64,000 nucleotides of DNA from Thermoleophilia bacterium (lineage in GTDB: Bacteria > Actinomycetota > Thermoleophilia > Miltoncostaeales > Miltoncostaeaceae): positions 1 to 64,000 of the forward strand of contig JAGQUM010000005.1 in NCBI GenBank assembly GCA_020438485.1, given 5' to 3'. This document shows, one piece after another, positions 1 through 64,000 of the stretch. How positions within the stretch are numbered: the stretch's first letter is position 1; the number at the start of each line of letters is the position of its first letter. The translations under genes were made by a program, and so were the position numbers. The notes under the pieces are model-generated. The model worked only from the letters and a program-made list of their open reading frames with translations, was not told the DNA's origin and ran no database searches.

Positions 1-216
1 GGATTCGGGTGCGGGAGGCCGGGTGCGCGGGGCGCGTGGCGCGGGGGCCGCGGGGTCCCGGGGCCGGTCCCAGCCCGGCGGCGGCGCGGACGGTGGCGCG
101 GCGTCCCACTCCGGCGGAGCGCCCGGGTCCCGGCCCGGCTTGGCCCGGGGGGGTAACGGGTTGCCGTCGCGGCCGTAGTCGCGCCGGGTACGGCGCCGCG
201 GGTCGTCGCCGTTCAT
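1..216 (-). CDS. N-terminal part of probable endolytic transglycosylase MltG (partial)
   Basis: An ATG at 216 opens a frame that reads off the left edge of the window without a stop. It overlaps the ruvX stop codon as ATGA, so it is the next gene of the alaS-ruvX operon. The 72 visible residues are rich in arginine, proline and aspartate (it begins MNGDDPRRRTRRDYGRDG) and contain no membrane helix. In many actinobacteria ruvX is followed by mltG, whose product has a long proline-rich cytoplasmic head before its single membrane helix and catalytic domain. The identification therefore rests on position and composition only, because the catalytic part is outside the window. Confidence 0.5.
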   Translation of the reverse strand, partial: MNGDDPRRRTRRDYGRDGNPLPPRAKPGRDPGAPPEWDAAPPSAPPPGWDRPRDPAAPAPRAPRTRPPAPES

Positions 217-619
217 GCCCGCGTCCCGCGCAGGTACGCCTCCAGCATCACGCACGCGGCCAGGCTGTCGATCCCGGGGCCGCCTCGGCGGGGGCCTCCC
301 GCCTCGGCGCGACGGCGGGTGGCCTCCGCCGTGGTGAGCCGCTCGTCCACCAGCTCGACGGGCACGGCCACGTCCTCCCGCAGGCGCTCCGCGAACGCGG
401 CGGCCACGGACGCCTGCGCCCCGGCGCGGCCGGAGAGCAGCCTCGGGTCCCCCACCACGATGCGCTCGGGCGTCTCCTCGGCGATCATGCGCATCAGCAG
501 GCGCTGGCCGCCGGGTGCGTCGATGCGCTCGATCACGCGCAGCGGACGGGCCAGCGTTCCCGTCGGATCGCTCACCGCGACCCCGCTGCGTACGGGACCG
601 TGGTCGATCGCCATCACCT

Positions 620-623
<4 letters not shown>
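213..623 (-). CDS. ruvX: RuvX/YqgF family Holliday junction resolvase-like nuclease
   Basis: The product is a 136-residue RNase H-fold protein of the RuvX/YqgF family. This family is linked to 16S rRNA 5'-end maturation and, in some bacteria, to Holliday junction resolution. Family hallmarks are the first acidic strand (AIDHGPVRSGVAVSD, with DHG in place of the usual DxG), the IVVGDP strand, and VELVDERLTT followed by a late aspartate in GIDSLAACVMLEAYL. The start is taken as the GTG at 623, because it overlaps the alaS stop as GTGA; an ATG three codons later is the alternative. The length is normal for the family. It is co-transcribed with alaS and the downstream mltG-like gene. Confidence 0.9.
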
Positions 624-3169
<2,546 letters not shown>

Positions 3170-3224
3170 GCGACCGCCGATGGTACAGCAGCGCCGCGCC
3201 CCGGCGGGCCGGGGCCGCGCGGGG

Positions 3225-3506
3225 TCAGGGCGCGGGCGGGCCCGGCGCCGGCCGGGCAGGGCTGGAGGGCGGCGCCAGCGGAGTGTGGGGCGCGGTGTCG
3301 CCCATCGCGGCCTGCACCTCGGCCTCGAGCTGCTGCTCGCGGCGCGCGCTCGCGCGCTTGCCGGCCTCCACGGACTCGCGCGCCTGGTCCTTGACCAGCG
3401 CGAATTGCTCGCCCAGGAACGCCGGCCACTCGCGGGGATCCCGCGGCATCTTGGAGTACGCCCACCCCAGGCCGCCCAGCACGAGGGCCTTCTTCACGAT
3501 ACCCAT
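3225..3506 (-). CDS. Small hypothetical protein
   Basis: A 93-residue protein that I cannot assign to a named family. It opens with a short hydrophobic segment (MGIVKKALVLGGLGWAYSK), followed by a charged, probably helical middle (residues about 30-70, rich in Glu, Arg and Gln) and a Pro/Ala-rich tail. It starts directly after the stop of the DUF948-type gene, so the two are translationally adjacent, and both lie between mnmA and alaS. Small proteins of this look accompany DUF948 proteins in other actinobacteria. A role as a membrane-associated partner is only inferred. Confidence 0.75.
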   Translation of the reverse strand: MGIVKKALVLGGLGWAYSKMPRDPREWPAFLGEQFALVKDQARESVEAGKRASARREQQLEAEVQAAMGDTAPHTPLAPPSSPARPAPGPPAP

Positions 3507-3998
3507 CTACTTCGCCTCCGCGGCCGGGGCGGCGGGGGCGGGCCGCGCGGGGACCTCCTGGCCGGTGCTGCGCACCCCCTGCCCCGCGGGCGGCGTCGGC
3601 GCGCTGGCCATGGGCGCGGCGGCCCGATCCATCGCGTCGATGCGGCGGCGCGCCTGGAACGTCTGCGACGCCTCCTTGAGGCCGGCGGCCAGCCCGGACA
3701 GCTTGCGTACCGGGGTGGCGACCGCGTTCGAGACCGTCACCATGGTCTGCTCGGCACCCTTGGCCCCGTGGACCGCCGACACCATGATCTCGTCGACGCG
3801 GTCCATCTCGCGGTTAACGCCGTCCATCGTGGTCTGGCCCTTGTTGAGGATCGGGACGACCTCGTCGGTGACCCGCACCATGGTGACGCTGAGGCGCGAG
3901 AACACCCCGGCCATGCGCACGAACAGGTAGGCCAGCGCCAGCCCGGTGATCACCAGGAAGAACGCGAGCGCCGCCTTCAGGACCTCAGACCAATCCAC
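3507..3998 (-). CDS. DUF948-type single-pass membrane protein
   Basis: A 163-residue protein with one N-terminal membrane helix (about residues 9-28, LAFFLVITGLALAYLFVRM), then a heptad-like, coiled-coil-prone stretch (LSVTMVRVTDEVVPILNK... DRVDEIMVSAVHGAKGAEQTMVTVSNAV) and a disordered Ala/Pro-rich tail. This is the layout of the DUF948 (YtxG-like) family, whose function is not established. The start overlaps the 3' end of mnmA by 14 bases, which supports one operon mnmA, DUF948, small protein, alaS, ruvX. Confidence 0.8.
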   Translation of the reverse strand: MDWSEVLKAALAFFLVITGLALAYLFVRMAGVFSRLSVTMVRVTDEVVPILNKGQTTMDGVNREMDRVDEIMVSAVHGAKGAEQTMVTVSNAVATPVRKLSGLAAGLKEASQTFQARRRIDAMDRAAAPMASAPTPPAGQGVRSTGQEVPARPAPAAPAAEAK

Positions 3999-5478
3999 AA
4001 GTCACCTCGCTGGGGGAATGCGATGCCGCGATCGTACCTGCCGCGACGAGACGATCACCCTGGTACACCGCCGCCGTCTGCCCCGGGGCGACGCCCAGGG
4101 CGTCCTCGGCCAGTTCGACCAGGGCCCGCCCGCCGTCGAGCGGCACCAGTGCGCGCCCGGCCAGGGGGGCGCCGCGGTAGCGTACCCGCACCTCGAACGG
4201 GGCGTCGGCTGCGATGGGCGCGTGGGACACGGCGTCGACCAGCTCCAGTGCGCCCACCGCGAGGTGCTCGCGCGGGCCCACGGTCACCGAGTTGGTGCCG
4301 GCGTCGGTGGCCAGCACGTACAGCGGGTCGGGTGCGGCCACGCCGATGCCCTTGCGCTGGCCCACCGTGAACCGCCAGTAGCCGTCGTGCTCGCCGACGC
4401 GGGCGCCGCCGGCGTCGAGGATGGGGCCGCGCCGCGCGGCCAGTCCCGCGTTGCGCTCGAGGAACGGCACATAGCCGCCCTCCCCCACGAAGCACACCTC
4501 CTGGCTCTCCACGGCGTCCGCCGCGGGTAGCGCCGCCGCGTGCGCCCGCGCCCGCACGTCGGGCTTGCGCATGTCGCCCAGCGGGAACACCAGGCGCGCG
4601 ACGGTGGCCCGGTCGAGCATCGCCAGCATGTAGCTCTGATCCTTGCCGGCGTCGCGGGCACGCGCCACGGCCGGGACGCCGTCGCGGCGCTCCACGCGGG
4701 CGTAGTGGCCCGTGGCCAGCCCGCGGGCGCCCAGGAGGGCCGCCGCATCGGCCAGCAGACGGAACCGCACACGCCCGTTGCACGCCACACACGGGTTGGG
4801 CGTGCGTCCCCGCGCGTAGCCGTCGATGAAGTCCTCCACCACGCCGCGCCGGAACTCGTCGGCAGCGTCGATGCTGACGTGCGGGATACCCAGGGCGTGG
4901 GCCGTCTCGCGGGCCATGCGGACGGTCTCGGGCGAGCAGCACGACCGCTCGGCGGCGGCGGCCCCGGGATCGTGCCACAGGCGCATGGTGACGCCCACCA
5001 CGTCGAGCCCGCGGTCGCGGAGTTCCATGGCCGCCACAGCCGAGTCGACGCCGCCGGACATGGCGACGGCCACGCGGCGGCCGTCCAGCGGCAGCCCGCG
5101 GGATCCCAGGCGCGCGCTGTACCAGGCCTCGAACGCCCGGGCGACGGCGTCGGCCACGAGATCCGCGCCGTGGCGCCGGGCGGGCCCCAGCCCGCCCAGC
5201 CCGGCGTCCAGGGCGCCGGCCGACAGCGACAGGCCCTCGCGGAGCGTGGCGCCCTCCAGGCGCCGGCAGGCCAGGCTGGCCGCGGCCGTCGCGGCGGGGC
5301 AGCCGTACGCCAGGAACCGGGCGCGGCGGACCCTTCCGCCCCGCACGTGGAGCTGGATGCGGACCGTGTCGCCGCACCCCACGGACCCGGACTCGCCCAC
5401 GGCGTCGGCGCCGTCCAGCGGCCCGGCCCCGAAGGGCCGGCGCAACTCGTCCATGACCTGGCGGGTGTACGCGCTCAC
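3985..5478 (-). CDS. mnmA: tRNA 2-thiouridylase MnmA fused to an N-terminal IscU/NifU-like scaffold domain
   Basis: MnmA thiolates U34 of Lys, Glu and Gln tRNAs. At 497 residues this protein is about 130 longer than a usual MnmA. Residues 1-125 resemble an IscU/NifU_N scaffold: the YTRQVMDELRRP start, GCGD with C35 and D37, and AYGCPAATAAAS with C60. The LGPARRHGADLVADAVARAF helix matches the IscU LPPVxxHCSxLAxDAI segment, but the third ligand cysteine is a glycine (G104). MnmA proper begins near residue 134, with the PP-loop SGGVDS (141-146), PNPCVACN (C230 and C233), GKDQSYML, C329 in SQEVCFVG, and GQRKGIGV. The CxxC-plus-C arrangement is the type reported to carry an iron-sulfur cluster. 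The product is presumably cytoplasmic. The fusion is plain from the sequence; cluster hand-over is inference. Confidence 0.95.
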   Translation of the reverse strand: MSAYTRQVMDELRRPFGAGPLDGADAVGESGSVGCGDTVRIQLHVRGGRVRRARFLAYGCPAATAAASLACRRLEGATLREGLSLSAGALDAGLGGLGPARRHGADLVADAVARAFEAWYSARLGSRGLPLDGRRVAVAMSGGVDSAVAAMELRDRGLDVVGVTMRLWHDPGAAAAERSCCSPETVRMARETAHALGIPHVSIDAADEFRRGVVEDFIDGYARGRTPNPCVACNGRVRFRLLADAAALLGARGLATGHYARVERRDGVPAVARARDAGKDQSYMLAMLDRATVARLVFPLGDMRKPDVRARAHAAALPAADAVESQEVCFVGEGGYVPFLERNAGLAARRGPILDAGGARVGEHDGYWRFTVGQRKGIGVAAPDPLYVLATDAGTNSVTVGPREHLAVGALELVDAVSHAPIAADAPFEVRVRYRGAPLAGRALVPLDGGRALVELAEDALGVAPGQTAAVYQGDRLVAAGTIAASHSPSEVTCGLV

Positions 5479-5522
5479 CCGCCCAGGTTAAGGCACCCGC
5501 CCCCGTCGGGGGCGCGCCGGGG

Positions 5523-6206
5523 TCAGCCGCGGGGTCCGGAGTCCTTGGCCGTGGCGATGGACTGGGCCAGCATGTCCACGTCCACCAGGCCCGTCCACAC
5601 GTTGACGACGCGCGCGTCGCGGCCGATCACGATGACGCACGGCGTCTCCGTGATGCCGAGCCGGGCGGGCAGGTCGCCGAACCCGGTCTTGCGACTGACG
5701 TCGTAGACGAAGTAGTCCACGCCCCGCCCCGTGCTGCTGCGGCGCGCCGCGCGGATCGCCGCGCGCACGACCTTCTCGTCGGCGGTATCGCCGTAGAGGA
5801 ACCCGATGACCACCGGCCTCCCGGACGCCAGCGCCGCCTTCACGGGCTTGGGCGTCCTGGGCCCGGCCGTGACCTCGTCGCCCTGCGTCACCGGGACGGA
5901 CGCGGCCGCGGACGCCACCGCGGCGACCGTCGGGGTCGGTCCCGCCGAGGCTGACGCGGACGGGTCGACGCCGGCGGCGCCGCCACCGCAGCCCGCGAGC
6001 GCGAACCCCAGCCCGGCCGTGGCCAGCGCCATGGCGCCGCGACGGCGACCGTTACCGAGAAGGAGGCCCCACCGTGCCGCTCCGGATTTGGCTCTGAACC
6101 TGCCGAAGCAGGGGGGCTGCGGGCGGGCCGCGCTCGTCGAGCGGGGTCCTGACGCCGCATCCCATTGTGTACGTGTTGGCTCAGGCGACATGCCGGTGGC
6201 AAACAC
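5523..6206 (-). CDS. Thioredoxin-fold lipoprotein-like protein without a CxxC motif
   Basis: The C-terminal 110 residues look like a thioredoxin fold: a strand RPVVIGFLYG, helix, a strand DYFVYDVSR, then LGITETPCVIVIGRDARVV with the cis-proline Thr-Pro, and a closing helix. No CxxC pair is present; the only cysteine in this part is in TETPC. A signal-like stretch ends in the lipobox LAGC, which suggests an exported lipoprotein. The start is uncertain. GTG 6206 has a good ribosome site (GGAGG, 8 bases away) but puts 59 residues before the hydrophobic stretch. ATG 6032 gives a short signal without positive charges. A redox role is doubtful without CxxC. Confidence 0.7.
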   Translation of the reverse strand: MFATGMSPEPTRTQWDAASGPRSTSAARPQPPCFGRFRAKSGAARWGLLLGNGRRRGAMALATAGLGFALAGCGGGAAGVDPSASASAGPTPTVAAVASAAASVPVTQGDEVTAGPRTPKPVKAALASGRPVVIGFLYGDTADEKVVRAAIRAARRSSTGRGVDYFVYDVSRKTGFGDLPARLGITETPCVIVIGRDARVVNVWTGLVDVDMLAQSIATAKDSGPRG

Positions 6207-6406
6207 GGTCGGGCACCTCCAGGGTAGTCACTGGGTGGTGTGTCGGCAAACGGGGCGGCAACCATGAACGCGCGGACCGATCCGCGGGCCCCCGCGCATG
6301 CCCGGCCGCGCGCGGATGCGTGGGCACTCGCTCTACGACGCGTCCCGCCGGAGCCGGGCGGCACCGAAGCACTGGATGCAAAGCCATGGAAGGCAAGGAG
6401 CCCCCA

Positions 6407-6631
6407 GTGATCATCCCGACCCCCGTCCCGGTCTACACGCTGTGCCCCACCCTCGAGGACGTCGACCGCGACACCATGCTCGCGATCGAGCGGTGCGTCG
6501 CCAGCCTGGCCGGCTACGTCGACAGCGCCCTGGTCACCAGCCTCGGCTGGACCGACCGCCACGTCGTCATCGAGCTCGAGACCCCGCTGGGTCCCATGCT
6601 GATGCTGGAACTCAACCCCGCGCTCGCCTGA
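6407..6631 (+). CDS. Small hypothetical protein
   Basis: A 74-residue protein not recognised as a member of a known family. It starts VIIPTPVPVYTLCPTLEDVDR, has a likely helix in the middle (MLAIERCVASLAGYVDSAL) and ends with alternating hydrophobic strands (HVVIELETPLGPMLMLEL). The GTG at 6407 is chosen because AAGGAG lies six bases upstream; an ATG at 6386 in the same frame would add seven residues. It is divergent from the thioredoxin-fold gene across about 200 bases in which I see no other gene. Confidence 0.55.
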   Translation: MIIPTPVPVYTLCPTLEDVDRDTMLAIERCVASLAGYVDSALVTSLGWTDRHVVIELETPLGPMLMLELNPALA

Positions 6632-7302
6632 CCGCCGCCGCCCGCGTCACGTGTGCCCGCAGCGTCCGTCACCGCCGTCGGGCGCGGGCGGGGTTCGCCC
6701 CGCGGTTGAGGGGCACGGGCGGATCTCGTCGCCATCGACGCGGGGCTCGGGTCACCCCATCGGGGCGGCCGTCGCTCCCACCCGGCAGTCCGGCATGCTC
6801 AGAACGGGGATGAGGGTGTCGGCGGGCAGGCAGCCGACACCACGTTCGGCCGCCGGACCCGTCCCCGGGAGAAGGCGATCGACGGTGCCGTCGCAAGGCC
6901 GGACGCATCGTCGATGCCCCACGGTGCGGTGAGCGAGATCACCACCCCCGACGCGCCGGGGGTGCGGCCGGGTATGAGGGCGTATGTGCCCGCCGGCGAC
7001 GGCGCGACGAGCGTGGCTCCCGACGGAGCCGTTCCCGAGACCTCGGCCTTGACGAGCACGACCACGGCATCGGCGTAGGTGGTGCCCTCGGCGAACGCCG
7101 GCCCCGGACGGTCGTGGCTGACGCGACGCCCCGCCATGCGCTCGGCGTGCGCGGACGCGATCTCGCTGACGGCACGGGGGTCCGCCGGCGCCGCCGCTGC
7201 TCAAGAGAGCTCGTTCCGCGGGGGAAGTACCCGTCACTGGCGGGAACAGAGGCGTGCCGCGCCCCTGATCGACGGGCCGGCGCCGGGTAACGTGAGCCGC
7301 GT
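6632..7302. other. Gene-poor stretch with one doubtful frame
   Basis: No convincing gene was found in these 671 bases. Open frames exist on both strands, but most have the Arg/Pro/Ala-rich composition expected of chance frames at this GC content. The exception is a minus-strand frame within 6799-7200, listed separately, whose residue use is more protein-like. A TAACGT hexamer at 7288-7293, nine bases before the next gene, could be the -10 element of that gene. Confidence 0.5.
6799..7137 (-). CDS. Doubtful small protein or gene remnant
   Basis: The frame encodes 112 residues with natural-looking segments (AEGTTYADAVVVLVKAEVSG, TPGASGVVISLTAPWGIDDA). The open frame continues upstream of the ATG to a stop at 7201-7203 and adds DPRAVSEIASAHAERMAGRR. 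The piece SAHAERMAGRRVSHD is loosely like the start of a CAP/SCP domain, but the rest of that domain is not recognisable. It may be a real short protein of unknown function or the remnant of a decayed secreted protein. No ribosome site was identified. Confidence 0.25.
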   Translation of the reverse strand: MAGRRVSHDRPGPAFAEGTTYADAVVVLVKAEVSGTAPSGATLVAPSPAGTYALIPGRTPGASGVVISLTAPWGIDDASGLATAPSIAFSRGRVRRPNVVSAACPPTPSSPF

Positions 7303-7587
7303 ATGGACGACACGCGCGCCGGACGACTCGAGATCCTGCTGGTGGCCACGTGGGTGGACGCCGGCATGCCCGACGACGGTGAGGTGGAACTGACCCTGCA
7401 GGGAGCCTGCGAGGGCCTGGGGATGGCCGACGAGCGTCGTCACCACCTGGAGGTGCTCGCCGCCCTGGGCGACCTGGAGGATGCGGGGGCGGTGAAGGTG
7501 CGCTGGGCGGGCAACGTGGGGGGTCCCGCCACCGTCACCCTCTCGCGGGACCTCACCCGCGACGCCCGCGCGCTGTTCGGCGACTAG
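7303..7587 (+). CDS. Small hypothetical protein
   Basis: A 94-residue acidic protein that I do not recognise. It starts MDDTRAGRLEILLVATWVDAG and contains helix-forming stretches (ACEGLGMADERRHHLEVLAALGDLEDAGAV) reminiscent of a winged-helix layout, followed by a strand-rich end (VKVRWAGNVGGPATVTLSRD). That fold is a guess. A TAACGT hexamer nine bases before the ATG and the lack of a Shine-Dalgarno sequence suggest a leaderless transcript. It converges on ackA and the two genes overlap by four bases at their stops. Confidence 0.65.
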   Translation: MDDTRAGRLEILLVATWVDAGMPDDGEVELTLQGACEGLGMADERRHHLEVLAALGDLEDAGAVKVRWAGNVGGPATVTLSRDLTRDARALFGD

Positions 7588-8750
7588 CCCAGCGCCGCCA
7601 GGCAGGCCCGCGCGATGGCCCGCTCCTCGCGGGCCTCGAGCACGAGCACGGCCGCGAGGCTGGCGGCGGACGACACCACCCGGTCGCCTTCCCCCGCGTT
7701 CGCCGCGTCGTCGAGCGCCAGGCCCAGCAGCCCCAGCGCTCCCACCACGCGCGCCCGGAGCGCGGCGGAGTGCTCACCGATGCCGCCGGTGAACACCAGG
7801 GCGTCGAGCCCGCCGAGGACCGCCGCGTACGCCCCGACGTACTTCACCAGCCTGTGCACCACCACGTCGAGCGCGGCCGTGGCGTCCCCGTCGCCCGCCT
7901 CGGCCCGGGCCGACAGCGCCCGGAAGTCGCTCTCGCCCGCCAGGCCCTTCAGCCCCGACCCGTGCCACAGGGCATCCTCGGCGGCGGCCTCGTCGAGCCC
8001 CAGGACCCGGCGCACGTAGGGGACGACGCCGGGGTCGAGGTCGCCGGGGCGCGTGCCCATCACCAGCCCCTCCAGCGGCGTCAGGCCCATGCTGGTCTCG
8101 ACGCTGGCACCGTCGCGCACCGCACACGCACTGGCGCCGTTGCCCAGGTGCAGCACCACGACCCGGGCGCCGGGGGGGTCCCCCAGCATCCGTGCGGCGC
8201 GGGCGGCGCAGTCCTCGTGTGAGATGCCGTGCGCGCCGTGGCGGCGGGCCCCCGCTCGTCGCCACGACCCGGGCACGGCGTACGTGACCGCCGCGGCCGG
8301 CAGCGTGAGGTGGAACGACGTGTCGAACACCGCCACCTGGGGCGCGCCGGGGAAGCGCGCGAGCGTGGCCGCGATGGCGGCCAGCGCCGGGGGGTTGTGG
8401 AGCGGCGCCAGCGGCACCAGTTCCTCGATGGCGCGCACGACGTCGTCGTCGATGACGGCGGGGCCGGCGAAGCGCGTACCGCCGTGCACCACTCGGTGCC
8501 CGACGACGTCCGGCGGCGCGGCGTCCAGGTCGGGGCCGTGCGCGGCGAACGCCTCGCTCATGCGCTCCATGGCCCCGGCGTGGTCGGCCGCGTCACCCGC
8601 CACCGTCCATTCCCCGCCGCCCGCGCGGTGCGTGACGCGCGCCCCGTCGCCGATGCGCTCGACGACGCCCGAGGCCTCCGCGTCGCCGCCGGGACCGACG
8701 AGGGCGTACTTGAGCGTCGACGAGCCCGCGTTGACGACCAGCACCCTCAC
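7584..8750 (-). CDS. ackA: Acetate kinase
   Basis: Acetate kinase, 388 residues. It converts acetyl phosphate and ADP to acetate and ATP in the cytoplasm. Visible family signatures are VVNAGSSTLKYAL at the N terminus, the VFDTSFHLTLP segment, the HGISHEDCAARAA loop, the phosphate-binding VVLHLGNGASACAV and the adenosine site FTGGIGEHSAALR. Its start overlaps the stop of the phosphoketolase gene by four bases. The kinase therefore harvests the acetyl phosphate made by its neighbour, completing a phosphoketolase route. Confidence 0.96.
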   Translation of the reverse strand: MRVLVVNAGSSTLKYALVGPGGDAEASGVVERIGDGARVTHRAGGGEWTVAGDAADHAGAMERMSEAFAAHGPDLDAAPPDVVGHRVVHGGTRFAGPAVIDDDVVRAIEELVPLAPLHNPPALAAIAATLARFPGAPQVAVFDTSFHLTLPAAAVTYAVPGSWRRAGARRHGAHGISHEDCAARAARMLGDPPGARVVVLHLGNGASACAVRDGASVETSMGLTPLEGLVMGTRPGDLDPGVVPYVRRVLGLDEAAAEDALWHGSGLKGLAGESDFRALSARAEAGDGDATAALDVVVHRLVKYVGAYAAVLGGLDALVFTGGIGEHSAALRARVVGALGLLGLALDDAANAGEGDRVVSSAASLAAVLVLEAREERAIARACLAALG

Positions 8751-11140
8751 CGCGCGAACGAGGGCAGCGACCGCACCTCCGGCATGTCCTCGAGGTGCTC
8801 GCGCACGTACGCCTCGTGGCGTTGCAGGCTCTCGGCGCAGTGGGCCTTGAGGCGGTCCCAGCCGTCCGCGCGGCGACTGCTGCGCCGCAGCGCCTCCAGC
8901 GCCAGGTGGAAGCGGCTCATGCGGTTCTGCACCACCATGTCGAAGGGCGTGGTCGTCGTGCCGCGCTCGTTGAACCCGCGCACGTGGAAGCGGCCCGGGT
9001 CGCTGCGGCCGTGCACCAGCTGGTGGACGGCGCGCGGGTAGCCGTGGAACGCGAACACCACGTGCTGATGCGGGGTGAACACCTCCTCGAACTGGCTGTC
9101 GGAGAACCCGTGCGGGTGGTCGTTCTCGGGGATCAGCGCCATCAGGTCGACGACGTTCACGACGCGCACCGACAGGCCGGGCGTGTACTCGCGCAGCAGC
9201 CGCGCCGCGGCGAGCGTCTCCTGCGTGGCGACGTCACCCGCGCACGCCAGCACGATGTCGGGTTCGGCCCCGTGCTCGTTACCCGCCCACTCCCACACGC
9301 CGGCGCCCGCCGCGCAGTGCCTGTGGGCCTCCTCCAGCGTCAGGTACTGCAGGTGCTTCTGCTTGTCCACCACGATCAGGTTGACGTGGTCGACGCTGCG
9401 CAGGCAGTGGTCGGCGATCGACAGGGTGGTGTTGGCGTCCGGCGGCAACCACACGCGCACCACGTCGGGGCTCAGCGGGATGAGCGCGTCGATCAGGCCC
9501 GGTCCCTGGTGCGAGAAGCCGTTGTGGTCGTTGCGCCAGCAGGTCGAGGTCAGCAGCAGGTTCAGCGACGCCACGGGGGCCCGCCACGGCAGCTCGTGCG
9601 CGTGCTGCATCCACTTGACGTGTTGCACGGTCATCGACGCCGAGACCATCGCGAACGCCTCGTACGTGGCGAACACGCCGTGGCGGCCCGACAGCACGTA
9701 GCCCTCCAGCCAGCCCTGGCACAGGTGCTCGCTCAGCACCTCCATCACGCGTCCGTCCGCGCTGAGGTGGTCGTCGGTGGGCAGCACGGGCGCCACGAGG
9801 CAGCGGTCGGTCTGCTCGAACACGGCCTGGAGCCGGTTGCTCGCCGTCTCGTCCGGGCAGAACAGGCGGAACGTGCCGCCGCCGTCGGGCCGTGTGTCGG
9901 CGGCGTAGACGTCGCGCATCAGACGCCCGAACGGCTCGGTGTTCTCGTGGCGCCCCGCGCCGCGGTCCGCCGTGTCGACCGGCACCTCGAACGCCGCCAG
10001 ATCGGGCAGCCGAAGGTCCTCGCGCAGCCGACCGCCGTTGGCGTGCGGCGTCGTCGACATGCGGCGGTCGCCGGTGGGCGCCAGCGCCGCCACGGCCTCC
10101 ACCGGCGCGCCGTCGGCGTCGAACAGCTCCTCGGGACGGTACGACCGCATCCACTCGTCCAGAAGGCGCAGGTGGTCCGGGTCGTCCTTCACGCCGGACA
10201 GCGGCACCTGATGCGAGCGGAACGTGCCCTGCACCTGAACGCCGTCCACCACGTCGGGACCCGTCCAGCCCTTGGGGGTGCGCAGCACGATCGCCGGCCA
10301 GCGGCGGGTCTCCTGCGGGTCGGCCGCGCCCTCGCGCGCCTCGCGCCGCAGTTCCTCGTGACGCGCATGGGCCCCGCGCACCGCCCGGTACAGCCGCGCG
10401 ATGACGTCTGGCGGGTCGTCGCCCGCGACGGTCACCGGGTCCCACCCCTGCGAGCGCAGGTAGGCCTCCACGTCCGCGTCGCTCGTGCGCCCCATCACGG
10501 TCGGGCCCGCGATCTTGTAGCCGTTCAGGTGGACCACGGGCAGCACCGCGCCGTCGCGGCGGGGGTTGAGGAAGTACGGCAGGCGCCACGACGCGGCCAG
10601 CGGGCCGGTCTCGGCCTCGCCGTCGCCGACGACGCACAGGACCGTGAGGTCGGGGTTGTCCATCGCGGCGCCCGCGGCGTGCACCAGGGCGTAGCCAAGC
10701 TCCCCGCCCTCGTGGATGCTGCCCGGCGTCTGCACGCTGACGTGGCTGGGCACGCCGCCCGGCGACGAGAACCGGCGGAACATCGTGCGCATGCCGTCCT
10801 CGTCGCGGGTGATCTCCGGGTAGATCTCGGAGTACCCGCCGTCGAGGTAGCCCGCGGCCACGAGGGCCGGGCCGCCATGGCCGGGCCCCGTCACGTACAG
10901 CCAGTCCGAATCGGTCTCGCGGATGACCCGGTTCGCCACCGCGTACAGCATCGACAGCCCGGGGCTGGTGCCCCAGTGGCCCAGCAGGCGCGGCTTGATG
11001 TCGTCGGCCTCCAGGGGACGGCGCAGCAGTGGGTTGTCCTGCAGGTAGATCTGGCCGACCGTCAGGTAGTTGCAGGCCGCCCACCAGCGAAGGTCGGCGT
11101 CGCGGTCGTGGTCGCCGTAGGCGAACGCGGAATCAGGCAC
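8747..11140 (-). CDS. xfp: Xylulose-5-phosphate/fructose-6-phosphate phosphoketolase
   Basis: A thiamine diphosphate enzyme of 797 residues, the usual length. It cleaves xylulose 5-phosphate (and often fructose 6-phosphate) with phosphate to acetyl phosphate plus a triose or tetrose phosphate. Diagnostic segments are RWWAACNYLTVGQIYLQDNPLL near the N terminus, LLGHWGTSPGLSMLYA, the cofactor-binding GDGEAETGPLAASW, HLNGYKIAGPTVMGR, and the C-terminal half with LPWRAPVASLNLLLTSTCWR. An AGGAG site lies just before the start. The 4-base overlap with ackA makes an xfp-ackA operon. Which sugar phosphate is preferred cannot be read from the sequence. Confidence 0.97.
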   Translation of the reverse strand: MPDSAFAYGDHDRDADLRWWAACNYLTVGQIYLQDNPLLRRPLEADDIKPRLLGHWGTSPGLSMLYAVANRVIRETDSDWLYVTGPGHGGPALVAAGYLDGGYSEIYPEITRDEDGMRTMFRRFSSPGGVPSHVSVQTPGSIHEGGELGYALVHAAGAAMDNPDLTVLCVVGDGEAETGPLAASWRLPYFLNPRRDGAVLPVVHLNGYKIAGPTVMGRTSDADVEAYLRSQGWDPVTVAGDDPPDVIARLYRAVRGAHARHEELRREAREGAADPQETRRWPAIVLRTPKGWTGPDVVDGVQVQGTFRSHQVPLSGVKDDPDHLRLLDEWMRSYRPEELFDADGAPVEAVAALAPTGDRRMSTTPHANGGRLREDLRLPDLAAFEVPVDTADRGAGRHENTEPFGRLMRDVYAADTRPDGGGTFRLFCPDETASNRLQAVFEQTDRCLVAPVLPTDDHLSADGRVMEVLSEHLCQGWLEGYVLSGRHGVFATYEAFAMVSASMTVQHVKWMQHAHELPWRAPVASLNLLLTSTCWRNDHNGFSHQGPGLIDALIPLSPDVVRVWLPPDANTTLSIADHCLRSVDHVNLIVVDKQKHLQYLTLEEAHRHCAAGAGVWEWAGNEHGAEPDIVLACAGDVATQETLAAARLLREYTPGLSVRVVNVVDLMALIPENDHPHGFSDSQFEEVFTPHQHVVFAFHGYPRAVHQLVHGRSDPGRFHVRGFNERGTTTTPFDMVVQNRMSRFHLALEALRRSSRRADGWDRLKAHCAESLQRHEAYVREHLEDMPEVRSLPSFAR

Positions 11141-11248
11141 GTGCGTCTCCTGGTGTCGCGGCCGGAACGGCCGATGCCCCAGTCAAGCCGACGCCACGGC
11201 GGCGTGCCCCAGCGCGGTGTCACGGGAACGCCACACGCCCCGACGGGA

Positions 11249-12178
11249 TCATGGCGTGGCGTACTCCACGAACCGCGGGGTGGCCTGGTCGCCGACCGTC
11301 ACCCAGAAGCCCCGCGAGGCGGCCGCGAGGGCCCGGGCCCCCTCGCCCACGTTGTACGTGTGCACGCGCCCGGCAGGGGTGCGCTCGAGCACGATCCCAA
11401 GGTCCTCGTCCAGCGTCAGCACCCGGCCCGGGCCGGCCGCCAACTCCGTGGAGCGTGGCGTGACGCCGAACGGCCCGAGCAGCCTCTGGTCGCGCGGGTC
11501 GAGGCGGTACAGCCCGCGTTCGGTCAGGGCCCACACGAAGACCCGCGCGGCCGACACCCCGCGGGCCCGCCCCGGCAGCTCGGCCACGACGACGGGCGCG
11601 ACGCCCGGCGTGACCCGCACCAGCAGTGCGCGTCGCCGCGCGGCGTCGCACAGCACCCATCCGTCGCCTCCCCGGGCCGTGAGGAAGCGTGCCTGGCACG
11701 GCAGCCGCACCGCCGCGAAGCGGACGGGCCGGCCGCGCAGGTCGCCGCCCAGCACGCGGTCGGCCCACGGCGTGGCCGCCCACAGCACACGGCCCGCCTC
11801 GGCCATGATCAGGGGGTTGGACGCCGTGACGCGGAACGCCCGCACGGGGCGATCGTCGACCGCGTAGCCGCGCACCAGGCCCTGGCTGGACACCCACACC
11901 CGTGAGCGGCCGACGGCGAGGCCGTCCGGCCACGGCGCGCGAGCCGGGCGGGGGATGATGAGCCGCCCGGGCGGCGACTGACGGTCGATGCGCACCACCG
12001 CCCCGTCGCGGATCAGTACGACGCCCACTCGCCCGGACGCGGCGATGACCGTCGACGCCGGCACGCGGGCCTGCGGCGGCGGGGTCTTGCCCCGTGCGCC
12101 CACCACGATCGCCGTGGCCAGGAGGACAAGGGTGGACGCGATGCCGAGGCGGCGGGCCCAGTCCTCCCGGCGGGACAC
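11249..12178 (-). CDS. Membrane-anchored, probably beta-propeller-like protein of unknown function
   Basis: A 309-residue protein with one N-terminal membrane helix (about residues 12-27, ASTLVLLATAIVVGA); the rest is predicted outside the membrane. The body consists of repeating strand-rich blocks such as GRVGVVLIRDGAVVRID, SRVWVSSQGLVRGYAVD, GRVLWAATPWADRVLGGD, RVFVWALTERGLYRLDP and GRVLTLDEDLGIVLERT. These resemble the blades of a propeller, but no named repeat family is evident. It begins 12 bases downstream of aspS on the same strand, so it may belong to the hisS-aspS operon. Confidence 0.7.
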   Translation of the reverse strand: MSRREDWARRLGIASTLVLLATAIVVGARGKTPPPQARVPASTVIAASGRVGVVLIRDGAVVRIDRQSPPGRLIIPRPARAPWPDGLAVGRSRVWVSSQGLVRGYAVDDRPVRAFRVTASNPLIMAEAGRVLWAATPWADRVLGGDLRGRPVRFAAVRLPCQARFLTARGGDGWVLCDAARRRALLVRVTPGVAPVVVAELPGRARGVSAARVFVWALTERGLYRLDPRDQRLLGPFGVTPRSTELAAGPGRVLTLDEDLGIVLERTPAGRVHTYNVGEGARALAAASRGFWVTVGDQATPRFVEYATP

Positions 12179-12190
12179 GGCGGGGCCGCC

Positions 12191-13969
12191 CTACCCGGCG
12201 GCGGGAGGCGGCGCCGTGACCGCGACGCCCAGTTCCTTCAGCTGCGCGTCGTCCACCGGCGCGGGCGCCCCGGTCAGGGGGTCGCCGCCGGTCGCGGTCT
12301 TGGGAAACGCCATCACGTCGCGGATCGACGCGGCCCGCGCGATAAGCATCACCAGGCGGTCGAGCCCCAGCGCCAGGCCGCCGTGGGGGGGCGCGCCCAG
12401 CTCGAGGGCCCGCAGCAGGAACCCGAAGCGCGCGTCGGCCTCGTCGGCGTCCATCCCGATCAGGGCGAGGGCCCGCTGCTGCACGCCCGGGTCGTTGATA
12501 CGGATGCTGCCGCCGCCCAGCTCCAGGCCGTTCATCACGACGTCGTACGCGTCGGCGATGACGGCGCCCGGGTCGGACTCCATCCTGTCGACGTCCTCGG
12601 GGCGCGGCGACGTGAACGGGTGGTGCGTGGAGTCCCAGCGCTTCTCGCCCTCGTTCCATTCCACCAGCGGGAAGCCCACCACCCACAGCGGCTCCCACGC
12701 GTCGTCGGGGATCAGGCCGTGGCGCTCGGCCAAGCGGCCGCGCAGCATGCCCAGCACGTTCTGCGCGTCCCTCTCGCGGTCCGCGACGACGGCGATGAGG
12801 TCGCCTTCGGCCGCGCCGAACGCCTCGGGCAGGCCGGCCAGGAAGTCGGCCTTCACGGACGAGCGCAGCGCTCCGTCCTCGCCGGGGACGGCCCAGACGA
12901 GGCCCTTCGCGCCGATCTGCTGGGCCTCGGCCACGAGGCCGTCGAGGTCCTTGCGCGACATGCCGGCACCCGCGCCGGGCACCACGATGCCGCGCACCAC
13001 TCCTCCGCCCTTCACGACGCCCTCGAACACCCCGAGACCCGACTCCGCGGCCTGGGCGCTCCAGTCCTGGATCTCCAGCCCGAACCGCAGGTCCGGCCGG
13101 TCCGTGCCGAACCGGCGAATCGCGTCCGCGTAGGTCATGCGCGGGAACGGGGCGGTCAGCGTCACGCCGCCCTCGGCGAACGCGGCCACGAGGATTCGCT
13201 CGACCAGCGACTGGATGTCCTCCTGCTCGACGAAGCTGGCCTCGATGTCCACCTGGGTGAACTCCGGCTGGCGGTCGGCGCGCAGGTCCTCGTCACGGAA
13301 GCACTTCACGATCTGGTAGTACCGCTCGAGCCCGCCGATCATCAGGAGTTGCTTGAACAGCTGGGGGCTCTGCGGCAGCGCGTACCACGACCCCTTCTGC
13401 AGGCGCGCGGGCACCAGGAAGTCGCGTGCCCCCTCCGGCGTGGACCGCGTCAGCATGGGCGTCTCGACATCCAGGAAGCCCTCGTCGTCGAGCACCGCGC
13501 GGATGGCACGCACCACCGCGCCGCGCAGCTCCAGGGCCCGCAGGCGGGCCTCACGGCGCAGCTCCACGTACCGGTAGGTGAGGCGCAGTTCCTCGTTGGC
13601 CTCAGCCCCCTCGTCCTCCACCGAGAACGGCATCGGGGCCGCGCTTGTGAGCACCTCTAGGCGGTCCGCGCGCAGCTCGACCCCGCCGGTCGGCAGCCGG
13701 TCGTTGACCGTGGCGGCGTCGCGGGGCACCATGTCGCCCTCCACGCAGATGACGTCCTCGGGGTGCAGCCCCTTGGCCGCCTCGATCGCGCCTGCCGCCT
13801 CCGGATGAAACACCAGCTGCATCACGCCGCTGCGGTCGCGGACGTCGATGAACGTCACGCCGCCGTGGTCGCGCCGCCGGTGGACCCACCCGGACAGACG
13901 TACGCGCTCGCCGACGGCGTCCGCGGCCCCGACGCACGTGTGGGTGCGGTAGCGGCTGGATCCGATCAT
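12191..13969 (-). CDS. aspS: Aspartate--tRNA ligase
   Basis: Bacterial-type aspartyl-tRNA synthetase, 592 residues. It starts with an OB-fold anticodon-binding domain (VRLSGWVHRRRDHGGVTFIDVRDRSG spans residues of that fold). The class II core follows: motif 2 region FRDEDLRADRQPEFTQVD, SPQLFKQLLMIGG, and motif 3 GLALGLDRLVMLIA. The bacterial GAD insertion lies between. It directly follows hisS (stop and start adjoin), an order common in bacteria. Whether it also charges tRNA-Asn cannot be decided here. Confidence 0.98.
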   Translation of the reverse strand: MIGSSRYRTHTCVGAADAVGERVRLSGWVHRRRDHGGVTFIDVRDRSGVMQLVFHPEAAGAIEAAKGLHPEDVICVEGDMVPRDAATVNDRLPTGGVELRADRLEVLTSAAPMPFSVEDEGAEANEELRLTYRYVELRREARLRALELRGAVVRAIRAVLDDEGFLDVETPMLTRSTPEGARDFLVPARLQKGSWYALPQSPQLFKQLLMIGGLERYYQIVKCFRDEDLRADRQPEFTQVDIEASFVEQEDIQSLVERILVAAFAEGGVTLTAPFPRMTYADAIRRFGTDRPDLRFGLEIQDWSAQAAESGLGVFEGVVKGGGVVRGIVVPGAGAGMSRKDLDGLVAEAQQIGAKGLVWAVPGEDGALRSSVKADFLAGLPEAFGAAEGDLIAVVADRERDAQNVLGMLRGRLAERHGLIPDDAWEPLWVVGFPLVEWNEGEKRWDSTHHPFTSPRPEDVDRMESDPGAVIADAYDVVMNGLELGGGSIRINDPGVQQRALALIGMDADEADARFGFLLRALELGAPPHGGLALGLDRLVMLIARAASIRDVMAFPKTATGGDPLTGAPAPVDDAQLKELGVAVTAPPPAAG

Positions 13970-15235
13970 CTAGACGTGCTCCTTCGCGAGGACGGACTCG
14001 AGCTCGGACAGCGGCACGGGCCGCTGCTCGCCGGTGGACATGTCGCGCAGCGTCGCGATCCCCTCCGCGAGTTCGCGCTCGCCGAGGATCACGCACGCGG
14101 CCGCGCCGGATGCGGCGGCCTGCTTCATCATGCCCTTCATGCTGCGCCCCAGCGTGTCGGCCGTGGCGGCGACCCCCGCGGCGCGCAGCCGCGTCATCAC
14201 CGGGAACAGCTCGGCGCGGGCCTCGGGGCCGATGCCGGCGAAGTAGACCCGTGCCGTGGGCGCGGGCCCGGGCGCGCCGTCGGCGGTGAGGGCCAGCACG
14301 ATCCGCTCGATCCCGGTGCCGAACCCGACGCCCGGCGTCGGCGGCCCCCCGAGCTCCTCCACCAGGCCGTCGTAGCGCCCGCCCCCGCCGATTCCGCTCT
14401 GGGCACCCAGCCGGTCGCACGTGAACTCGAACACCGTCTTGGTGTAGTAGTCGAGCCCGCGCACCAGCGTGGCGTCCTCGTCGTACGCGATGCCCACCGC
14501 GTCGAGGGCTCCCAGCACCGCCCGGTGGTGCGCGGCGGCGTCGTCGCCCAGGCGGTCCAGAATGCGCGGCGCACCCTCCATCACCGCCGCGACGGCCGGG
14601 TCCCTGCTGTCGAACAGGCGCATGGGGTTCTCGCCGGCGCGCTCGCGGGCGTCGGCGGGCAGGTCCGCGGCTCGCGAGTTCAGGTATGCCACCAGCTCGG
14701 CGCGGTACGCGGCCCGCGACGGGCCGTCGCCCAGGCTGCCGATGCGCAGCCGCACTCCAGGGATGCCCAGCGCATCGTAGATCGCCCCCAAGAGCGCGAT
14801 GAGCTCGGCGTCCAACAGCGGATCGTCGGCGCCCAGCGCCTCGGCGCCGATCTGCGTGTGCTCGCGCAGGCGCCCGGCCTGCGGCGCCTCATAGCGGAAC
14901 ATGGGGGCCGTGTACCAGAGCTTCACGGGCAGCGGCAGCTTGTGCATGCCGTGCTCCACGAAGGCCCGCACCACGGGCGCCGTGCCCTCGGGGCGCAGCG
15001 TCATCGAGCGCCCGCCGAGATCGTCGAACGTGTACATCTCCTTGCGGACGATGTCGGTGCTCTGCCCCACCCCGCGCACGAAGAGCTCGGTCTGCTCGAA
15101 CGTGGGCGTCGCGATGCGCCCGTAGCCATACGCGTCGAAGAGGCTCGACGCGGCGCCCACGATCCTGGCCCGCAGCGCGCCCTCGTCCGGCAGGACGTCC
15201 CTCGTGCCCTTCGGGGCCTCGACCTTGGCGCTCAC
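13970..15235 (-). CDS. hisS: Histidine--tRNA ligase
   Basis: Histidyl-tRNA synthetase, 421 residues, the usual bacterial length. Class II signatures are visible: KGTRDVLPDE at the N terminus, motif 2 (MTLRPEGTAPVVRAFVEHGM), the histidine-specific motifs LVRGLDYYTKTVFEF and GGGGRYDGLVEELGG, and motif 3 GVGFGTGIERIVLAL. The C-terminal anticodon-binding domain begins near residue 325. It overlaps the small membrane protein gene upstream by four bases and abuts aspS downstream. Confidence 0.98.
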   Translation of the reverse strand: MSAKVEAPKGTRDVLPDEGALRARIVGAASSLFDAYGYGRIATPTFEQTELFVRGVGQSTDIVRKEMYTFDDLGGRSMTLRPEGTAPVVRAFVEHGMHKLPLPVKLWYTAPMFRYEAPQAGRLREHTQIGAEALGADDPLLDAELIALLGAIYDALGIPGVRLRIGSLGDGPSRAAYRAELVAYLNSRAADLPADARERAGENPMRLFDSRDPAVAAVMEGAPRILDRLGDDAAAHHRAVLGALDAVGIAYDEDATLVRGLDYYTKTVFEFTCDRLGAQSGIGGGGRYDGLVEELGGPPTPGVGFGTGIERIVLALTADGAPGPAPTARVYFAGIGPEARAELFPVMTRLRAAGVAATADTLGRSMKGMMKQAAASGAAACVILGERELAEGIATLRDMSTGEQRPVPLSELESVLAKEHV

Positions 15236-15633
15236 GCGTCCTCGGCGGGGGTGTCGTCGGCGGCCCCGGCGGCGGGTTCCCTGGCGGCGCGGGTGGGTTC
15301 CGGGATGCCGCGCTGCTGCCGCCAGCGCTTCAGCTGGCTGCGGTAGCGCATACGGTCCAGGAGCATGCCCAGGGGGATCATCAGCGCGAAGCCGAACAGG
15401 CCCACGAGCCCGGCCACCGCCGGGTCCTCCTTGAGGGCGACCATGAGGAACAGCGCGTAGATCACGGCGATCACGACGGCACGCACCACCACGCCGCGCA
15501 TCGAGGGCGGGCGCGGTTCGTCGCCGGCGCGTCGCACCGTGCGGGGTTGCTCGGTGCCCTCCGCGATGCGCTGAAGCTTGGGGCTCTTGGCGGGGGGCGG
15601 CCCCGTGGGGCGCGGCTTACGGCGTTTCGCCAT
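15232..15633 (-). CDS. Small two-helix membrane protein
   Basis: A 133-residue protein with a basic, proline-rich N terminus (MAKRRKPRPTGPPPAKSPK). Two membrane helices lie at about residues 48-66 (VVVRAVVIAVIYALFLMVA) and 74-92 (VAGLVGLFGFALMIPLGML). A cytoplasmic acidic tail follows. I do not recognise a named family. The stop overlaps the hisS start by four bases (GTGA type), so it is the first gene of the hisS-aspS operon or is coupled to it. Confidence 0.75.
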   Translation of the reverse strand: MAKRRKPRPTGPPPAKSPKLQRIAEGTEQPRTVRRAGDEPRPPSMRGVVVRAVVIAVIYALFLMVALKEDPAVAGLVGLFGFALMIPLGMLLDRMRYRSQLKRWRQQRGIPEPTRAAREPAAGAADDTPAEDA

Positions 15634-15651
15634 GGGGCGTGGTCTCGCTTG

Positions 15652-16566
15652 TCATCGGTACGTGGGCGGTTCGGGGCGGCGCAGCTCGGGGCAGCGTGCC
15701 TCCAGCAGCTGCGCGGGCGTGAAGCGCTCGAGGCCCAGCGCCGCCGGGCTCGTGCCCCGGAGGGCGGCGCGGGGGATCATGCCCACCAGCTCGCTCGAGC
15801 CTACCGTCACCCCCAACCGCTCGGCCTGCCGCCGGACGGCGGCCAGCGCCCGCGCCGGCGACGTGACCCGGTAATCCTCGAGGTTCATGGACACCTGCAC
15901 GACACCCCGCTCGGGCAAGTAGAGCCCCAGGGCCCGCAGTCCCGGGTGCCCGCCCCCGCTCTCGCGGATGCGGTCCGCGATGGCGCGTGCGTCCGCCAGC
16001 GACGCGTCGGGGAGCTCCACGTTCCATGCGATCAGCGGCGGACGCACGCCCACGAGCACCGCCCCCGCGGTGGGGTGCAGGCGCTCGGGGCCCGCGTCGG
16101 GGCGCAGCCGGCCCTCCTCGATGGCCTCGGCCAGGGCGTCGGCGCCGCCCGTCCGGAAGTGATGCGGCCGGTTGCGCGTGGGGTCCGCCACGAGGTTGCC
16201 GTACAGGAACACGGGCAGCATCAGCTCGTTGCCGATGCGGTCGGCGACGCCCAGCGCCACCTCCTCGGCCAGCGGCTCGTCGTCGGGCGTCAGGGCCACG
16301 ATGGGCGCCACGTCCAGCGCGCCGACGCGCGGATGCACCCCGTCGTGGCGGCGCAGGTCGATCAGGTCGATGCACGCGCCGGCCAGTTCGACCAGCGCGT
16401 CCTGCACGTCCATGGGCGGCCCGACGAGCGTGAACACCGTGCGATCGTGATCGGCGTCGCTGTGCACGTCGACGACGCGCACCCGCGGCACCGCGCACGC
16501 GTCGCGCAGCCGGGCGATGACCCGGGGGTCGCGGCCCTCCGACACGTTGGGCACGCTCAGCACCAT
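15652..16566 (-). CDS. Glutamate formimidoyltransferase-family protein (FtcD N-terminal type)
   Basis: The product matches the formiminotransferase domain of FtcD. That enzyme moves a formimino group from formiminoglutamate to tetrahydrofolate in histidine breakdown. Signatures are the start MVLSVPNVSEGRD, VDVHSDADHDRTVFTLVG, LRRHDGVHPRVGALDVAPIV, and VSMNLEDYRVTSP in the C-terminal subdomain. At 304 residues it is the stand-alone transferase without the cyclodeaminase half. No other histidine-degradation genes are near, so the folate substrate is not certain. The ATG at 16566 is the family start; a longer frame reaches 16839 but the added residues are not protein-like. Confidence 0.88.
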   Translation of the reverse strand: MVLSVPNVSEGRDPRVIARLRDACAVPRVRVVDVHSDADHDRTVFTLVGPPMDVQDALVELAGACIDLIDLRRHDGVHPRVGALDVAPIVALTPDDEPLAEEVALGVADRIGNELMLPVFLYGNLVADPTRNRPHHFRTGGADALAEAIEEGRLRPDAGPERLHPTAGAVLVGVRPPLIAWNVELPDASLADARAIADRIRESGGGHPGLRALGLYLPERGVVQVSMNLEDYRVTSPARALAAVRRQAERLGVTVGSSELVGMIPRAALRGTSPAALGLERFTPAQLLEARCPELRRPEPPTYR

Positions 16567-16952
16567 CGGCGGCCGGAAGTCGGCGGCGGGCAGCGGCTCG
16601 TGGTCACCGTCGGGTGCCTGGTTCCATGATCGGCTGCCGATGGTCGCGCCCCCGCGGGATCGTGGTCTGCGTGCGGGTTTCACCTTGCCACACCGCGGCT
16701 TCGTCCGTGGCGCGCCGGGGCACCGCGACCCGCGGACGCGGTACGGCGGGTCGACGGCGTCACGCGCGAGGCGTGCCGTGCAATTCGACGGTGCCGTGGT
16801 GCCCCGTCGACGTGCGCACGTTCCCGTCGGTCGTCGCACCGCCTGGCGCCCGGACGTGGGGCCCGCGCCAACGGCACCCGGTAGCGTCGTCGGCCGCCGG
16901 CGGGACGGGCCCGCGCCCCACGCGCGGAGTACGGTTCACCGGTGAACTACCT
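16567..16952. other. Divergent intergenic region
   Basis: These 386 bases separate the formiminotransferase gene (minus) from the ABC exporter operon (plus) and must hold both promoters. I see no gene, RNA or convincing terminator. The only clear structure is the perfect palindrome at 16934-16947, listed separately. Confidence 0.6.
16934..16947. promoter_or_regulatory. Perfect 14-base palindrome, candidate operator
   Basis: GTTCACCGGTGAAC is its own reverse complement over all 14 bases. It ends five bases before the ATG of the first exporter gene, where a bound repressor would cover the ribosome site or transcription start. Palindromes of this size upstream of drug exporters are typical binding sites of TetR-, MarR- or PadR-type repressors. 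No such regulator is encoded in the window, so the function is inferred. Confidence 0.5.
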
Positions 16953-18716
16953 ATGAGAGACTTCTGGCGACTGATGGGCTTCCTGCGGCCATACCGCGGC
17001 CGCGTGACGATCACCGTGCTGGCGGCGGCCGGCCTGATGGCCTGCACGCTCACCTTGCCGTACCTCACGGGGCGCATCATCGACGAGGTCCTGCGAGGCG
17101 GGCACCGCGACCGGCTCCCGGGTCTGCTGTGGGCGATGCTGGGGATCGCCGCTCTGCGCTTCGCGCTGGGGCTGGTGCGCCGCCAGGTGGCGGGCAATGT
17201 CAGTCTCGGCGTCGAGTACGACATGCGCGACACGGTGTTCGGAAAGGTCCAGCACATGTCGCTGGGCTTCTTCGACCGGATGCCGGTGGGCCAGTTGATG
17301 TCCCGCGCGACGACCGACCTTCAGACCGTGCGCTTCTTCCTCGGGTACGGCCTGGTCTTCGCGTTCACGTCAGTGCTGACCCTGCTCGTGTCCGTGGTCA
17401 TCCTGCTGTCCATCAACGCCCCTCTGGCCCTGGCCTCCCTGACCATCGGGCCGCTGCTGATGTTCCTGGCCGTCCGCCTGGGCCGCCTGTCGGCGGGGCT
17501 GCGCATCGACGTGCAGCAGCGGCTGGGCGAGGTCAGCCAGATGGGCGAGGAAAGCGTGGCCGGCATCCGGGTGATCAAGGCGTTCGGGCGCGAGGCCGAG
17601 CGGGCGGCCGCGTTCGAGGGCGTGGCCATGGGCGCCGTGGGGCGCACGCTCGACGTGGCCCGCCTGGAGGCCCGGTACGAGCCGATGATGGGCTTCCTGC
17701 CCACGGCCGGCCTCGCAGTGATCCTGCTGATGGGCGGCCGCCAGGTGATGGACGGCACCCTGACGCTGGGTCAGTTCGTGCAGTTCTACCTGTACCTGTC
17801 GCTCATGATCGGCCCGTTCCAGTCCTTCGGGTTCCTCGTATCCGGCGCGCAGCGGGCGCTCGCCGGGGGACGCCGGATCTTTGAGATCCTCGACTCCACC
17901 ACCGACGTGCCCGAGGCCCCCGGCGCGCGCGGGCTACCGCCCGGCGGCGGCGCGATCCGCATGCGGGACGTCACGTTTGCGTACTCACCACGTGATAACG
18001 GCGCGGAGGCCCGCAACGTGCTGCGCGACGTGGACCTCGACGTCCCCGCGGGGCGCACCGTGGCGCTGATCGGCGCGACGGGGTCGGGCAAGACCACGCT
18101 GACGGAGCTGATCCCCCGATACTACGACCCCACGGCCGGGAGCGTCAGCGTCGACGGCGTCGACGTGCGCGAGCTGCGCCTGCACGACCTGCGTCGGGCC
18201 ATCGGCGTGGTGTCGCAGGAGCCGTTCCTGTTCTCGACCACCGTGCGCGACAACATCGCGTACGGCAGGCCCGACGCGACCCAGGACGAGGTGGAGGCCG
18301 CCGCCCGGATGGCGCACGCCCACGAGTTCATCGGCCGCCTGCCCAAGGGCTACGACACCGTCATCGGCGAGCGCGGCCTCAGCCTGTCCGGCGGCCAGCG
18401 GCAGCGGCTGGCCATCGCCCGAGCGGTCATCACCAACCCCCGGATCCTCATCCTCGACGAGGCGACCGCGTCGGTGGACGCGTCGACGGAGCGCGAGATC
18501 CAGGACGCCCTGCGCAACGTGATGCGCCAGCGAACCACGGTGATCATCGCCCACCGCCTCTCCACAATCCGGCTGGCGGACGAGATCGTGGTGCTCGACC
18601 ACGGACGCGTGGCGGCGCGTGGCACGCACCGCGACCTGTACGCGTCGAGCTCGCTGTACCGCGAGATCCACGACGGCGGCCTGGCCCGCCCCGAACTGGT
18701 GCTGGGGGACGTGTGA
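16953..18716 (+). CDS. ABC exporter, half-transporter subunit 1 (multidrug/lipid type)
   Basis: A 587-residue half-transporter with a six-helix membrane domain (residues about 1-320) followed by an ATPase domain. The ATPase has Walker A GATGSGKTT, signature LSGGQRQR, Walker B ILILDEATASVD with its catalytic glutamate, and switch IIAHRLSTI. The ATG at 16953 begins MRDFWRLMGFLRPYRGR, as expected for the elbow helix; the longer upstream frame is not protein-like. Its stop overlaps the start of the second half-transporter as GTGA, so a heterodimer is likely. The substrate is unknown. Control by the palindrome just upstream is plausible. Confidence 0.93.
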   Translation: MRDFWRLMGFLRPYRGRVTITVLAAAGLMACTLTLPYLTGRIIDEVLRGGHRDRLPGLLWAMLGIAALRFALGLVRRQVAGNVSLGVEYDMRDTVFGKVQHMSLGFFDRMPVGQLMSRATTDLQTVRFFLGYGLVFAFTSVLTLLVSVVILLSINAPLALASLTIGPLLMFLAVRLGRLSAGLRIDVQQRLGEVSQMGEESVAGIRVIKAFGREAERAAAFEGVAMGAVGRTLDVARLEARYEPMMGFLPTAGLAVILLMGGRQVMDGTLTLGQFVQFYLYLSLMIGPFQSFGFLVSGAQRALAGGRRIFEILDSTTDVPEAPGARGLPPGGGAIRMRDVTFAYSPRDNGAEARNVLRDVDLDVPAGRTVALIGATGSGKTTLTELIPRYYDPTAGSVSVDGVDVRELRLHDLRRAIGVVSQEPFLFSTTVRDNIAYGRPDATQDEVEAAARMAHAHEFIGRLPKGYDTVIGERGLSLSGGQRQRLAIARAVITNPRILILDEATASVDASTEREIQDALRNVMRQRTTVIIAHRLSTIRLADEIVVLDHGRVAARGTHRDLYASSSLYREIHDGGLARPELVLGDV

Positions 18717-20515
18717 GCCGCGGCCCGGGTCGACACCTCGCACCCCGTGCCGAGGACGAGCTGATCGAGAACCCGGATCCGGAGGCCCGGCGTCTCCGGA
18801 CCCTGCTGCCGTACTTCCGGCCCTACGCGTGGCAGACGGCGGCCACGGTGACGCTGATGGTGCTGGTGACGCTCACGCAGCTCGCCGCGCCCGCCCTGGC
18901 CCAGTACGCCATCGACCATGCCATCGCGAAGAACGACGAGGCGGTGCTCGGCTGGTGCGTGGCCGCGTTCGTCCTGGTGGGTGTCCTGGGCATGGTCGCG
19001 AACGGCCTGCAGTCGTACGCGTCGGTGTGGGTCGGCGAGCGGGTGTTGTTCGACCTGCGCCGGCGCCTTTTCCGCCACGTCATGGACCTCGAGCTCGGCT
19101 ACCACGAGAGCGTCCCCACGGGACGCACCGTCAGCCGGCTGACGAGCGACATCGAGGCCCTCAACCAGCTGGTCACTGACGGGGCGACGACGCTGGTCAT
19201 CAACGGCCTCCAGTTCGTCGGCGTGGTCGTGATCCTGTTCCTGTACGACCCGCAGCTCGCGCTGATGTGCTTCGCCGTGTTCCCGCTGCTGGCCATCGTC
19301 ACCGCCGCGTTCCGCGTGGGCTCGGCGCGCGCATACCGCCGCACCCGCGAGAAGGTGGCCGAGGTGCTGTCGGTGCTGCAGGAGACGCTCGCGGGCATGC
19401 GGGTGGTGCAGGGCTTCGGGCGCCAGGACGCCGCCCGTCGCGCGTTCGGCGACGCCAACGTCGAGTACCGCCGCGCCAACATGTCGACGATCTACCTGTC
19501 GAGCCTGTACTTCCCCGGCATCGAGCTGCTCGCCGCCGGGGGCACGCTGATCGTGCTGTGGTCGGGCACGGAGCGGGTGCTCGACGGCGACCTCACGGTG
19601 GGCGTGATGGTGGCGTTCATCGGCTACCTGTCGAACTTCTTCGACCCCATCCAGCAGCTTTCACAGCTCTACAACACGCTCCAGTCCGCGTCGGCCGCGC
19701 TGGAAAAGATCAACGGGGTGTTCAAAACCACGCCACGCGTGGCCGACCGGCCCGACGCGGTGGCGATGCCCCCCGCCCGCGGCGCGATCTCGCTGGACGA
19801 CGTGACGTTCGAGTATCGCCCGGGCCGCCCCGTCATCGAGCACCTGTCGCTCGAGATCCCCGCCGGCTCCACCGTGGCGCTGGTGGGCGCGACCGGGGCC
19901 GGCAAGTCGACGCTGGCCAAACTGATCGCGCGCTTCTACGACCCCCAGGCGGGGTCGGTACGCATCGACGGGCGCGATGTCCGCGACGTCACGCTCGACT
20001 CCCTGCGGGCGCAGATGGCCGTGGTTCCGCAAGAGGGCCACCTGTTCGCCGGCACGCTGCGCGACAACCTGCTGTTCGGCCGGCCCGGCGCGGACGACGC
20101 GACCCTGCTGGCGGCGCTCGCCGCCGTCGACGAGGGCGACCTGCTGGCGTCGCTGCCGAACGGGCTCGACAGCCCGGTGAGCGAGCGCGGCACAGGCCTG
20201 TCGGCGGGACAACGCCAGCTCGTGTCGTTCGCCCGGGCCCTGGTGGCCGACCCGCGCATCCTCATCCTGGACGAGGCCACGTCGTCGGTGGATGTGCAGA
20301 CCGAGCACCGCATCGAGCGGGCCATGGACACGCTGCTGGCAGGCCGCACGGCCGTGCTCATCGCCCACCGGCTGTCCACGATCCGCAACGCCGACATGAT
20401 CGTGGTGCTCGACCACGGGCGGATCGTCGAGCGGGGCTCCCACGACGCACTGGTGGGGGCCGGGGGCCGCTACGCCCAGCTGCACGGCGACTGGCACAGC
20501 CTGGTGGACGCCTGA
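18713..20515 (+). CDS. ABC exporter, half-transporter subunit 2
   Basis: A 600-residue half-transporter with a short acidic N-terminal extension (residues 1-35), six membrane helices and an ATPase domain. Walker A is GATGAGKST, the signature is LSAGQRQL rather than LSGGQ, Walker B is ILILDEATSSVD and the switch is LIAHRLSTI. Both subunits of the pair keep the Walker B glutamate, so the usual sign of a degenerate site in heterodimeric exporters is limited to this altered signature. The GTG start overlaps the stop of subunit 1 by four bases. Confidence 0.93.
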   Translation: MSRGPGRHLAPRAEDELIENPDPEARRLRTLLPYFRPYAWQTAATVTLMVLVTLTQLAAPALAQYAIDHAIAKNDEAVLGWCVAAFVLVGVLGMVANGLQSYASVWVGERVLFDLRRRLFRHVMDLELGYHESVPTGRTVSRLTSDIEALNQLVTDGATTLVINGLQFVGVVVILFLYDPQLALMCFAVFPLLAIVTAAFRVGSARAYRRTREKVAEVLSVLQETLAGMRVVQGFGRQDAARRAFGDANVEYRRANMSTIYLSSLYFPGIELLAAGGTLIVLWSGTERVLDGDLTVGVMVAFIGYLSNFFDPIQQLSQLYNTLQSASAALEKINGVFKTTPRVADRPDAVAMPPARGAISLDDVTFEYRPGRPVIEHLSLEIPAGSTVALVGATGAGKSTLAKLIARFYDPQAGSVRIDGRDVRDVTLDSLRAQMAVVPQEGHLFAGTLRDNLLFGRPGADDATLLAALAAVDEGDLLASLPNGLDSPVSERGTGLSAGQRQLVSFARALVADPRILILDEATSSVDVQTEHRIERAMDTLLAGRTAVLIAHRLSTIRNADMIVVLDHGRIVERGSHDALVGAGGRYAQLHGDWHSLVDA

Positions 20516-20589
20516 CCGGGCGGGCTGACCGGCGAGCCCGCCGCAACGCTCAGGTGCTGTGCTAGGTTTGCCGACGTCCACAGGGCTGA

Positions 20590-20660
20590 TGGGGGATCGT
20601 CTAGCGGTAGGACGCCGGGTTCTGGCCCCGGTAGCGGGGGTTCGAATCCTCCTCCCCCAG
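20590..20660 (+). tRNA. tRNA-Gln (anticodon CTG)
   Basis: A 71-base cloverleaf: acceptor stem TGGGGGA pairing with TCCCCCA, discriminator G, anticodon stem CCGGG/CCCGG with loop TTCTGGC (anticodon CTG), and T-arm around GGTTCGAATCC. The weak U1-A72 first pair is a known identity feature of glutamine tRNAs. CCA is not encoded. A likely -10 element TAGGTT lies at 20563-20568. Confidence 0.95.
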
Positions 20661-20695
20661 CTCGTGGAATTTCAGGCATAATGCCCGAAGGCCGT

Positions 20696-20768
20696 GGCGC
20701 ATTCGTCTAGGGGCCTAGGACGCCGCCCTCTCACGGCGGTAACACGGGTTCAAATCCCGTATGCGCTA
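20696..20768 (+). tRNA. tRNA-Glu (anticodon CTC)
   Basis: A 73-base cloverleaf: acceptor GGCGCAT pairing with ATGCGCT (first pair G-U), anticodon stem CCGCC/GGCGG with loop CTCTCAC (anticodon CTC), T-arm GGGTTCAAATCCC, discriminator A and no encoded CCA. It lies 35 bases after tRNA-Gln and shares the terminator that follows, so the two are probably one transcript. Confidence 0.95.
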
Positions 20769-20774
20769 CCTCGC

Positions 20775-20808
20775 GGGCTCGCCGCCGTCACCCGACGGCG
20801 GCGAGCCC
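20775..20808. terminator. Hairpin terminator after the tRNA pair
   Basis: A perfect 15-base stem (GGGCTCGCCGCCGTC with its complement) and a four-base loop ACCC lie six bases after tRNA-Glu. The glycosyltransferase gene converges from the other side, so the hairpin can serve both strands. There is no long T run, as is usual in very GC-rich genomes. Confidence 0.75.
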
Positions 20809-20821
20809 GACGTGTTTCCGG

Positions 20822-22096
20822 TTACGCAGCGCCGCCGCCCGCGGGGGACGCGCGCACGAACGCGACCGCCAGCCCCAGCGTGCGGGGGTCGTCGCCGAGG
20901 CCGGCGTCGCGGGGACACACCGCGTCGGCCACGACCGAGATCATCAACCCCGCCTCACGGCCCGGTGTCGCGGGGGCCCGCGCCCGAAGCACTGCCACGT
21001 CGCCCTCCTCACCGTCCGGCCCGCGGGCGAGGACCCGCCCCCCGAACGTGATGCGCGCGGTGTCACGCACGGCGCGCGTCACGGCACCGGCGAGGCCCAC
21101 CTCCACGTCGAGGTCGGCGGTCCCGTCCGCGGGCACCACCACGTGCGCCGCCTGCCCCGTGGTCCACCGGAACGGGCGACCACCGGCTCCGACCTCCAAC
21201 GGCGACCACCCGGCTTCCGGCGAGAACTCCGCGGCACCCACGGTGGCTCGCGGCGCGGCGGGGCCCGAACGCTTGGTCCGCACGGCCCGCCGCCACACGT
21301 CGCCCGGCGTCCCGGGCGGCGACTCGAGCGACAGCTCGCCGCGGCCCGTCGCGAACGCCTCGACGACGGCGGCGAGGCCCTCCTCGACCGCGCGGTCCGG
21401 GTCCCTCGCGAGATCCCCCGCCACCCGCGTCTGCTGGCGGACGTCGCGGGTGACGTAGACGTCGCGCCGCGACGACGACGGGAACTTGAACAGCGTCGCG
21501 CGGCGTGAATGGGCACAGCGGTACCCCCGCGCCCGCACACGTGCGGCGAAGTCGACGTCCACGGGCACGCGGGTTTCGTGCGGCAGCCGCCACCCGCCCA
21601 CCGCCGCCGCGATCTCCCGGCGATGCAGCGTCGCGCCGGGCATCACGGTGGGATGACGGTCGAGCCCGAGGCCGTGCCCCAGGCCCGCGACAGCCATCAC
21701 GCCCGTGCCGGGGGGCCCGTACGCGATGGCGACGCCGTGCACGTGGTCCGCGTCGCGCTCGCGCTGGACGTCCAGCAGGTACTCCAGGTGGCGTGGATGC
21801 CAGAGGTCGTCGTGCCCCAGGTACGCCACGAACGGCGCCCGGGCCTCCGCGACCCCCCGGTTGTTGGGCCCCGACTGGCATCCGACGCGCGGCTCGAGGG
21901 CGATGAAGCGCGCCCGCCCGTCGCCGGCCGCGGCGACCACGTCCGGGGTGTCGTCCGTGCAGCCGTCGCCCACCACGAGGAGCTCGATGTCGTCCACGGT
22001 CTGCGCCAGCGCCGAGGCCATGCTGAGCCGCAGCGCCTCGGGGAAGTTCCACGTCGCGAGGACGACGGTCACGCGGGGCGCGGCGGGGCGCGTCAC
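20822..22096 (-). CDS. Family 2 glycosyltransferase with a C-terminal strand-rich domain
   Basis: A GT-A fold glycosyltransferase of 424 residues. The N-terminal 210 residues carry VTVVLATWNFPEALRLSM, LLVVGDGCTDDTP (nucleotide-sugar aspartates), NRGVAEARAPFVAYLGHDD (the DxD-like metal site is HDD) and a late VDVDFAARVRARG. The last 180 residues form a strand-rich region with segments such as RPFRWTTGQAAHVVVPADG and ARITFGGRVLARG that I cannot name. The GTG at 22096 is chosen because it overlaps the upstream cupin gene stop as GTGA; a longer frame to 22249 is not protein-like. It probably acts on a cell-surface glycan together with that gene. Confidence 0.85.
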   Translation of the reverse strand: MTRPAAPRVTVVLATWNFPEALRLSMASALAQTVDDIELLVVGDGCTDDTPDVVAAAGDGRARFIALEPRVGCQSGPNNRGVAEARAPFVAYLGHDDLWHPRHLEYLLDVQRERDADHVHGVAIAYGPPGTGVMAVAGLGHGLGLDRHPTVMPGATLHRREIAAAVGGWRLPHETRVPVDVDFAARVRARGYRCAHSRRATLFKFPSSSRRDVYVTRDVRQQTRVAGDLARDPDRAVEEGLAAVVEAFATGRGELSLESPPGTPGDVWRRAVRTKRSGPAAPRATVGAAEFSPEAGWSPLEVGAGGRPFRWTTGQAAHVVVPADGTADLDVEVGLAGAVTRAVRDTARITFGGRVLARGPDGEEGDVAVLRARAPATPGREAGLMISVVADAVCPRDAGLGDDPRTLGLAVAFVRASPAGGGAA

Positions 22097-22638
22097 CCCG
22101 ACCGCGGCGAGGCGCCGCGAAACCGGAACGGGATCGCGTCGGTGTCCGCGGGAAGCCGGCGCTTGTCCGGCGCGTCGTAGTCGTACGGCCGGGTCGGCAG
22201 GTTCACGAACATCGCTTCCGCCGTACCGATGTTCTGCACGCCGTGCCACACACCCGGCGGGATCTCCACCAACCGCCGGCGGCGCTCACCGCCGCTCACC
22301 TCCAGCACGGTTCCGCGGCTCGGGGAGCCCGGCCGGTCGTCGTACATCACGACCAGCATCCGTCCGCTGACGAGCGCCAGACGGTCGTGCTGGCGGTCGT
22401 GAACGATCCACGCCTTCGCGACGCCCGCCTCGACGGTCGCCAGGTAGACGTGCGGAGGGGGATCACCCAGGCCCCACGCCGCCGTCCACAGCTCGCACGT
22501 CTCACCCCGGTCGTCAAGGATCGGCGTGAGGTCACGTATGCGCACCCCGGCGATGTCCGCGCGGATCTCGTGACCGCCGGCGTGGGCCTTCGCCGGGTCC
22601 GGCGTTCCGTCAAGGGGGGCCGACCTGGTGCTCTCCAT
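22093..22638 (-). CDS. RmlC-like cupin (dTDP-4-dehydrorhamnose 3,5-epimerase family)
   Basis: A 181-residue cupin resembling the dTDP-sugar 3,5-epimerase family. Visible are WIVHDRQHDRLALVSGRMLVVMYDDR, GSPSRGTVLEVSGG, VEIPPGVWHGVQNIG and the tail PTRPYDYDAPDKRRLPADTDAIPF. The catalytic His of true RmlC lies in a similar H-x-Q-x-D context, here HDRQHD. It overlaps the glycosyltransferase gene, so the pair may make and transfer a deoxysugar, but no other rml genes are near. True epimerase activity is therefore uncertain. Confidence 0.8.
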   Translation of the reverse strand: MESTRSAPLDGTPDPAKAHAGGHEIRADIAGVRIRDLTPILDDRGETCELWTAAWGLGDPPPHVYLATVEAGVAKAWIVHDRQHDRLALVSGRMLVVMYDDRPGSPSRGTVLEVSGGERRRRLVEIPPGVWHGVQNIGTAEAMFVNLPTRPYDYDAPDKRRLPADTDAIPFRFRGASPRSG

Positions 22639-22723
22639 GGCGCCACTGTAGGGCGCCGTCCCCGCGCCCGGTAAATGCCTCGCCCCCGAGGGATTTGCGC
22701 TTCATCTCGGGCGCGTGGCGTCC

Positions 22724-22729
22724 GATACT
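22724..22729 (+). promoter_or_regulatory. Possible -10 element of the GGDEF-EAL gene
   Basis: The hexamer GATACT is a five-of-six match to TATACT/TATAAT-type elements and lies about 50 bases before the GTG start at 22777, on the strand of that gene. TTCATC, 17 bases upstream, would be a poor -35. Confidence 0.3.
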
Positions 22730-22776
22730 AGAGTGCTTTCGGCGCGAACCACCGACCGGGGAGACCGCGCGACATC

Positions 22777-25230
22777 GTGCTGTGGGTCCTGTTGGTCATA
22801 TGCGTGGTGGCGGCCCTGGGCGCCGCCGGTTGGTACGTCCGCAAGACGGCGGGCCAGCAGACGCCCCTGTACGGCGCGTCCGTGGGGCTGGTGGCCGTCG
22901 GGGTGGTGACGGCCGACCTCCCCTCGCTGTTCGACGTGGGGTCCCTGCAGCACGAGATGGGCCTCGCGGGCACCCTGCTGGCGGTGGCCGGGCTCGTGCT
23001 CCTGACCCGGGAGATCACCTCCTCGTGGAAGCACATCGCGTGCGACACCGCGCTCATCGGCCTGGGCCCGCCGCTCTCGGTCTACACCGTCCTGCTCTTG
23101 ACGCTGGACATCCCGAACGACGCGAACCAGAACCTCGACGTCATCACGGCCTGCATCGTCTGCTGGTCGGCGGTGCTCATCGTCAACCTCGCGATGCTCG
23201 CCGAGGTGCCCGCCCGCCGCGACCGGGCGCTGTGCGCGACGTACGGGGTGACGCGCGCCGTGCTGTGGATGCTGCTCGCCGCTGAGTCCAGCGACCTCTT
23301 TGCCGTCCCCGCCTGGGTCCAGATGGCCGTCGCGACGCTCGGCATCGTGGCCGTCACCGCATACCTCGCGCGTTTGTCGCGCTTCAGGATCCAGCCGGTC
23401 GTCAACCCCATCGAGCGCGGCAGCGGCGCCGTCCCCCACGCGATGGTGGTCGCGGCGACAGGCGTGGTCCTGGCGGGCATCATCGCCGACCCCGACGTCG
23501 CGCGTCGGTCGCTGGTCGTGCCCGGGGCCCTCGCGATCGCGGCGATGCTCGCGCGGCTCATCCTCATCGTCCGTGACGCCTCACGGGCCGCCGCCCACGC
23601 GGAGGCGCGCGAGCTCTACTACCGCACGCTGGTGCAGGACTCCAGCGACGTCATCATGATCAGCACCCCGGAGGGGCGGCTGGAGTACGTGAGCCCCGCC
23701 GCCGAGCACGTGCTGGGCGACGGAGACCTGACCGGCGCGACGCTTTGGGACGCCCTGAGCATCCCTGCCTCTCGGGTGGAGGAGTCCCTCGCCCGCGCCG
23801 GCGACGGCGACCACGTCGTGCTGGAGGGGCGCCACGGGGACCGTGCCATCGAGGCCTCGATCTCAGCCCGCGGCGATCAGCTCGTGGTGTCCGCCCGCGA
23901 CGTGACCGAGCGCGACCAGCTGCGACAGCGTCTGCACCGGTTGGCCTACCACGACCCCCTCACCGACCTGCCCAACCGGCTCCAGTTGCTGGAGGCGGTC
24001 GGCACGATGCTGGACGAATTCGCCGCCGGCGGCCCCCCGGTGTCGGTGCTGTTCGTGGACCTCGACCGCTTCAAGCACATCAACGACGCCAGTGGCCACG
24101 CCGTGGGCGACGCGGTGCTGCAGCAGGTCGCCGACCGCCTGCGCTCGCGGGCCCGGGGCCGCATGCTGGCCCGCCTCGGAGGCGACGAGTTCGTGGTGGT
24201 GCACTGCGGCGACCCGGACGAGGCGCAGGCGCTCGCGGAGGAGGTCACCGCGGCGCTCACCAAGCCCTTCCACGTGGACGGCCGCGCGTACCAGATCGGC
24301 GCGTCGACGGGCATCGCCTTGGCCTCCCCCACGACGACCTCGCACGAGATGCTGCGGCGCGCCGATCTCGCCATGTACCAGGCCAAGCGCGGCCGGGGTG
24401 GCTGGGCGCTGTACGAGCACGGCCTCGTCGAGGCGGCCGCGGCCCGGGTCGACGCCGAAGGTGAGGTCGCGCACGCCCTGCGCCAGGGACGCCTCCACAT
24501 GTACCTGCAGCCGCTCGTCAGCACGTCCACGCTCGGCGTGCTGGGGTGCGAGGCGCTGCTGCGCTGGCGCCGGCGCGACGGGTCCGTGGTGGGCCCGCTG
24601 CCGATGCTCCAGTTCGCCGAGCAGACCCACCAGCTCGGCACCCTGACGGGGCGCATGCTGCGTGAGGCCGTCTCGCGCCTGGCGACGACGCCGGGCAACG
24701 GGTCCATCGCCGTCAACGTGCCCGCGAGCGTGCTGGTCGAGCCGGGCCTGCCGGCGGAGATCGCGCGGACGCTCGACGTCGCCGGGGTCGACCCGTCGCG
24801 GCTCGAGATCGAGATCACGGAGGAGGCGATGGTCGCCCAGGGCGCCCGCAGCCTCGAGGCCGTCAACGCGCTGCGGGCGTACGGCGTGCGCCTGGTGATC
24901 GATGACTTCGGCACCGGCTACTCGTCGCTGTCGTACCTCACCCGGTTCCCCGTCGACGGCGTCAAGATCGACCGCAGCTTCATCAGCGAGATCGGTTCCA
25001 GCACCGCCGCCCGCAGCGTCGTCCGGGGCCTGGTCGGCGTCACCCGCGAGCTCGGCGTCCACCTCGTCGCCGAAGGCGTCGAGACCCAGGACCAGCACAA
25101 CTGGCTCCTCGAACTCGGCGTCCCCATCGCCCAGGGGTACTGGTATGCGCGCCCCCAGGACGCAGCTACGGTGCACCGGCTCACATCGCTGTCCGAATGG
25201 TCGTCGGCGGGTGACGCCGCCGCCGTGTGA
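22777..25230 (+). CDS. Membrane-bound PAS-GGDEF-EAL cyclic-di-GMP enzyme
   Basis: An 817-residue signalling protein. About eight membrane helices fill residues 1-270 with no recognised sensor name. A PAS-like domain (residues about 285-385, LVQDSSDVIMISTPEGRLEYVSPAAEHVLG), a GGDEF domain with intact LGGDEF (468-472) and an EAL domain (EALLRW at 592) follow. The EAL part retains EITEEAM, DDFGTGYSS, VKIDRSF and AEGVE, the metal and catalytic residues. Both synthesis and breakdown of c-di-GMP are therefore possible; which one dominates is unknown. GTG 22777 follows a GGGGAGA ribosome site. Confidence 0.93.
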   Translation: MLWVLLVICVVAALGAAGWYVRKTAGQQTPLYGASVGLVAVGVVTADLPSLFDVGSLQHEMGLAGTLLAVAGLVLLTREITSSWKHIACDTALIGLGPPLSVYTVLLLTLDIPNDANQNLDVITACIVCWSAVLIVNLAMLAEVPARRDRALCATYGVTRAVLWMLLAAESSDLFAVPAWVQMAVATLGIVAVTAYLARLSRFRIQPVVNPIERGSGAVPHAMVVAATGVVLAGIIADPDVARRSLVVPGALAIAAMLARLILIVRDASRAAAHAEARELYYRTLVQDSSDVIMISTPEGRLEYVSPAAEHVLGDGDLTGATLWDALSIPASRVEESLARAGDGDHVVLEGRHGDRAIEASISARGDQLVVSARDVTERDQLRQRLHRLAYHDPLTDLPNRLQLLEAVGTMLDEFAAGGPPVSVLFVDLDRFKHINDASGHAVGDAVLQQVADRLRSRARGRMLARLGGDEFVVVHCGDPDEAQALAEEVTAALTKPFHVDGRAYQIGASTGIALASPTTTSHEMLRRADLAMYQAKRGRGGWALYEHGLVEAAAARVDAEGEVAHALRQGRLHMYLQPLVSTSTLGVLGCEALLRWRRRDGSVVGPLPMLQFAEQTHQLGTLTGRMLREAVSRLATTPGNGSIAVNVPASVLVEPGLPAEIARTLDVAGVDPSRLEIEITEEAMVAQGARSLEAVNALRAYGVRLVIDDFGTGYSSLSYLTRFPVDGVKIDRSFISEIGSSTAARSVVRGLVGVTRELGVHLVAEGVETQDQHNWLLELGVPIAQGYWYARPQDAATVHRLTSLSEWSSAGDAAAV

Positions 25231-25321
25231 CGCCGCGGCCGGTGAGCCGCGCTGGCGACGCCCCGTCCGCGCGAGTAGATTCCCGGCCTATTCATCACGG
25301 CATCACCTGTGGAGGGTCTCG

Positions 25322-26170
25322 ATGCGCAAGTGGCACGTGGCGGCGCTGGCCGCCCTCATCGCCGCGTTGTTCGCCCTCGCCGCGTGTGGCGGCGACGACT
25401 CCGGTTCCAACGGGGCGACGACCGTCGCCGGGGCGGACCTCGGCCTCAAGACGCCCGGCACGCTCGTCGTGGGCAGCGACATCCCGTACGCCCCGTTCGA
25501 GTTCACCGACCCCGGATCGTCCGAGGCCAAGGGCTTCGACGTCGACCTGGTGAAGGCCGTCGCGGCAACGTTCGGCGTGACCAACGTGCAGTTCAAGAAG
25601 GAGCGTTTCGACACCATCTTCACGTCGACCGCCCAGGGGCGCTTCGACATGGCCGCGTCGTCCATCACCATCACCGACGAGCGCAAGAAGACGGTGCTGT
25701 TCAGCGACCCGTACTTCGAGGCCAACCAGTCGATCATGGTGCGCGCCGACGACACCCAGGGTCTTGACGGCATCGCCGGCACCACGGTGACCCCCGACGA
25801 GGCGCGGAAGGCGCTCGAGGGCAAGACGATCGCCGTGCAGCGCGGCACGACCGGCGCGGACCTCGCATCGAAGATCCCCGGCGCCGAGGTCAAGCAGTTC
25901 CAGATCATCGACGACGCGTTCAACGCGCTGGCCGCCGGCAAGGCCGACGCCGTGGTGAACGACTACGCCATCTCGGCCTATGCGACGACCAAGAAGCCGC
26001 AGCTCAAGATGATCGCGAAGATCAGTCCGTCCGAGAGCTACGGGTTCGCGTTCGCGAAGGACAACACCAAGCTGCAGGAGGCGTTCAACGTCGGCCTCGC
26101 GAAGGTCAAGGAGGACGGAACCTACGCGAAGATCTACAAGCAGTGGTTCAACGAGGAGCCGCCCAAGTAG
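25322..26170 (+). CDS. Amino acid ABC transporter substrate-binding lipoprotein
   Basis: A 282-residue extracytoplasmic binding protein (SBP_bac_3 family) for polar amino acids. The signal peptide ends in lipobox LAAC, with the lipidated Cys at residue 22. The mature protein shows [58 protein letters not shown] and [14 protein letters not shown], all typical ligand-lobe motifs. A GGAGGG site lies before the ATG. It is the first gene of a three-gene importer (binding protein, permease, ATPase). The precise amino acid is not readable from the sequence. Confidence 0.94.
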
Positions 26171-26203
26171 CCCGCGAGTCCGCCGGCCGACGGGGGCGAC
26201 GGG

Positions 26204-26944
26204 ATGAACACCATCCGCGAGCTGTTCTTCTCGTGGGATTCCGTGCGGCCCTACATCGGCGCGATCGCCCGGGGGTTCTGGCTGACCATCCGCATCACGT
26301 TCACCGCCCTGGTGTTCGCGGCCGCGGGCGGCATGCTGCTGGCCATCATGCGGCAGGCGCGGACGGCCAGCCGCAGCGTGCCGCGGCGCGTCGCGTACTT
26401 CCTGTCGCGCCTTGCGTCCGTGGCGTACATCGACGTATTCCGCGGGCTCCCGGCGCTGCTGGTCATCGTCCTGTTGTACGTCAGCCTGCCGTACACCGGG
26501 ATCCCGGTGCTCAGCGACATGTCCGAGTTCTCTGTGGGCGTGCTCGCACTCAGCCTGGTATACGCCGCGTATCTGGCCGAGATCTTCCGGGCCGGAATCG
26601 AGTCGGTGGAGCGCGGCCAGGTGGAGGCGGCGCGCAGCCTGGGCATGTCCAGCGGGCAGACGCTGACGCGCATCGTGCTCCCCCAGGCCGTGCGCCGTGT
26701 CATCCCGCCGCTGATGAACGAGTTCATCATCCTCAGCAAGGACACGTCGCTGCTGTCGACCATCGCGGTCGCCGAGGTGCTGGGTACGGCCCGCGACGCC
26801 CAGGCGCAGACCCTCAACTCCACCCCGCTCACGGCCGCGGCCATCTTCTATCTCATCTTCACGCTGCCGCTGACCCGCATCGTGGACCACTACATCGCGC
26901 GCGACCGGCGCCGCTCGGGCGGTGGGCAGGTGATCATCCCGTGA
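26204..26944 (+). CDS. Amino acid ABC transporter permease
   Basis: A 246-residue HisM/GlnP-type membrane subunit with about five helices. The EAA loop is visible as [30 protein letters not shown] (residues about 145-175), the contact site for the ATPase. [18 protein letters not shown] is also a family signature. A GGGGGCGACGGG stretch precedes the ATG. The stop overlaps the ATPase start by four bases. A single permease gene means the membrane part is probably a homodimer. Confidence 0.94.
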
Positions 26945-27690
26945 CGCATGCAGTGTCGCGGGAGGTCGCGCTGCGAGTGGAGGGGCTCCACAAGTCGTTC
27001 GGCGCTCACGAGGTGCTGAAAGGCATCGACCTGGCGATCCATCGCGGGGAGGTCGTCTGCATCATCGGCCCCTCGGGGTCGGGCAAGTCCACGATCCTGC
27101 GCTGCATGAACCTCATGGAGGTCCCGACGAAGGGCCGGGTGTTCGTCGGCGACGACGAGATCACCGCCGCCAAGGCCAACACGAACGCCCTGCGTAGCCG
27201 GGTCGGCATGGTGTTCCAGAGCTTCAACCTGTTCCCGCACTACACGGTGCTGCAGAACGTCGCGGTGCCGCCCCACATCGTCAAGAAGGTGCCGCGGGCC
27301 GAGGCCCACGCGCGGGCCCACGAGTTGCTGGCGCGGGTGGGCCTGGCCGAGAAGGCCGCCCAGCGTCCCCGGGAGTTGTCGGGAGGCCAGCAGCAACGCG
27401 TCGCGATCGCCCGTGCCCTGGCGATGGAGCCCGAGGTGATCCTGTTCGACGAGGCGACGAGCGCGCTCGACCCCGAACTGGTCGTCGAGGTGCTCACCGT
27501 GATGCGCTCCCTGGCCGACGCGGGCATGACGATGGTCGTCGTGACGCACGAGATGGGTTTCGCACGTCAGGTCGGCGACCGCCTGGTCTTCATCGACGAC
27601 GGCGTGATCGTGGAGACGGGAGTCCCCGCCGATGTGCTCGCGTCACCGCAGCACGAGCGCACAAAGCGTTTTCTGGCCCGCGTCCTGTAG
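26941..27690 (+). CDS. Amino acid ABC transporter ATP-binding protein (GlnQ type)
   Basis: A 249-residue ATPase with Walker [11 protein letters not shown]-loop [17 protein letters not shown], signature LSGGQQQR, Walker [13 protein letters not shown] and switch [10 protein letters not shown]. The MGFAR wording after the switch histidine is typical of polar amino acid importers. It starts at GTG 26941, overlapping the permease stop, and closes the importer operon. A short C-run/G-run hairpin with a T stretch lies just after the stop (27691-27709). Confidence 0.95.
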
Positions 27691-27709
27691 CCCCTGGCCT
27701 TTTTGGGGG

Positions 27710-27739
27710 TTTACAGAAGCATCATGCGGGCCGGATAAT
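27710..27739 (+). promoter_or_regulatory. Sigma-70-type promoter of the serine protease gene
   Basis: TTTACA (27710-27715) and GATAAT (27734-27739) are separated by 18 bases and each match the housekeeping consensus at five of six positions. The protease start follows 36 bases later with a GGAGG site. The -10 lies in the loop of a 7-base hairpin (TGCGGGC/GCCCGCA), which may be coincidence. Confidence 0.55.
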
Positions 27740-27774
27740 CGCCCGCACGTCCATTTCGGTTCTCGGAGGCTCCG

Positions 27775-29037
27775 GTGAAACAGGCGGTGCGCAGGGCGGG
27801 GATGCTGCTGGCGGCGTGGGCCCTGGTCGCGGGCGCCGCGACTCAGGCGACTGCCCAGGAGATCGACCCGGCGTTCGGGAACGTGCAGGGGGACGTCGCG
27901 CCAGCACCCGTCGACGCCGCCCCGGCCAACGCGGCCCCCTCGGTCGTCGGCGACGGCACGGCCTCCTCCCCGGCCCCGGCCCCCGCGGCCGCCCGCCCCC
28001 GCTCCACCTGCACGCGCAAGGGGGGCACGCGCGTGTGCCGCCGCTACTCGGCCGCCGGCCGTCTGCAGTGGACGTGCACGACTCGGCGTCGCACGCGCAC
28101 GTGCCGATACTTCGCGACGTCGGGTCGCCTCACCAAGACGTGCACGCGCACGCCGCGCCGGTCGCGGTGTGTGCGGCCCAAGCGCCGGGCCGAGCTGGGC
28201 CGGGTCCCGTGGGAGACGTCGACGGCGTCCACGCCGGCGTCCGTGGCGTCCCGGTCGATCCGCAGCGCCTACCGCTACGACGGCGGGTACGTGGCCAACC
28301 CCATCGCCGCGGTCGTGCGCTTCTGGAAGTGGGACGCCGCCACCGGTAAGTGGATCGGGTGGTGCTCGGGCACCATGATCCGCCGGGGGCTCGTGCTCAC
28401 CGCCGCCCATTGCATCTACTACAACAACGTGGACGGGCCCAAGACGGGCGAGCGCGGCTACATCCCCACGAACCAGCTGATGGTGACGCCCGGCAACACC
28501 GTCGACGCGAACGGCGGCGCAACCGCCCCGTACGGCAACTGGGGCGTGGCGAACATGTGGGTCACCCAGGACTACGCGAACGACAACATCGGGCGCGACT
28601 GGGCCATCGTCCAGCTGCAGCCGAACGCCAGCGGCCAGTTCGCCGGCGATCTCACCGGCACGTACGCCGCCATCGCGAACGCCCGCTTCGCGTCGGGTGA
28701 GCGGCTGTTCCGGGTGGGGTATCCGGCGTCCGGCCCGTTCAACACCGCCCCGTACTTCTTCGGCAACCGGCAGTACTACTGCGACATGGTCTGGGACGGG
28801 TCCCACTGGGACACCGGCGGCCAGTTCGGTATCTACACCGAGCCGTGCGAGATGAACGGCGGCTGCAGCGGCGGGCCCGTGTTCGCGTACTTCCCGTCGG
28901 AGCAGCAGTGGATGATCGTCGGCGTCAACAACCGTGGCCGGTCCCGCAACGACGGCTTTGGTGCCGACGGGACCTCCTACTACTTCGACAACAACTTCCT
29001 GGCGTTCTGGAACGCCGTCCTGCCCCAGGTGAGCTGA
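27775..29037 (+). CDS. Secreted trypsin-fold serine protease with N-terminal Cys/Arg-rich repeats
   Basis: A 420-residue exported protein. A signal peptide (residues 1 to about 27, ending ATA/AQ) and an Ala/Pro linker are followed by a basic Cys-rich region (residues about 78-135). That region has three units of the form C-T-R-x(4,5)-C: CTRKGGTRVC, CTTRRRTRTC and CTRTPRRSRC. The protease domain has the triad H212 in TAAHC, D275 in GRDWAIVQL and S365 in GCSGGPVF, as in glutamyl-endopeptidase/V8-like enzymes. It starts at GTG with GGAGG five bases upstream and its own promoter. The repeats may bind the cell wall or another polyanion; that is a guess. Confidence 0.88.
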   Translation: MKQAVRRAGMLLAAWALVAGAATQATAQEIDPAFGNVQGDVAPAPVDAAPANAAPSVVGDGTASSPAPAPAAARPRSTCTRKGGTRVCRRYSAAGRLQWTCTTRRRTRTCRYFATSGRLTKTCTRTPRRSRCVRPKRRAELGRVPWETSTASTPASVASRSIRSAYRYDGGYVANPIAAVVRFWKWDAATGKWIGWCSGTMIRRGLVLTAAHCIYYNNVDGPKTGERGYIPTNQLMVTPGNTVDANGGATAPYGNWGVANMWVTQDYANDNIGRDWAIVQLQPNASGQFAGDLTGTYAAIANARFASGERLFRVGYPASGPFNTAPYFFGNRQYYCDMVWDGSHWDTGGQFGIYTEPCEMNGGCSGGPVFAYFPSEQQWMIVGVNNRGRSRNDGFGADGTSYYFDNNFLAFWNAVLPQVS

Positions 29038-29039
29038 TG

Positions 29040-29077
29040 GTGGCGGGGGCGCCGCCCGCGGGCGGCGCCCCCGCCAC
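29040..29077. terminator. Bidirectional hairpin terminator
   Basis: A 17-base perfect stem (left arm GTGGCGGGGGCGCCGCC) with loop CGCG lies between the convergent protease and chemoreceptor genes. It starts two bases after the protease stop. Its position and stability make it a shared terminator. Confidence 0.85.
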
Positions 29078-29079
29078 GA

Positions 29080-30825
29080 TCACCCGGCCGTGAAGCCGCC
29101 CACGACCCCGGTGAGCTTCGCCGCCATGGCCCCGACGCGGTCGGCGGCCGACTGCACCAGGTCAACGGATGTGGTCGGCGCGTCAAGCTCCTGCGTGGCC
29201 GCCGCGGTTTCCTGGCTGACGGCCGCGATGGTCTCCATGGCCTCGCGGACACGCTCGGCGTCCTCGGCGAGGACTCGCGCCTGGCCGGCGGTCTCCTCGG
29301 CGGTGCCCGACATGGTGCCCACGGTTTCACGGATCGCCTCGAACGCCGACAGCACCTCCTGCATCCCACGGGTACCGCCGTCTACGGCCTCGTGCCCCTC
29401 ACGCATGGCCACGACGGCCTCGCGCGCGTCCACGCGGATGTCGCCCACCCGCGCGGCGATGTCGGCCGCGGCACCCGCGCTCTGTTCGGCCAGCGCCCGC
29501 ACTTCCTCGGACACCACCGAGAACCCGCGACCGTGCTCGCCGGCGCGGGCCGCCTCGATGGCGGCGTTCAGCGCCAGCAGGTTCGTCTGGTCCGCGATGG
29601 CCGTGATGACGGAAACGATCTCGCCGATCTCCTCGCCCCGGGCACCGAGGCGGTCGACCACCTCGCCGGCGGCCGTCACCGACTCCTCGATCTCGCGCAT
29701 CGCGTCGCCGGCGCGCTGAAGCGTCTCGATGCCTTCCCGGGCCACACCGTCGGCCCGCTCGGCCGCCGAGGCCGCCGCGACGCTCAGGGCCGCAACCCGC
29801 CCGATGCCCGCCACGACGTCGCCCACCGACTCGGTGGCCGTAACGGTGGACTGCGCCTGATCCGTCGCGGCGTTCGCCACCTCATCCATCGTGGCGGCGA
29901 TCTCTGCGACGGCCTCGCGGCCGGACGCCGCCGCACCGCTCATGTCGGCGGCCGAGTCCGTCAGGCGGCGAGCCTCCTCACCCACCCGCACAACGACCTT
30001 CGCGAACGACACCATCATGCCGTTGAAGGCACGTGCCACCTCGCCGATCTCACCGCCCGAGTCGGCCACGCGGATGCGCAGGTCGCCCGTCTCGCCCGCC
30101 CGGGTGACGGCGTCACGCAGCGCGGAGAGCTGCGCCACGATGGCCCGGCGCAGCAGGAGGGCCAGGCCGCCCACCACCAACACCGCCAGAAGGCTCCACA
30201 GGGCGATCGTGCGCAGCGTCGACCAGAACGCGGCGTTGACGTCGTTCATGTACACGCCGCTGCCCACGGTCCATTTCCATGGCGCGAAACCCTGGACGAA
30301 GGACACCTTCGCGTGCGCCTCCCCCGTGGGGTCTGAGGGCAGCGGCCACGAGTACCGCACGAACCCGTTGCCCGTCCCCTTGGACGCGCCCGACAACTCG
30401 ACGAAGCGGCGCATCAGCGGTACTCCGTTGGGGTCCTTCATCTCGATCTGATTCTGCCCCTCGAGCTCGGGCTTCGTCGGGTGCATCACGAAGTAGCCGC
30501 GCGAGTCCGTGACGAAGAAGTACTCCTGTCCGTCGTAGCGCAGGCCGCGCAGCGTCTCCTTCGCCGCCGCCTGAGCCTGGGCCCGGGTCATGGCCCCCGA
30601 GCGCTCGATGGCCTGGAAGTGCCGCACCACGCCGGTCGCGGTCTCCACCTGGTGGCGCAGCATGGCCTCGCGCTCGGAGACCAGCGACGACCGGGCCTGG
30701 TACGCCGCGGCGGTCGCCAGGCCCACCAGGCCCAGCGTCGTCACGAGGACGAGGGCAAGCAGCCGGGCGCCGATTCCCCAGCGACGGGGCGATGCGAGCG
30801 CGTTGAGGCGAGTGGCGAACCGCAC
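29080..30825 (-). CDS. Methyl-accepting chemotaxis protein with single Cache domain
   Basis: A 581-residue transmembrane chemoreceptor. The first helix is at about residues 20-40, followed by an extracytoplasmic sCache-type domain ([25 protein letters not shown]) and a second helix at about 200-222. A HAMP linker and a signalling domain follow; the hairpin tip reads [21 protein letters not shown] then [23 protein letters not shown] 30825 is chosen because GGAGG lies six bases upstream and the product then begins [17 protein letters not shown]. It signals to CheA/CheW, which are not in the window. The ligand is unknown; Cache domains of this type often sense small organic acids. Confidence 0.93.
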
Positions 30826-30882
30826 GGGGTACCTCCGGGGTGAATGGTGATACACCCCGTATCGGCCTCGCCGTCGCGGCCG

Positions 30883-31494
30883 CTAGCGCGCGTTCGTCCC
30901 CGTTCCCAGGGGCGGTGGTCCCGCGGCCGCGGCGGTGGGTGGGCCCGCCACCCCCGGCGTCGGACCGTCGCCGGCGGGCGGGGGCTCGGGCCACACCCGG
31001 TACATGGTCGCGAGCCCCACGGCGAGCGCGGCCCCCACGTACAGCGCCGTGGCCCATGGACGCCCTGTGTCGGAGCCCGCCAGCACGCCGTGGAGCATCG
31101 CCAGGCCGAACCCTGCGTACGCGAATCGGTGCGCCACACGCCAGCGGCGCGTCCCCAGACGGGCGCGCAACCGCGTGGTGGCGTGGACAACGACCACGGC
31201 GTAGAACGCCAGGACGCCCAGCCCCACCTCCAGCGAGGCCGACGCGGCAGAAAGAGGCACCAGCGCCTGCAGCGGGCCGATGCCCGCCCGGGAGTCCGCC
31301 AGTAGGAGGGCGACGTGGGCGGCCGTGGCGGCCAGCGCCCACAGCGTGATGGTCCGGTGCGCCTCGTTCACCAGGCCCCGCGGCCATCGCGGGCTGCGCA
31401 CCCGGAACGACATCGCGAGCCCCAGCAGCATCGACGCCGTGAGCAGCGCGACGGCGGCGAGGCCGGTGCCGCGCGCGAGCATCCACGCGGTCAC
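30883..31494 (-). CDS. Ferric-reductase-like (YedZ-type) transmembrane protein
   Basis: A 203-residue membrane protein with about six helices of the ferric-reductase-like fold. Histidines placed for heme binding are in NEAHRTITLWALAATAAHVALL, VVVVHATTRLRARLG, WRVAHRFAYAGFGLAMLHGVLAG. The tail is Pro-rich and probably disordered. GTG 31494 overlaps the apbE stop as GTGA. With ApbE it forms a likely membrane electron-transfer module. The exact donor and acceptor are not visible. Confidence 0.85.
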   Translation of the reverse strand: MTAWMLARGTGLAAVALLTASMLLGLAMSFRVRSPRWPRGLVNEAHRTITLWALAATAAHVALLLADSRAGIGPLQALVPLSAASASLEVGLGVLAFYAVVVVHATTRLRARLGTRRWRVAHRFAYAGFGLAMLHGVLAGSDTGRPWATALYVGAALAVGLATMYRVWPEPPPAGDGPTPGVAGPPTAAAAGPPPLGTGTNAR

Positions 31495-32402
31495 GCCGCC
31501 GCCCCCCGCGGCCAGGCGCCGACCGGCTCGCGGTGCCCGTCGTCGTGCACCAGCAGGGCGGCAAACCCGCGGCGTTCCAGGAACCGCCGGCCCTCGCGGG
31601 CACCGCCCACCAGGGCGGCGGTGGCTGCCACCTCGGCGTGCGCGCACCCCGCCGCGATCACGCTGACGCCCCGCAGGCCGGACGCGGTGGGCATCCCAGT
31701 GCGGGGGTCGATGACGTGGTGCACCCGCGCGCCTCCACGCGTCCACGCCCGCCGGGTCGTGCCCGAGGTCGCCACGGCGCCCTCGTGGAGGCGGATGTGC
31801 AGACCCGCCGCGTCCGGCAGCGCCAGGTCCCAGCCGTCCTGACCGGGCGGGGTGCCCGCCACAGCCAGGTCCCCGCCGGCGCTGACCAGGCAGGCCCGCA
31901 CGCCTCGCTGCGTCAGCATCGCGACCGCCTCGTCCACCGCCATGCCCTTCGCGATGCCACCGAGGTCCAGCTCGGCTCCCGCCGGCAGCCGGATCCGGCG
32001 CCCGCCCGCGTCTGTCTCCACGCCCCGCCACGCGCCCCCCGGAGACCCGGCGTCGCGCGGACCGTCGGCCCAGTTACCGCGCTCGCGCCACGACCGGTCA
32101 TAGCCGATGGCCCGCATTGCCCGGCCCAGACACGGGTCGTACAGGCCGGCGGTCTCCCGCGCAGCGGCGCACGCTGCGGCGACGACGCGGACGGCGAGGG
32201 CCGAGACGCGCACAAAGCCCCCCGCACCCACCGAGGTGCGCGCCACGTCGGAGGCCGGCAGGAAGCGGCTGAGCGTGGCCTCCCAGTGGACGAACAGCCC
32301 CCTCACGGCCGCCCCCGCGGGGCCCGCGTCGCCGGCCACGACGACCCGGACGTCCGTGCCCATGGAGCGGAACCGCGCCTCCTCCAGCGCCGCCGCGGTC
32401 AT
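31491..32402 (-). CDS. apbE: FAD:protein FMN transferase ApbE
   Basis: A 303-residue ApbE-family flavin transferase, which attaches FMN from FAD to a threonine of a target protein outside the cytoplasm. Signatures are FRSMGTDVRVVV, AELDLGGIAKGMAVDEAVAML, ACLVSAGGDLAVAGT, VATSGTTRRAW and VHHVIDPRTGMPTASGLRGVSVIA with the metal-binding Asp and Thr. No lipobox is seen in this start. The ATG overlaps the stop of the upstream small gene (ATGA), and its own stop overlaps the ferric-reductase-like gene. The usual FMN-binding target domain is not encoded next to it. Confidence 0.92.
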   Translation of the reverse strand: MTAAALEEARFRSMGTDVRVVVAGDAGPAGAAVRGLFVHWEATLSRFLPASDVARTSVGAGGFVRVSALAVRVVAAACAAARETAGLYDPCLGRAMRAIGYDRSWRERGNWADGPRDAGSPGGAWRGVETDAGGRRIRLPAGAELDLGGIAKGMAVDEAVAMLTQRGVRACLVSAGGDLAVAGTPPGQDGWDLALPDAAGLHIRLHEGAVATSGTTRRAWTRGGARVHHVIDPRTGMPTASGLRGVSVIAAGCAHAEVAATAALVGGAREGRRFLERRGFAALLVHDDGHREPVGAWPRGAAA

Positions 32403-32707
32403 GACGCGTGAGACGCGCCGACCGCGGGGCCGCCCGCACCGGCGGAGGCGGCGCCGCCCGCCTGGGCGGGGAGGAAGCCGGCCTGGTCCCGGTCCACCCC
32501 CGCGTCCACGGCCGGGGTCGCCGATGGCACGATCCCGGCCTCGGCCGGCGCGGCGGACGAGGCCGGCGCTCCGGACGTCGCCGGGCCGGCCGTCATCGCG
32601 AGCCCCGTGAACGCGCCGACGGCCAGCGCCGTCCCGCCCGCCGCGCCATATCGCAGCCGCCTCGTCCGCGCCGCGTGCGCGGCGGCGCCGTTCCCGCCGT
32701 TCCCCAT
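32399..32707 (-). CDS. Small membrane-anchored Ala/Gly-rich protein
   Basis: A 102-residue protein of no recognised family. It has a basic N terminus, one hydrophobic helix (about residues 20-38, YGAAGGTALAVGAFTGLAM) and a low-complexity Ala/Pro/Gly tail predicted outside. The ATG at 32707 has GGGAGG five bases upstream; an in-frame ATG at 32746 is less likely. It is the first gene of the operon with apbE and the ferric-reductase-like gene, where FMN-binding proteins often stand. A segment TSGAPAS is reminiscent of the flavinylation motif SGATxS but lacks the threonine. Confidence 0.65.
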   Translation of the reverse strand: MGNGGNGAAAHAARTRRLRYGAAGGTALAVGAFTGLAMTAGPATSGAPASSAAPAEAGIVPSATPAVDAGVDRDQAGFLPAQAGGAASAGAGGPAVGASHAS

Positions 32708-32850
32708 GGTGTCCTCCCTCTCCCGTACCCGCGTGTCGAGGATCACGGTAGGCGCGCTTGCTGAGGGCGCGCTGAGACGCGGCCTGCGGATTGACGCGGC
32801 CCCGCCCGGGGTACGGATCCGCTATCTCCGACCCCCACACGGGAGGACTC

Positions 32851-33627
32851 GTGTTCACACGCCGACCCAGCCAGGCGGACGCGCACCGTCACGTCGTCGA
32901 GCAGCCCGGGCTCTCGCTGGCGAAGGGCCCCGCCATCCTGATCGGCCTGGCGCTGACCGCCGCGGGCCTCCTCGGCCTGCTCAAGGACTCCACGTTCACC
33001 GCGCTCGGTGACTTCCCCGACGGCGTCCCGGGGGGCACTGAGCTCGCCGGTATCGAGTTCAACGGCTGGACCTGCTGGATCACCATCGTCGCCGGCGCAC
33101 TGCTGCTGTTCGGTGCCGCCGCGCACCTCGGCGCCAAGCTGATGTCGCTGATCGTGGGGGTCGCGCTGCTGTGCATCGCGTTCATCGGCGTCGCACAGGG
33201 CGACGTGCTCGGCCTGGCCGCATCGAACTGGCTCACCCAGCTGCTGTGGGGCCTGGTGGGCGGCGTGCTGCTACTCAACACGTTCGCGCCGCGCCGCAAG
33301 AAGAGGCGCGAGGTGATGTTCCCCGGCCAGCCGGGCGCCGCGGGTTCCGCCGCCGTGACGCGCGACGCCGAGCCCGTCCGGGTCGCCGGCACGGCAGACG
33401 ACCGCACCGCCACCACCGGCCGCGCCCCCGACACCACCACCGACCGCGACCCCGACACCACCCACGACCCCGACACCACCACCGACCGCGACCCCGACAC
33501 CACCCACGACGACCGCACCGGCGACGGACGGGGCCGCACGGTCGCGGACGCGGTCATGGAGGAGAGGCCCGTCGACGACCCCCCGCCGTCCGACCCCCCG
33601 TCCGGCGGCCCGCGCCGCATCTCCTAG
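32851..33627 (+). CDS. DUF4383-like four-helix membrane protein with Asp/Thr repeat tail
   Basis: A 258-residue protein whose first 140 residues contain about four membrane helices (PAILIGLALTAAGLLGLL, CWITIVAGALLLFGAAAHL, MSLIVGVALLCIAFIGVAQ, QLLWGLVGGVLLLNTF). They resemble the DUF4383 family, of unknown function. The cytoplasmic tail holds a repeated Asp/Thr/Pro segment encoded by a perfect DNA duplication. GTG 32851 is chosen because GGGAGGA lies just upstream. It converges on the Fur-family gene with a four-base overlap of stops. Confidence 0.7.
   Translation: MFTRRPSQADAHRHVVEQPGLSLAKGPAILIGLALTAAGLLGLLKDSTFTALGDFPDGVPGGTELAGIEFNGWTCWITIVAGALLLFGAAAHLGAKLMSLIVGVALLCIAFIGVAQGDVLGLAASNWLTQLLWGLVGGVLLLNTFAPRRKKRREVMFPGQPGAAGSAAVTRDAEPVRVAGTADDRTATTGRAPDTTTDRDPDTTHDPDTTTDRDPDTTHDDRTGDGRGRTVADAVMEERPVDDPPPSDPPSGGPRRIS
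33427..33510 (+). repeat. Perfect 42-base tandem duplication
   Basis: Two identical 42-base units (33427-33468 and 33469-33510) follow each other without a gap. Each encodes 14 residues rich in Asp and Thr. The unit itself contains partial copies (CCCGACACCACC recurs), so further slippage is easy. It is in frame in the membrane protein gene, so length changes would not break the reading frame. Confidence 0.95.
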
Positions 33628-34061
33628 GAGGGGCGCCGCCCCCGCAGCACGATCTCGTGGCCCGTCAGCTCGATGCCCAGCCGCCGGGCCGCGGCGATCA
33701 CCGCCTCCTCCAGGTCGGCGTCCTCGAACGCCTCCACGCGGCCCGTGTCCTCGTCGACGAGGTGGTGATGGTGATGGGCCGCGTCGTCGATCTCGTACTG
33801 GGCCAGGCCCTGGTCGTCCAGCGAGCGGCGCAGCAGGCCCAGCGACGTGAGCTCGTCGAGCACCCGGTAGACCGATGCCTGCGACCCCACGGCACCGCGG
33901 TCGCGCAGACGGTCCACCACGTCCCTGGCCCCCACCAGGCACTGCCCGTCCTCGGCCATCACGGCCACCACCCGGCTGCGCGCGGCCCCGGCGCGCAGGC
34001 CCGCCTCGGCCATGCTCCGCTCGGCGCGCGCCAGCCACCGGTCACGCAACGCGGGGTTCAC
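33624..34061 (-). CDS. Fur-family metal-responsive transcriptional repressor
   Basis: A 145-residue Fur-superfamily protein. The winged helix covers residues about 15-85 (VGARDVVDRLRDRGAVGSQASVYRVLDELTSLGLL). The metal-binding part has the His cluster DDAAHHHHHLVDEDTGRVEAFED. The CxxC pairs of the structural zinc site in many Fur and Zur proteins are absent; the only cysteine is in GQCLVG. Whether it senses iron, zinc, manganese or peroxide cannot be told. The targets are not evident. It starts at GTG. Confidence 0.88.
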   Translation of the reverse strand: MNPALRDRWLARAERSMAEAGLRAGAARSRVVAVMAEDGQCLVGARDVVDRLRDRGAVGSQASVYRVLDELTSLGLLRRSLDDQGLAQYEIDDAAHHHHHLVDEDTGRVEAFEDADLEEAVIAAARRLGIELTGHEIVLRGRRPS

Positions 34062-34077
34062 GCCGGCCTCGCGGGAA

Positions 34078-35409
34078 TCACCGGACCCGGCGGAACCAGG
34101 TGACGCCGATCGGTCGGGCTTTGTAGCGGCGCGCCGCGCCCATGTACGGCCAGACGCGCCAGGCGTACCGCGTTCCCTTGGCCAGCTTGCGCGGTGGCAC
34201 CCGGAACCGATTGGCCCGCGGGAACGCGCTGATGACCTTGATGAAGCGGCCGTTCTTCGCCAGCCGGTAGACCTGGACGTTGTACAGCGTGGCGCCGCGG
34301 ACGCGCCCCCACCTCAGGGTGGGACGGGCCGCGACGCGCGCGCCCGCCTTGGGCCGCAGCAGCCTGGCCCGGTATGTGGGGGGTGCCGACGTGGGCCTGA
34401 GCAGCCGCGGCAGCGTGGGGGCCGGCGCGGCCGCGACCGGGGGCCTCCCGGACGACGTACCCGACGGCGACGTGCCCGACGGCGACGTGTCCGACGGCGT
34501 CGCTCCCGCCGGGGTCACGGGGGGACGGGGGGTCGCCACCACGGTGTACCCGCGGAACGACGACGGGGCCTCGTGGCCCTCCGCGTCCACCGTGACGACC
34601 CGGATCGCCACGGCACCCAGGGGCAGGGACGGGATCGTGAACGGGGACGTCACGCCCGCGTACTCGCGCTGCACGCCGGCCCGCACCTCCACCCGGGCCG
34701 TGGCGGTGCCCACCCCGTCGTCGTCGGGCATGGTCCACTGCACGACGGCGGTCTGGCCGATGGCGGCGCGGTCGGCGGGCGCCGTCATTGTCGGCGGCTT
34801 CGGCAGATCCGTAACCGTGTACGTCACCGCGACAGGGGTGGCGGCGTTGCCGGCCGCGTCCGCTGCGTTCACGGTGAACGTCTTCGTGCCCCACGTGCGG
34901 GGATCCGCCGGGGATCCCGTGTCGAACGCCGCCCCCGACGGCACCGGCCCCGCGGCCGACTCCGGCGACAGCCCGCCGGCCGTCCCGTACGCGGCGCTGA
35001 CCGCGGCGCCGGCGTCGTAGGTCCTGCCGGCCTCGGGGCGCGTGACGGTGATCGTGGGGGCCACGGTGTCGACACCCGCCACCTTCTCGCCGTTGGGCAG
35101 CAGCGCGTAGCCCGTCACGCTCGCGTTCGGCCCGGTGAACGTGGCGGTGCCGCCGAACGGCCCCGCCTCCCCGGGGGCGACCACGTCGCGCGGCGCGGGG
35201 CACGCCACCACCAGCCCCGCCGGCGAACACGTGTACTCGATACGGATTGGGACGCGGTACCAGCCGTTGTCGCCGTTCTGCGTGGCGACGTACTCGGGGG
35301 TCACGACCGCGTCGACGCGGGCGCTCTGTGCGTGGGCGGCCGACGCCCCGCACAGCGGGGCGATCACGCCGAGCGCGCCGGCGGCCCGCCGCGGGGTAAG
35401 GGTGCGCAT
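34078..35409 (-). CDS. Secreted multi-domain protein, paralogue A
   Basis: A 443-residue exported protein of unknown function. After a signal peptide (ending ASAAHA, residue about 27), an N-terminal module has GWYRVPIRIEYTC and a second Cys in VACPAP. Ig-like strands follow (TFTVNAADAAGNAATPVAVTYTVTD). A Thr/Ser/Pro-rich linker with repeated DTSPSGTSPSGTS leads to a C-terminal module of about 90 residues (LRWGRVRGATLYNVQVYRL, SAFPRANRFRVPP, YAWRVWPYMG). The C-terminal module recurs in the two neighbouring copies. A surface adhesion or wall role is conceivable but not shown. Confidence 0.8.
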   Translation of the reverse strand: MRTLTPRRAAGALGVIAPLCGASAAHAQSARVDAVVTPEYVATQNGDNGWYRVPIRIEYTCSPAGLVVACPAPRDVVAPGEAGPFGGTATFTGPNASVTGYALLPNGEKVAGVDTVAPTITVTRPEAGRTYDAGAAVSAAYGTAGGLSPESAAGPVPSGAAFDTGSPADPRTWGTKTFTVNAADAAGNAATPVAVTYTVTDLPKPPTMTAPADRAAIGQTAVVQWTMPDDDGVGTATARVEVRAGVQREYAGVTSPFTIPSLPLGAVAIRVVTVDAEGHEAPSSFRGYTVVATPRPPVTPAGATPSDTSPSGTSPSGTSSGRPPVAAAPAPTLPRLLRPTSAPPTYRARLLRPKAGARVAARPTLRWGRVRGATLYNVQVYRLAKNGRFIKVISAFPRANRFRVPPRKLAKGTRYAWRVWPYMGAARRYKARPIGVTWFRRVR

Positions 35410-35475
35410 GACGCGAAAGGCTAATGCATCCGCCCCACCCCGGGGAACCCCGCGGGCGCGTTCTCACGAACGGCC

Positions 35476-36082
35476 TCAGCGCGGGCGGACCCGGTTCACC
35501 GCGGGGCGGGCCGTGTCGCGCCCGCGGCGCCGACGTGCGGCCCGATGCGCCACGCGCTCCGCGTTCCCCGGGCGAGCTGCCATAGGGGCACGCGCCGGCC
35601 GCTCGTCCGCGGAAACGCGCTGAGGACCTCCACGAAGCGCCGCCGCGCGCCAGCCGGTGGATCTGGGCGTTGGCGCGCGGCACGGGGGCGGCGACGCGCG
35701 ATGTGACGGTCCCGGGGCCGGCGCGTTGCGCGGTCGCCGTGGACGAGCGCGCACCCCACCGCGAGGCGGCCTCGGGGAATCCCGGGTCGACAGCGCCGGC
35801 CCGCGGGTGGACGTCGTGGACTGCCCGGCCCGTCCGGGCGCGCCGAAGCGGCGGCATGGTGAGCGGCCACGGCCACGGCGCCGCGAGCAGCCGGGCCGGG
35901 GGAACACGTGGCGCTCGCCGTGATCGGGGATGCGTGACCCGCGGTTCGCGCCATCCTGGCACTCCCGGCAGTCGGGCGGGACGCCCACGATGATCCCCTC
36001 TCGGCGTGCGCGGCGGACGCGGCGCCCAAGGGAGCGAGCACGCCCGGTGCGCCGGCCGCGCCCCGTGGGTGAGGGTGTGCAC
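35476..36082 (-). pseudogene. Decayed third copy of the secreted paralogue family
   Basis: The stretch matches both ends of the intact paralogue A but in broken frames. From GTG 36082 the DNA follows the start of the intact gene (coding for HTLT...), and the signal-peptide end APLGAASAAHAE appears in a different frame. Near the 3' end, FVEVLSAFPRTSGRRVPLW then LARGTRSAWRIGPH corresponds to FIKVISAFPRANRFRVPPR then LAKGTRYAWRVWPY. The final RPAVNRVRPR and stop are in yet another frame. The total length is 607 bases against 1332 in the intact gene, so an internal deletion and at least two frameshifts are needed. Confidence 0.7.
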
Positions 36083-36143
36083 CGGTCGCCGCTCGTCCAT
36101 CACCCGCACCCGGGAAACGGCCGGGGCCGTTCCCACGGGATCG

Positions 36144-37688
36144 TCACCGCACGCGGAACCAGCTGACGCCCACCGGACGCGCGCGGAAGCCCTTGCCCCG
36201 GCCCATGAAGGGCCACACCCGCCATACGTACCGCTGCCCCTTGCGGACGACCTTCGCGGGGACCCTCATGCGGTTGGCCCGCGGGAAGCGGCTGGCGACG
36301 TGACGGAAGCCGGTCGTGGTGACGCGGTAGAGCTGGACGTTGTACATCCTGGCGCCCCGCACGCGTGCCCACCGCAGCACCGCCCGGCGCGGCACGCGTG
36401 CGCCGGGGCGCGGCCGCAGCAATTTGGCGCGGACCGTGGGGAGCCGGGGACCCGGCAGGGTCCTGAGCCCGGGAAGGCGCGTGGCCGCGACCGCCGCCGT
36501 GGGCGCGGGGACCGTGAACGCCAGGTCGGCGCTCCATGGGCCGGTGCCGCCCGAGACGGTGGCCTGGCGCACCCGGAACACGTAGGCCCCGGGACCAAGC
36601 GGCGCGGACGGGGCCCCGCCGGCGTCGGCGGTCGAGACGGGCCCGGCCACGGGCTGCCCCGAGGAGGTGATGACCCATTGAGACACGGCGCCGTCAGCGC
36701 GCTGCCACGCGAACGCGGGGCGCCCGTCGGTGGGGGGCGCGGTCATCTGGGCGCTGGGCGCGTCGGGCGGCGGGGCGCCCGCGGCCGCCGTCACGTTGAC
36801 CCACGCGGACGCCGCGTTGCGGCCCCGCGCGTCGATGGTGACCACGCGCCAGCGCACCGCCCCCGCGGGCAGGGGGTCGGGCACGATGAAGGGCGACGTC
36901 GCGCCGTCGTACTCCACCGACGACCCACCGGGGCCGAGGATCTCGACGCGCGCCCGCGCCGGGCCCGTGCCGTCGTCCGGCGACATCGCCCACGTGAGGG
37001 GCGTGGTCAGCGCGACGGTCTGCGCGTTGGCGGGCGCCTGCGTCGCGGCGGGCCCCGGCAGTTCGTCCACGACGTAGGGCACGGAGGCGGTCGCCGTGTT
37101 GCCCGCGGCGTCCCGGGCCGTGACGTCGAACGTGCGGGTGCCCCACGTGGCGGCGTCGTCCGCGGTGCCCACCGGCAGGGCGGCCCCCGACGCGACCGTG
37201 CCGGTGACGGTCTGAGGGGCCGGGCCGCCGCCCGCAGCGAGCGCGTACGCGGCGGTCACGGGCACGCCGGCGTCGTATGTGCGCCCAGCGGCCGGCCGCG
37301 TCACGACGATCTTGGGGGCGACCCCGTCGACCCCCTGCAGCGGCAGGGCGGGTGCCGCCATCAGCCTCACGGAGCGGGGGGTCGCCGCGGGCGCCCCGAC
37401 CTGCTGGAACGTGGCCGTGCGCACGAACGGCCCGGTGGCCTGCAGCGTGCCGGCCCCCAGCGTCTCGGGCGGGGGGCACGACACGACGACCCATCCCGGC
37501 GGGGGCGGACAGGCGTACGTGACGGACACCGGCACCCGGTACCACCCGCCGGCGCCGTTGCCGCCCTCCGCGTACGCGGGCGCCAGGGCGTACTGGAGGG
37601 TCTGGGACCCGGCGGGTGCCGTGGCGAGCGCGGTGCCCGCGATCGCGATGGCCGCGGCGCGTCTGGGGAGCGTGGGGTTCATCATCAC
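36144..37688 (-). CDS. Secreted multi-domain protein, paralogue B
   Basis: A 514-residue exported relative of the gene at 34078. It has a signal peptide (about residues 1-30), the GWYRVPVSVTYACP module with paired cysteines, an Ig-like segment (RTFDVTARDAAGNTATASVP), and an extra domain of about 70 residues (APPTDGRPAFAWQRADGAVS to GPWSADLAFTV). The shared C-terminal module follows (LRWARVRGARMYNVQLYRV, SRFPRANRMRVP, YVWRVWPFMGRGKG). The extra domain accounts for its greater length. The function is unknown; tandem placement points to duplication. Confidence 0.8.
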   Translation of the reverse strand: MMMNPTLPRRAAAIAIAGTALATAPAGSQTLQYALAPAYAEGGNGAGGWYRVPVSVTYACPPPPGWVVVSCPPPETLGAGTLQATGPFVRTATFQQVGAPAATPRSVRLMAAPALPLQGVDGVAPKIVVTRPAAGRTYDAGVPVTAAYALAAGGGPAPQTVTGTVASGAALPVGTADDAATWGTRTFDVTARDAAGNTATASVPYVVDELPGPAATQAPANAQTVALTTPLTWAMSPDDGTGPARARVEILGPGGSSVEYDGATSPFIVPDPLPAGAVRWRVVTIDARGRNAASAWVNVTAAAGAPPPDAPSAQMTAPPTDGRPAFAWQRADGAVSQWVITSSGQPVAGPVSTADAGGAPSAPLGPGAYVFRVRQATVSGGTGPWSADLAFTVPAPTAAVAATRLPGLRTLPGPRLPTVRAKLLRPRPGARVPRRAVLRWARVRGARMYNVQLYRVTTTGFRHVASRFPRANRMRVPAKVVRKGQRYVWRVWPFMGRGKGFRARPVGVSWFRVR

Positions 37689-37815
37689 GACGCTAACCCG
37701 AGGCGAACGCGATGTGCATCACGAACCGCGGATTCTTTACGGTAGGGCCATCGGGCCATCACCAACGGTGGCGCGGGTGTGACACCGGCCATTCCGGGAG
37801 ACGTCCGCCGTGTCC

Positions 37816-37821
37816 TAGAGT
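37816..37821 (+). promoter_or_regulatory. -10 element giving a leaderless phosphofructokinase transcript
   Basis: TAGAGT fits the TANNNT -10 pattern and ends six bases before the ATG at 37828, so the start codon would be the first transcribed base. There is no Shine-Dalgarno sequence before this gene. Leaderless mRNAs are common in actinobacteria. Confidence 0.45.
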
Positions 37822-37827
37822 GGCCCC

Positions 37828-38862
37828 ATGAACATCGGAATCCTCACCGGGGGCGGCGACTGCCCCGGCCTCAACGCGGTGATCCGCGGCGCCGTCCACG
37901 CGGGCGCCGTCCGTCACGGCCAGACCTACACCGGACTGCGACGCGGCTGGAAGGGGCTGCTCGAGCGCGAAACCATGCCCCTGTCGCGGGAGTCCACGTA
38001 CCACATCCTCGATCTGGGCGGCACCATCCTGGGCAGCTCGCGCACGAACCCGTACTCGCGCGACGGCGGCCCGGAGGCGGCGGTGGCGTCCATCAAGGCG
38101 CTCGGTCTCGACGGGCTCGTGGCCATCGGGGGCGAGGACACGCTGGGCGTCGCCCAGAAGCTGCACGCCGACTTCGACGCGCCCGTCATCGGGGTCCCCA
38201 AGACCATCGACAACGACCTGTCGGGCACCGACTACAGCTTCGGATTCTGGACGGCCGTCCAGATCGGTGTCGCCGCGATCGACCGCCTGAAGACCACCGC
38301 GCAGTCGCACGACCGCGTGATCGTGTGCGAGGTGATGGGTCGCCACGCCGGCTGGATCGCGCTCGAGTGCGCCCGGGCCTCGGGGGCCGACGCGATGGTG
38401 CTGCCCGAGATCCCCATGGGCGTGGACGAGGTGTGCAGCATCCTGCGCCGCCGCCGCGATGCGGGCCAGGACCACGCGGTGGTCGTGGTCAGCGAGGGCG
38501 CCCAGTTCGAGGCCCACGAGGGCGAGCAGGAGATCGACGAGTTCGGGCACGTCAAGCTGTCCGACCGCGGGGTCGGCGAGTACCTGGCCAAGGCCATCGA
38601 GGACACGATGGGCTGGGAGGCGCGCGCCGTCGTCCTGGGGCACACCCAGCGGGGCGGGACCCCACTGGCGTATGACAGGTCGCTCGGCACGCGCCTCGGC
38701 GTGCAGGCCGCCGAGATGATCGCGGCGGGACGCTTCGGGCGCATGGCGTCCCTGCGGGGCGAGGAGGTCACCGACGTGTCCCTGTCGGAGGCGGTGGGCC
38801 GCCTGCGCACGGTGCCCGTCGCCGAGGTCGAGAACGCCCAGGTGTTCTTCGGCGAGTCCTGA
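37828..38862 (+). CDS. pfkA: 6-phosphofructokinase, probably pyrophosphate-dependent
   Basis: A 344-residue PfkA-family enzyme that phosphorylates fructose 6-phosphate. Family motifs are LTGGGDCPGLNAVIRG, GGTILGSSRTNP, PKTIDNDLSGTDYSFGF, and EVMGRHAGWIAL. Position 104 is Asp in GGEDTLG, and a lysine follows at 125 in PKTIDND. Asp at 104 with this lysine is the residue pair of pyrophosphate-dependent enzymes such as that of Amycolatopsis methanolica (named pfp); ATP enzymes have Gly at 104. The donor is therefore inferred to be PPi, and the reaction would be reversible. A leaderless start is likely. Confidence 0.93.
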   Translation: MNIGILTGGGDCPGLNAVIRGAVHAGAVRHGQTYTGLRRGWKGLLERETMPLSRESTYHILDLGGTILGSSRTNPYSRDGGPEAAVASIKALGLDGLVAIGGEDTLGVAQKLHADFDAPVIGVPKTIDNDLSGTDYSFGFWTAVQIGVAAIDRLKTTAQSHDRVIVCEVMGRHAGWIALECARASGADAMVLPEIPMGVDEVCSILRRRRDAGQDHAVVVVSEGAQFEAHEGEQEIDEFGHVKLSDRGVGEYLAKAIEDTMGWEARAVVLGHTQRGGTPLAYDRSLGTRLGVQAAEMIAAGRFGRMASLRGEEVTDVSLSEAVGRLRTVPVAEVENAQVFFGES

Positions 38863-38880
38863 CCCCCCCGCGCGGTTCGT

Positions 38881-38913
38881 GACGCTTTGGCGCGTGTTCC
38901 GTGCCGAAGCGTC
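38881..38913. terminator. Possible hairpin after the phosphofructokinase gene
   Basis: An 11-base stem with one G-T pair (GACGCTTTGGC against GCCGAAGCGTC) and an 11-base loop lies 19 bases after the stop. No T run follows, so its role as a terminator is only likely. Confidence 0.45.
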
Positions 38914-38951
38914 GCGGGCGCGGTGCGCCGCTGCTGCTAACCTCGCCAGCC

Positions 38952-41617
<2,666 letters not shown>

Positions 41618-41621
<4 letters not shown>

Positions 41622-42043
41622 GCGCCACCGCCGAGCGGGTGGTGCGCCACCTGCTCGGCACGGCGCGCTGGACGTACTCGCGCTCGACGGGTCCCGGCGG
41701 CCAGCGGCGCGACCACGCCGAGACCCGCGCGGAGCTGACGGTCGCGGCGGGCGACCTCGACGGGCTTCCCTCCGCACTCGCCGACCGGATCCGCGACGCC
41801 CTCGGCCTCGGCGCGCGCCCCCTGCGGCTGCGCTGCGGCACGCAGCGCAGCCGCGAGACCAACCGCGACATCGTCCGGGCCCGCCTGGTGCGCCGCGTGG
41901 AGGCCGCGCTGGCCGGTCCCCCGGCGCGCCGGGTGGCGACGCGCCCCACGCGCGCGTCGGCCCGCCGCCGCGTCGAGGGCAAGCGGGCCCGGGGCGCCAC
42001 GAAGTCGGCCCGGGGCCGCGTGCATCCGTCGGACGCCGACTAG
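41618..42043 (+). CDS. Release-factor-like GGQ protein (ArfB/YaeJ-like)
   Basis: A 141-residue protein with the catalytic loop of peptidyl-tRNA hydrolysing factors: SRSTGPGGQRRDHAETRAEL, GGQ at residues 27-29, followed by LRCGTQRSRETNRDIVRARL. The basic tail (residues about 105-141, rich in Arg and Lys) is what ArfB uses to enter the empty mRNA channel of stalled ribosomes. The usual HVN after GGQ is replaced by RRD. The GTG start overlaps the topB stop as GTGA. A role in ribosome rescue is inferred. Confidence 0.75.
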
Positions 42044-42096
42044 GACGCGCGCCCGGCACCAGTACAGTGGCCGCACACCCGGACCCAGGAGGAACG

Positions 42097-42759
42097 ATGG
42101 ACGCCCTCAAGGCCATCCGCCACCGCCGGTCGGTGCGCAGCTACACCGCCGCGCCCGTCGACGAGGAGGACCTCGACCAGATCCTCCGCCTGGCGCTGCT
42201 GGCGCCCACGGGCAGCAACGCCCAGGCGTGGAGCCTCGTGGTCGTACGCGACGCCGAACGGCGCCGGGCCCTGGCCGATATCGTCATCCGCGGCGGCGGC
42301 GGGTACTTCGCCCAGGTCCGGCCGCCCGCCGAGGGCGCGACCCCCGAGGAGCACGCGAAGTGGGGCGCGGACTACGCCGAGGAGGTCCTCGGAAGCTATC
42401 GCGACGTGCCCGTCTGGGTCGTTGGGCTCGTGGTGCCCCGCAACCTGTTCCCCGAGTCGGCGCGCGAAATGGAGCGGCTGTCCGATGTCCAGTCTTTGGC
42501 GTTCGCGATGGAGAACCTGTTCGTCGCCGCCCGTGCGAAGGGGCTTGGGACGGTGCCGACCGTCTTCCACTGGTTCGAGGACGCCGCGTTCCGCGCCCTC
42601 ATGGGCATCCCCGACGACGTCTACTCCCCCGTCATCACCCCCGTGGGGCACCCGACCGCGTTCCCCGAGGGCCTCCCGCCACGGCTGGCGGCGACCCGCC
42701 GACCGTGGCGCACGCTGGTGCACGACGAGGCGTGGGGAAACCCCCGCCAGGAGGGCTGA
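42097..42759 (+). CDS. Nitroreductase-family FMN oxidoreductase
   Basis: A 220-residue flavoprotein of the nitroreductase family. Signatures are [19 protein letters not shown] (FMN phosphate site), [18 protein letters not shown], and [20 protein letters not shown]. The ATG at 42097 has AGGAGG at the right spacing; TACAGT at 42063-42068 is a possible -10. The substrate is unknown, as is normal for this family. It is followed by a GC hairpin at 42758. Confidence 0.88.
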
Positions 42760-42780
42760 TCCCCCCGGGGCGGGGGGGTC
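42758..42780 (+). terminator. GC hairpin after the nitroreductase gene
   Basis: A C run and a G run around a short spacer (GATCCCCCC and GGGGGGGTC) form an eight- to nine-base stem overlapping the stop codon. It separates the nitroreductase from the chemoreceptor gene that follows. Confidence 0.45.
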
Positions 42781-42889
42781 GTATTCGACCGCCCGGCAAC
42801 TCAACTCGAGGCCGGGGAACGCCGAACGGGGGAGCGTGGGCGCGTGTTCGCGCCACCGTTCAACGGTCACCCCGAAGGAGCCGCCCCGC

Positions 42890-44077
42890 ATGGCCAGCGA
42901 TACACGCACGATGTCCGCCGAGGAGCGCGCCGACGACGCGTACCTCCGTCTGAACCTGGTTCTCGCCGCGGCGCACATGTCGCTGTGGGACATGACCGTC
43001 GACGCCGGCAATCCCGTGAGCCCGAACAACGAGTTCATCTGGTCGCAGGAGTTCCGGCACATGCTGGGCTACACCGACGAGAACGACTTCCCCAACCGTC
43101 TCGACTCGTGGTCGAACCTGCTGCACCCCGACCACGCCGAGTCCACCATCAACGCGTTCGCCGCCCACCTCACCGACCACACCGGCCAGACCCCGTACGA
43201 CGTCGAGTACATGCTGCTGCGCAAGAACGGCGAGTACCGCTGGTACCAGGCCTCCGGCGCCACGATCCGCGACGAGCAGGGCGTACCGCTGCGCGTGGTG
43301 GGTGGCCTGCGCGACATCCACGAGCGCAAGGTCATGGAGGAGGAGCTGTCGCAGGACCGTCGCGTCGAGGAGATCGGCGCGCAGATGACGGCCCGCGCCG
43401 AGCAGCTCGCCGCCGTCGCCCAGGAGAGCACGGCGTCCGCTGAGGAGATGACCAACGTATCTGCCCGCGTGTCGGCCGACGTCGACGCCGGCCGCGCGTC
43501 CATCGACGACTGCCTCGAGCGCGCCCAGCAGGGCCGCGCCGCCGTGTCGGCCGCCGCCGGCGCCGCCCAGGAGATGCAGAGCACGGTCGAGGGCATCGCG
43601 TCCGAGGTCGAGAAGCTGCGCGCCGCGCTGGAGGAGAACGGTCGCATCGTCGAGGGCATCAACGCCATCGCCGCCCAGACCAACCTGCTGGCGCTCAACG
43701 CCGCCATCGAGGCCGCCCGCGCGGGCGAGCACGGCCGCGGTTTCGCCGTGGTCGCCGAGGAGGTCCGCAAGCTGGCCGACACGACGCACAAGTCGCTGAG
43801 CGACATCGCGACGCTCAACCAGACGTCGGCCGACGCCATCGAGGCGGTCAAGTCGGCGGTCCTGCAGAGCACCGAGCGAGCCGGCGAGGCCACGCAGCGG
43901 ACGGTCGAGGCCAACGAGCGCTTCGAGGCGATCGACGCGTCCGTGGGTGAGACCGCCAACGCGCTGAACCAGATCGTCGAGGGTATGGGCGTCGTGTCGC
44001 GCTCGTCCGACGAGCTGCGCCAGATGGCCCAGTCGGTGGCGCACGCCGCCGAGGAGATCAGCACCCTCAGGGCCTGA
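42890..44077 (+). CDS. Soluble PAS-containing methyl-accepting chemotaxis protein
   Basis: A 395-residue chemoreceptor without membrane helices or HAMP, hence cytoplasmic. A PAS_3-type domain spans residues about 20-150 ([60 protein letters not shown]). The signalling domain follows, with tip sequence [19 protein letters not shown] then [20 protein letters not shown]. Start ATG 42890 follows AAGGAG by nine bases. PAS_3 domains in this role often bind heme or flavin and sense oxygen or redox state; no such ligand can be confirmed here. It converges on the GGDEF/HD-GYP gene. Confidence 0.92.
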
Positions 44078-44084
44078 TCCGCCG

Positions 44085-44124
44085 GCGCCCCGGCCGGGAT
44101 CCCCCGCGGACCCCGCCGGGGCGC
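44085..44124. terminator. Hairpin between convergent genes
   Basis: A 10-base perfect stem (GCGCCCCGGC and its complement) with a 20-base loop starts eight bases after the chemoreceptor stop. The remaining bases up to 44373 hold further GC-rich inverted repeats but no gene. Confidence 0.45.
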
Positions 44125-44373
44125 GGTGCCCCGCTCCGCGACCGGCGTCGTGCCGGTCCGTGCGGCGTCACGCGCGACCGCCCTCCCGTCGCGCCCGGCG
44201 CGGACGCAGCGGTCACGCGACCGCGTCCCGCCACGGGCGGTGGGTGAGTCCCCCGCCCACGGGCGGCGGGAGCAGGGCCGCGACGCGGTTCGCCCCGGGG
44301 CCGGCGACAGCGGCGCACCCGGCGGGCGGCGCCCCGGGCCCGCGCGGGCGGCGGGGCCGAGCGTACGGCGCCG

Positions 44374-46668
44374 TCAGGCGGCCAGGGACTTGGCGGCCGC
44401 GACCACGTCGGCGATGGGGTGCGCCACCCCCCGCACTCCCACCGCGCCCCCGTCGATGAGGCGCAGCAGTGCGTCGACCGCGGCGGGCCAGAACTGGGTG
44501 CCGCTGCAGCGGCGGATCTCGGCCGCCGCGCCCCCCGCGTCGACCACCCCCTTGTACGCGCGCACGGATGTCATCACGTCCCACGCGTCGGCCAGCGCGA
44601 TGACCCGCGCCTCCTCCGGGATGTCCTCGCCGGCCAGCGCGTCGGGGTAGCCGCGACCGTCCCACCGCTCGTGGTGGCCCCGCACCCACGTCGCCTGCTC
44701 GGCCGACAGGACGTCCGCGACGATCTGGGCGCCCACCACCGGATGGCGCGTGACGAGCGCGAACTCCTCGGCGGTCAGCCGCCCGGGCTTGAACAGGATG
44801 CGGTCGGGCACGGCGATCTTGCCGACGTCGTGCACCAGCCCGGCCTCGCGCAGGGCGGTGACGCGCTCCGGCCCCCAGCCGAGGGCGGTGGCGATCTGCA
44901 CCGCCAAGTCCGCCACGCGGATGGAGTGGCGCTGCGTGTGGGGATCGCGGGCGTCCACGGCCCAGGCCAGCGCGCGCATGCCTCGCAGGCTTGGGCCCTC
45001 GGCGGTGAGGGCCGCCTTGCGCGCGAACACCTGCTCGGCCAGCGTGAACGAGTACGACACGCAGCGGTTGCCGCCCGAGATCTTTCCCCAGTGAAGGGCG
45101 ACCTCGGCCTGCTGGCGCAGCTCCTCGACGGTCTCGGCCTGCGAGCTGCCCAGTTCCGATACGCCCAGCGTGGCGCCGACGCGGCCCACGAGGCCGAACG
45201 CCCCGTCCGCGACGGCGCGGCGCGCCGCGCGCGCGGTGTCGAATGCGTCCTCGATGGACCCGCCGGGGATCAGCCAGCCGAACTCCTCGCCGCCCAGGCG
45301 CCCCAGGACGTGGTCGGACCCCGCCGCGGCGCGCAGCCGGTCGGCCACCTCGGCGAGGACGCGGTCCCCCTCGACGTGACCGTGGTTGTCGTTGACGCGT
45401 TTGAAGCCGTCCAGGTCGACCAGCACCAGCGCCAGCGCGGAGCCGCGCTCGCGCGCCGCCGCGAACTCGCGGTCCAGCGACCCGAAGAACGCCCGGTTCG
45501 ACAGGAGGCCGGTGAGCGGGTCGTGGTCCAGGTCGGGCTTCGCGGATCCTGCGTGCCCGGCCACGGCGATGGACGCGACCTGGCAGAAACGGTCCAGCAG
45601 CCGTTCCACGGCGCCCCGGTCGCCCCGACCCACCGAGACGGCGACCCTCCCCCACAGCCCTCCGGCCACGCGTAGGGATGCCGAGGCGACGTCGTCCGCG
45701 GGCCGCGTCGCGCGCATGAGGGTCTCGGCGGCGGCGCGTGGGTCGGCGCCGGGGGCCCGTTCCCCGGTGCGAGGAGCGCCGTGACCGGCCCGGGCGACCA
45801 CGGTCAGCCCTCGCGCGTCCGCGCGCAGCACGGCGGCGGCGGGCGCGCCGGTGAGGGCCATCGCCTCGCGCGCCAGCACCGCCGCGATGTCGTTGCCCGC
45901 CGCCTGCGATGCTCCAGCCAGACGGGCCAGCGCGTCGGCGATGCGCTCCTGCGCGTTGCGGGGGCGGACGCCCAGCAGGAACCCCGACGGGCGGCCCGCG
46001 TCGTCGAGGCTCGCCGTCAGGTGCGCCACCACCACGGGAGCGCCGGCCGGGCCCATCACGAACGCGTCGGCCGCGCGCCCCTCGCGGGTGGCACGGGCGA
46101 ACAGGGCCGAGATGCGGGCCGCGTCGCCTCCCAGGAGCGTGTCGTGCGTGGCCCGCAGGCCCACCAATGCCTCCCGCTCGCACCCCGCCATGCGGCACAG
46201 CGCGTCGTTCACCTCGGCGATCGTGCCGTCGGGGCGCACCACGGCCGCCCCCATCGGCATCGCCTCCAGCATCGAGCGCATGGGCGTCGCGGCGGGGACG
46301 GCGGGGGGCTCCGGCCTGCGCGGCCGCGCGGCCTCGAGGCGCAGCACGACGTCGCCGGGCTCCGCGTCCGCCCATGCGTAGTCGGCCGCGCCGGCATCCA
46401 GGGCTGCCCGGGCGGCGGCGACGTCGCCCGGCGGCACCACGGCCACGACGGGCACATCCTCGGGGAGCCCCCAGTGGGGCCCCCGGCCGGCCGTCGGGGG
46501 CCACTGGGCGACGGCCGCGTCGGGGCCGCGCTCCTCGGGGCTTGGCGTCGCGGCGCGCACGTCGAGCCCTGCCCGGGACGCGGCCGCCGCGATGGCGGCC
46601 CTCAGGCGGGGTTCGTCGACGAGCACGGCGATCTGGCGCAGGCCGGCCCGGTGAGTGCTTGGGGGCAT
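44374..46668 (-). CDS. Pseudo-receiver/PAS/GAF-like/GGDEF/HD-GYP signalling protein
   Basis: A 764-residue soluble protein. Residues 1-125 look like a response-regulator receiver that lost its phosphorylation site (DAAVAQW at the Asp strand, VVPPGD where the Lys should be, AALDAGAADYAWADAEPG at the end). A PAS-like domain (about 140-250), a GAF-like region (about 260-390), GGDEF with GGEEF at 459-463, and HD-GYP with H613-D614 in VHDVGKI and HHERWDGRGYP follow. Both catalytic signatures for making and degrading c-di-GMP are intact. ATG 46668 is chosen because it starts the receiver-like strand. The gene is divergent from the permease with overlapping start regions. Confidence 0.9.
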   Translation of the reverse strand: MPPSTHRAGLRQIAVLVDEPRLRAAIAAAASRAGLDVRAATPSPEERGPDAAVAQWPPTAGRGPHWGLPEDVPVVAVVPPGDVAAARAALDAGAADYAWADAEPGDVVLRLEAARPRRPEPPAVPAATPMRSMLEAMPMGAAVVRPDGTIAEVNDALCRMAGCEREALVGLRATHDTLLGGDAARISALFARATREGRAADAFVMGPAGAPVVVAHLTASLDDAGRPSGFLLGVRPRNAQERIADALARLAGASQAAGNDIAAVLAREAMALTGAPAAAVLRADARGLTVVARAGHGAPRTGERAPGADPRAAAETLMRATRPADDVASASLRVAGGLWGRVAVSVGRGDRGAVERLLDRFCQVASIAVAGHAGSAKPDLDHDPLTGLLSNRAFFGSLDREFAAARERGSALALVLVDLDGFKRVNDNHGHVEGDRVLAEVADRLRAAAGSDHVLGRLGGEEFGWLIPGGSIEDAFDTARAARRAVADGAFGLVGRVGATLGVSELGSSQAETVEELRQQAEVALHWGKISGGNRCVSYSFTLAEQVFARKAALTAEGPSLRGMRALAWAVDARDPHTQRHSIRVADLAVQIATALGWGPERVTALREAGLVHDVGKIAVPDRILFKPGRLTAEEFALVTRHPVVGAQIVADVLSAEQATWVRGHHERWDGRGYPDALAGEDIPEEARVIALADAWDVMTSVRAYKGVVDAGGAAAEIRRCSGTQFWPAAVDALLRLIDGGAVGVRGVAHPIADVVAAAKSLAA

Positions 46669-46690
46669 CGCCGTCCCGGTCGGCCGCTTC

Positions 46691-49093
46691 GTGGCATTCT
46701 TGAGGGCCCGGTCCGCCGGATGCGGAATTTGGCACCTCCACCACGACCGGAAGCCCGATCTGAGCGACATCCCACCTCCCACCGGCGGCCCGCCCCGCCG
46801 CCGCCCGCCGCGGCTTCGCCGCCTGTACGCCGTCCCCACGCGGAGTCGCTGGCGCACACGCATCTTCGGCGAGCCCCTGGGCTGGGGCTCCGAGGAGGAT
46901 CAGCTGCTTCCGCGGCGCCTGGCCCTGCCCGTATTCGCGTCCGACACCCTGTCGTCGGTGGCGTACGCGGCGGAGGCCGCGCTGGTCGTGCTGCTGGCCG
47001 CGTCGCTGGCCGCGTACCGCTCCATCATCCCCATCGCGCTCGGCGTCACCGTGCTCATGGCCCTCGTCGTGCTGTCGTACCGTCGGACGATCGCGGCGTA
47101 CCCGCAGGGCGGCGGCGCGTTCACCGTCGCAACCGCGAACCTGGGCCGCGTGCCGGGCCTGATCGCCGCTGCGGCGCTGGCGGTGGACTACGTGCTGACC
47201 GCCACCGTGTCGGTCGCCGCGGCCGTGTTCGCGATCACGTCCGCGTTCCCCCGCCTGCACCCCGTGCGGCACGAGGTGGCCGTGCTGTGCGTGGTCGCGC
47301 TGGCCGTCATCAACCTGCGGGGTTTGCGGCAGACGGGCCGCGCCGTGGCGGTTCCCGTGTACGGGTTCTTCGTCATGCTGGTGGCCACGATCGTCTGGGG
47401 CGTGGTGCAGCAGACGCGGGGCACGCTGCCGGACGCCACCGTGGACACCCACCTGCCCGTCGGCGTGGCCGCCTCGGCCGGCGCGCTGGTGCTGCTTCGG
47501 GCGTTCGCGTCCGGCTGCAGCGCGCTGACGGGTATCGAGGCGGTCGCCAACGGCGTCGGCGCGTTCCGCCACCCCCAGGCGCGCAACGCGTGGACGACGC
47601 TCGCGGCCATGGCGGGCGCCGTGGCCGCGCTGCTGCTGGGGGTCTCGTGGCTGGCGTACGAGACCCGGGCGCTGCCGTCGACCACGACGTCCGTGCTGGC
47701 GCAGGTGGGCGAAGCCGTGTGGGGCACGCACGGCGCCGGCTCCGTCGGCTACTACGCGCTCCAGCTGTTCACGGTCAGCATCCTGCTGCTGGCGGCCAAC
47801 ACCGCGTATCAGGGGTTCCCCCGCCTCCTGGCGTCCGTGGCCGCGGCGGGCTCCGCCCCACGCTGGTTCCAGTACATGGGCGACCGCCTCGTGCTCTCGA
47901 ACGGCGTGGTGGCGCTGAGCGTGCTCGCGGTCGTGCTGCTGCTGGCGTTCGACGTGCGCGTGGACACGCTCATCCACCTGTACCTCGTGGGGGTGTTCCT
48001 CGCCTTCACGCTGTCCCAGGCGGGCATGGTGGTGCACTGGACGCGGCGGGCGGGCACGCCGGGCGCCCTGACCGGGCGGATCGTGAACGGTGCCGGTGCG
48101 CTCGCCACGGGGCTCGTGCTGCTGGTCATCATCGCCGCCAAGTTCACCGGCGGCGCGTGGGTGGTGCTCCTGGCGATCGGCGCCCTGGTGGTGCTGGCCA
48201 TCGTCGTGGGCCGCCATTACCGGGGTGTCGAGAGGGCCGTGCTCGCCGAGACGCCGGACCTGCCGCCCGCCACGCCGGGGTCCGTGGTGGTGCTGGTGGA
48301 CGTACTGGACGAGCACACCGCGTCGGCCGCCCGCGCGGGGACCGTGCTGGCCGCGGGCCGCGGGCGGCGCGCCGTCCACGTGGGCTCGCGCGACCGCTGG
48401 CAGGCGCTGTCGCACGCATGGGGCCGCGAGCCCTCCATCGAGTTGCCGCTGACCCCGCTGGCGTCCGTCTACGGGGACGGCCCGGACGCCGTCGCCATGC
48501 ACCTGCGCGCCCTCGCCGACGGCGACGGGGCGCCGCTGGTGGCGGTGCTGCCGCGTCCCCGCCACGCGCTCACGTTCGGGTCCCTGCGGCGCCGCGTTTT
48601 CTGGCGGCGGGTGCGCCGCCGCCTGGAGCGCGAACCGATGGTGGCCGTGGCCGAGATGTCGCACTCCATCTCGGGCGGCTGGTGGGAGGCCGACCATGTC
48701 ACGGGGCTCGTGGCCATGGCTCGCCCATACGCCCCCGCGCGCCGCGCGCTCGCGTTCGCCCAGGCGTTCGGCGGCGAGGCGACGTGGGCGGTGCACGTCG
48801 CGGGCAGCGAGCAGGAGGCGGAGGCCGCGGAGGAGTGGCGGCATGAGGTCCCCGCGCCGCTGGAGGTCGTGGAGTCGGCGTACCGCGACCTCGGGGCCCC
48901 GATGCTGGCGGCCGTGCACGACGTGGTGAGCGCCGATACCACCACGGCCTGCCTCTTGGTGGTGCCCGAGGTCCAGGTGGCTCTGCGGCGCTTCCGCTGG
49001 CTGCACAACCAGCGCACCGCCATCCTGCGGCGCGCCCTGGCCGACGAGGACCGCACGCTCGTGATGACCCTGCCCTACCCGGTGAACATCTAG
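46691..49093 (+). CDS. APC-superfamily amino acid/cation permease with cytoplasmic C-terminal domain
   Basis: An 800-residue membrane protein. An N-terminal arm with GEPLGWGSEEDQLLPRRLALPVFASD leads into about 12 helices (residues about 95-520; LSSVAYAAEAALVVLL opens helix 1). A cytoplasmic domain of about 270 residues follows. The arm and helix 1 are characteristic of actinobacterial APC permeases related to KUP-like and amino acid carriers; the substrate is not known. The start is uncertain: GTG 46691 avoids overlap with the divergent gene, while GTG 46655 would add 12 residues. The soluble domain has Rossmann-like strands (SVVVLVDVLDEHTASAAR) that could sense a ligand. Confidence 0.85.
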   Translation: MAFLRARSAGCGIWHLHHDRKPDLSDIPPPTGGPPRRRPPRLRRLYAVPTRSRWRTRIFGEPLGWGSEEDQLLPRRLALPVFASDTLSSVAYAAEAALVVLLAASLAAYRSIIPIALGVTVLMALVVLSYRRTIAAYPQGGGAFTVATANLGRVPGLIAAAALAVDYVLTATVSVAAAVFAITSAFPRLHPVRHEVAVLCVVALAVINLRGLRQTGRAVAVPVYGFFVMLVATIVWGVVQQTRGTLPDATVDTHLPVGVAASAGALVLLRAFASGCSALTGIEAVANGVGAFRHPQARNAWTTLAAMAGAVAALLLGVSWLAYETRALPSTTTSVLAQVGEAVWGTHGAGSVGYYALQLFTVSILLLAANTAYQGFPRLLASVAAAGSAPRWFQYMGDRLVLSNGVVALSVLAVVLLLAFDVRVDTLIHLYLVGVFLAFTLSQAGMVVHWTRRAGTPGALTGRIVNGAGALATGLVLLVIIAAKFTGGAWVVLLAIGALVVLAIVVGRHYRGVERAVLAETPDLPPATPGSVVVLVDVLDEHTASAARAGTVLAAGRGRRAVHVGSRDRWQALSHAWGREPSIELPLTPLASVYGDGPDAVAMHLRALADGDGAPLVAVLPRPRHALTFGSLRRRVFWRRVRRRLEREPMVAVAEMSHSISGGWWEADHVTGLVAMARPYAPARRALAFAQAFGGEATWAVHVAGSEQEAEAAEEWRHEVPAPLEVVESAYRDLGAPMLAAVHDVVSADTTTACLLVVPEVQVALRRFRWLHNQRTAILRRALADEDRTLVMTLPYPVNI

Positions 49094-49165
49094 CCCCACC
49101 CGGTGGACGTCCGGGAATCCCGCTCCACGCGGGCGTTTCCTCGTTGCACCCACCCCCGGCACATG

Positions 49166-49179
49166 CGAACATACGTTCG
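49166..49179. promoter_or_regulatory. LexA (SOS) box of imuB
   Basis: CGAACATACGTTCG matches the actinobacterial/Bacillus LexA consensus CGAAC-N4-GTTCG at every fixed position. It ends one base before the chosen ATG, so LexA would cover the -10 region of a leaderless promoter. Confidence 0.85.
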
Positions 49180-49180
49180 T

Positions 49181-50389
49181 ATGATCGTCTGCGCGCTCAT
49201 TCCCCGCCTGCCGCTGCTCATCGCGCTGCGTCACGCGCGGCGGCCGCCCGACGCTGTCGCCGCGCTGGGTCCCGCCCCGGGCGATCCGCAGATCATCGGC
49301 ACCCCCACCGCCGCCGCCGCCGCGCACGGCATCCGGGACGGCCTGCGCGTGGGCGAGGCCCTCGCCCGCTGCCCACACCTGGAGATCATCCCCCCCGACC
49401 CCGCCGCCGTCGCGGCAGAACACGAACGCTTGTTATCTTCACTGGAGAACATCGGTGCCGCTGTCGAGGCCGGGGTCGAGGGCACCGCGTACTTCCGTGC
49501 CGCCGGGCTGGAGCGCCTGTACGGCGGCGTCGGCGGCGTCGTCGCGCGCACCCGGCGCGCCCTGCCGGTGGGCCTCGGCGGCCTGGTGGGGGCCGCGCCC
49601 ACGCGATTCACCGCGCTTCAGGCCGCGCGCACCGCCTCCCCCCGCGAGCCCCGCGTGGTGCCGCCGTGCGACGCGGCCGGTTTCCTCGCCCCCCTGCCCG
49701 TGGAGGAACTGCCGCTGGATCCCCGTACCGCCGCCGGCCTGCGCGACCTCGGCATCCGCCGCGTCGGCCAGCTGGCCGCGCTGTCGCACCGCCACGCCCT
49801 GGAGCGCCTGGGGTTCGCCGAGGTGCACGCGTGGTACGCGGCCCGCGCCGGCGACGACCGCCCGCTGCGCCCCCGCACGCCACCCGGCGAGCTGCACGCG
49901 CACATGGGCTTCGCCGACCCCGTGGGGTCGCTGCCCACGCTGCAGGCGGCGATGCGGCTGCTGCTGGGCGATCTCGCCGGCGCCGCCCGGGCTCGCGGCA
50001 CGTCCCTGCGCACGCTCACGCTGCGCGTGATGCTGGAGGGCAACGGTTCATGGAGCCATACCGTCACGCTGCGCGAGGCCACGTGCGACCCGGCGCGGCT
50101 CGCCACCGCGTGCCTGCGGCTGCTGGAGCGTGTCACCGCGCCCGCCACGGCCGTCGAGGTCCGCGGCGACGCCTCCGGCGGGCCCGCCCACGGGCAACTG
50201 TCGGTGCTCAGCATCGGCGCCGACGAACGAGCGCGCCGCATGGACCAGGCCGCCGGGCAGGTCAGGGCGCGCCTGGGAGACGATGCGCTGATGCGCGCCG
50301 TCGAGATGGAACCCCGGTCACGACTCCCGGAGCATCGATGGGCGCTCGTCCCCTTCGATACCTCTCCCCACCCCGGCCCGTCCGCGTAG
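49181..50389 (+). CDS. imuB: ImuB-type Y-family polymerase-like protein
   Basis: A 402-residue Y-family DNA polymerase relative. The fold is visible (MIVCALIPRLPLLIALRHAR, an RDGLRVGEALARCP segment, a helix-hairpin-helix at DLGIRRVGQLAALS, and a little-finger region from about residue 240). The catalytic acids are missing: the first strand has no Asp, and the SxDE site reads VEAGVEGTAYF. This is the mark of ImuB, the non-catalytic partner that links DnaE2 to the beta clamp in mutagenic repair. A LexA box abuts the start. The companion imuA' is not adjacent. Confidence 0.85.
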   Translation: MIVCALIPRLPLLIALRHARRPPDAVAALGPAPGDPQIIGTPTAAAAAHGIRDGLRVGEALARCPHLEIIPPDPAAVAAEHERLLSSLENIGAAVEAGVEGTAYFRAAGLERLYGGVGGVVARTRRALPVGLGGLVGAAPTRFTALQAARTASPREPRVVPPCDAAGFLAPLPVEELPLDPRTAAGLRDLGIRRVGQLAALSHRHALERLGFAEVHAWYAARAGDDRPLRPRTPPGELHAHMGFADPVGSLPTLQAAMRLLLGDLAGAARARGTSLRTLTLRVMLEGNGSWSHTVTLREATCDPARLATACLRLLERVTAPATAVEVRGDASGGPAHGQLSVLSIGADERARRMDQAAGQVRARLGDDALMRAVEMEPRSRLPEHRWALVPFDTSPHPGPSA

Positions 50390-50595
50390 TCGCGGGGCCC
50401 ACGGGCGTCCCGTGCGCGGTGCTGGCCGACGGCCGGCGGCGCGCGGTGGTGGCCGTGCGCGACGAGTGGCTGGTCCAGGACCGCTGGTGGACCGACCAGC
50501 CCGTCGACCGCCACTTCTTCGAGATCGTCCTCGAGCCCGGCCGCGTCGTCACGGTGTACCGGGACACGCGGGCCGACGCGTGGTTCGGCTACTGA
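50338..50595 (+). CDS. DUF6504-like small protein
   Basis: An 85-residue protein whose start (ATG 50338) lies inside the end of imuB, a 52-base overlap in another frame. The segment RVVAGPTGVPCAVLADGRRR followed by VRDEWLVQDRWWTDQPVDRHFFEIVLEPG is typical of the DUF6504 family, which often sits next to Y-family polymerase genes in actinobacteria. The function is unknown; SOS co-expression with imuB is implied by the overlap. It converges on the trmH-type gene with overlapping ends. Confidence 0.75.
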   Translation: MGARPLRYLSPPRPVRVVAGPTGVPCAVLADGRRRAVVAVRDEWLVQDRWWTDQPVDRHFFEIVLEPGRVVTVYRDTRADAWFGY

Positions 50596-51413
50596 CCCTC
50601 CCCGTGCGGCCGCAACGCCCACATGGCCACGGCCGCCGCCGTGGCGGCGTTCAGCGAGCTCACGCCGCCCGCCATCGGGATGCCCGCCACCACGTCCGCG
50701 CGGTGCGTCAGCGTGCGCGGGCGCACCCCCGGGCCCTCGGCGCCCACCACCAGCGCGAGCCGCCGCGGGGGGTCCGCAGCCATGGCGTCAAGCGTTGTTG
50801 TGTTATTCGTTGGAGATAACACAACAACCACGAATCCGACGTTTCGCAGCCATTCGACGGCGTCGCCCCAGTCGCGCACGCGTGTCCACGGCACCTGGAA
50901 CACCGTGCCCATCGAGACGCGCACCGCACGGCGGTACAGCGGGTCGGCGCAGCGGTTGCTCACCACGACGCCGTCGGCCCCGAGGGCGGCGGCCGACCGG
51001 AACACCGCGCCGACGTTCGACGCGTCGGCGAGGTCCTCCAGCAGCATCAGCCGGCGCGCACCCCGCGCCACGTCCGCAAGGCTCCGTGGGTCGGGGCGTT
51101 CCATCGACGCAAGGGGACCGCGGTGCACGTCGAACCCGGCGACGGCTCGCATGACGGCCGGGCCGGCGGTGTAGACGGGTACCCCGGCGGGCGCGAGCGC
51201 CGCGGCGTCCGCGGCCGTACCCGGGGGCACGAGGAACGCGCGGACCCGGTGCCCGGCCGCGATCGCCCGCCGGGCCACCGTCGCGCCCTCGGCGATGTAC
51301 AGGCCCTCGGCCGCCTCCCGGGAGCGGCGCAGGCCGGCGTCGGTGAGCGTCGTGAACTCGGCCACCCGGGGGTCGGCGGGATCGTCGATGGGAACCACGC
51401 GGGGATCGGGCAT
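50589..51413 (-). CDS. TrmH/SpoU-family RNA 2'-O-methyltransferase
   Basis: A 274-residue SPOUT enzyme that methylates a ribose in tRNA or rRNA. The N-terminal substrate-binding part (LYIAEGATVARRAI) is followed by the knot motifs NVGAVFRSAAALGADGVVVS, LALVVGAEGPGV and IPMAGGVSSLNAATAAAVAM. The ATG at 51413 is preceded by TACGCT seven bases upstream, so the transcript may be leaderless. The segment encoding VVVVLSPTNNTTTLD is unusually AT-rich and carries a perfect inverted repeat (listed separately), although the protein length there is normal. The target nucleotide is unknown. Confidence 0.9.
   Translation of the reverse strand: MPDPRVVPIDDPADPRVAEFTTLTDAGLRRSREAAEGLYIAEGATVARRAIAAGHRVRAFLVPPGTAADAAALAPAGVPVYTAGPAVMRAVAGFDVHRGPLASMERPDPRSLADVARGARRLMLLEDLADASNVGAVFRSAAALGADGVVVSNRCADPLYRRAVRVSMGTVFQVPWTRVRDWGDAVEWLRNVGFVVVVLSPTNNTTTLDAMAADPPRRLALVVGAEGPGVRPRTLTHRADVVAGIPMAGGVSSLNAATAAAVAMWALRPHGEGQ
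50795..50829. repeat. Perfect 13-base inverted repeat inside the trmH-type gene
   Basis: GTTGTTGTGTTAT and its exact complement flank a nine-base spacer. The element is AT-rich in a very GC-rich genome and brings a TTA leucine codon and several ACA/AAT codons into the gene. Confidence 0.9.
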
Positions 51414-51520
51414 CCCCACAAGCGTAGGCTCGGTGCAGAGCGGAGGCAGGACGCCGCGGTCCGCGCGCGGACCTCCACCCCACCGCCCGCCACCCACACG
51501 GACACGAAGGAGCCGCCCTC

Positions 51521-52399
51521 ATGGCCACGCACCCCCCCAAGTTCGACCTCTCCGGCAAAACCGCACTGGTGACGGGCGCGTCCGCGGGCCTGGGCGCGGC
51601 GTTCTGCCGCGCGTTCGCCGACGCGGGCGCGAACGTGGTGATGGCCGCCCGCCGGGTCGAGCCGATGGAGACGCTCGCCGCGGAGATCGGCACCGAGCGC
51701 GTGCTGGTGCGCCCGTGCGACGTCACCGACGAGGAGCAGGTCAATGCCCTGGTCGACGCCGCCGTCGACCGCTTCGGCGGCCTCGACGTGGCGGTGGCGA
51801 ACGCCGGATCGGTGCCCGAGGGCTGGGCCGTGCCGGAGCGCCTGCCGGCCGACCTGTTCCGCCAGTCCATCGACATCAACCTCACCGGCACGTTCATCAC
51901 CGCGGCCGCGGCGGCGCGCCACATGCTGGCCCACGGCGGCGGCTCGATCATCATGATGTCGTCCATCGCCGGCGTGGGGGCGCACCGCAACACGCCGATC
52001 GCGTACGCGGCGGCCAAGGCCGCCACGTCGCACATGGCCCAGTACCTCGCGGTGTCGTGGGGTGACCGCGGGGTCCGCGTCAACGCCATCGGCCCGGGCT
52101 GGTTCCCCAGCGAGATGACCGCGCAGGCGCTGTCGGTGCCGGTCGTGAAGCAGCACCTGGAGAGCCAGACCGCCCTGGGCCGCCTGGGCGACCCCGGCGA
52201 GCTGGTGGGCGCGATGCTCCTGCTGGCCTCCGACGCGGGCAGCTACATCACGGGCCAGACCATCATGGTGGACGGCGGCATGTCGGCGTCGGCGGGCAAC
52301 AGCGCGTTCCCGGACGAGCTGCACGACATCGTGGAGCAGGTCATGCCGCACGGCCTGGGCCAGCGCGTGAAGCCGGCGCACGGCGCCCCGGCCGAATAG
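51521..52399 (+). CDS. Short-chain dehydrogenase/reductase (SDR)
   Basis: A 292-residue classical SDR with the cofactor motif TGASAGLGAAFC, NAGS, the catalytic Ser in IIMMSSIAG, YAAAK (catalytic Tyr and Lys), and the closing GQTIMVDGG. The tail of about 35 residues after that motif is longer than usual. The Arg in AARRVEP after the second strand suggests NADP(H). The substrate is unknown. A GAAGGAGCC ribosome site lies before the ATG, and a strong hairpin follows the stop. Confidence 0.92.
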   Translation: MATHPPKFDLSGKTALVTGASAGLGAAFCRAFADAGANVVMAARRVEPMETLAAEIGTERVLVRPCDVTDEEQVNALVDAAVDRFGGLDVAVANAGSVPEGWAVPERLPADLFRQSIDINLTGTFITAAAAARHMLAHGGGSIIMMSSIAGVGAHRNTPIAYAAAKAATSHMAQYLAVSWGDRGVRVNAIGPGWFPSEMTAQALSVPVVKQHLESQTALGRLGDPGELVGAMLLLASDAGSYITGQTIMVDGGMSASAGNSAFPDELHDIVEQVMPHGLGQRVKPAHGAPAE

Positions 52400-52406
52400 G
52401 GGAGGC

Positions 52407-52437
52407 GGCTCCGGGCCCCCGCGCGGGGCCCGGAGCC
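52407..52437. terminator. Bidirectional hairpin terminator
   Basis: A 13-base perfect stem (GGCTCCGGGCCCC and its complement) with loop CGCGC lies between the convergent SDR and 5'-nucleotidase genes, seven bases after the SDR stop. Confidence 0.85.
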
Positions 52438-52451
52438 GACGTCGCGGGAAC

Positions 52452-54239
52452 CTACGGCGTCGCGGTGATGCGGTCCGTGGGGCCCGGGGTGTACGGATCG
52501 TTCGCGGCCAGGTACGTCGCCAGCGAGTCGATGTCGAGCCCACCGTAGTACTTGTCGGTGCCCGCGGCGAGCGTCGCGAAGCCGTCGCCACCGTCCGACA
52601 GGAACGAGTTCATCGACACCCGGTACGAGGCGGCCGGGTCGAGCGCCACCATCGGGGTGGCCGGGTCGGCATCGGCGTCGACCATGACCGAGCCGGGACG
52701 GACCGCGTCGCCGGTGCCCGCCGCCGCGGCCTTGCTCCAGGTGTACGTGAGGCCCGAGACCTGCAGGATCTTGTTGGCGGTCTCGTTGCGCCCGTTCCAC
52801 TGCTCGTTGAGCACGTCGAGCACCTGCTGGCCCGTGAGCGTCTTCGAGACGACGTAGTTGTTGAACGGCTGCACCGTGAACGCGGCGCCGAACGTCACGT
52901 TGCCGGATGCGTCCTCCAGCAGGTCGGCGCGGATGCCGCCCGGGTTCATGAACGTGATCTGCACCTTCCGCCCGCCCGCGGGCACCGCGGACGCGTCGGC
53001 GCGCTGCGCGTCGGCGATCAGGTTGCCCAGCGGCGACTCGCCGTCGGCGTCGTTCGCGCGGCTGACGGAGTTGACCGCGTCGACGGGAGCGACGCGGCCC
53101 AGAACGCGGTTGGCGATCGGCGCCACGAGCACCCTGTACTTCTCGATGAGCGCCGTGATGTCGGCCCTCGGCGTGACATCCGCGTTCGTCACGATGACGT
53201 TGCGCGCCAGCACGGACGGCCGCACCACGTCCTTCGTGCGCGGGTCGAGCTGAAGCTGGATGCTGGTGACCAGGCGTCCCGCCGACGACGCACTCGTGAC
53301 GCGTCGCGGGTTGCCGGCCGGGTCGCTCACGACGCAGTTGTAGGCCTGGTGGGTGTGACCGGTGATGACGACGTCGACGGCCGGCGAGACCTGTTTGGCG
53401 ATCTCGATGCCCGGACCGGTGACGCCGGCGCAGCCGTCGTACTGCGTGGCGTCGGCCGGCACGCCGCCCTCATGCATCAGCACGACGATGGCCTGGACCT
53501 TGCGCCGCCGCAGCTCGGGCACCAGCGCGTTGATCGTCTCGACCTCGTCCGTGAACGTCAGGCCCTGGATGCCGGCCTTCGTGACGATGTTGGGCGTGTC
53601 CTCCAGCGTCACGCCGATGAAGCCGACCTTGACGCCACGCACGCTCTTGACGGTGTAGGGCGGCAGCACGGTCCGCCGGCTGCCGGAGTAGAACGTGTTG
53701 GCTGCGAGATACCGGAAGTCGGCGCCCGCGAACGGGGCGGCGGGATCGGGGCAGGAGTTCTGGTTGTCGGCCCCCTCACCGTCGGGCAGGCAGCCGCCGT
53801 ACTGCATGCGCTGAAGCTCGCGGTAGCCCTCGTCGAACTCGTGGTTGCCGACGCTGGCGACGTCGAGCTTCATGAGGTTCATCGCCTCGATGGTCGGCTC
53901 GTCGTGGAACGCGGCCGACAGCAGGGGCGTGGCGCCGATCAGGTCGCCGGCGCCGACGGTGAGCGTGCTGGCGCCCCGGGCCCTTGCCTCGGCGCGGAGG
54001 CGGTCGAGGTGGGTCGCGAGGTACTCCGCACCGCCGGCGGGCGTCGTGTTGATGCGGCCGGACGAGCTCGTGGCGGGCACCTTCTCCAGCTGGCCGTGGA
54101 AGTCGTTGATGGCCAGCAGGTCCAGGTTCACCAGGCGCTTCGTGTGGGGCTTGCCCTTCACGGCCAGAGCCGAGGGGGTCGCCGCGAGGGCGGCCGCGGC
54201 GGCGGCCAGCGCGACGACGCGACGTCGGGGCAGTCGCAT
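52452..54239 (-). CDS. Secreted 5'-nucleotidase/bifunctional metallophosphatase
   Basis: A 595-residue exported enzyme of the UshA/5'-nucleotidase family. A signal peptide (RRRVVALAAAAAALAATPSALA) precedes the dimetal phosphatase domain with AINDFHGQ, GAGDLIGATPLLSA, SVGNHEFDEGY, LMHEGGV and ITGHTHQAYNC. The C-terminal substrate domain carries FMNPGGIRADL, FTVQPFNNYVV and MNSFLSDGGDGF. It probably removes phosphate from extracellular nucleotides for uptake. No wall-sorting motif is visible at the C terminus. Confidence 0.94.
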   Translation of the reverse strand: MRLPRRRVVALAAAAAALAATPSALAVKGKPHTKRLVNLDLLAINDFHGQLEKVPATSSSGRINTTPAGGAEYLATHLDRLRAEARARGASTLTVGAGDLIGATPLLSAAFHDEPTIEAMNLMKLDVASVGNHEFDEGYRELQRMQYGGCLPDGEGADNQNSCPDPAAPFAGADFRYLAANTFYSGSRRTVLPPYTVKSVRGVKVGFIGVTLEDTPNIVTKAGIQGLTFTDEVETINALVPELRRRKVQAIVVLMHEGGVPADATQYDGCAGVTGPGIEIAKQVSPAVDVVITGHTHQAYNCVVSDPAGNPRRVTSASSAGRLVTSIQLQLDPRTKDVVRPSVLARNVIVTNADVTPRADITALIEKYRVLVAPIANRVLGRVAPVDAVNSVSRANDADGESPLGNLIADAQRADASAVPAGGRKVQITFMNPGGIRADLLEDASGNVTFGAAFTVQPFNNYVVSKTLTGQQVLDVLNEQWNGRNETANKILQVSGLTYTWSKAAAAGTGDAVRPGSVMVDADADPATPMVALDPAASYRVSMNSFLSDGGDGFATLAAGTDKYYGGLDIDSLATYLAANDPYTPGPTDRITATP

Positions 54240-54342
54240 TGGTGGTGGGCTCCCTTGGTTGGGGGGGTCTGTGGCGTGCGCAGGCTAGCCATGCTCCCGG
54301 CGGAGTTCCGCAACCATCGGACGAAATCCGGTCACACGTTTC

Positions 54343-54603
54343 TCACAGGTTCGCCCGGCCCCCGGCGAGGCGGCGCCGCAGCAGCTCCTCGTCCACCCGG
54401 TACTTGAACACCTTGCGGCCGTCGAGCACCCCGGCGGGGATCTGCTCGCGCCACCGCCCCTCCAGCGCCGGGTCGCCGTCGATGTGCACCCACTCCACCC
54501 GCAGCCCCAACTGCGGCGCCAGGCGGTCGAGAACCGCCTTCGCGTCGTCGCACAGGCAGCAGCCGTGCGCGGTGTAGACCGTGAGGGTGTGGCCGTTCTC
54601 CAC
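54343..54603 (-). CDS. Glutaredoxin-like protein (DUF836 type)
   Basis: An 86-residue thioredoxin-fold protein starting VENGHTLTVYTAHGCCLCDDAKAVL. The redox site is CCLC, and LRVEWVHIDGDPAL and GVLDGRKVFKYRVDEELL complete the fold, with a Val-Leu pair where the cis-proline loop should be. The GTG at 54603 gives the usual short length; longer starts add an unlikely Arg-rich head. It is divergent from dnaE2 across 110 bases that hold the LexA box. The partner and substrate are unknown. Confidence 0.8.
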   Translation of the reverse strand: MENGHTLTVYTAHGCCLCDDAKAVLDRLAPQLGLRVEWVHIDGDPALEGRWREQIPAGVLDGRKVFKYRVDEELLRRRLAGGRANL

Positions 54604-54700
54604 CGGTGCAGCGTGCCACGCCGGCGGACGGCCCGCCCGCCGGCCACCGACCGGCACGCTTTCGGCACACATTGCGGGTTTCACGGGCGTCGAGCGTGTG

Positions 54701-54714
54701 CGAACATGTGTTCG
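54701..54714. promoter_or_regulatory. LexA (SOS) box of dnaE2
   Basis: CGAACATGTGTTCG matches CGAAC-N4-GTTCG exactly. Its last G is the first base of the GTG start codon of dnaE2, the same tight placement as at imuB. Confidence 0.85.
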
Positions 54715-57700
54715 TGTCATACGTCGAGCTTCACGCCCACTCCGCGTTCAGCTTCCTCGACGGGGCGTCGTCCCCGCAGGAACTGGTCGACGCCGCCGCG
54801 ACCCAGGGTCACACCCACCTGGCGCTCACCGACCACGACGGGCTGTGCGGGTCGCTGGAGTTCGCGCACGCGGCGCGCGACGCGGGCGTCGTGCCCATCA
54901 CAGGGGCTGAGTTGACGCTGGACGACGGCACCCACATCACGCTCATCGCCCGCACCGGCTCCGGGTACCGCAACCTGTGCCGGCTCGTCACGCGCGCCCA
55001 CGCGCACACCCGCGACTCTCGCGACCGGCGGGCCACCGACCCCGCCCTGCCCGCCGCCACGCTGGAGGCCCACGCGGACGGGCTCATCTGCCTTACCGGA
55101 TGCCTCCAGCGTGGGCACGTCAGCGCGCCGCTGCGCGGCGGCGACCCGGGCGAGGCCCGCGCGCGCCTTTCCCGGCTACGCGGCTGGTTCGGCCCCGGCG
55201 GGGTATACGTGGAGATCCAGAACCCGCTCACGCGCGGCGGACGGGCACACGCCCGCGCGCTCGCCTCCCTGGGTGACGTGGCGCGGGTGCCCGTCGTGGC
55301 CACCGGCAACGTCCACGCCCACCACCCCCGCCGGGCGCTGCTGCAGGACGCGTTCGTCGCCATCCGCCACCGCCTCACGCTTGACGCGTCGGAGGGCGTG
55401 CGGCGAGGCAACCGCACGGCCGTGCTCCGGTCCCCCGCGGACACGGCCGCGGCGTTCCGTGACTTCCCCGGCGCCGTCGGGGCTACCCGCGCCATCGCGG
55501 AGCGCGTCGAGTTCGACCTCACCCGCGATCTCGGCTACGCGTACCCCGACTTCGCGTCGGGGCGGCCCGGCGAGACGTCGTCGGCGGCGCTCGCGCGCAT
55601 CTGCGCGTACGAGCTCGGGGCCCGCTACCCCAACGCCCGCAAGCGCGCCGACGCCCGCCGGCGGCTCGACCACGAGCTCGCGCTCATCGATCACCACGGC
55701 CTGGCGGGATTCTTCCTGCTGCACCGCGAGATTCTCGAGCTGGCCAGGGAGGTCGCCCTGGAGGTCCGCCCCGCCGGCTCGGCCCGCCGCTGGCTGCCGC
55801 CCGGGCGCGGGCGCGGGTCATCCGTGGGCTCCATCGTCTGTTACCTCACCGGGCTCTCCCACATCGACCCGGTCGCGAACGGCCTGTTCCTGGGCAGGTT
55901 CCTGAACCGCGACATGGCGTCGGTGCCCGACATCGACCTGGACTTCCCGCGCGACGTGCGCGAGCGGCTCATCGCCGAGATCATCGCCCGCTACGGCAAC
56001 GAGCACGCGGCGCTGGTGGCGGCGTTCCCCACGTTCCGCACACGCATGGCCATCCGCGAGCTGGGCGGGGCGCTCGCGCTGCCCGAGGGCGACATCGAGC
56101 GACTGGCCCGCATGGCCGACGGCTGGTCCCGCCCCTCCGAGCTCGCCGACGACCTGCGGCGCCTGCCCGACGCCGAGCAGAAGCTCGGGTCGTCGCGCTG
56201 GCGGGCGCTGGCGTTCCTGGCTGCAGAGGCGGCCGGGCTCCCCCGGCACCTGTCGCAGCACTCGGGGGGAATGGTCATCAGCGCCCAGCCGCTCGTGGAG
56301 TTGGTGCCGGTCGTGCCCGCCGCCTTCCCGGGCCGTCAGATGTGCCAGTGGAACAAGGACTCCTGCGCCGACGCGGGGTTCGTGAAGATCGACCTGCTGG
56401 GGCTGGGGATGCTGTCGGCGGTCGAGGAATGCGTGGACCTCATCGCCCGCTGTCGCGGCGAGCGCATCGACCTGTCGCGCATCGACTTCACCGACACTTC
56501 CGTCTACCGCGAGATCCAGAACGCCGACACGGTCGGCACGTTCCAGATCGAGAGCAGGGCGCAGATGCAGAGCCTGCTGCAGACGCGCCCCGAGAACCTC
56601 GACGACCTCACCATCCAGGTCGCGCTCATCCGCCCGGGCCCGGTGTCGGGCGGCGCCGTGCACCCGTACGTCAAGCACCGCCGGGCTCGCCGGGCCAACC
56701 CCGGCTTCGAGCCGCCATACGACCACCCGCTGCTGGCGCCCGTGCTGCGCGAGACGCTGGGCGTCGTGGTGTTCCAGGAGCAGGTGCTCGAGGTGGCGAT
56801 GGCGCTCGCCGGGTTCACCGCGGGCCAGGCCGAGGGGCTGCGCCGGGCCATGAGCCGCACCCGCAGCCGCGAGGCGATGCTGCGCATGTGGGGCGAGTTC
56901 CGCGACGGGGCCCGCGCGCGAGGCGTGGACGACGACGTCATCAGGACCGTGTTCACGAAGCTCGTCGGCTTCAGCAACTTCGGGTTCCCCAAGGCCCACT
57001 CTGCGGCGTTCGCCGTCCTGGCGTACCAGAGCGCGTGGCTACGCCGATACCATCCGGCGGAGTTCCTCGCGGCATTGCTCAACGCCCAGCCGATGGGTTT
57101 CTACCCCCCCGCCAGCCTCATCCGCGATGCGCAGCGCCGCGGCGTGACGGTGGTGGGGCCGTGCGTCAACCGCGGCGAGGCGCACTGCATCATCGAACCC
57201 GTCGCCGCGCCGGTGCGGCTGGCAACCACCCCGCGGGGATGGCGGGTGCGCGTCGGCCTGGGATACGTGCGCGAGGTGCGCGCCGACGCCGCCGCGAGGC
57301 TGGTGGGCGAGCGGTACGCGAACGGTCCGTTCCGCGACCTGGCCGACCTGGCGGCGCGCTGCGACCTGCGCCGCGAGCAACTGGCGCAGCTCATCCGCAG
57401 CGGGGCGTGCGACGCGTTCGGCGAGCCGCGGAGGCGCATGGCCTGGCACCTGTCCAGCCTCACCCGGCCGCAGGCCACCGGCACGGGACGCGCGCTGCAG
57501 CTGGCGCTGCCACTGCCCGTGCCCGACGCACCAGACCTGGCCGAGCCCGACCGGTTCGAACGAGTGGTCAACGACTACGAGACCATGGGGCTGTCGGCGG
57601 GCTGGCACCTGATGGCGCTCACCCGGCCCCACCTGCCCTCCGAGGCGGTCTCGGCTGCCGCGCTGCGCGACCTGCGCGACGGGGCCACCGTGACCGTGGC

Positions 57701-58013
57701 GGGGATGGTCACGGCCCGTCAGCGGCCCGCCACGGCCGGAGGGATCGTGTTCATGCTCCTGGAGGACGAGACGGGCCTCATCAACGTGGTGGTCCATCCC
57801 CCGGTCTACGAGGCCCACCGGGCGCTGCTGCGCGCCGAGCCGCTCGTGATCGTCCGCGGGCGGCTGCAGCACCGGGAACGCACCATCAACGTCATCGCCG
57901 CGTCGGTCGCCCCCTGCCCGGTGGCCCCCGAGAGGACGTCCGAGGCCGACGACGCGGCCCGCGTGCGGGCCGCGGTGCCCCCGGGCCAGCACTTCGGCCG
58001 GGGCCGGCGATGA
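54714..58013 (+). CDS. dnaE2: Error-prone DNA polymerase III alpha subunit DnaE2 (ImuC)
   Basis: A 1099-residue C-family polymerase used in damage-induced mutagenesis. The PHP domain begins SYVELHAHSAFSFLDGASS. The catalytic palm includes GRGSSVGSIVCYL and the aspartates of DIDLDFPRDVRE. QHSGGMVIS, QWNKDSCADAGFVKIDLLG and SNFGFPKAHSAAFAVLAYQ are family signatures. An OB fold (VTVAGMVTARQRPATAGG) lies near the C terminus. GTG 54714 gives the standard DnaE2 start and is part of a LexA box. It is expected to act with ImuB at 49181. The stop overlaps the start of the broken gene downstream. Confidence 0.95.
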   Translation: MSYVELHAHSAFSFLDGASSPQELVDAAATQGHTHLALTDHDGLCGSLEFAHAARDAGVVPITGAELTLDDGTHITLIARTGSGYRNLCRLVTRAHAHTRDSRDRRATDPALPAATLEAHADGLICLTGCLQRGHVSAPLRGGDPGEARARLSRLRGWFGPGGVYVEIQNPLTRGGRAHARALASLGDVARVPVVATGNVHAHHPRRALLQDAFVAIRHRLTLDASEGVRRGNRTAVLRSPADTAAAFRDFPGAVGATRAIAERVEFDLTRDLGYAYPDFASGRPGETSSAALARICAYELGARYPNARKRADARRRLDHELALIDHHGLAGFFLLHREILELAREVALEVRPAGSARRWLPPGRGRGSSVGSIVCYLTGLSHIDPVANGLFLGRFLNRDMASVPDIDLDFPRDVRERLIAEIIARYGNEHAALVAAFPTFRTRMAIRELGGALALPEGDIERLARMADGWSRPSELADDLRRLPDAEQKLGSSRWRALAFLAAEAAGLPRHLSQHSGGMVISAQPLVELVPVVPAAFPGRQMCQWNKDSCADAGFVKIDLLGLGMLSAVEECVDLIARCRGERIDLSRIDFTDTSVYREIQNADTVGTFQIESRAQMQSLLQTRPENLDDLTIQVALIRPGPVSGGAVHPYVKHRRARRANPGFEPPYDHPLLAPVLRETLGVVVFQEQVLEVAMALAGFTAGQAEGLRRAMSRTRSREAMLRMWGEFRDGARARGVDDDVIRTVFTKLVGFSNFGFPKAHSAAFAVLAYQSAWLRRYHPAEFLAALLNAQPMGFYPPASLIRDAQRRGVTVVGPCVNRGEAHCIIEPVAAPVRLATTPRGWRVRVGLGYVREVRADAAARLVGERYANGPFRDLADLAARCDLRREQLAQLIRSGACDAFGEPRRRMAWHLSSLTRPQATGTGRALQLALPLPVPDAPDLAEPDRFERVVNDYETMGLSAGWHLMALTRPHLPSEAVSAAALRDLRDGATVTVAGMVTARQRPATAGGIVFMLLEDETGLINVVVHPPVYEAHRALLRAEPLVIVRGRLQHRERTINVIAASVAPCPVAPERTSEADDAARVRAAVPPGQHFGRGRR

Positions 58014-58616
58014 GCGCCGCCACCCTCCGTGACGACACTGTGGTCCGCGACGGCGTCCGCCCCGCCCCGACCCGACGGCCCCCGAAACAGCAGGGACGCA
58101 TGAACCCGCCGCCCGTGACGCCCCCTGGGCCGCCCGCCGCATGGCCGTCGCGCGACGACGTCGCAGCCCACGGACGCGCCGGGCGGATCTCCGCGTACGT
58201 CGACGCGACGTGTTCGTGATGGCGGCGATCGCGCCGTCGACGCCGAGGAGCCACGGGCCGCCGCACCTCTGCTGGGCACCGGCCTGGCCACCTACCTCGC
58301 GCACGTCTTCAGCGAGATGATCGGCCACCACCTCGGCACGGGAGCAGGGGGCACGCGCCCGCCCGGGACGCGGCGCACGGGTGTGGTTCGCGCGGCCCAT
58401 CAGCACGTCCGCGGCGTTCCCGGCCGCCGCGCTCGCGACCTCCCGGGCGGGATGGGTCGAGGGCCGGACGGCGCTCGTGCCGCCATCGCGGCCTGGGCCG
58501 GGCTACTGGCGCTGCCGGTCACGGTGCTGTCCCGGGCGCCGGGCCGCACGAGTTCGCGGCGGGGTTCGCGCGGGCGGCGGCTCGTCGTCGCCGTGGAGGT
58601 CCTGCTGGAGCACTGA
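58010..58616 (+). pseudogene. Decayed gene for a small integral membrane protein
   Basis: ATG 58010 overlaps the dnaE2 stop as ATGA and reads 69 residues to a stop at 58219, ending RISAYVDATCS. A shift of frame at that point continues as VFVMAAIAPS. A third frame then reads LLGTGLATYLAHVFSEMIGHHLG, and near the end AAWAGLLALPVTVLS and LVVAVEVLLEH followed by the stop at 58614-58616. These pieces, in this order, resemble one actinobacterial membrane protein type (start RISAYVYGN, a middle YLAHVxAE, an end VAVKVLLGH) as I remember it. At least two frameshifts separate them, so the gene is probably inactive. Confidence 0.55.
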
Positions 58617-58626
58617 GGCCGCGCCC

Positions 58627-59685
58627 CTACCGGCAGGCACCCCCGCCGGACAGGCGCCCCACGACGGCCCGGGCCACGTCGGCGATGAACGCCTCCGACG
58701 CCCCCGAGTTGCTCCAGCCCATCACGCTCAGCACGATCGGCCCCCGCGGCGCGTACACGATGCCCGCGTCGGCCTTGATCTCGGTTGTGTACCCCGTCTT
58801 GTGGGCGACCGGCATGGACGCCGGGACGCCGGCGACGATCTTCGAGCGATCGCGCACCGACAGCAGCCGCCGCGTGATCTCCCGGCGCGTCACCATCGGC
58901 CCCACCCCCATGCGCCGCACGGGCCCGCGCCCGATGGACGCCTGATGCAGACCCACCATCAGCGTCGCCAGGTCGTACGGCGTGGCGACGTAGTTGGTGT
59001 AGAGCTCCGGCTGGGCGAGCGCGTCGACCGGGATGCGTTCCTGGTCGATGATGTACGGCCGCCGCACCAGCGAACGGGTCATGCCCGCCGCCCGCATCGT
59101 CGCGGTCACCCCGGCCGCGCCGGCGAGCGCGTCACCGCCGCCCTGCATGCCCAGCACCTGGTTGGCCGCGACATCGTCGGAGTCGATGATCATCCGGTCC
59201 AGCAGCGCGGCGGGCTCGCCGTGCGGGCGGCGCACCGCGTCCAGCAGGATCGCCGCCTTCAGCGTGCTGGCCGCGGGGAACGGCGCCCCCGCGTTGACCG
59301 CCGCTCCGCACCCCGTGACGAGGTTGCGCGCGTAGATCCCGTTGACGAACGGCGCCCCGGCGCTCAGCGCCTGGACGCGGCGCTGAAGGACCCGGTCGAC
59401 GCGCCCGCGCGACGTGCCGGCGGTGTGGGCGCGCGCGGGGAGCACCCACACGTCGTGCACGCCAGAGGCCCGTGCGCCGCGGAGGCCGACCGCCCTGACC
59501 CTCACCCGCCAGTGGCCCGAGGGCAGCCGCACCGCGAGCCGGCGGGGTCCGGGGCGCACCCGCAGGGCCGGCAGCGCCCTGCCGTCCACCGTGGGCACGA
59601 GCAGGCGCGTGCCGCCCCCGGTGCGCACCGCGATGGAGCCGTACACCACGGGGGCGGGGGCCACGACGGGCGCGGCGGGGATCAC
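58627..59685 (-). CDS. Beta-lactamase-fold serine hydrolase (class A-like) with altered active site
   Basis: A 352-residue protein. An N-terminal strand-rich domain (residues about 1-95) precedes a class A-like transpeptidase/beta-lactamase domain. The SxxK site is S140-T-L-K143, the SDN site reads SDD (169-171), and KTG is present in AHKTGYTTEIKADAG. The Glu166 region reads AQPELYTN, with Gln in place of the general base. These changes argue against penicillin hydrolysis and for a peptidase or wall-related role. GTG 59685 is the only start in the frame; no classical signal peptide is seen. Confidence 0.8.
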   Translation of the reverse strand: MIPAAPVVAPAPVVYGSIAVRTGGGTRLLVPTVDGRALPALRVRPGPRRLAVRLPSGHWRVRVRAVGLRGARASGVHDVWVLPARAHTAGTSRGRVDRVLQRRVQALSAGAPFVNGIYARNLVTGCGAAVNAGAPFPAASTLKAAILLDAVRRPHGEPAALLDRMIIDSDDVAANQVLGMQGGGDALAGAAGVTATMRAAGMTRSLVRRPYIIDQERIPVDALAQPELYTNYVATPYDLATLMVGLHQASIGRGPVRRMGVGPMVTRREITRRLLSVRDRSKIVAGVPASMPVAHKTGYTTEIKADAGIVYAPRGPIVLSVMGWSNSGASEAFIADVARAVVGRLSGGGACR

Positions 59686-59795
59686 GGCACGCCCCGTCCC
59701 GCGGCGCGCAGAACGCCCGCCGTCCCCGCCCCGGCGTCGAGACGCCGGCCCGCCCGGGGGTCAAGTGCTCCCGGTCCGGCGCCGATCACTAGGGC

Positions 59796-60305
59796 ATGAC
59801 GGGACGGACCCTGGCACGGATGCTGATGTTCGCGGGCGCGCTCACCGCCCCCGCGGCCGGAGCCGCGGGCGCGCCGAAGACCGCGAAGCAGGTGGAGGTC
59901 GGCGCCGGCGTGGTGCAGGCCACGAACGCGGTCCGCGCCAAGCACGGCCTTCCCCGCCTCCGCCCCGTTCGGACGCTCGCGCGGGCCGCGACCCGACACA
60001 GCACGTACCTGGCGACCACGGGCGAGTTCCGGCATGAGGACGCCGCCGGGCGCCCGTTCTGGGCCCGCATCATCAAGGCGGGCTACCCGCGCAACGCCAC
60101 GATGGCCGAGAACATCGCGCAGACCGCCGGCTGTGGACCCGCCAGCGTCGCCCAGGCCATGCGGATGTGGATGAACAGCGCGCCCCACCGGGCGAACATC
60201 CTCAACCCCAAGCTGCGCGCGATCGGCGTGGGAGCGGTCGCGAACGCCGACTGCACCGAGGTCTACTTCACGGTCGATTTCGGTTCGTCGACGAGGGGTC
60301 GTTAG
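59796..60305 (+). CDS. Secreted CAP/SCP-domain protein
   Basis: A 169-residue exported protein. A signal peptide (residues 1 to about 25, ending AGAAGA) is followed by a complete bacterial CAP domain: VVQATNAVRAKHGLPRLR, RHSTYLATTGEFRHEDAAG, AENIAQTAG, WMNSAPHRANILN, IGVGAV and YFTVDFGSS. The conserved His, Glu and His of the CAP cavity are present. Two cysteines (in GCG and DCTEV) could form a disulfide. The biological role of stand-alone CAP proteins in bacteria is not known. Confidence 0.9.
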   Translation: MTGRTLARMLMFAGALTAPAAGAAGAPKTAKQVEVGAGVVQATNAVRAKHGLPRLRPVRTLARAATRHSTYLATTGEFRHEDAAGRPFWARIIKAGYPRNATMAENIAQTAGCGPASVAQAMRMWMNSAPHRANILNPKLRAIGVGAVANADCTEVYFTVDFGSSTRGR

Positions 60306-60340
60306 CCCCGCCCCGCCCCCCGGCCGCACCTCCCGCCCGG

Positions 60341-60661
60341 TCAGGTCTGGAAGCTCTTGCCGCAGCCGCACGACGCGGTCGCGTTGGGGTTCTTGACGAC
60401 GAACCCGGCCCCCTGGAAGCTCTCCTCGTAGTCCACCTCGGCGCCCAGCAGGTACGGGACGCTGAAGCGGTCGATGATGAGGCGGGCACCGTCGTGCTCG
60501 ATGACCTCGTCGCCGTCCTTCGCGGACGCGAGCGTCATCGCGTACTCGAACCCGGAGCAGCCGCCCGGGGTGACCTCGAGGCGCAGTCCGCTCGCGGCGT
60601 CGTCCTCCTTGGCCAGCAGCCCGTTCAGGGCGGTGACGGCGGCGGGGGTGATCGTGACCAT
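60341..60661 (-). CDS. Iron-sulfur cluster carrier protein (ErpA/IscA/HesB family)
   Basis: A 106-residue A-type carrier that receives and delivers iron-sulfur clusters. The three ligand cysteines are in PGGCSGFEYAM and ASCGCGKSF at the C terminus. The start MVTITPAAVTALNGLL and the segment GARLIIDRFSVPYLLGAEVDYEE are family-typical. A GGAAGGACG ribosome site precedes the ATG. It is the second iron-sulfur related gene of the window, after the IscU-like/MnmA fusion. Whether it is the main carrier (ErpA) is not certain. Confidence 0.93.
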   Translation of the reverse strand: MVTITPAAVTALNGLLAKEDDAASGLRLEVTPGGCSGFEYAMTLASAKDGDEVIEHDGARLIIDRFSVPYLLGAEVDYEESFQGAGFVVKNPNATASCGCGKSFQT

Positions 60662-60785
60662 GGCGACGTCCTTCCGTGCGGGTGGCGTGCGGCCGGAGCC
60701 GCACCGCGATTGTGACAGAGGGCCCCGCCGCCCGCCAACGCGCGCCGTCGCACCCCCGTCGCCGCGGCCGTGGCTGCCCGGCCCG

Positions 60786-61442
60786 TCAGGCGTGGGCGGC
60801 GCGGTCGGCGGCCGCGTCGCGGCTCGCCTCGACCGTGACGGCGTCCTTCTCCTCCAGCTCGGCGGCGCGCGAGAACACCTCATCCGCGACGGGCGCGGGG
60901 ACCACGACCGCGCCGGCGCGGTCCGCGAAGACGAAGTCGCCGGGTACCACGGTGACGCCCCGCACCTGGACGGCCACGCCCGCGGCGTGCGGGGTGAGGA
61001 TCCCGTTCGCGGGGGCCACCGACTCGCCGCCGCAGTAGAGCGCCAGGCCCAGCTCGGCCAGCTCGTGGAGGTCGCGGAAACGGGCATCGGTGAGCGCCCC
61101 CGCGGCACCCTGGAACGCCGCCCGGGAGAGCTTCTTGCCGCCCGCCACCGCCTGCGCGGGCATGCCCCCGCACGACATCACCAGCGCGACGCCCTCCGGA
61201 TCATCGCCCACAGCCTCGTAGTACAGGCGGGCGAAGTCGTGCCGGCGCGCGTCGAACAGGTCCGCCCGGTGGGGTAGGAACGCGATCGTGGCCGCCCGGC
61301 CGAACAGGACGCGCCCCGGGGTGGGGCACACGAGGTCGTTGACCGTGCAGGGGTGGCGGTGAATCCCCGCCAGGCAGTCGTGGAGCGCGCTGGAGCTCAC
61401 GTGCGGCACCATCTGCGCGAGCGCGCGCTGTTTCTCGGTCAT
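60786..61442 (-). CDS. RraA-family aldolase/decarboxylase-like protein
   Basis: A 218-residue RraA-fold protein. The family includes RNase E inhibitors and 4-hydroxy-4-methyl-2-oxoglutarate aldolase/oxaloacetate decarboxylase enzymes. Visible features are VSSSALHDCLAG, VLFGRAATIAFLPHR, a GALTDARFRDLHELAELGL segment carrying the R-D pair of the metal site, and VRGVTVVPGDFVFADRAGAVVVP. With this metal pair an enzymatic role is more likely than RNase control, but the substrate is unknown. It stands alone between erpA-like and GGDEF genes. Confidence 0.85.
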   Translation of the reverse strand: MTEKQRALAQMVPHVSSSALHDCLAGIHRHPCTVNDLVCPTPGRVLFGRAATIAFLPHRADLFDARRHDFARLYYEAVGDDPEGVALVMSCGGMPAQAVAGGKKLSRAAFQGAAGALTDARFRDLHELAELGLALYCGGESVAPANGILTPHAAGVAVQVRGVTVVPGDFVFADRAGAVVVPAPVADEVFSRAAELEEKDAVTVEASRDAAADRAAHA

Positions 61443-61488
61443 CCCCCCGCCCCGGTCGCTGGTGGTCGTCGCCCGGCCCCCGACGAAT

Positions 61489-63159
61489 CTACACGGAGCC
61501 GACGGGCGCGCGATCGTCAGGGACGTCGCCCGCGTCCACCCGGCGCGGCGTCCGCCGCCCGTCGGGTCCGATCTCGCGGGGCCGGTGGACGTACACGAGA
61601 CCCTTGCCGCGCGACTTGCCCACGATGAGGGCGTGGTCGGCGTCGTCGAGGAGTTCGTCCAGCGGACGGTGGCCGTCGGAGATGGCGACGCCCGCCGTGG
61701 AGGCGACGTGGTGCGTCGCGGTCGACGTCTGGATGGGCGTGCGCGCCGATGCGCCCAGCAGCCGGCCCACGGCCGCCACCGCCTCGTCGCGCGCGAGGCC
61801 CGGCATGAGGATCATGAACTCGTCGCCGCCCATGCGGCACAGGTAGTCCTCGGGCCGCAGCGAGCCCGACAGGCGGCGCGCGAAGATGCCCAGCACCTCG
61901 TCGCCCTCTCCGTGGCCGTACGTGTCGTTGATCGCCTTGAACCCGTCCAGGTCCACGGCGACGACTCCCACCGGGGTGCCGCGGCCATCGGCCCGCTGCA
62001 TGATGCGGGCGCCGCGCGACAGGAGGTCCGCGCGGTTCGGCAGGCCCGTCAGGACGTCGGTGACGGCCCGCCGCTGCAGCGCGCCGAGCGACCGCGTCGC
62101 GGCGAGCAGCACCAGGAGGCTGAGGAGCGTCGCGAGCGACGATATCCCGACGACGACGAGGGCCTCGCGGCGGCGGGCGCCGAGCCCCTCCGTGAAGTCC
62201 GACACGGGGGCGTACGTCACGATGGTCCACGTCAGGCCCGGGCCCGGCTCGAAGCGGCGTCCCACGACGAAGTGAGGGACCCCGTCCACGTCCACGCGCA
62301 CGGACCCGCTGGGGTTGGCGCGGGTGAGGTAGCCGACGGCGCGCAGCACCCCCCGGCGAAGCGGGGTGGCGTCGCGCACCTCGGCGAGGCGCGGCGCCCC
62401 GTCGTCGCGGACGATCAGCGCGGCCTGGGGAACGCCCTGCGCGGCAATGACGCGGTGGGCGTCGTCGACGATGAACGACCGGGTGCCGGGGCTGGCGGCG
62501 GACTCGACGAGACGCCGCCCTACCTGGTCCGTCATCAGCGTCCCCTCGATGACCCCGGCGGTGCGTCCCGCGCGGCGCAGCGGCATCACCGCCGTGAGCG
62601 CGACGCCGCGGTAGTAGAGGGCGACGAACGGCGGCGTCCAGCGGAGCCCCGGGGCTGCGATCCCCGCCCGATACCAGGGGCGGGTGCGGGCGTCGTAGGG
62701 GTTCGGGCCGCCCCCGGCCGGCATCAGCGGGACGCCGTCCGCCCTGTAGACCTGGTCACGGGTCACGCCGCGCCCGTCGCCGGTCATGGTGAACAGGTGC
62801 CGCGGCGTCAGGCGCTGCGCCAGGACGAACCGCCCGTCGGGCCATCCCAGCGCCACCGACCGGAACATCGGATTTCGCACCAGCACCTCCGCCGACTCGC
62901 GCGCGACGGCGGGCAGCGCCTGCAACCCCGGCTCCCGCTGGACCTGGGCGCGAAGCACCCGGATCAGGCGTCCCACGCGGGCCATGTCCTCGCTGATGTC
63001 GTCGGACGAGCGATCGCCCGAGGCCGCCAGCGCCGCGAGGGCCCGCTGCTCGACGAGCCGCTCGTCCTCCCTGCCACGGACGGCGAGGATCGTGAACACC
63101 GTGACCGCCTGGGCAACCACGAGGACCAGCACGATGATGTAGCGAAGGCGTTGAGCCAA
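61489..63159 (-). CDS. Membrane diguanylate cyclase with double-Cache sensor
   Basis: A 556-residue protein with a first membrane helix at residues 6-27, an extracytoplasmic dCache-like sensor (residues about 30-320; NPYDARTRPWYRAG is the typical first pocket), a second helix at about 330-352 and a GGDEF domain (TDVLTGLPNRADLL, DLDGFKAINDTYGH, MGGDEF). The GGDEF residues are intact, so c-di-GMP synthesis is expected. The R-x-x-D inhibitory site five residues before GGDEF is not present (YLCRMGGDEF). The ligand is unknown; WY in the Cache pocket is common for amino acid sensors. Confidence 0.93.
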   Translation of the reverse strand: MAQRLRYIIVLVLVVAQAVTVFTILAVRGREDERLVEQRALAALAASGDRSSDDISEDMARVGRLIRVLRAQVQREPGLQALPAVARESAEVLVRNPMFRSVALGWPDGRFVLAQRLTPRHLFTMTGDGRGVTRDQVYRADGVPLMPAGGGPNPYDARTRPWYRAGIAAPGLRWTPPFVALYYRGVALTAVMPLRRAGRTAGVIEGTLMTDQVGRRLVESAASPGTRSFIVDDAHRVIAAQGVPQAALIVRDDGAPRLAEVRDATPLRRGVLRAVGYLTRANPSGSVRVDVDGVPHFVVGRRFEPGPGLTWTIVTYAPVSDFTEGLGARRREALVVVGISSLATLLSLLVLLAATRSLGALQRRAVTDVLTGLPNRADLLSRGARIMQRADGRGTPVGVVAVDLDGFKAINDTYGHGEGDEVLGIFARRLSGSLRPEDYLCRMGGDEFMILMPGLARDEAVAAVGRLLGASARTPIQTSTATHHVASTAGVAISDGHRPLDELLDDADHALIVGKSRGKGLVYVHRPREIGPDGRRTPRRVDAGDVPDDRAPVGSV

Positions 63160-63265
63160 GGATGCCTAACGGTCGAAACGGTTCACACGAGGCCCCCGGG
63201 GCCTCGGCACGACCGCGGTGGTCCTTTACCCGTTCGGGGTGGCGCGGTGACATCCCGCGCCACCG

Positions 63266-63745
63266 TCACGCCGTCTCGCCCGCCCGGTCCCTCACGTCGC
63301 TCCACGGGAACACGATCCACCGGTCGGTCCGCGCGCCCACGTAGTCGGCGCGGACCGTGCTGATGGGCTTCTCGTACAGGACCGCGCTGCGGGTGCGCCG
63401 GGCGTGGTTCAGGCACAGGTCGCGCACCACCTCGAGCGTGGCGCCGGTGTCGGCCACGTCGTCGGCGATCAGCAGGTTCATGTCCGCGATATCCCCCATC
63501 TGGAGCTGCGGCGGCAGGATGATCGGCTCACGCAGGCGCGCGTCGACCCCAGTGTAGAACTCGACGTTGATGAGGAACACGGACTTGATGCCCAGCGAGT
63601 AGGCGAGGGCGCCTGCCAGGAACAGCCCCCCGCGGGCGATGCCCAGCACCGCGTCGGGAACGAAACCGTCCGCCCGGATGTCCGCGGCCATCCGCTCGCT
63701 GACCGCGCCGAACGACTCCCACGTGAGGACCTCGCGCTCCGCCAT
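63266..63745 (-). CDS. Phosphoribosyltransferase-family protein
   Basis: A 159-residue type I PRTase. The PRPP-binding signature is MNLLIADDVADTGATLEVV, and DAVLGIARGGLFLAGALAY is the early loop. The family includes xanthine-guanine salvage enzymes (Gpt-like), which fit the ISTVRADYVGARTDRWIVFPW end, where a Trp-Ile/Val stacks the base. The ATG at 63745 gives the standard start; an upstream GTG would add a basic head not seen in the family. The base specificity is not certain. Confidence 0.88.
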   Translation of the reverse strand: MAEREVLTWESFGAVSERMAADIRADGFVPDAVLGIARGGLFLAGALAYSLGIKSVFLINVEFYTGVDARLREPIILPPQLQMGDIADMNLLIADDVADTGATLEVVRDLCLNHARRTRSAVLYEKPISTVRADYVGARTDRWIVFPWSDVRDRAGETA

Positions 63746-63788
63746 GGCCCCAAGGGTATCGGCCGGGCGGCGGCGAGCGGCATGACGG

Positions 63789-64000
63789 TCAGCCCTCCGG
63801 CGCACGCAGCGCGAACCGGGCGCGGACCGTCGCCACAACCTCGACGGGCTCCGGCACGAGCTCCGACATCTCCGGGTCGTCGCCCGCCCGGACGTCGCCG
63901 CCGTCGGCCGCGTCCATCACGGCCAGGCGACCGCCGATCACGACGTCGGCGACTTCCCCCGGATGCGCACCCGCGACCCGCCCGCGGCGTGAGAGCGCGA
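63789..64000 (-). CDS. C-terminal part of an unidentified protein (partial)
   Basis: A frame open to the right edge ends at the TGA at 63789-63791. The 70 visible residues include GEVADVVIGGRLAVMDAADGG, followed by an acidic linker and the ending VATVRARFALRAPEG. Composition is protein-like and different from chance frames here. I do not recognise the family from this piece. It lies upstream of the phosphoribosyltransferase gene on the same strand, 43 bases away, so the two may be co-transcribed. Confidence 0.5.
   Translation of the reverse strand, partial: ALSRRGRVAGAHPGEVADVVIGGRLAVMDAADGGDVRAGDDPEMSELVPEPVEVVATVRARFALRAPEG

What the first reader, a model, noticed from the sequence alone, without database searches (positions are those of the whole stretch)
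3985..5478. IscU/NifU-like scaffold fused to a CxxC-type MnmA tRNA thiolase
Residues 1-125 align by eye with IscU (YTRQVMDELRRP, GCGD, YGCPAA, and LGPARRHGADLVADAV versus LPPVxxHCSxLAxDAI). They keep two of three ligand cysteines (C35, C60) and D37, while the third is a glycine (G104). The MnmA half has C230-x-x-C233 plus C329, the arrangement tied to an iron-sulfur cluster in some MnmA proteins. A scaffold lacking one ligand, tethered to a cluster-dependent thiolase, could use a cysteine of MnmA as the missing ligand and pass the cluster in cis. I know of no description of that mechanism.
Basis: partly seen in the sequence, partly recalled or inferred. Interest (0 to 1): 0.8.

Follow-up and report, generated by a model that had tools for sequence, protein, structure and literature searches.

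The report
IscU-like domain fused to tRNA thiolase
This bacterial gene joins a relative of the iron-sulfur scaffold IscU to MnmA, the enzyme that adds sulfur to tRNA; the fusion is shared by a whole bacterial class and, in most of its families, keeps the metal-binding residues of IscU but has lost the one cysteine that normally accepts sulfur, so it is probably a built-in sulfur- or metal-delivery arm of MnmA rather than an ordinary scaffold.

Summary
Confirmed: window 3985-5478 (-) encodes one 497-aa protein, NifU_N (3-119) plus a complete C-type MnmA (135-483), the genome's only MnmA. AlphaFold gives one confident model (pTM 0.92) whose N-terminal part matches IscU. The fusion is class-wide (Thermoleophilia) and recurs in other families of the phylum.

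The missing third cysteine is real (Gly104), but the inference drawn from it does not follow. His103 is kept beside C35, D37 and C60; in mouse ISCU exactly these four bind Zn or Fe(II), while C104 is only the persulfide acceptor. Among 65 class fusions with C35/D37/C60, 57 keep His103 without Cys104, 8 keep Cys104 without His103, none has both or neither. MnmA need not supply a ligand, and its half has no conserved fusion-specific cysteine. Cys104 is also absent from unfused mnmA-linked NifUs beside an IscS, so its loss does not depend on fusion.

Three lineages (f6, f3, f15) lost the site but kept the domain or a remnant. Best reading: an MnmA-dedicated docking and sulfur-relay (or metal) module. 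Cis cluster transfer remains possible but unshown. New variant of known parts.

The parts
3985..5478 (-). nifU-mnmA fusion gene, 497 aa, GTG start, TGA stop
   Evidence: only MnmA in the genome
5122..5472 (-). NifU_N / IscU-type domain, residues 3-119
   Evidence: Pfam PF01592; structural match to A. fulgidus IscU 4eb5_C, rmsd 1.4 over 117 columns
5374..5376 (-). Cys35, first ligand
   Evidence: invariant in the fusions of alignment A2
5368..5370 (-). Asp37
   Evidence: all f1 fusions read in frame
5299..5301 (-). Cys60, second ligand
   Evidence: all f1 fusions read in frame
5170..5172 (-). His103, overlooked fourth ligand
   Evidence: kept in 57 of 65 intact-site class fusions, exactly those without Cys104; ligand in mouse ISCU
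5167..5169 (-). Gly104, in place of the persulfide-acceptor Cys
   Evidence: Gly (one Ala) in f1; Ala/Gly/Val in f5, f7, f10, f11; Cys in f8, f9 and part of f4
5086..5112 (-). linker, residues 123-131
   Evidence: between helix 102-122 and strand 132-139 of the AlphaFold model
4483..5076 (-). MnmA ATP-pyrophosphatase (PP-loop) domain, residues 135-332
   Evidence: Pfam PF03054
4936..4941 (-). Cys180-Cys181, CC of the C-type motif
   Evidence: invariant in alignment A2
4780..4791 (-). C230-x-x-C233
   Evidence: invariant in A2 and in unfused MnmAs of the class
4492..4494 (-). Cys329, equivalent of E. coli Cys199
   Evidence: invariant
4276..4443 (-). MnmA PRC-barrel domain, residues 346-401
   Evidence: Pfam PF20259
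4030..4206 (-). MnmA C-terminal beta-barrel, residues 425-483
   Evidence: Pfam PF20258
5485..5490 (-). TAACCT, -10-like box six bases before the start codon; suggests a leaderless mRNA
   Evidence: sequence; TAnnnT near the same place in most f1 orthologs

Best explanation
A MnmA that carries its own IscU/NifU-type domain. The domain most likely descends from the nifU gene of an iscS-nifU-mnmA operon and became fused to a C-type MnmA in deep Actinomycetota (shown: architecture, distribution, and operon intermediates in living relatives; inferred: order of events). In the window's branch it keeps the four metal ligands C35, D37, C60 and H103 and has lost only the canonical persulfide acceptor, Cys104 (shown by alignment; ligand roles taken from mouse ISCU). 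Inferred mechanism: the domain binds one Zn or Fe(II) ion and serves as docking site and sulfur relay for a cysteine desulfurase. Because Cys104 is missing, sulfur would pass through Cys35, as in the zinc sulfurtransferase SufU, or straight from the desulfurase to MnmA, where it is used in cis for s2U34. Cluster insertion into the MnmA C-type site is a secondary possibility. The stated confidence is for the relay/docking role; the architecture and the presence of the C-D-C-H residue set are close to certain.
For: Fold and domains. Class-wide fusion, also in f22 and f15 of the phylum. Reciprocal retention: 57 H-only, 8 C-only, 0 both, 0 neither among 65 class fusions with C35/D37/C60, while 63 of 67 free NifU/IscU-type proteins sampled have all five residues. 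Of the 20 class fusions without that triad, 19 have neither H103 nor C104, which suggests the residues form one site. C35/D37/C61/H103, not C104, bind Zn and Fe(II) in mouse ISCU; C104 is the persulfide receptor (PMC6687725). SufU of M. tuberculosis accepts sulfur on Cys40, which precedes the Gly-Asp of the same C-G-D motif as Cys35, after a SufS histidine replaces Cys40 on zinc (PMC10216065); the window genome's SufS carries a similar HPHD segment. Families f7 (16 of 16), f10 (2 of 2) and f5 (5 of 6) show no full-length group-I IscS, yet keep the C-D-C-H set. Intermediates: f2 and f28 have separate iscS, canonical nifU and mnmA genes; f22 has both split and fused forms after iscS. Constraint on the NifU half is close to that on the MnmA half (pN/pS 0.54 against 0.43).
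Against: No metal content, sulfur transfer or desulfurase binding was measured. The domain lacks the longer spacing before the third Cys that SufU has (44 residues here), so SufS docking is an analogy. Families f6, f15 and f3 keep the domain, or a remnant, without an intact site, so part of its role may be structural. The reciprocal His/Cys pattern rests on few independent changes (three for His103, four for Cys104 on the tree), and the independent-pairs tests had too few pairs to reach significance. The partner desulfurase of the window's organism is unknown.
Confidence: 0.5

Rival explanations
1. Iron-sulfur assembly and transfer in cis: a cluster is built on C35/C60 with H103 or D37, or a MnmA cysteine, as remaining ligands and passed to the CxxC-C site of MnmA.
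For: C-type MnmA of Thermus thermophilus has a [4Fe-4S] cluster and is active only under anaerobic conditions (PMC8584467); the full CC-CxxC-C set is present; the C/D/C/H set also binds Fe(II) in mouse ISCU.
Against: The persulfide acceptor of scaffold chemistry is absent; IscU-type residues are decayed in f6, f3 and f15 while MnmA's cysteines stay; no fusion-specific MnmA cysteine; Cys104 loss also occurs in unfused NifU. Whether MnmA needs a cluster at all is disputed for E. coli (PMC11784392).
Confidence: 0.25
2. Structural or tRNA-handling appendage: the IscU-type domain is kept for stability, oligomerisation or tRNA binding, and the cysteines are leftovers.
For: f6, f15 and f3 keep the domain, or a 60-aa remnant of it, with most or all ligands lost; two f4 genomes (L051, L052) have no N-terminal domain on MnmA.
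Against: In f1, f5, f7, f10, f11 and f22 the C-D-C-H set is complete across deep divergence, and in f8, f9 and part of f4 Cys104 takes His103's place, which a passive appendage does not require.
Confidence: 0.2
3. Regulatory metal or redox sensor: metal or oxidation state of the domain switches MnmA on or off.
For: The residue set is suited to Zn or Fe(II); a cluster-based oxygen switch on MnmA has been suggested for E. coli.
Against: No direct evidence; decay of the site in several lineages would mean repeated loss of regulation.
Confidence: 0.05

Closest known systems
IscU / NifU N-terminal scaffold (TIGR03419, TIGR01999, mouse and human ISCU)
   Same: Fold, C-G-D motif, second Cys, conserved His, spacing to the third-ligand position
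   Different: Third Cys (persulfide acceptor) replaced by Gly; LPPVK-type motif degraded to LGPARRH; fused to MnmA; NifU models score below their equivalog cut-offs
SufU zinc-dependent sulfurtransferase
   Same: Related fold; first Cys, Asp and second Cys; possible use of the first Cys as sulfur acceptor
   Different: SufU keeps its third Cys and has longer spacing before it; the genome has its own separate SufU beside SufS
C-type MnmA (CC-CxxC-C; Thermus thermophilus)
   Same: All motif cysteines, full domain set, scores above NCBIfam cut-offs
   Different: About 125-aa N-terminal IscU-type domain
Clostridial and Actinomycetota iscS-nifU-mnmA operons
   Same: Same genes side by side, presumed source of the fusion
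   Different: Separate proteins, with canonical NifU except in f22
YrvO-MnmA of Bacillus subtilis
   Same: Gram-positive route to s2U without Tus proteins (PMC5372745)
   Different: Desulfurase acts directly on MnmA with no IscU-type domain

Membership tests
MnmA, C type | MnmA equivalog score above cut-off | tested here: met
   NF001138 352 bits, cut-off 284; TIGR00420 288, cut-off 237
MnmA, C type | PP-loop SGGVDS and CC-CxxC-C cysteines | tested here: met
MnmA, C type | [4Fe-4S] cluster required for activity | not testable with these tools
   shown for T. thermophilus in the literature
IscU/NifU scaffold | IscU fold | tested here: met
IscU/NifU scaffold | three ligand cysteines | tested here: not met
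   C35 and C60 present, position 104 Gly
IscU/NifU scaffold | Asp and His of the assembly site | tested here: met
   D37 and H103 present
IscU/NifU scaffold | LPPVK-type motif before the His-Cys | tested here: not met
   LGPARRH in the window
IscU/NifU scaffold | cluster assembly fed by a desulfurase | not testable with these tools
   needs biochemistry
SufU | third Cys and longer spacing before it | tested here: not met
   44 residues from C60 to G104; third Cys absent
SufU | first Cys, Asp and second Cys of the zinc site | tested here: met
   C35, D37, C60
SufU | zinc-dependent sulfur transfer from SufS | not testable with these tools
   needs biochemistry

The most novel reading that the evidence does not exclude
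A previously undescribed route to 2-thiouridine: an IscU-type domain without a persulfide acceptor, kept as a metal-only docking site and tethered to MnmA, captures the persulfide-bearing cysteine of a desulfurase (in the window's family perhaps an IscS-like protein that has lost its PLP lysine but kept its cysteine loop) and hands sulfur to MnmA in cis.
Probability: 0.25. Interest if true: 0.8.

Novelty: new variant of a known kind. Interest (0 to 1): 0.6.

Why it matters
How sulfur reaches MnmA, and whether MnmA needs an iron-sulfur cluster, is openly disputed (PMC11784392). A natural IscU-MnmA fusion shared by a whole bacterial class, with lineages that kept the metal ligands but lost the persulfide acceptor, lineages that kept the acceptor but lost the histidine, and lineages that lost both, is a ready-made set for separating metal binding, persulfide transfer and docking.

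Tried and rejected
1) Fusion as an assembly or frame artefact: rejected, conserved in one frame in many genomes. 2) MnmA cysteine as recruited third ligand: no fusion-specific conserved cysteine in the MnmA half, and His103 makes it unnecessary. 3) Fusion confined to one class: it looked so, but the phylum sample and fetched loci showed it in f22 and f15 too. 4) 'Cys104 is lost when IscS is lost': it fitted the class (all 8 Cys104 keepers have IscS, nearly all H-only genomes do not), but f22 refutes it, having IscS next door with Ala/Gly104. 5) Two-state correlation tests on the tree: direction consistent, too few independent pairs. 6) Ligand distances in the predicted structure: not obtainable, no coordinates are released. 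8) Literature: searches for MnmA or trmU with IscU, NifU or fusion terms found no description of this fusion; the library holds open-access papers only, so absence there is weak evidence.

Full report
Observation. The window encodes on its minus strand (5478 to 3985) a 497-aa protein. Residues 3-119 match Pfam NifU_N with E 2e-19; residues 135-483 are a complete MnmA. Foldseek matches the C-terminal part to MnmA (2hma, 2det) and the N-terminal part to IscU, best A. fulgidus 4eb5_C, rmsd 1.4; the sequence search against PDB chains agrees and aligns H103-G104 with His-Cys of IscU.

Context. The genome has one MnmA. Its other NifU-family protein is a SufU beside SufS. Downstream lie a DUF948-like gene overlapping the fusion by 14 bases, a short gene, alaS, and an ORF resembling ruvX (the ruvX name is from the sequence alone). 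No desulfurase gene was found next to the fusion.

Distribution. Of 61 related genomes 59 have a match, most as a single frame; a class survey found matches in 222 of 229 genomes. The class is Thermoleophilia: contig LNEQ01000097 (Actinobacteria bacterium Ga0077541) has the length of the f1 contig G019:C97, JAUJNZ010000001 (Thermoleophilaceae bacterium) that of G228:C19, and further fused loci bear the name Solirubrobacterales. In a sample of 149 genomes of the phylum the fusion also occurs in family f22 (nine of the twelve fetched; three are split into nifU and mnmA) and in f15. In Clostridia and others nifU and mnmA are mostly neighbours, not fused. Families f2 and f28 have separate iscS, canonical nifU and mnmA. 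This series (separate operon, split dedicated NifU, fusion) supports origin from the operon; the order of events is inferred.

The active site. In f1 every fusion that could be read in frame has C35, D37, C60 and H103, with Gly at 104 (Ala in one). Across the class, among 65 fusions with C35/D37/C60, 57 have His103 without Cys104 (f1, f5, f7, f10, f11), 8 have Cys104 without His103 (f4 in part, f8, f9), none has both and none has neither. Of the 20 fusions lacking that triad, 19 have neither residue. Free NifU/IscU-type proteins sampled have all five residues in 63 of 67 cases; three of the four exceptions are the split f22 NifUs between iscS and mnmA, which have Ala104, and the fourth has Lys in place of the His, as SufU does. 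On the MnmA tree His103 changes three times and Cys104 four times, so the pattern is strong in counts but rests on few events, and the independent-pairs tests were not significant.

Meaning of the site. In mouse ISCU, Zn and Fe(II) are bound by C35, D37, C61 and H103 but not C104; C104 receives the persulfide (PMC6687725). The window protein has therefore kept a whole metal site and lost the acceptor. This removes the need for a ligand from MnmA. C230, C233 and C329 are as conserved in unfused MnmAs of the class. In SufU of M. tuberculosis the first cysteine accepts sulfur once a SufS histidine takes its place on zinc (PMC10216065); the window genome's SufS has an HPHD segment before its catalytic loop. 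A relay through Cys35 is thus plausible; it is not shown.

Decay series. f6 keeps Cys35 but not D37 (Ala or Val) or C60 (Ser or Ala); four f15 proteins have partly or wholly lost the set; f3 carries a 60-aa remnant, recognised by profile comparison with the fused domains (probability 97, E 2.6e-11). Two f4 genomes have MnmA without the domain. The domain's chemistry is therefore dispensable in some lineages.

Desulfurases. Full-length group-I IscS occurs in the f2, f4, f6, f8 and f9 genomes tested (in G044 as two contig-edge pieces), is absent from all 16 f7 and both f10 genomes, from 5 of 6 f5 (G143 excepted) and nearly all f11 and f3 (a fragment in G230, one copy in G100). In f8, f9 and f22 it is directly upstream of the fusion or of the split pair. 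f1 genomes instead carry an IscS-like protein in which the PLP lysine motif (S-G/A-H-K) is replaced in every copy that covers it, while the Cys loop persists in nearly all. Within the class Cys104 retention goes with IscS, but f22 breaks this rule.

Verdict. I rate a docking and sulfur-relay role at about one half, cis cluster transfer at a quarter, and a structural role at a fifth. All mechanism steps are inference.

Noticed in passing
G000:C20:1655-2806 (L203 about 1640-2809); orthologs among L205-L228: IscS-like protein conserved across the window's family that lacks the PLP-binding lysine in every copy covering it (SGHK replaced by GGPA, GGPS, GGRT and the like) but keeps the persulfide-cysteine loop (PGSxC..GK) in nearly all.
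   Followed up: partly
5485-5490 and orthologous starts in f1 loci: A TAnnnT box ends about six bases before the start codon in most f1 orthologs, as expected for leaderless transcription.
   Followed up: partly
L040-L043, L198-L200, L088, L090: Family f3 carries a cysteine-free remnant of about 60 aa of the NifU domain in front of MnmA.
   Followed up: yes
5523-6206 (-): Upstream ORF looks by eye like a secreted thioredoxin-like protein (lipoprotein-type signal, TPC motif); no Pfam match.
   Followed up: no
3507-3998 (-): DUF948-like gene overlaps the end of the fusion gene by 14 bases, suggesting coupled translation.
   Followed up: no
Cys71, window 5266-5268 (-): Cysteine conserved in all f1 fusions read in frame and in both f9 proteins, sporadic elsewhere, absent from canonical NifU; a possible alternative acceptor.
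   Followed up: partly
L074, L201 (G000:C87): A csd-type desulfurase is followed by a rhodanese-like ORF, another possible sulfur source.
   Followed up: no
G143:C103 (L281): The only f5 genome tested with a full-length group-I IscS; near a contig edge, may be contamination or an exception.
   Followed up: no
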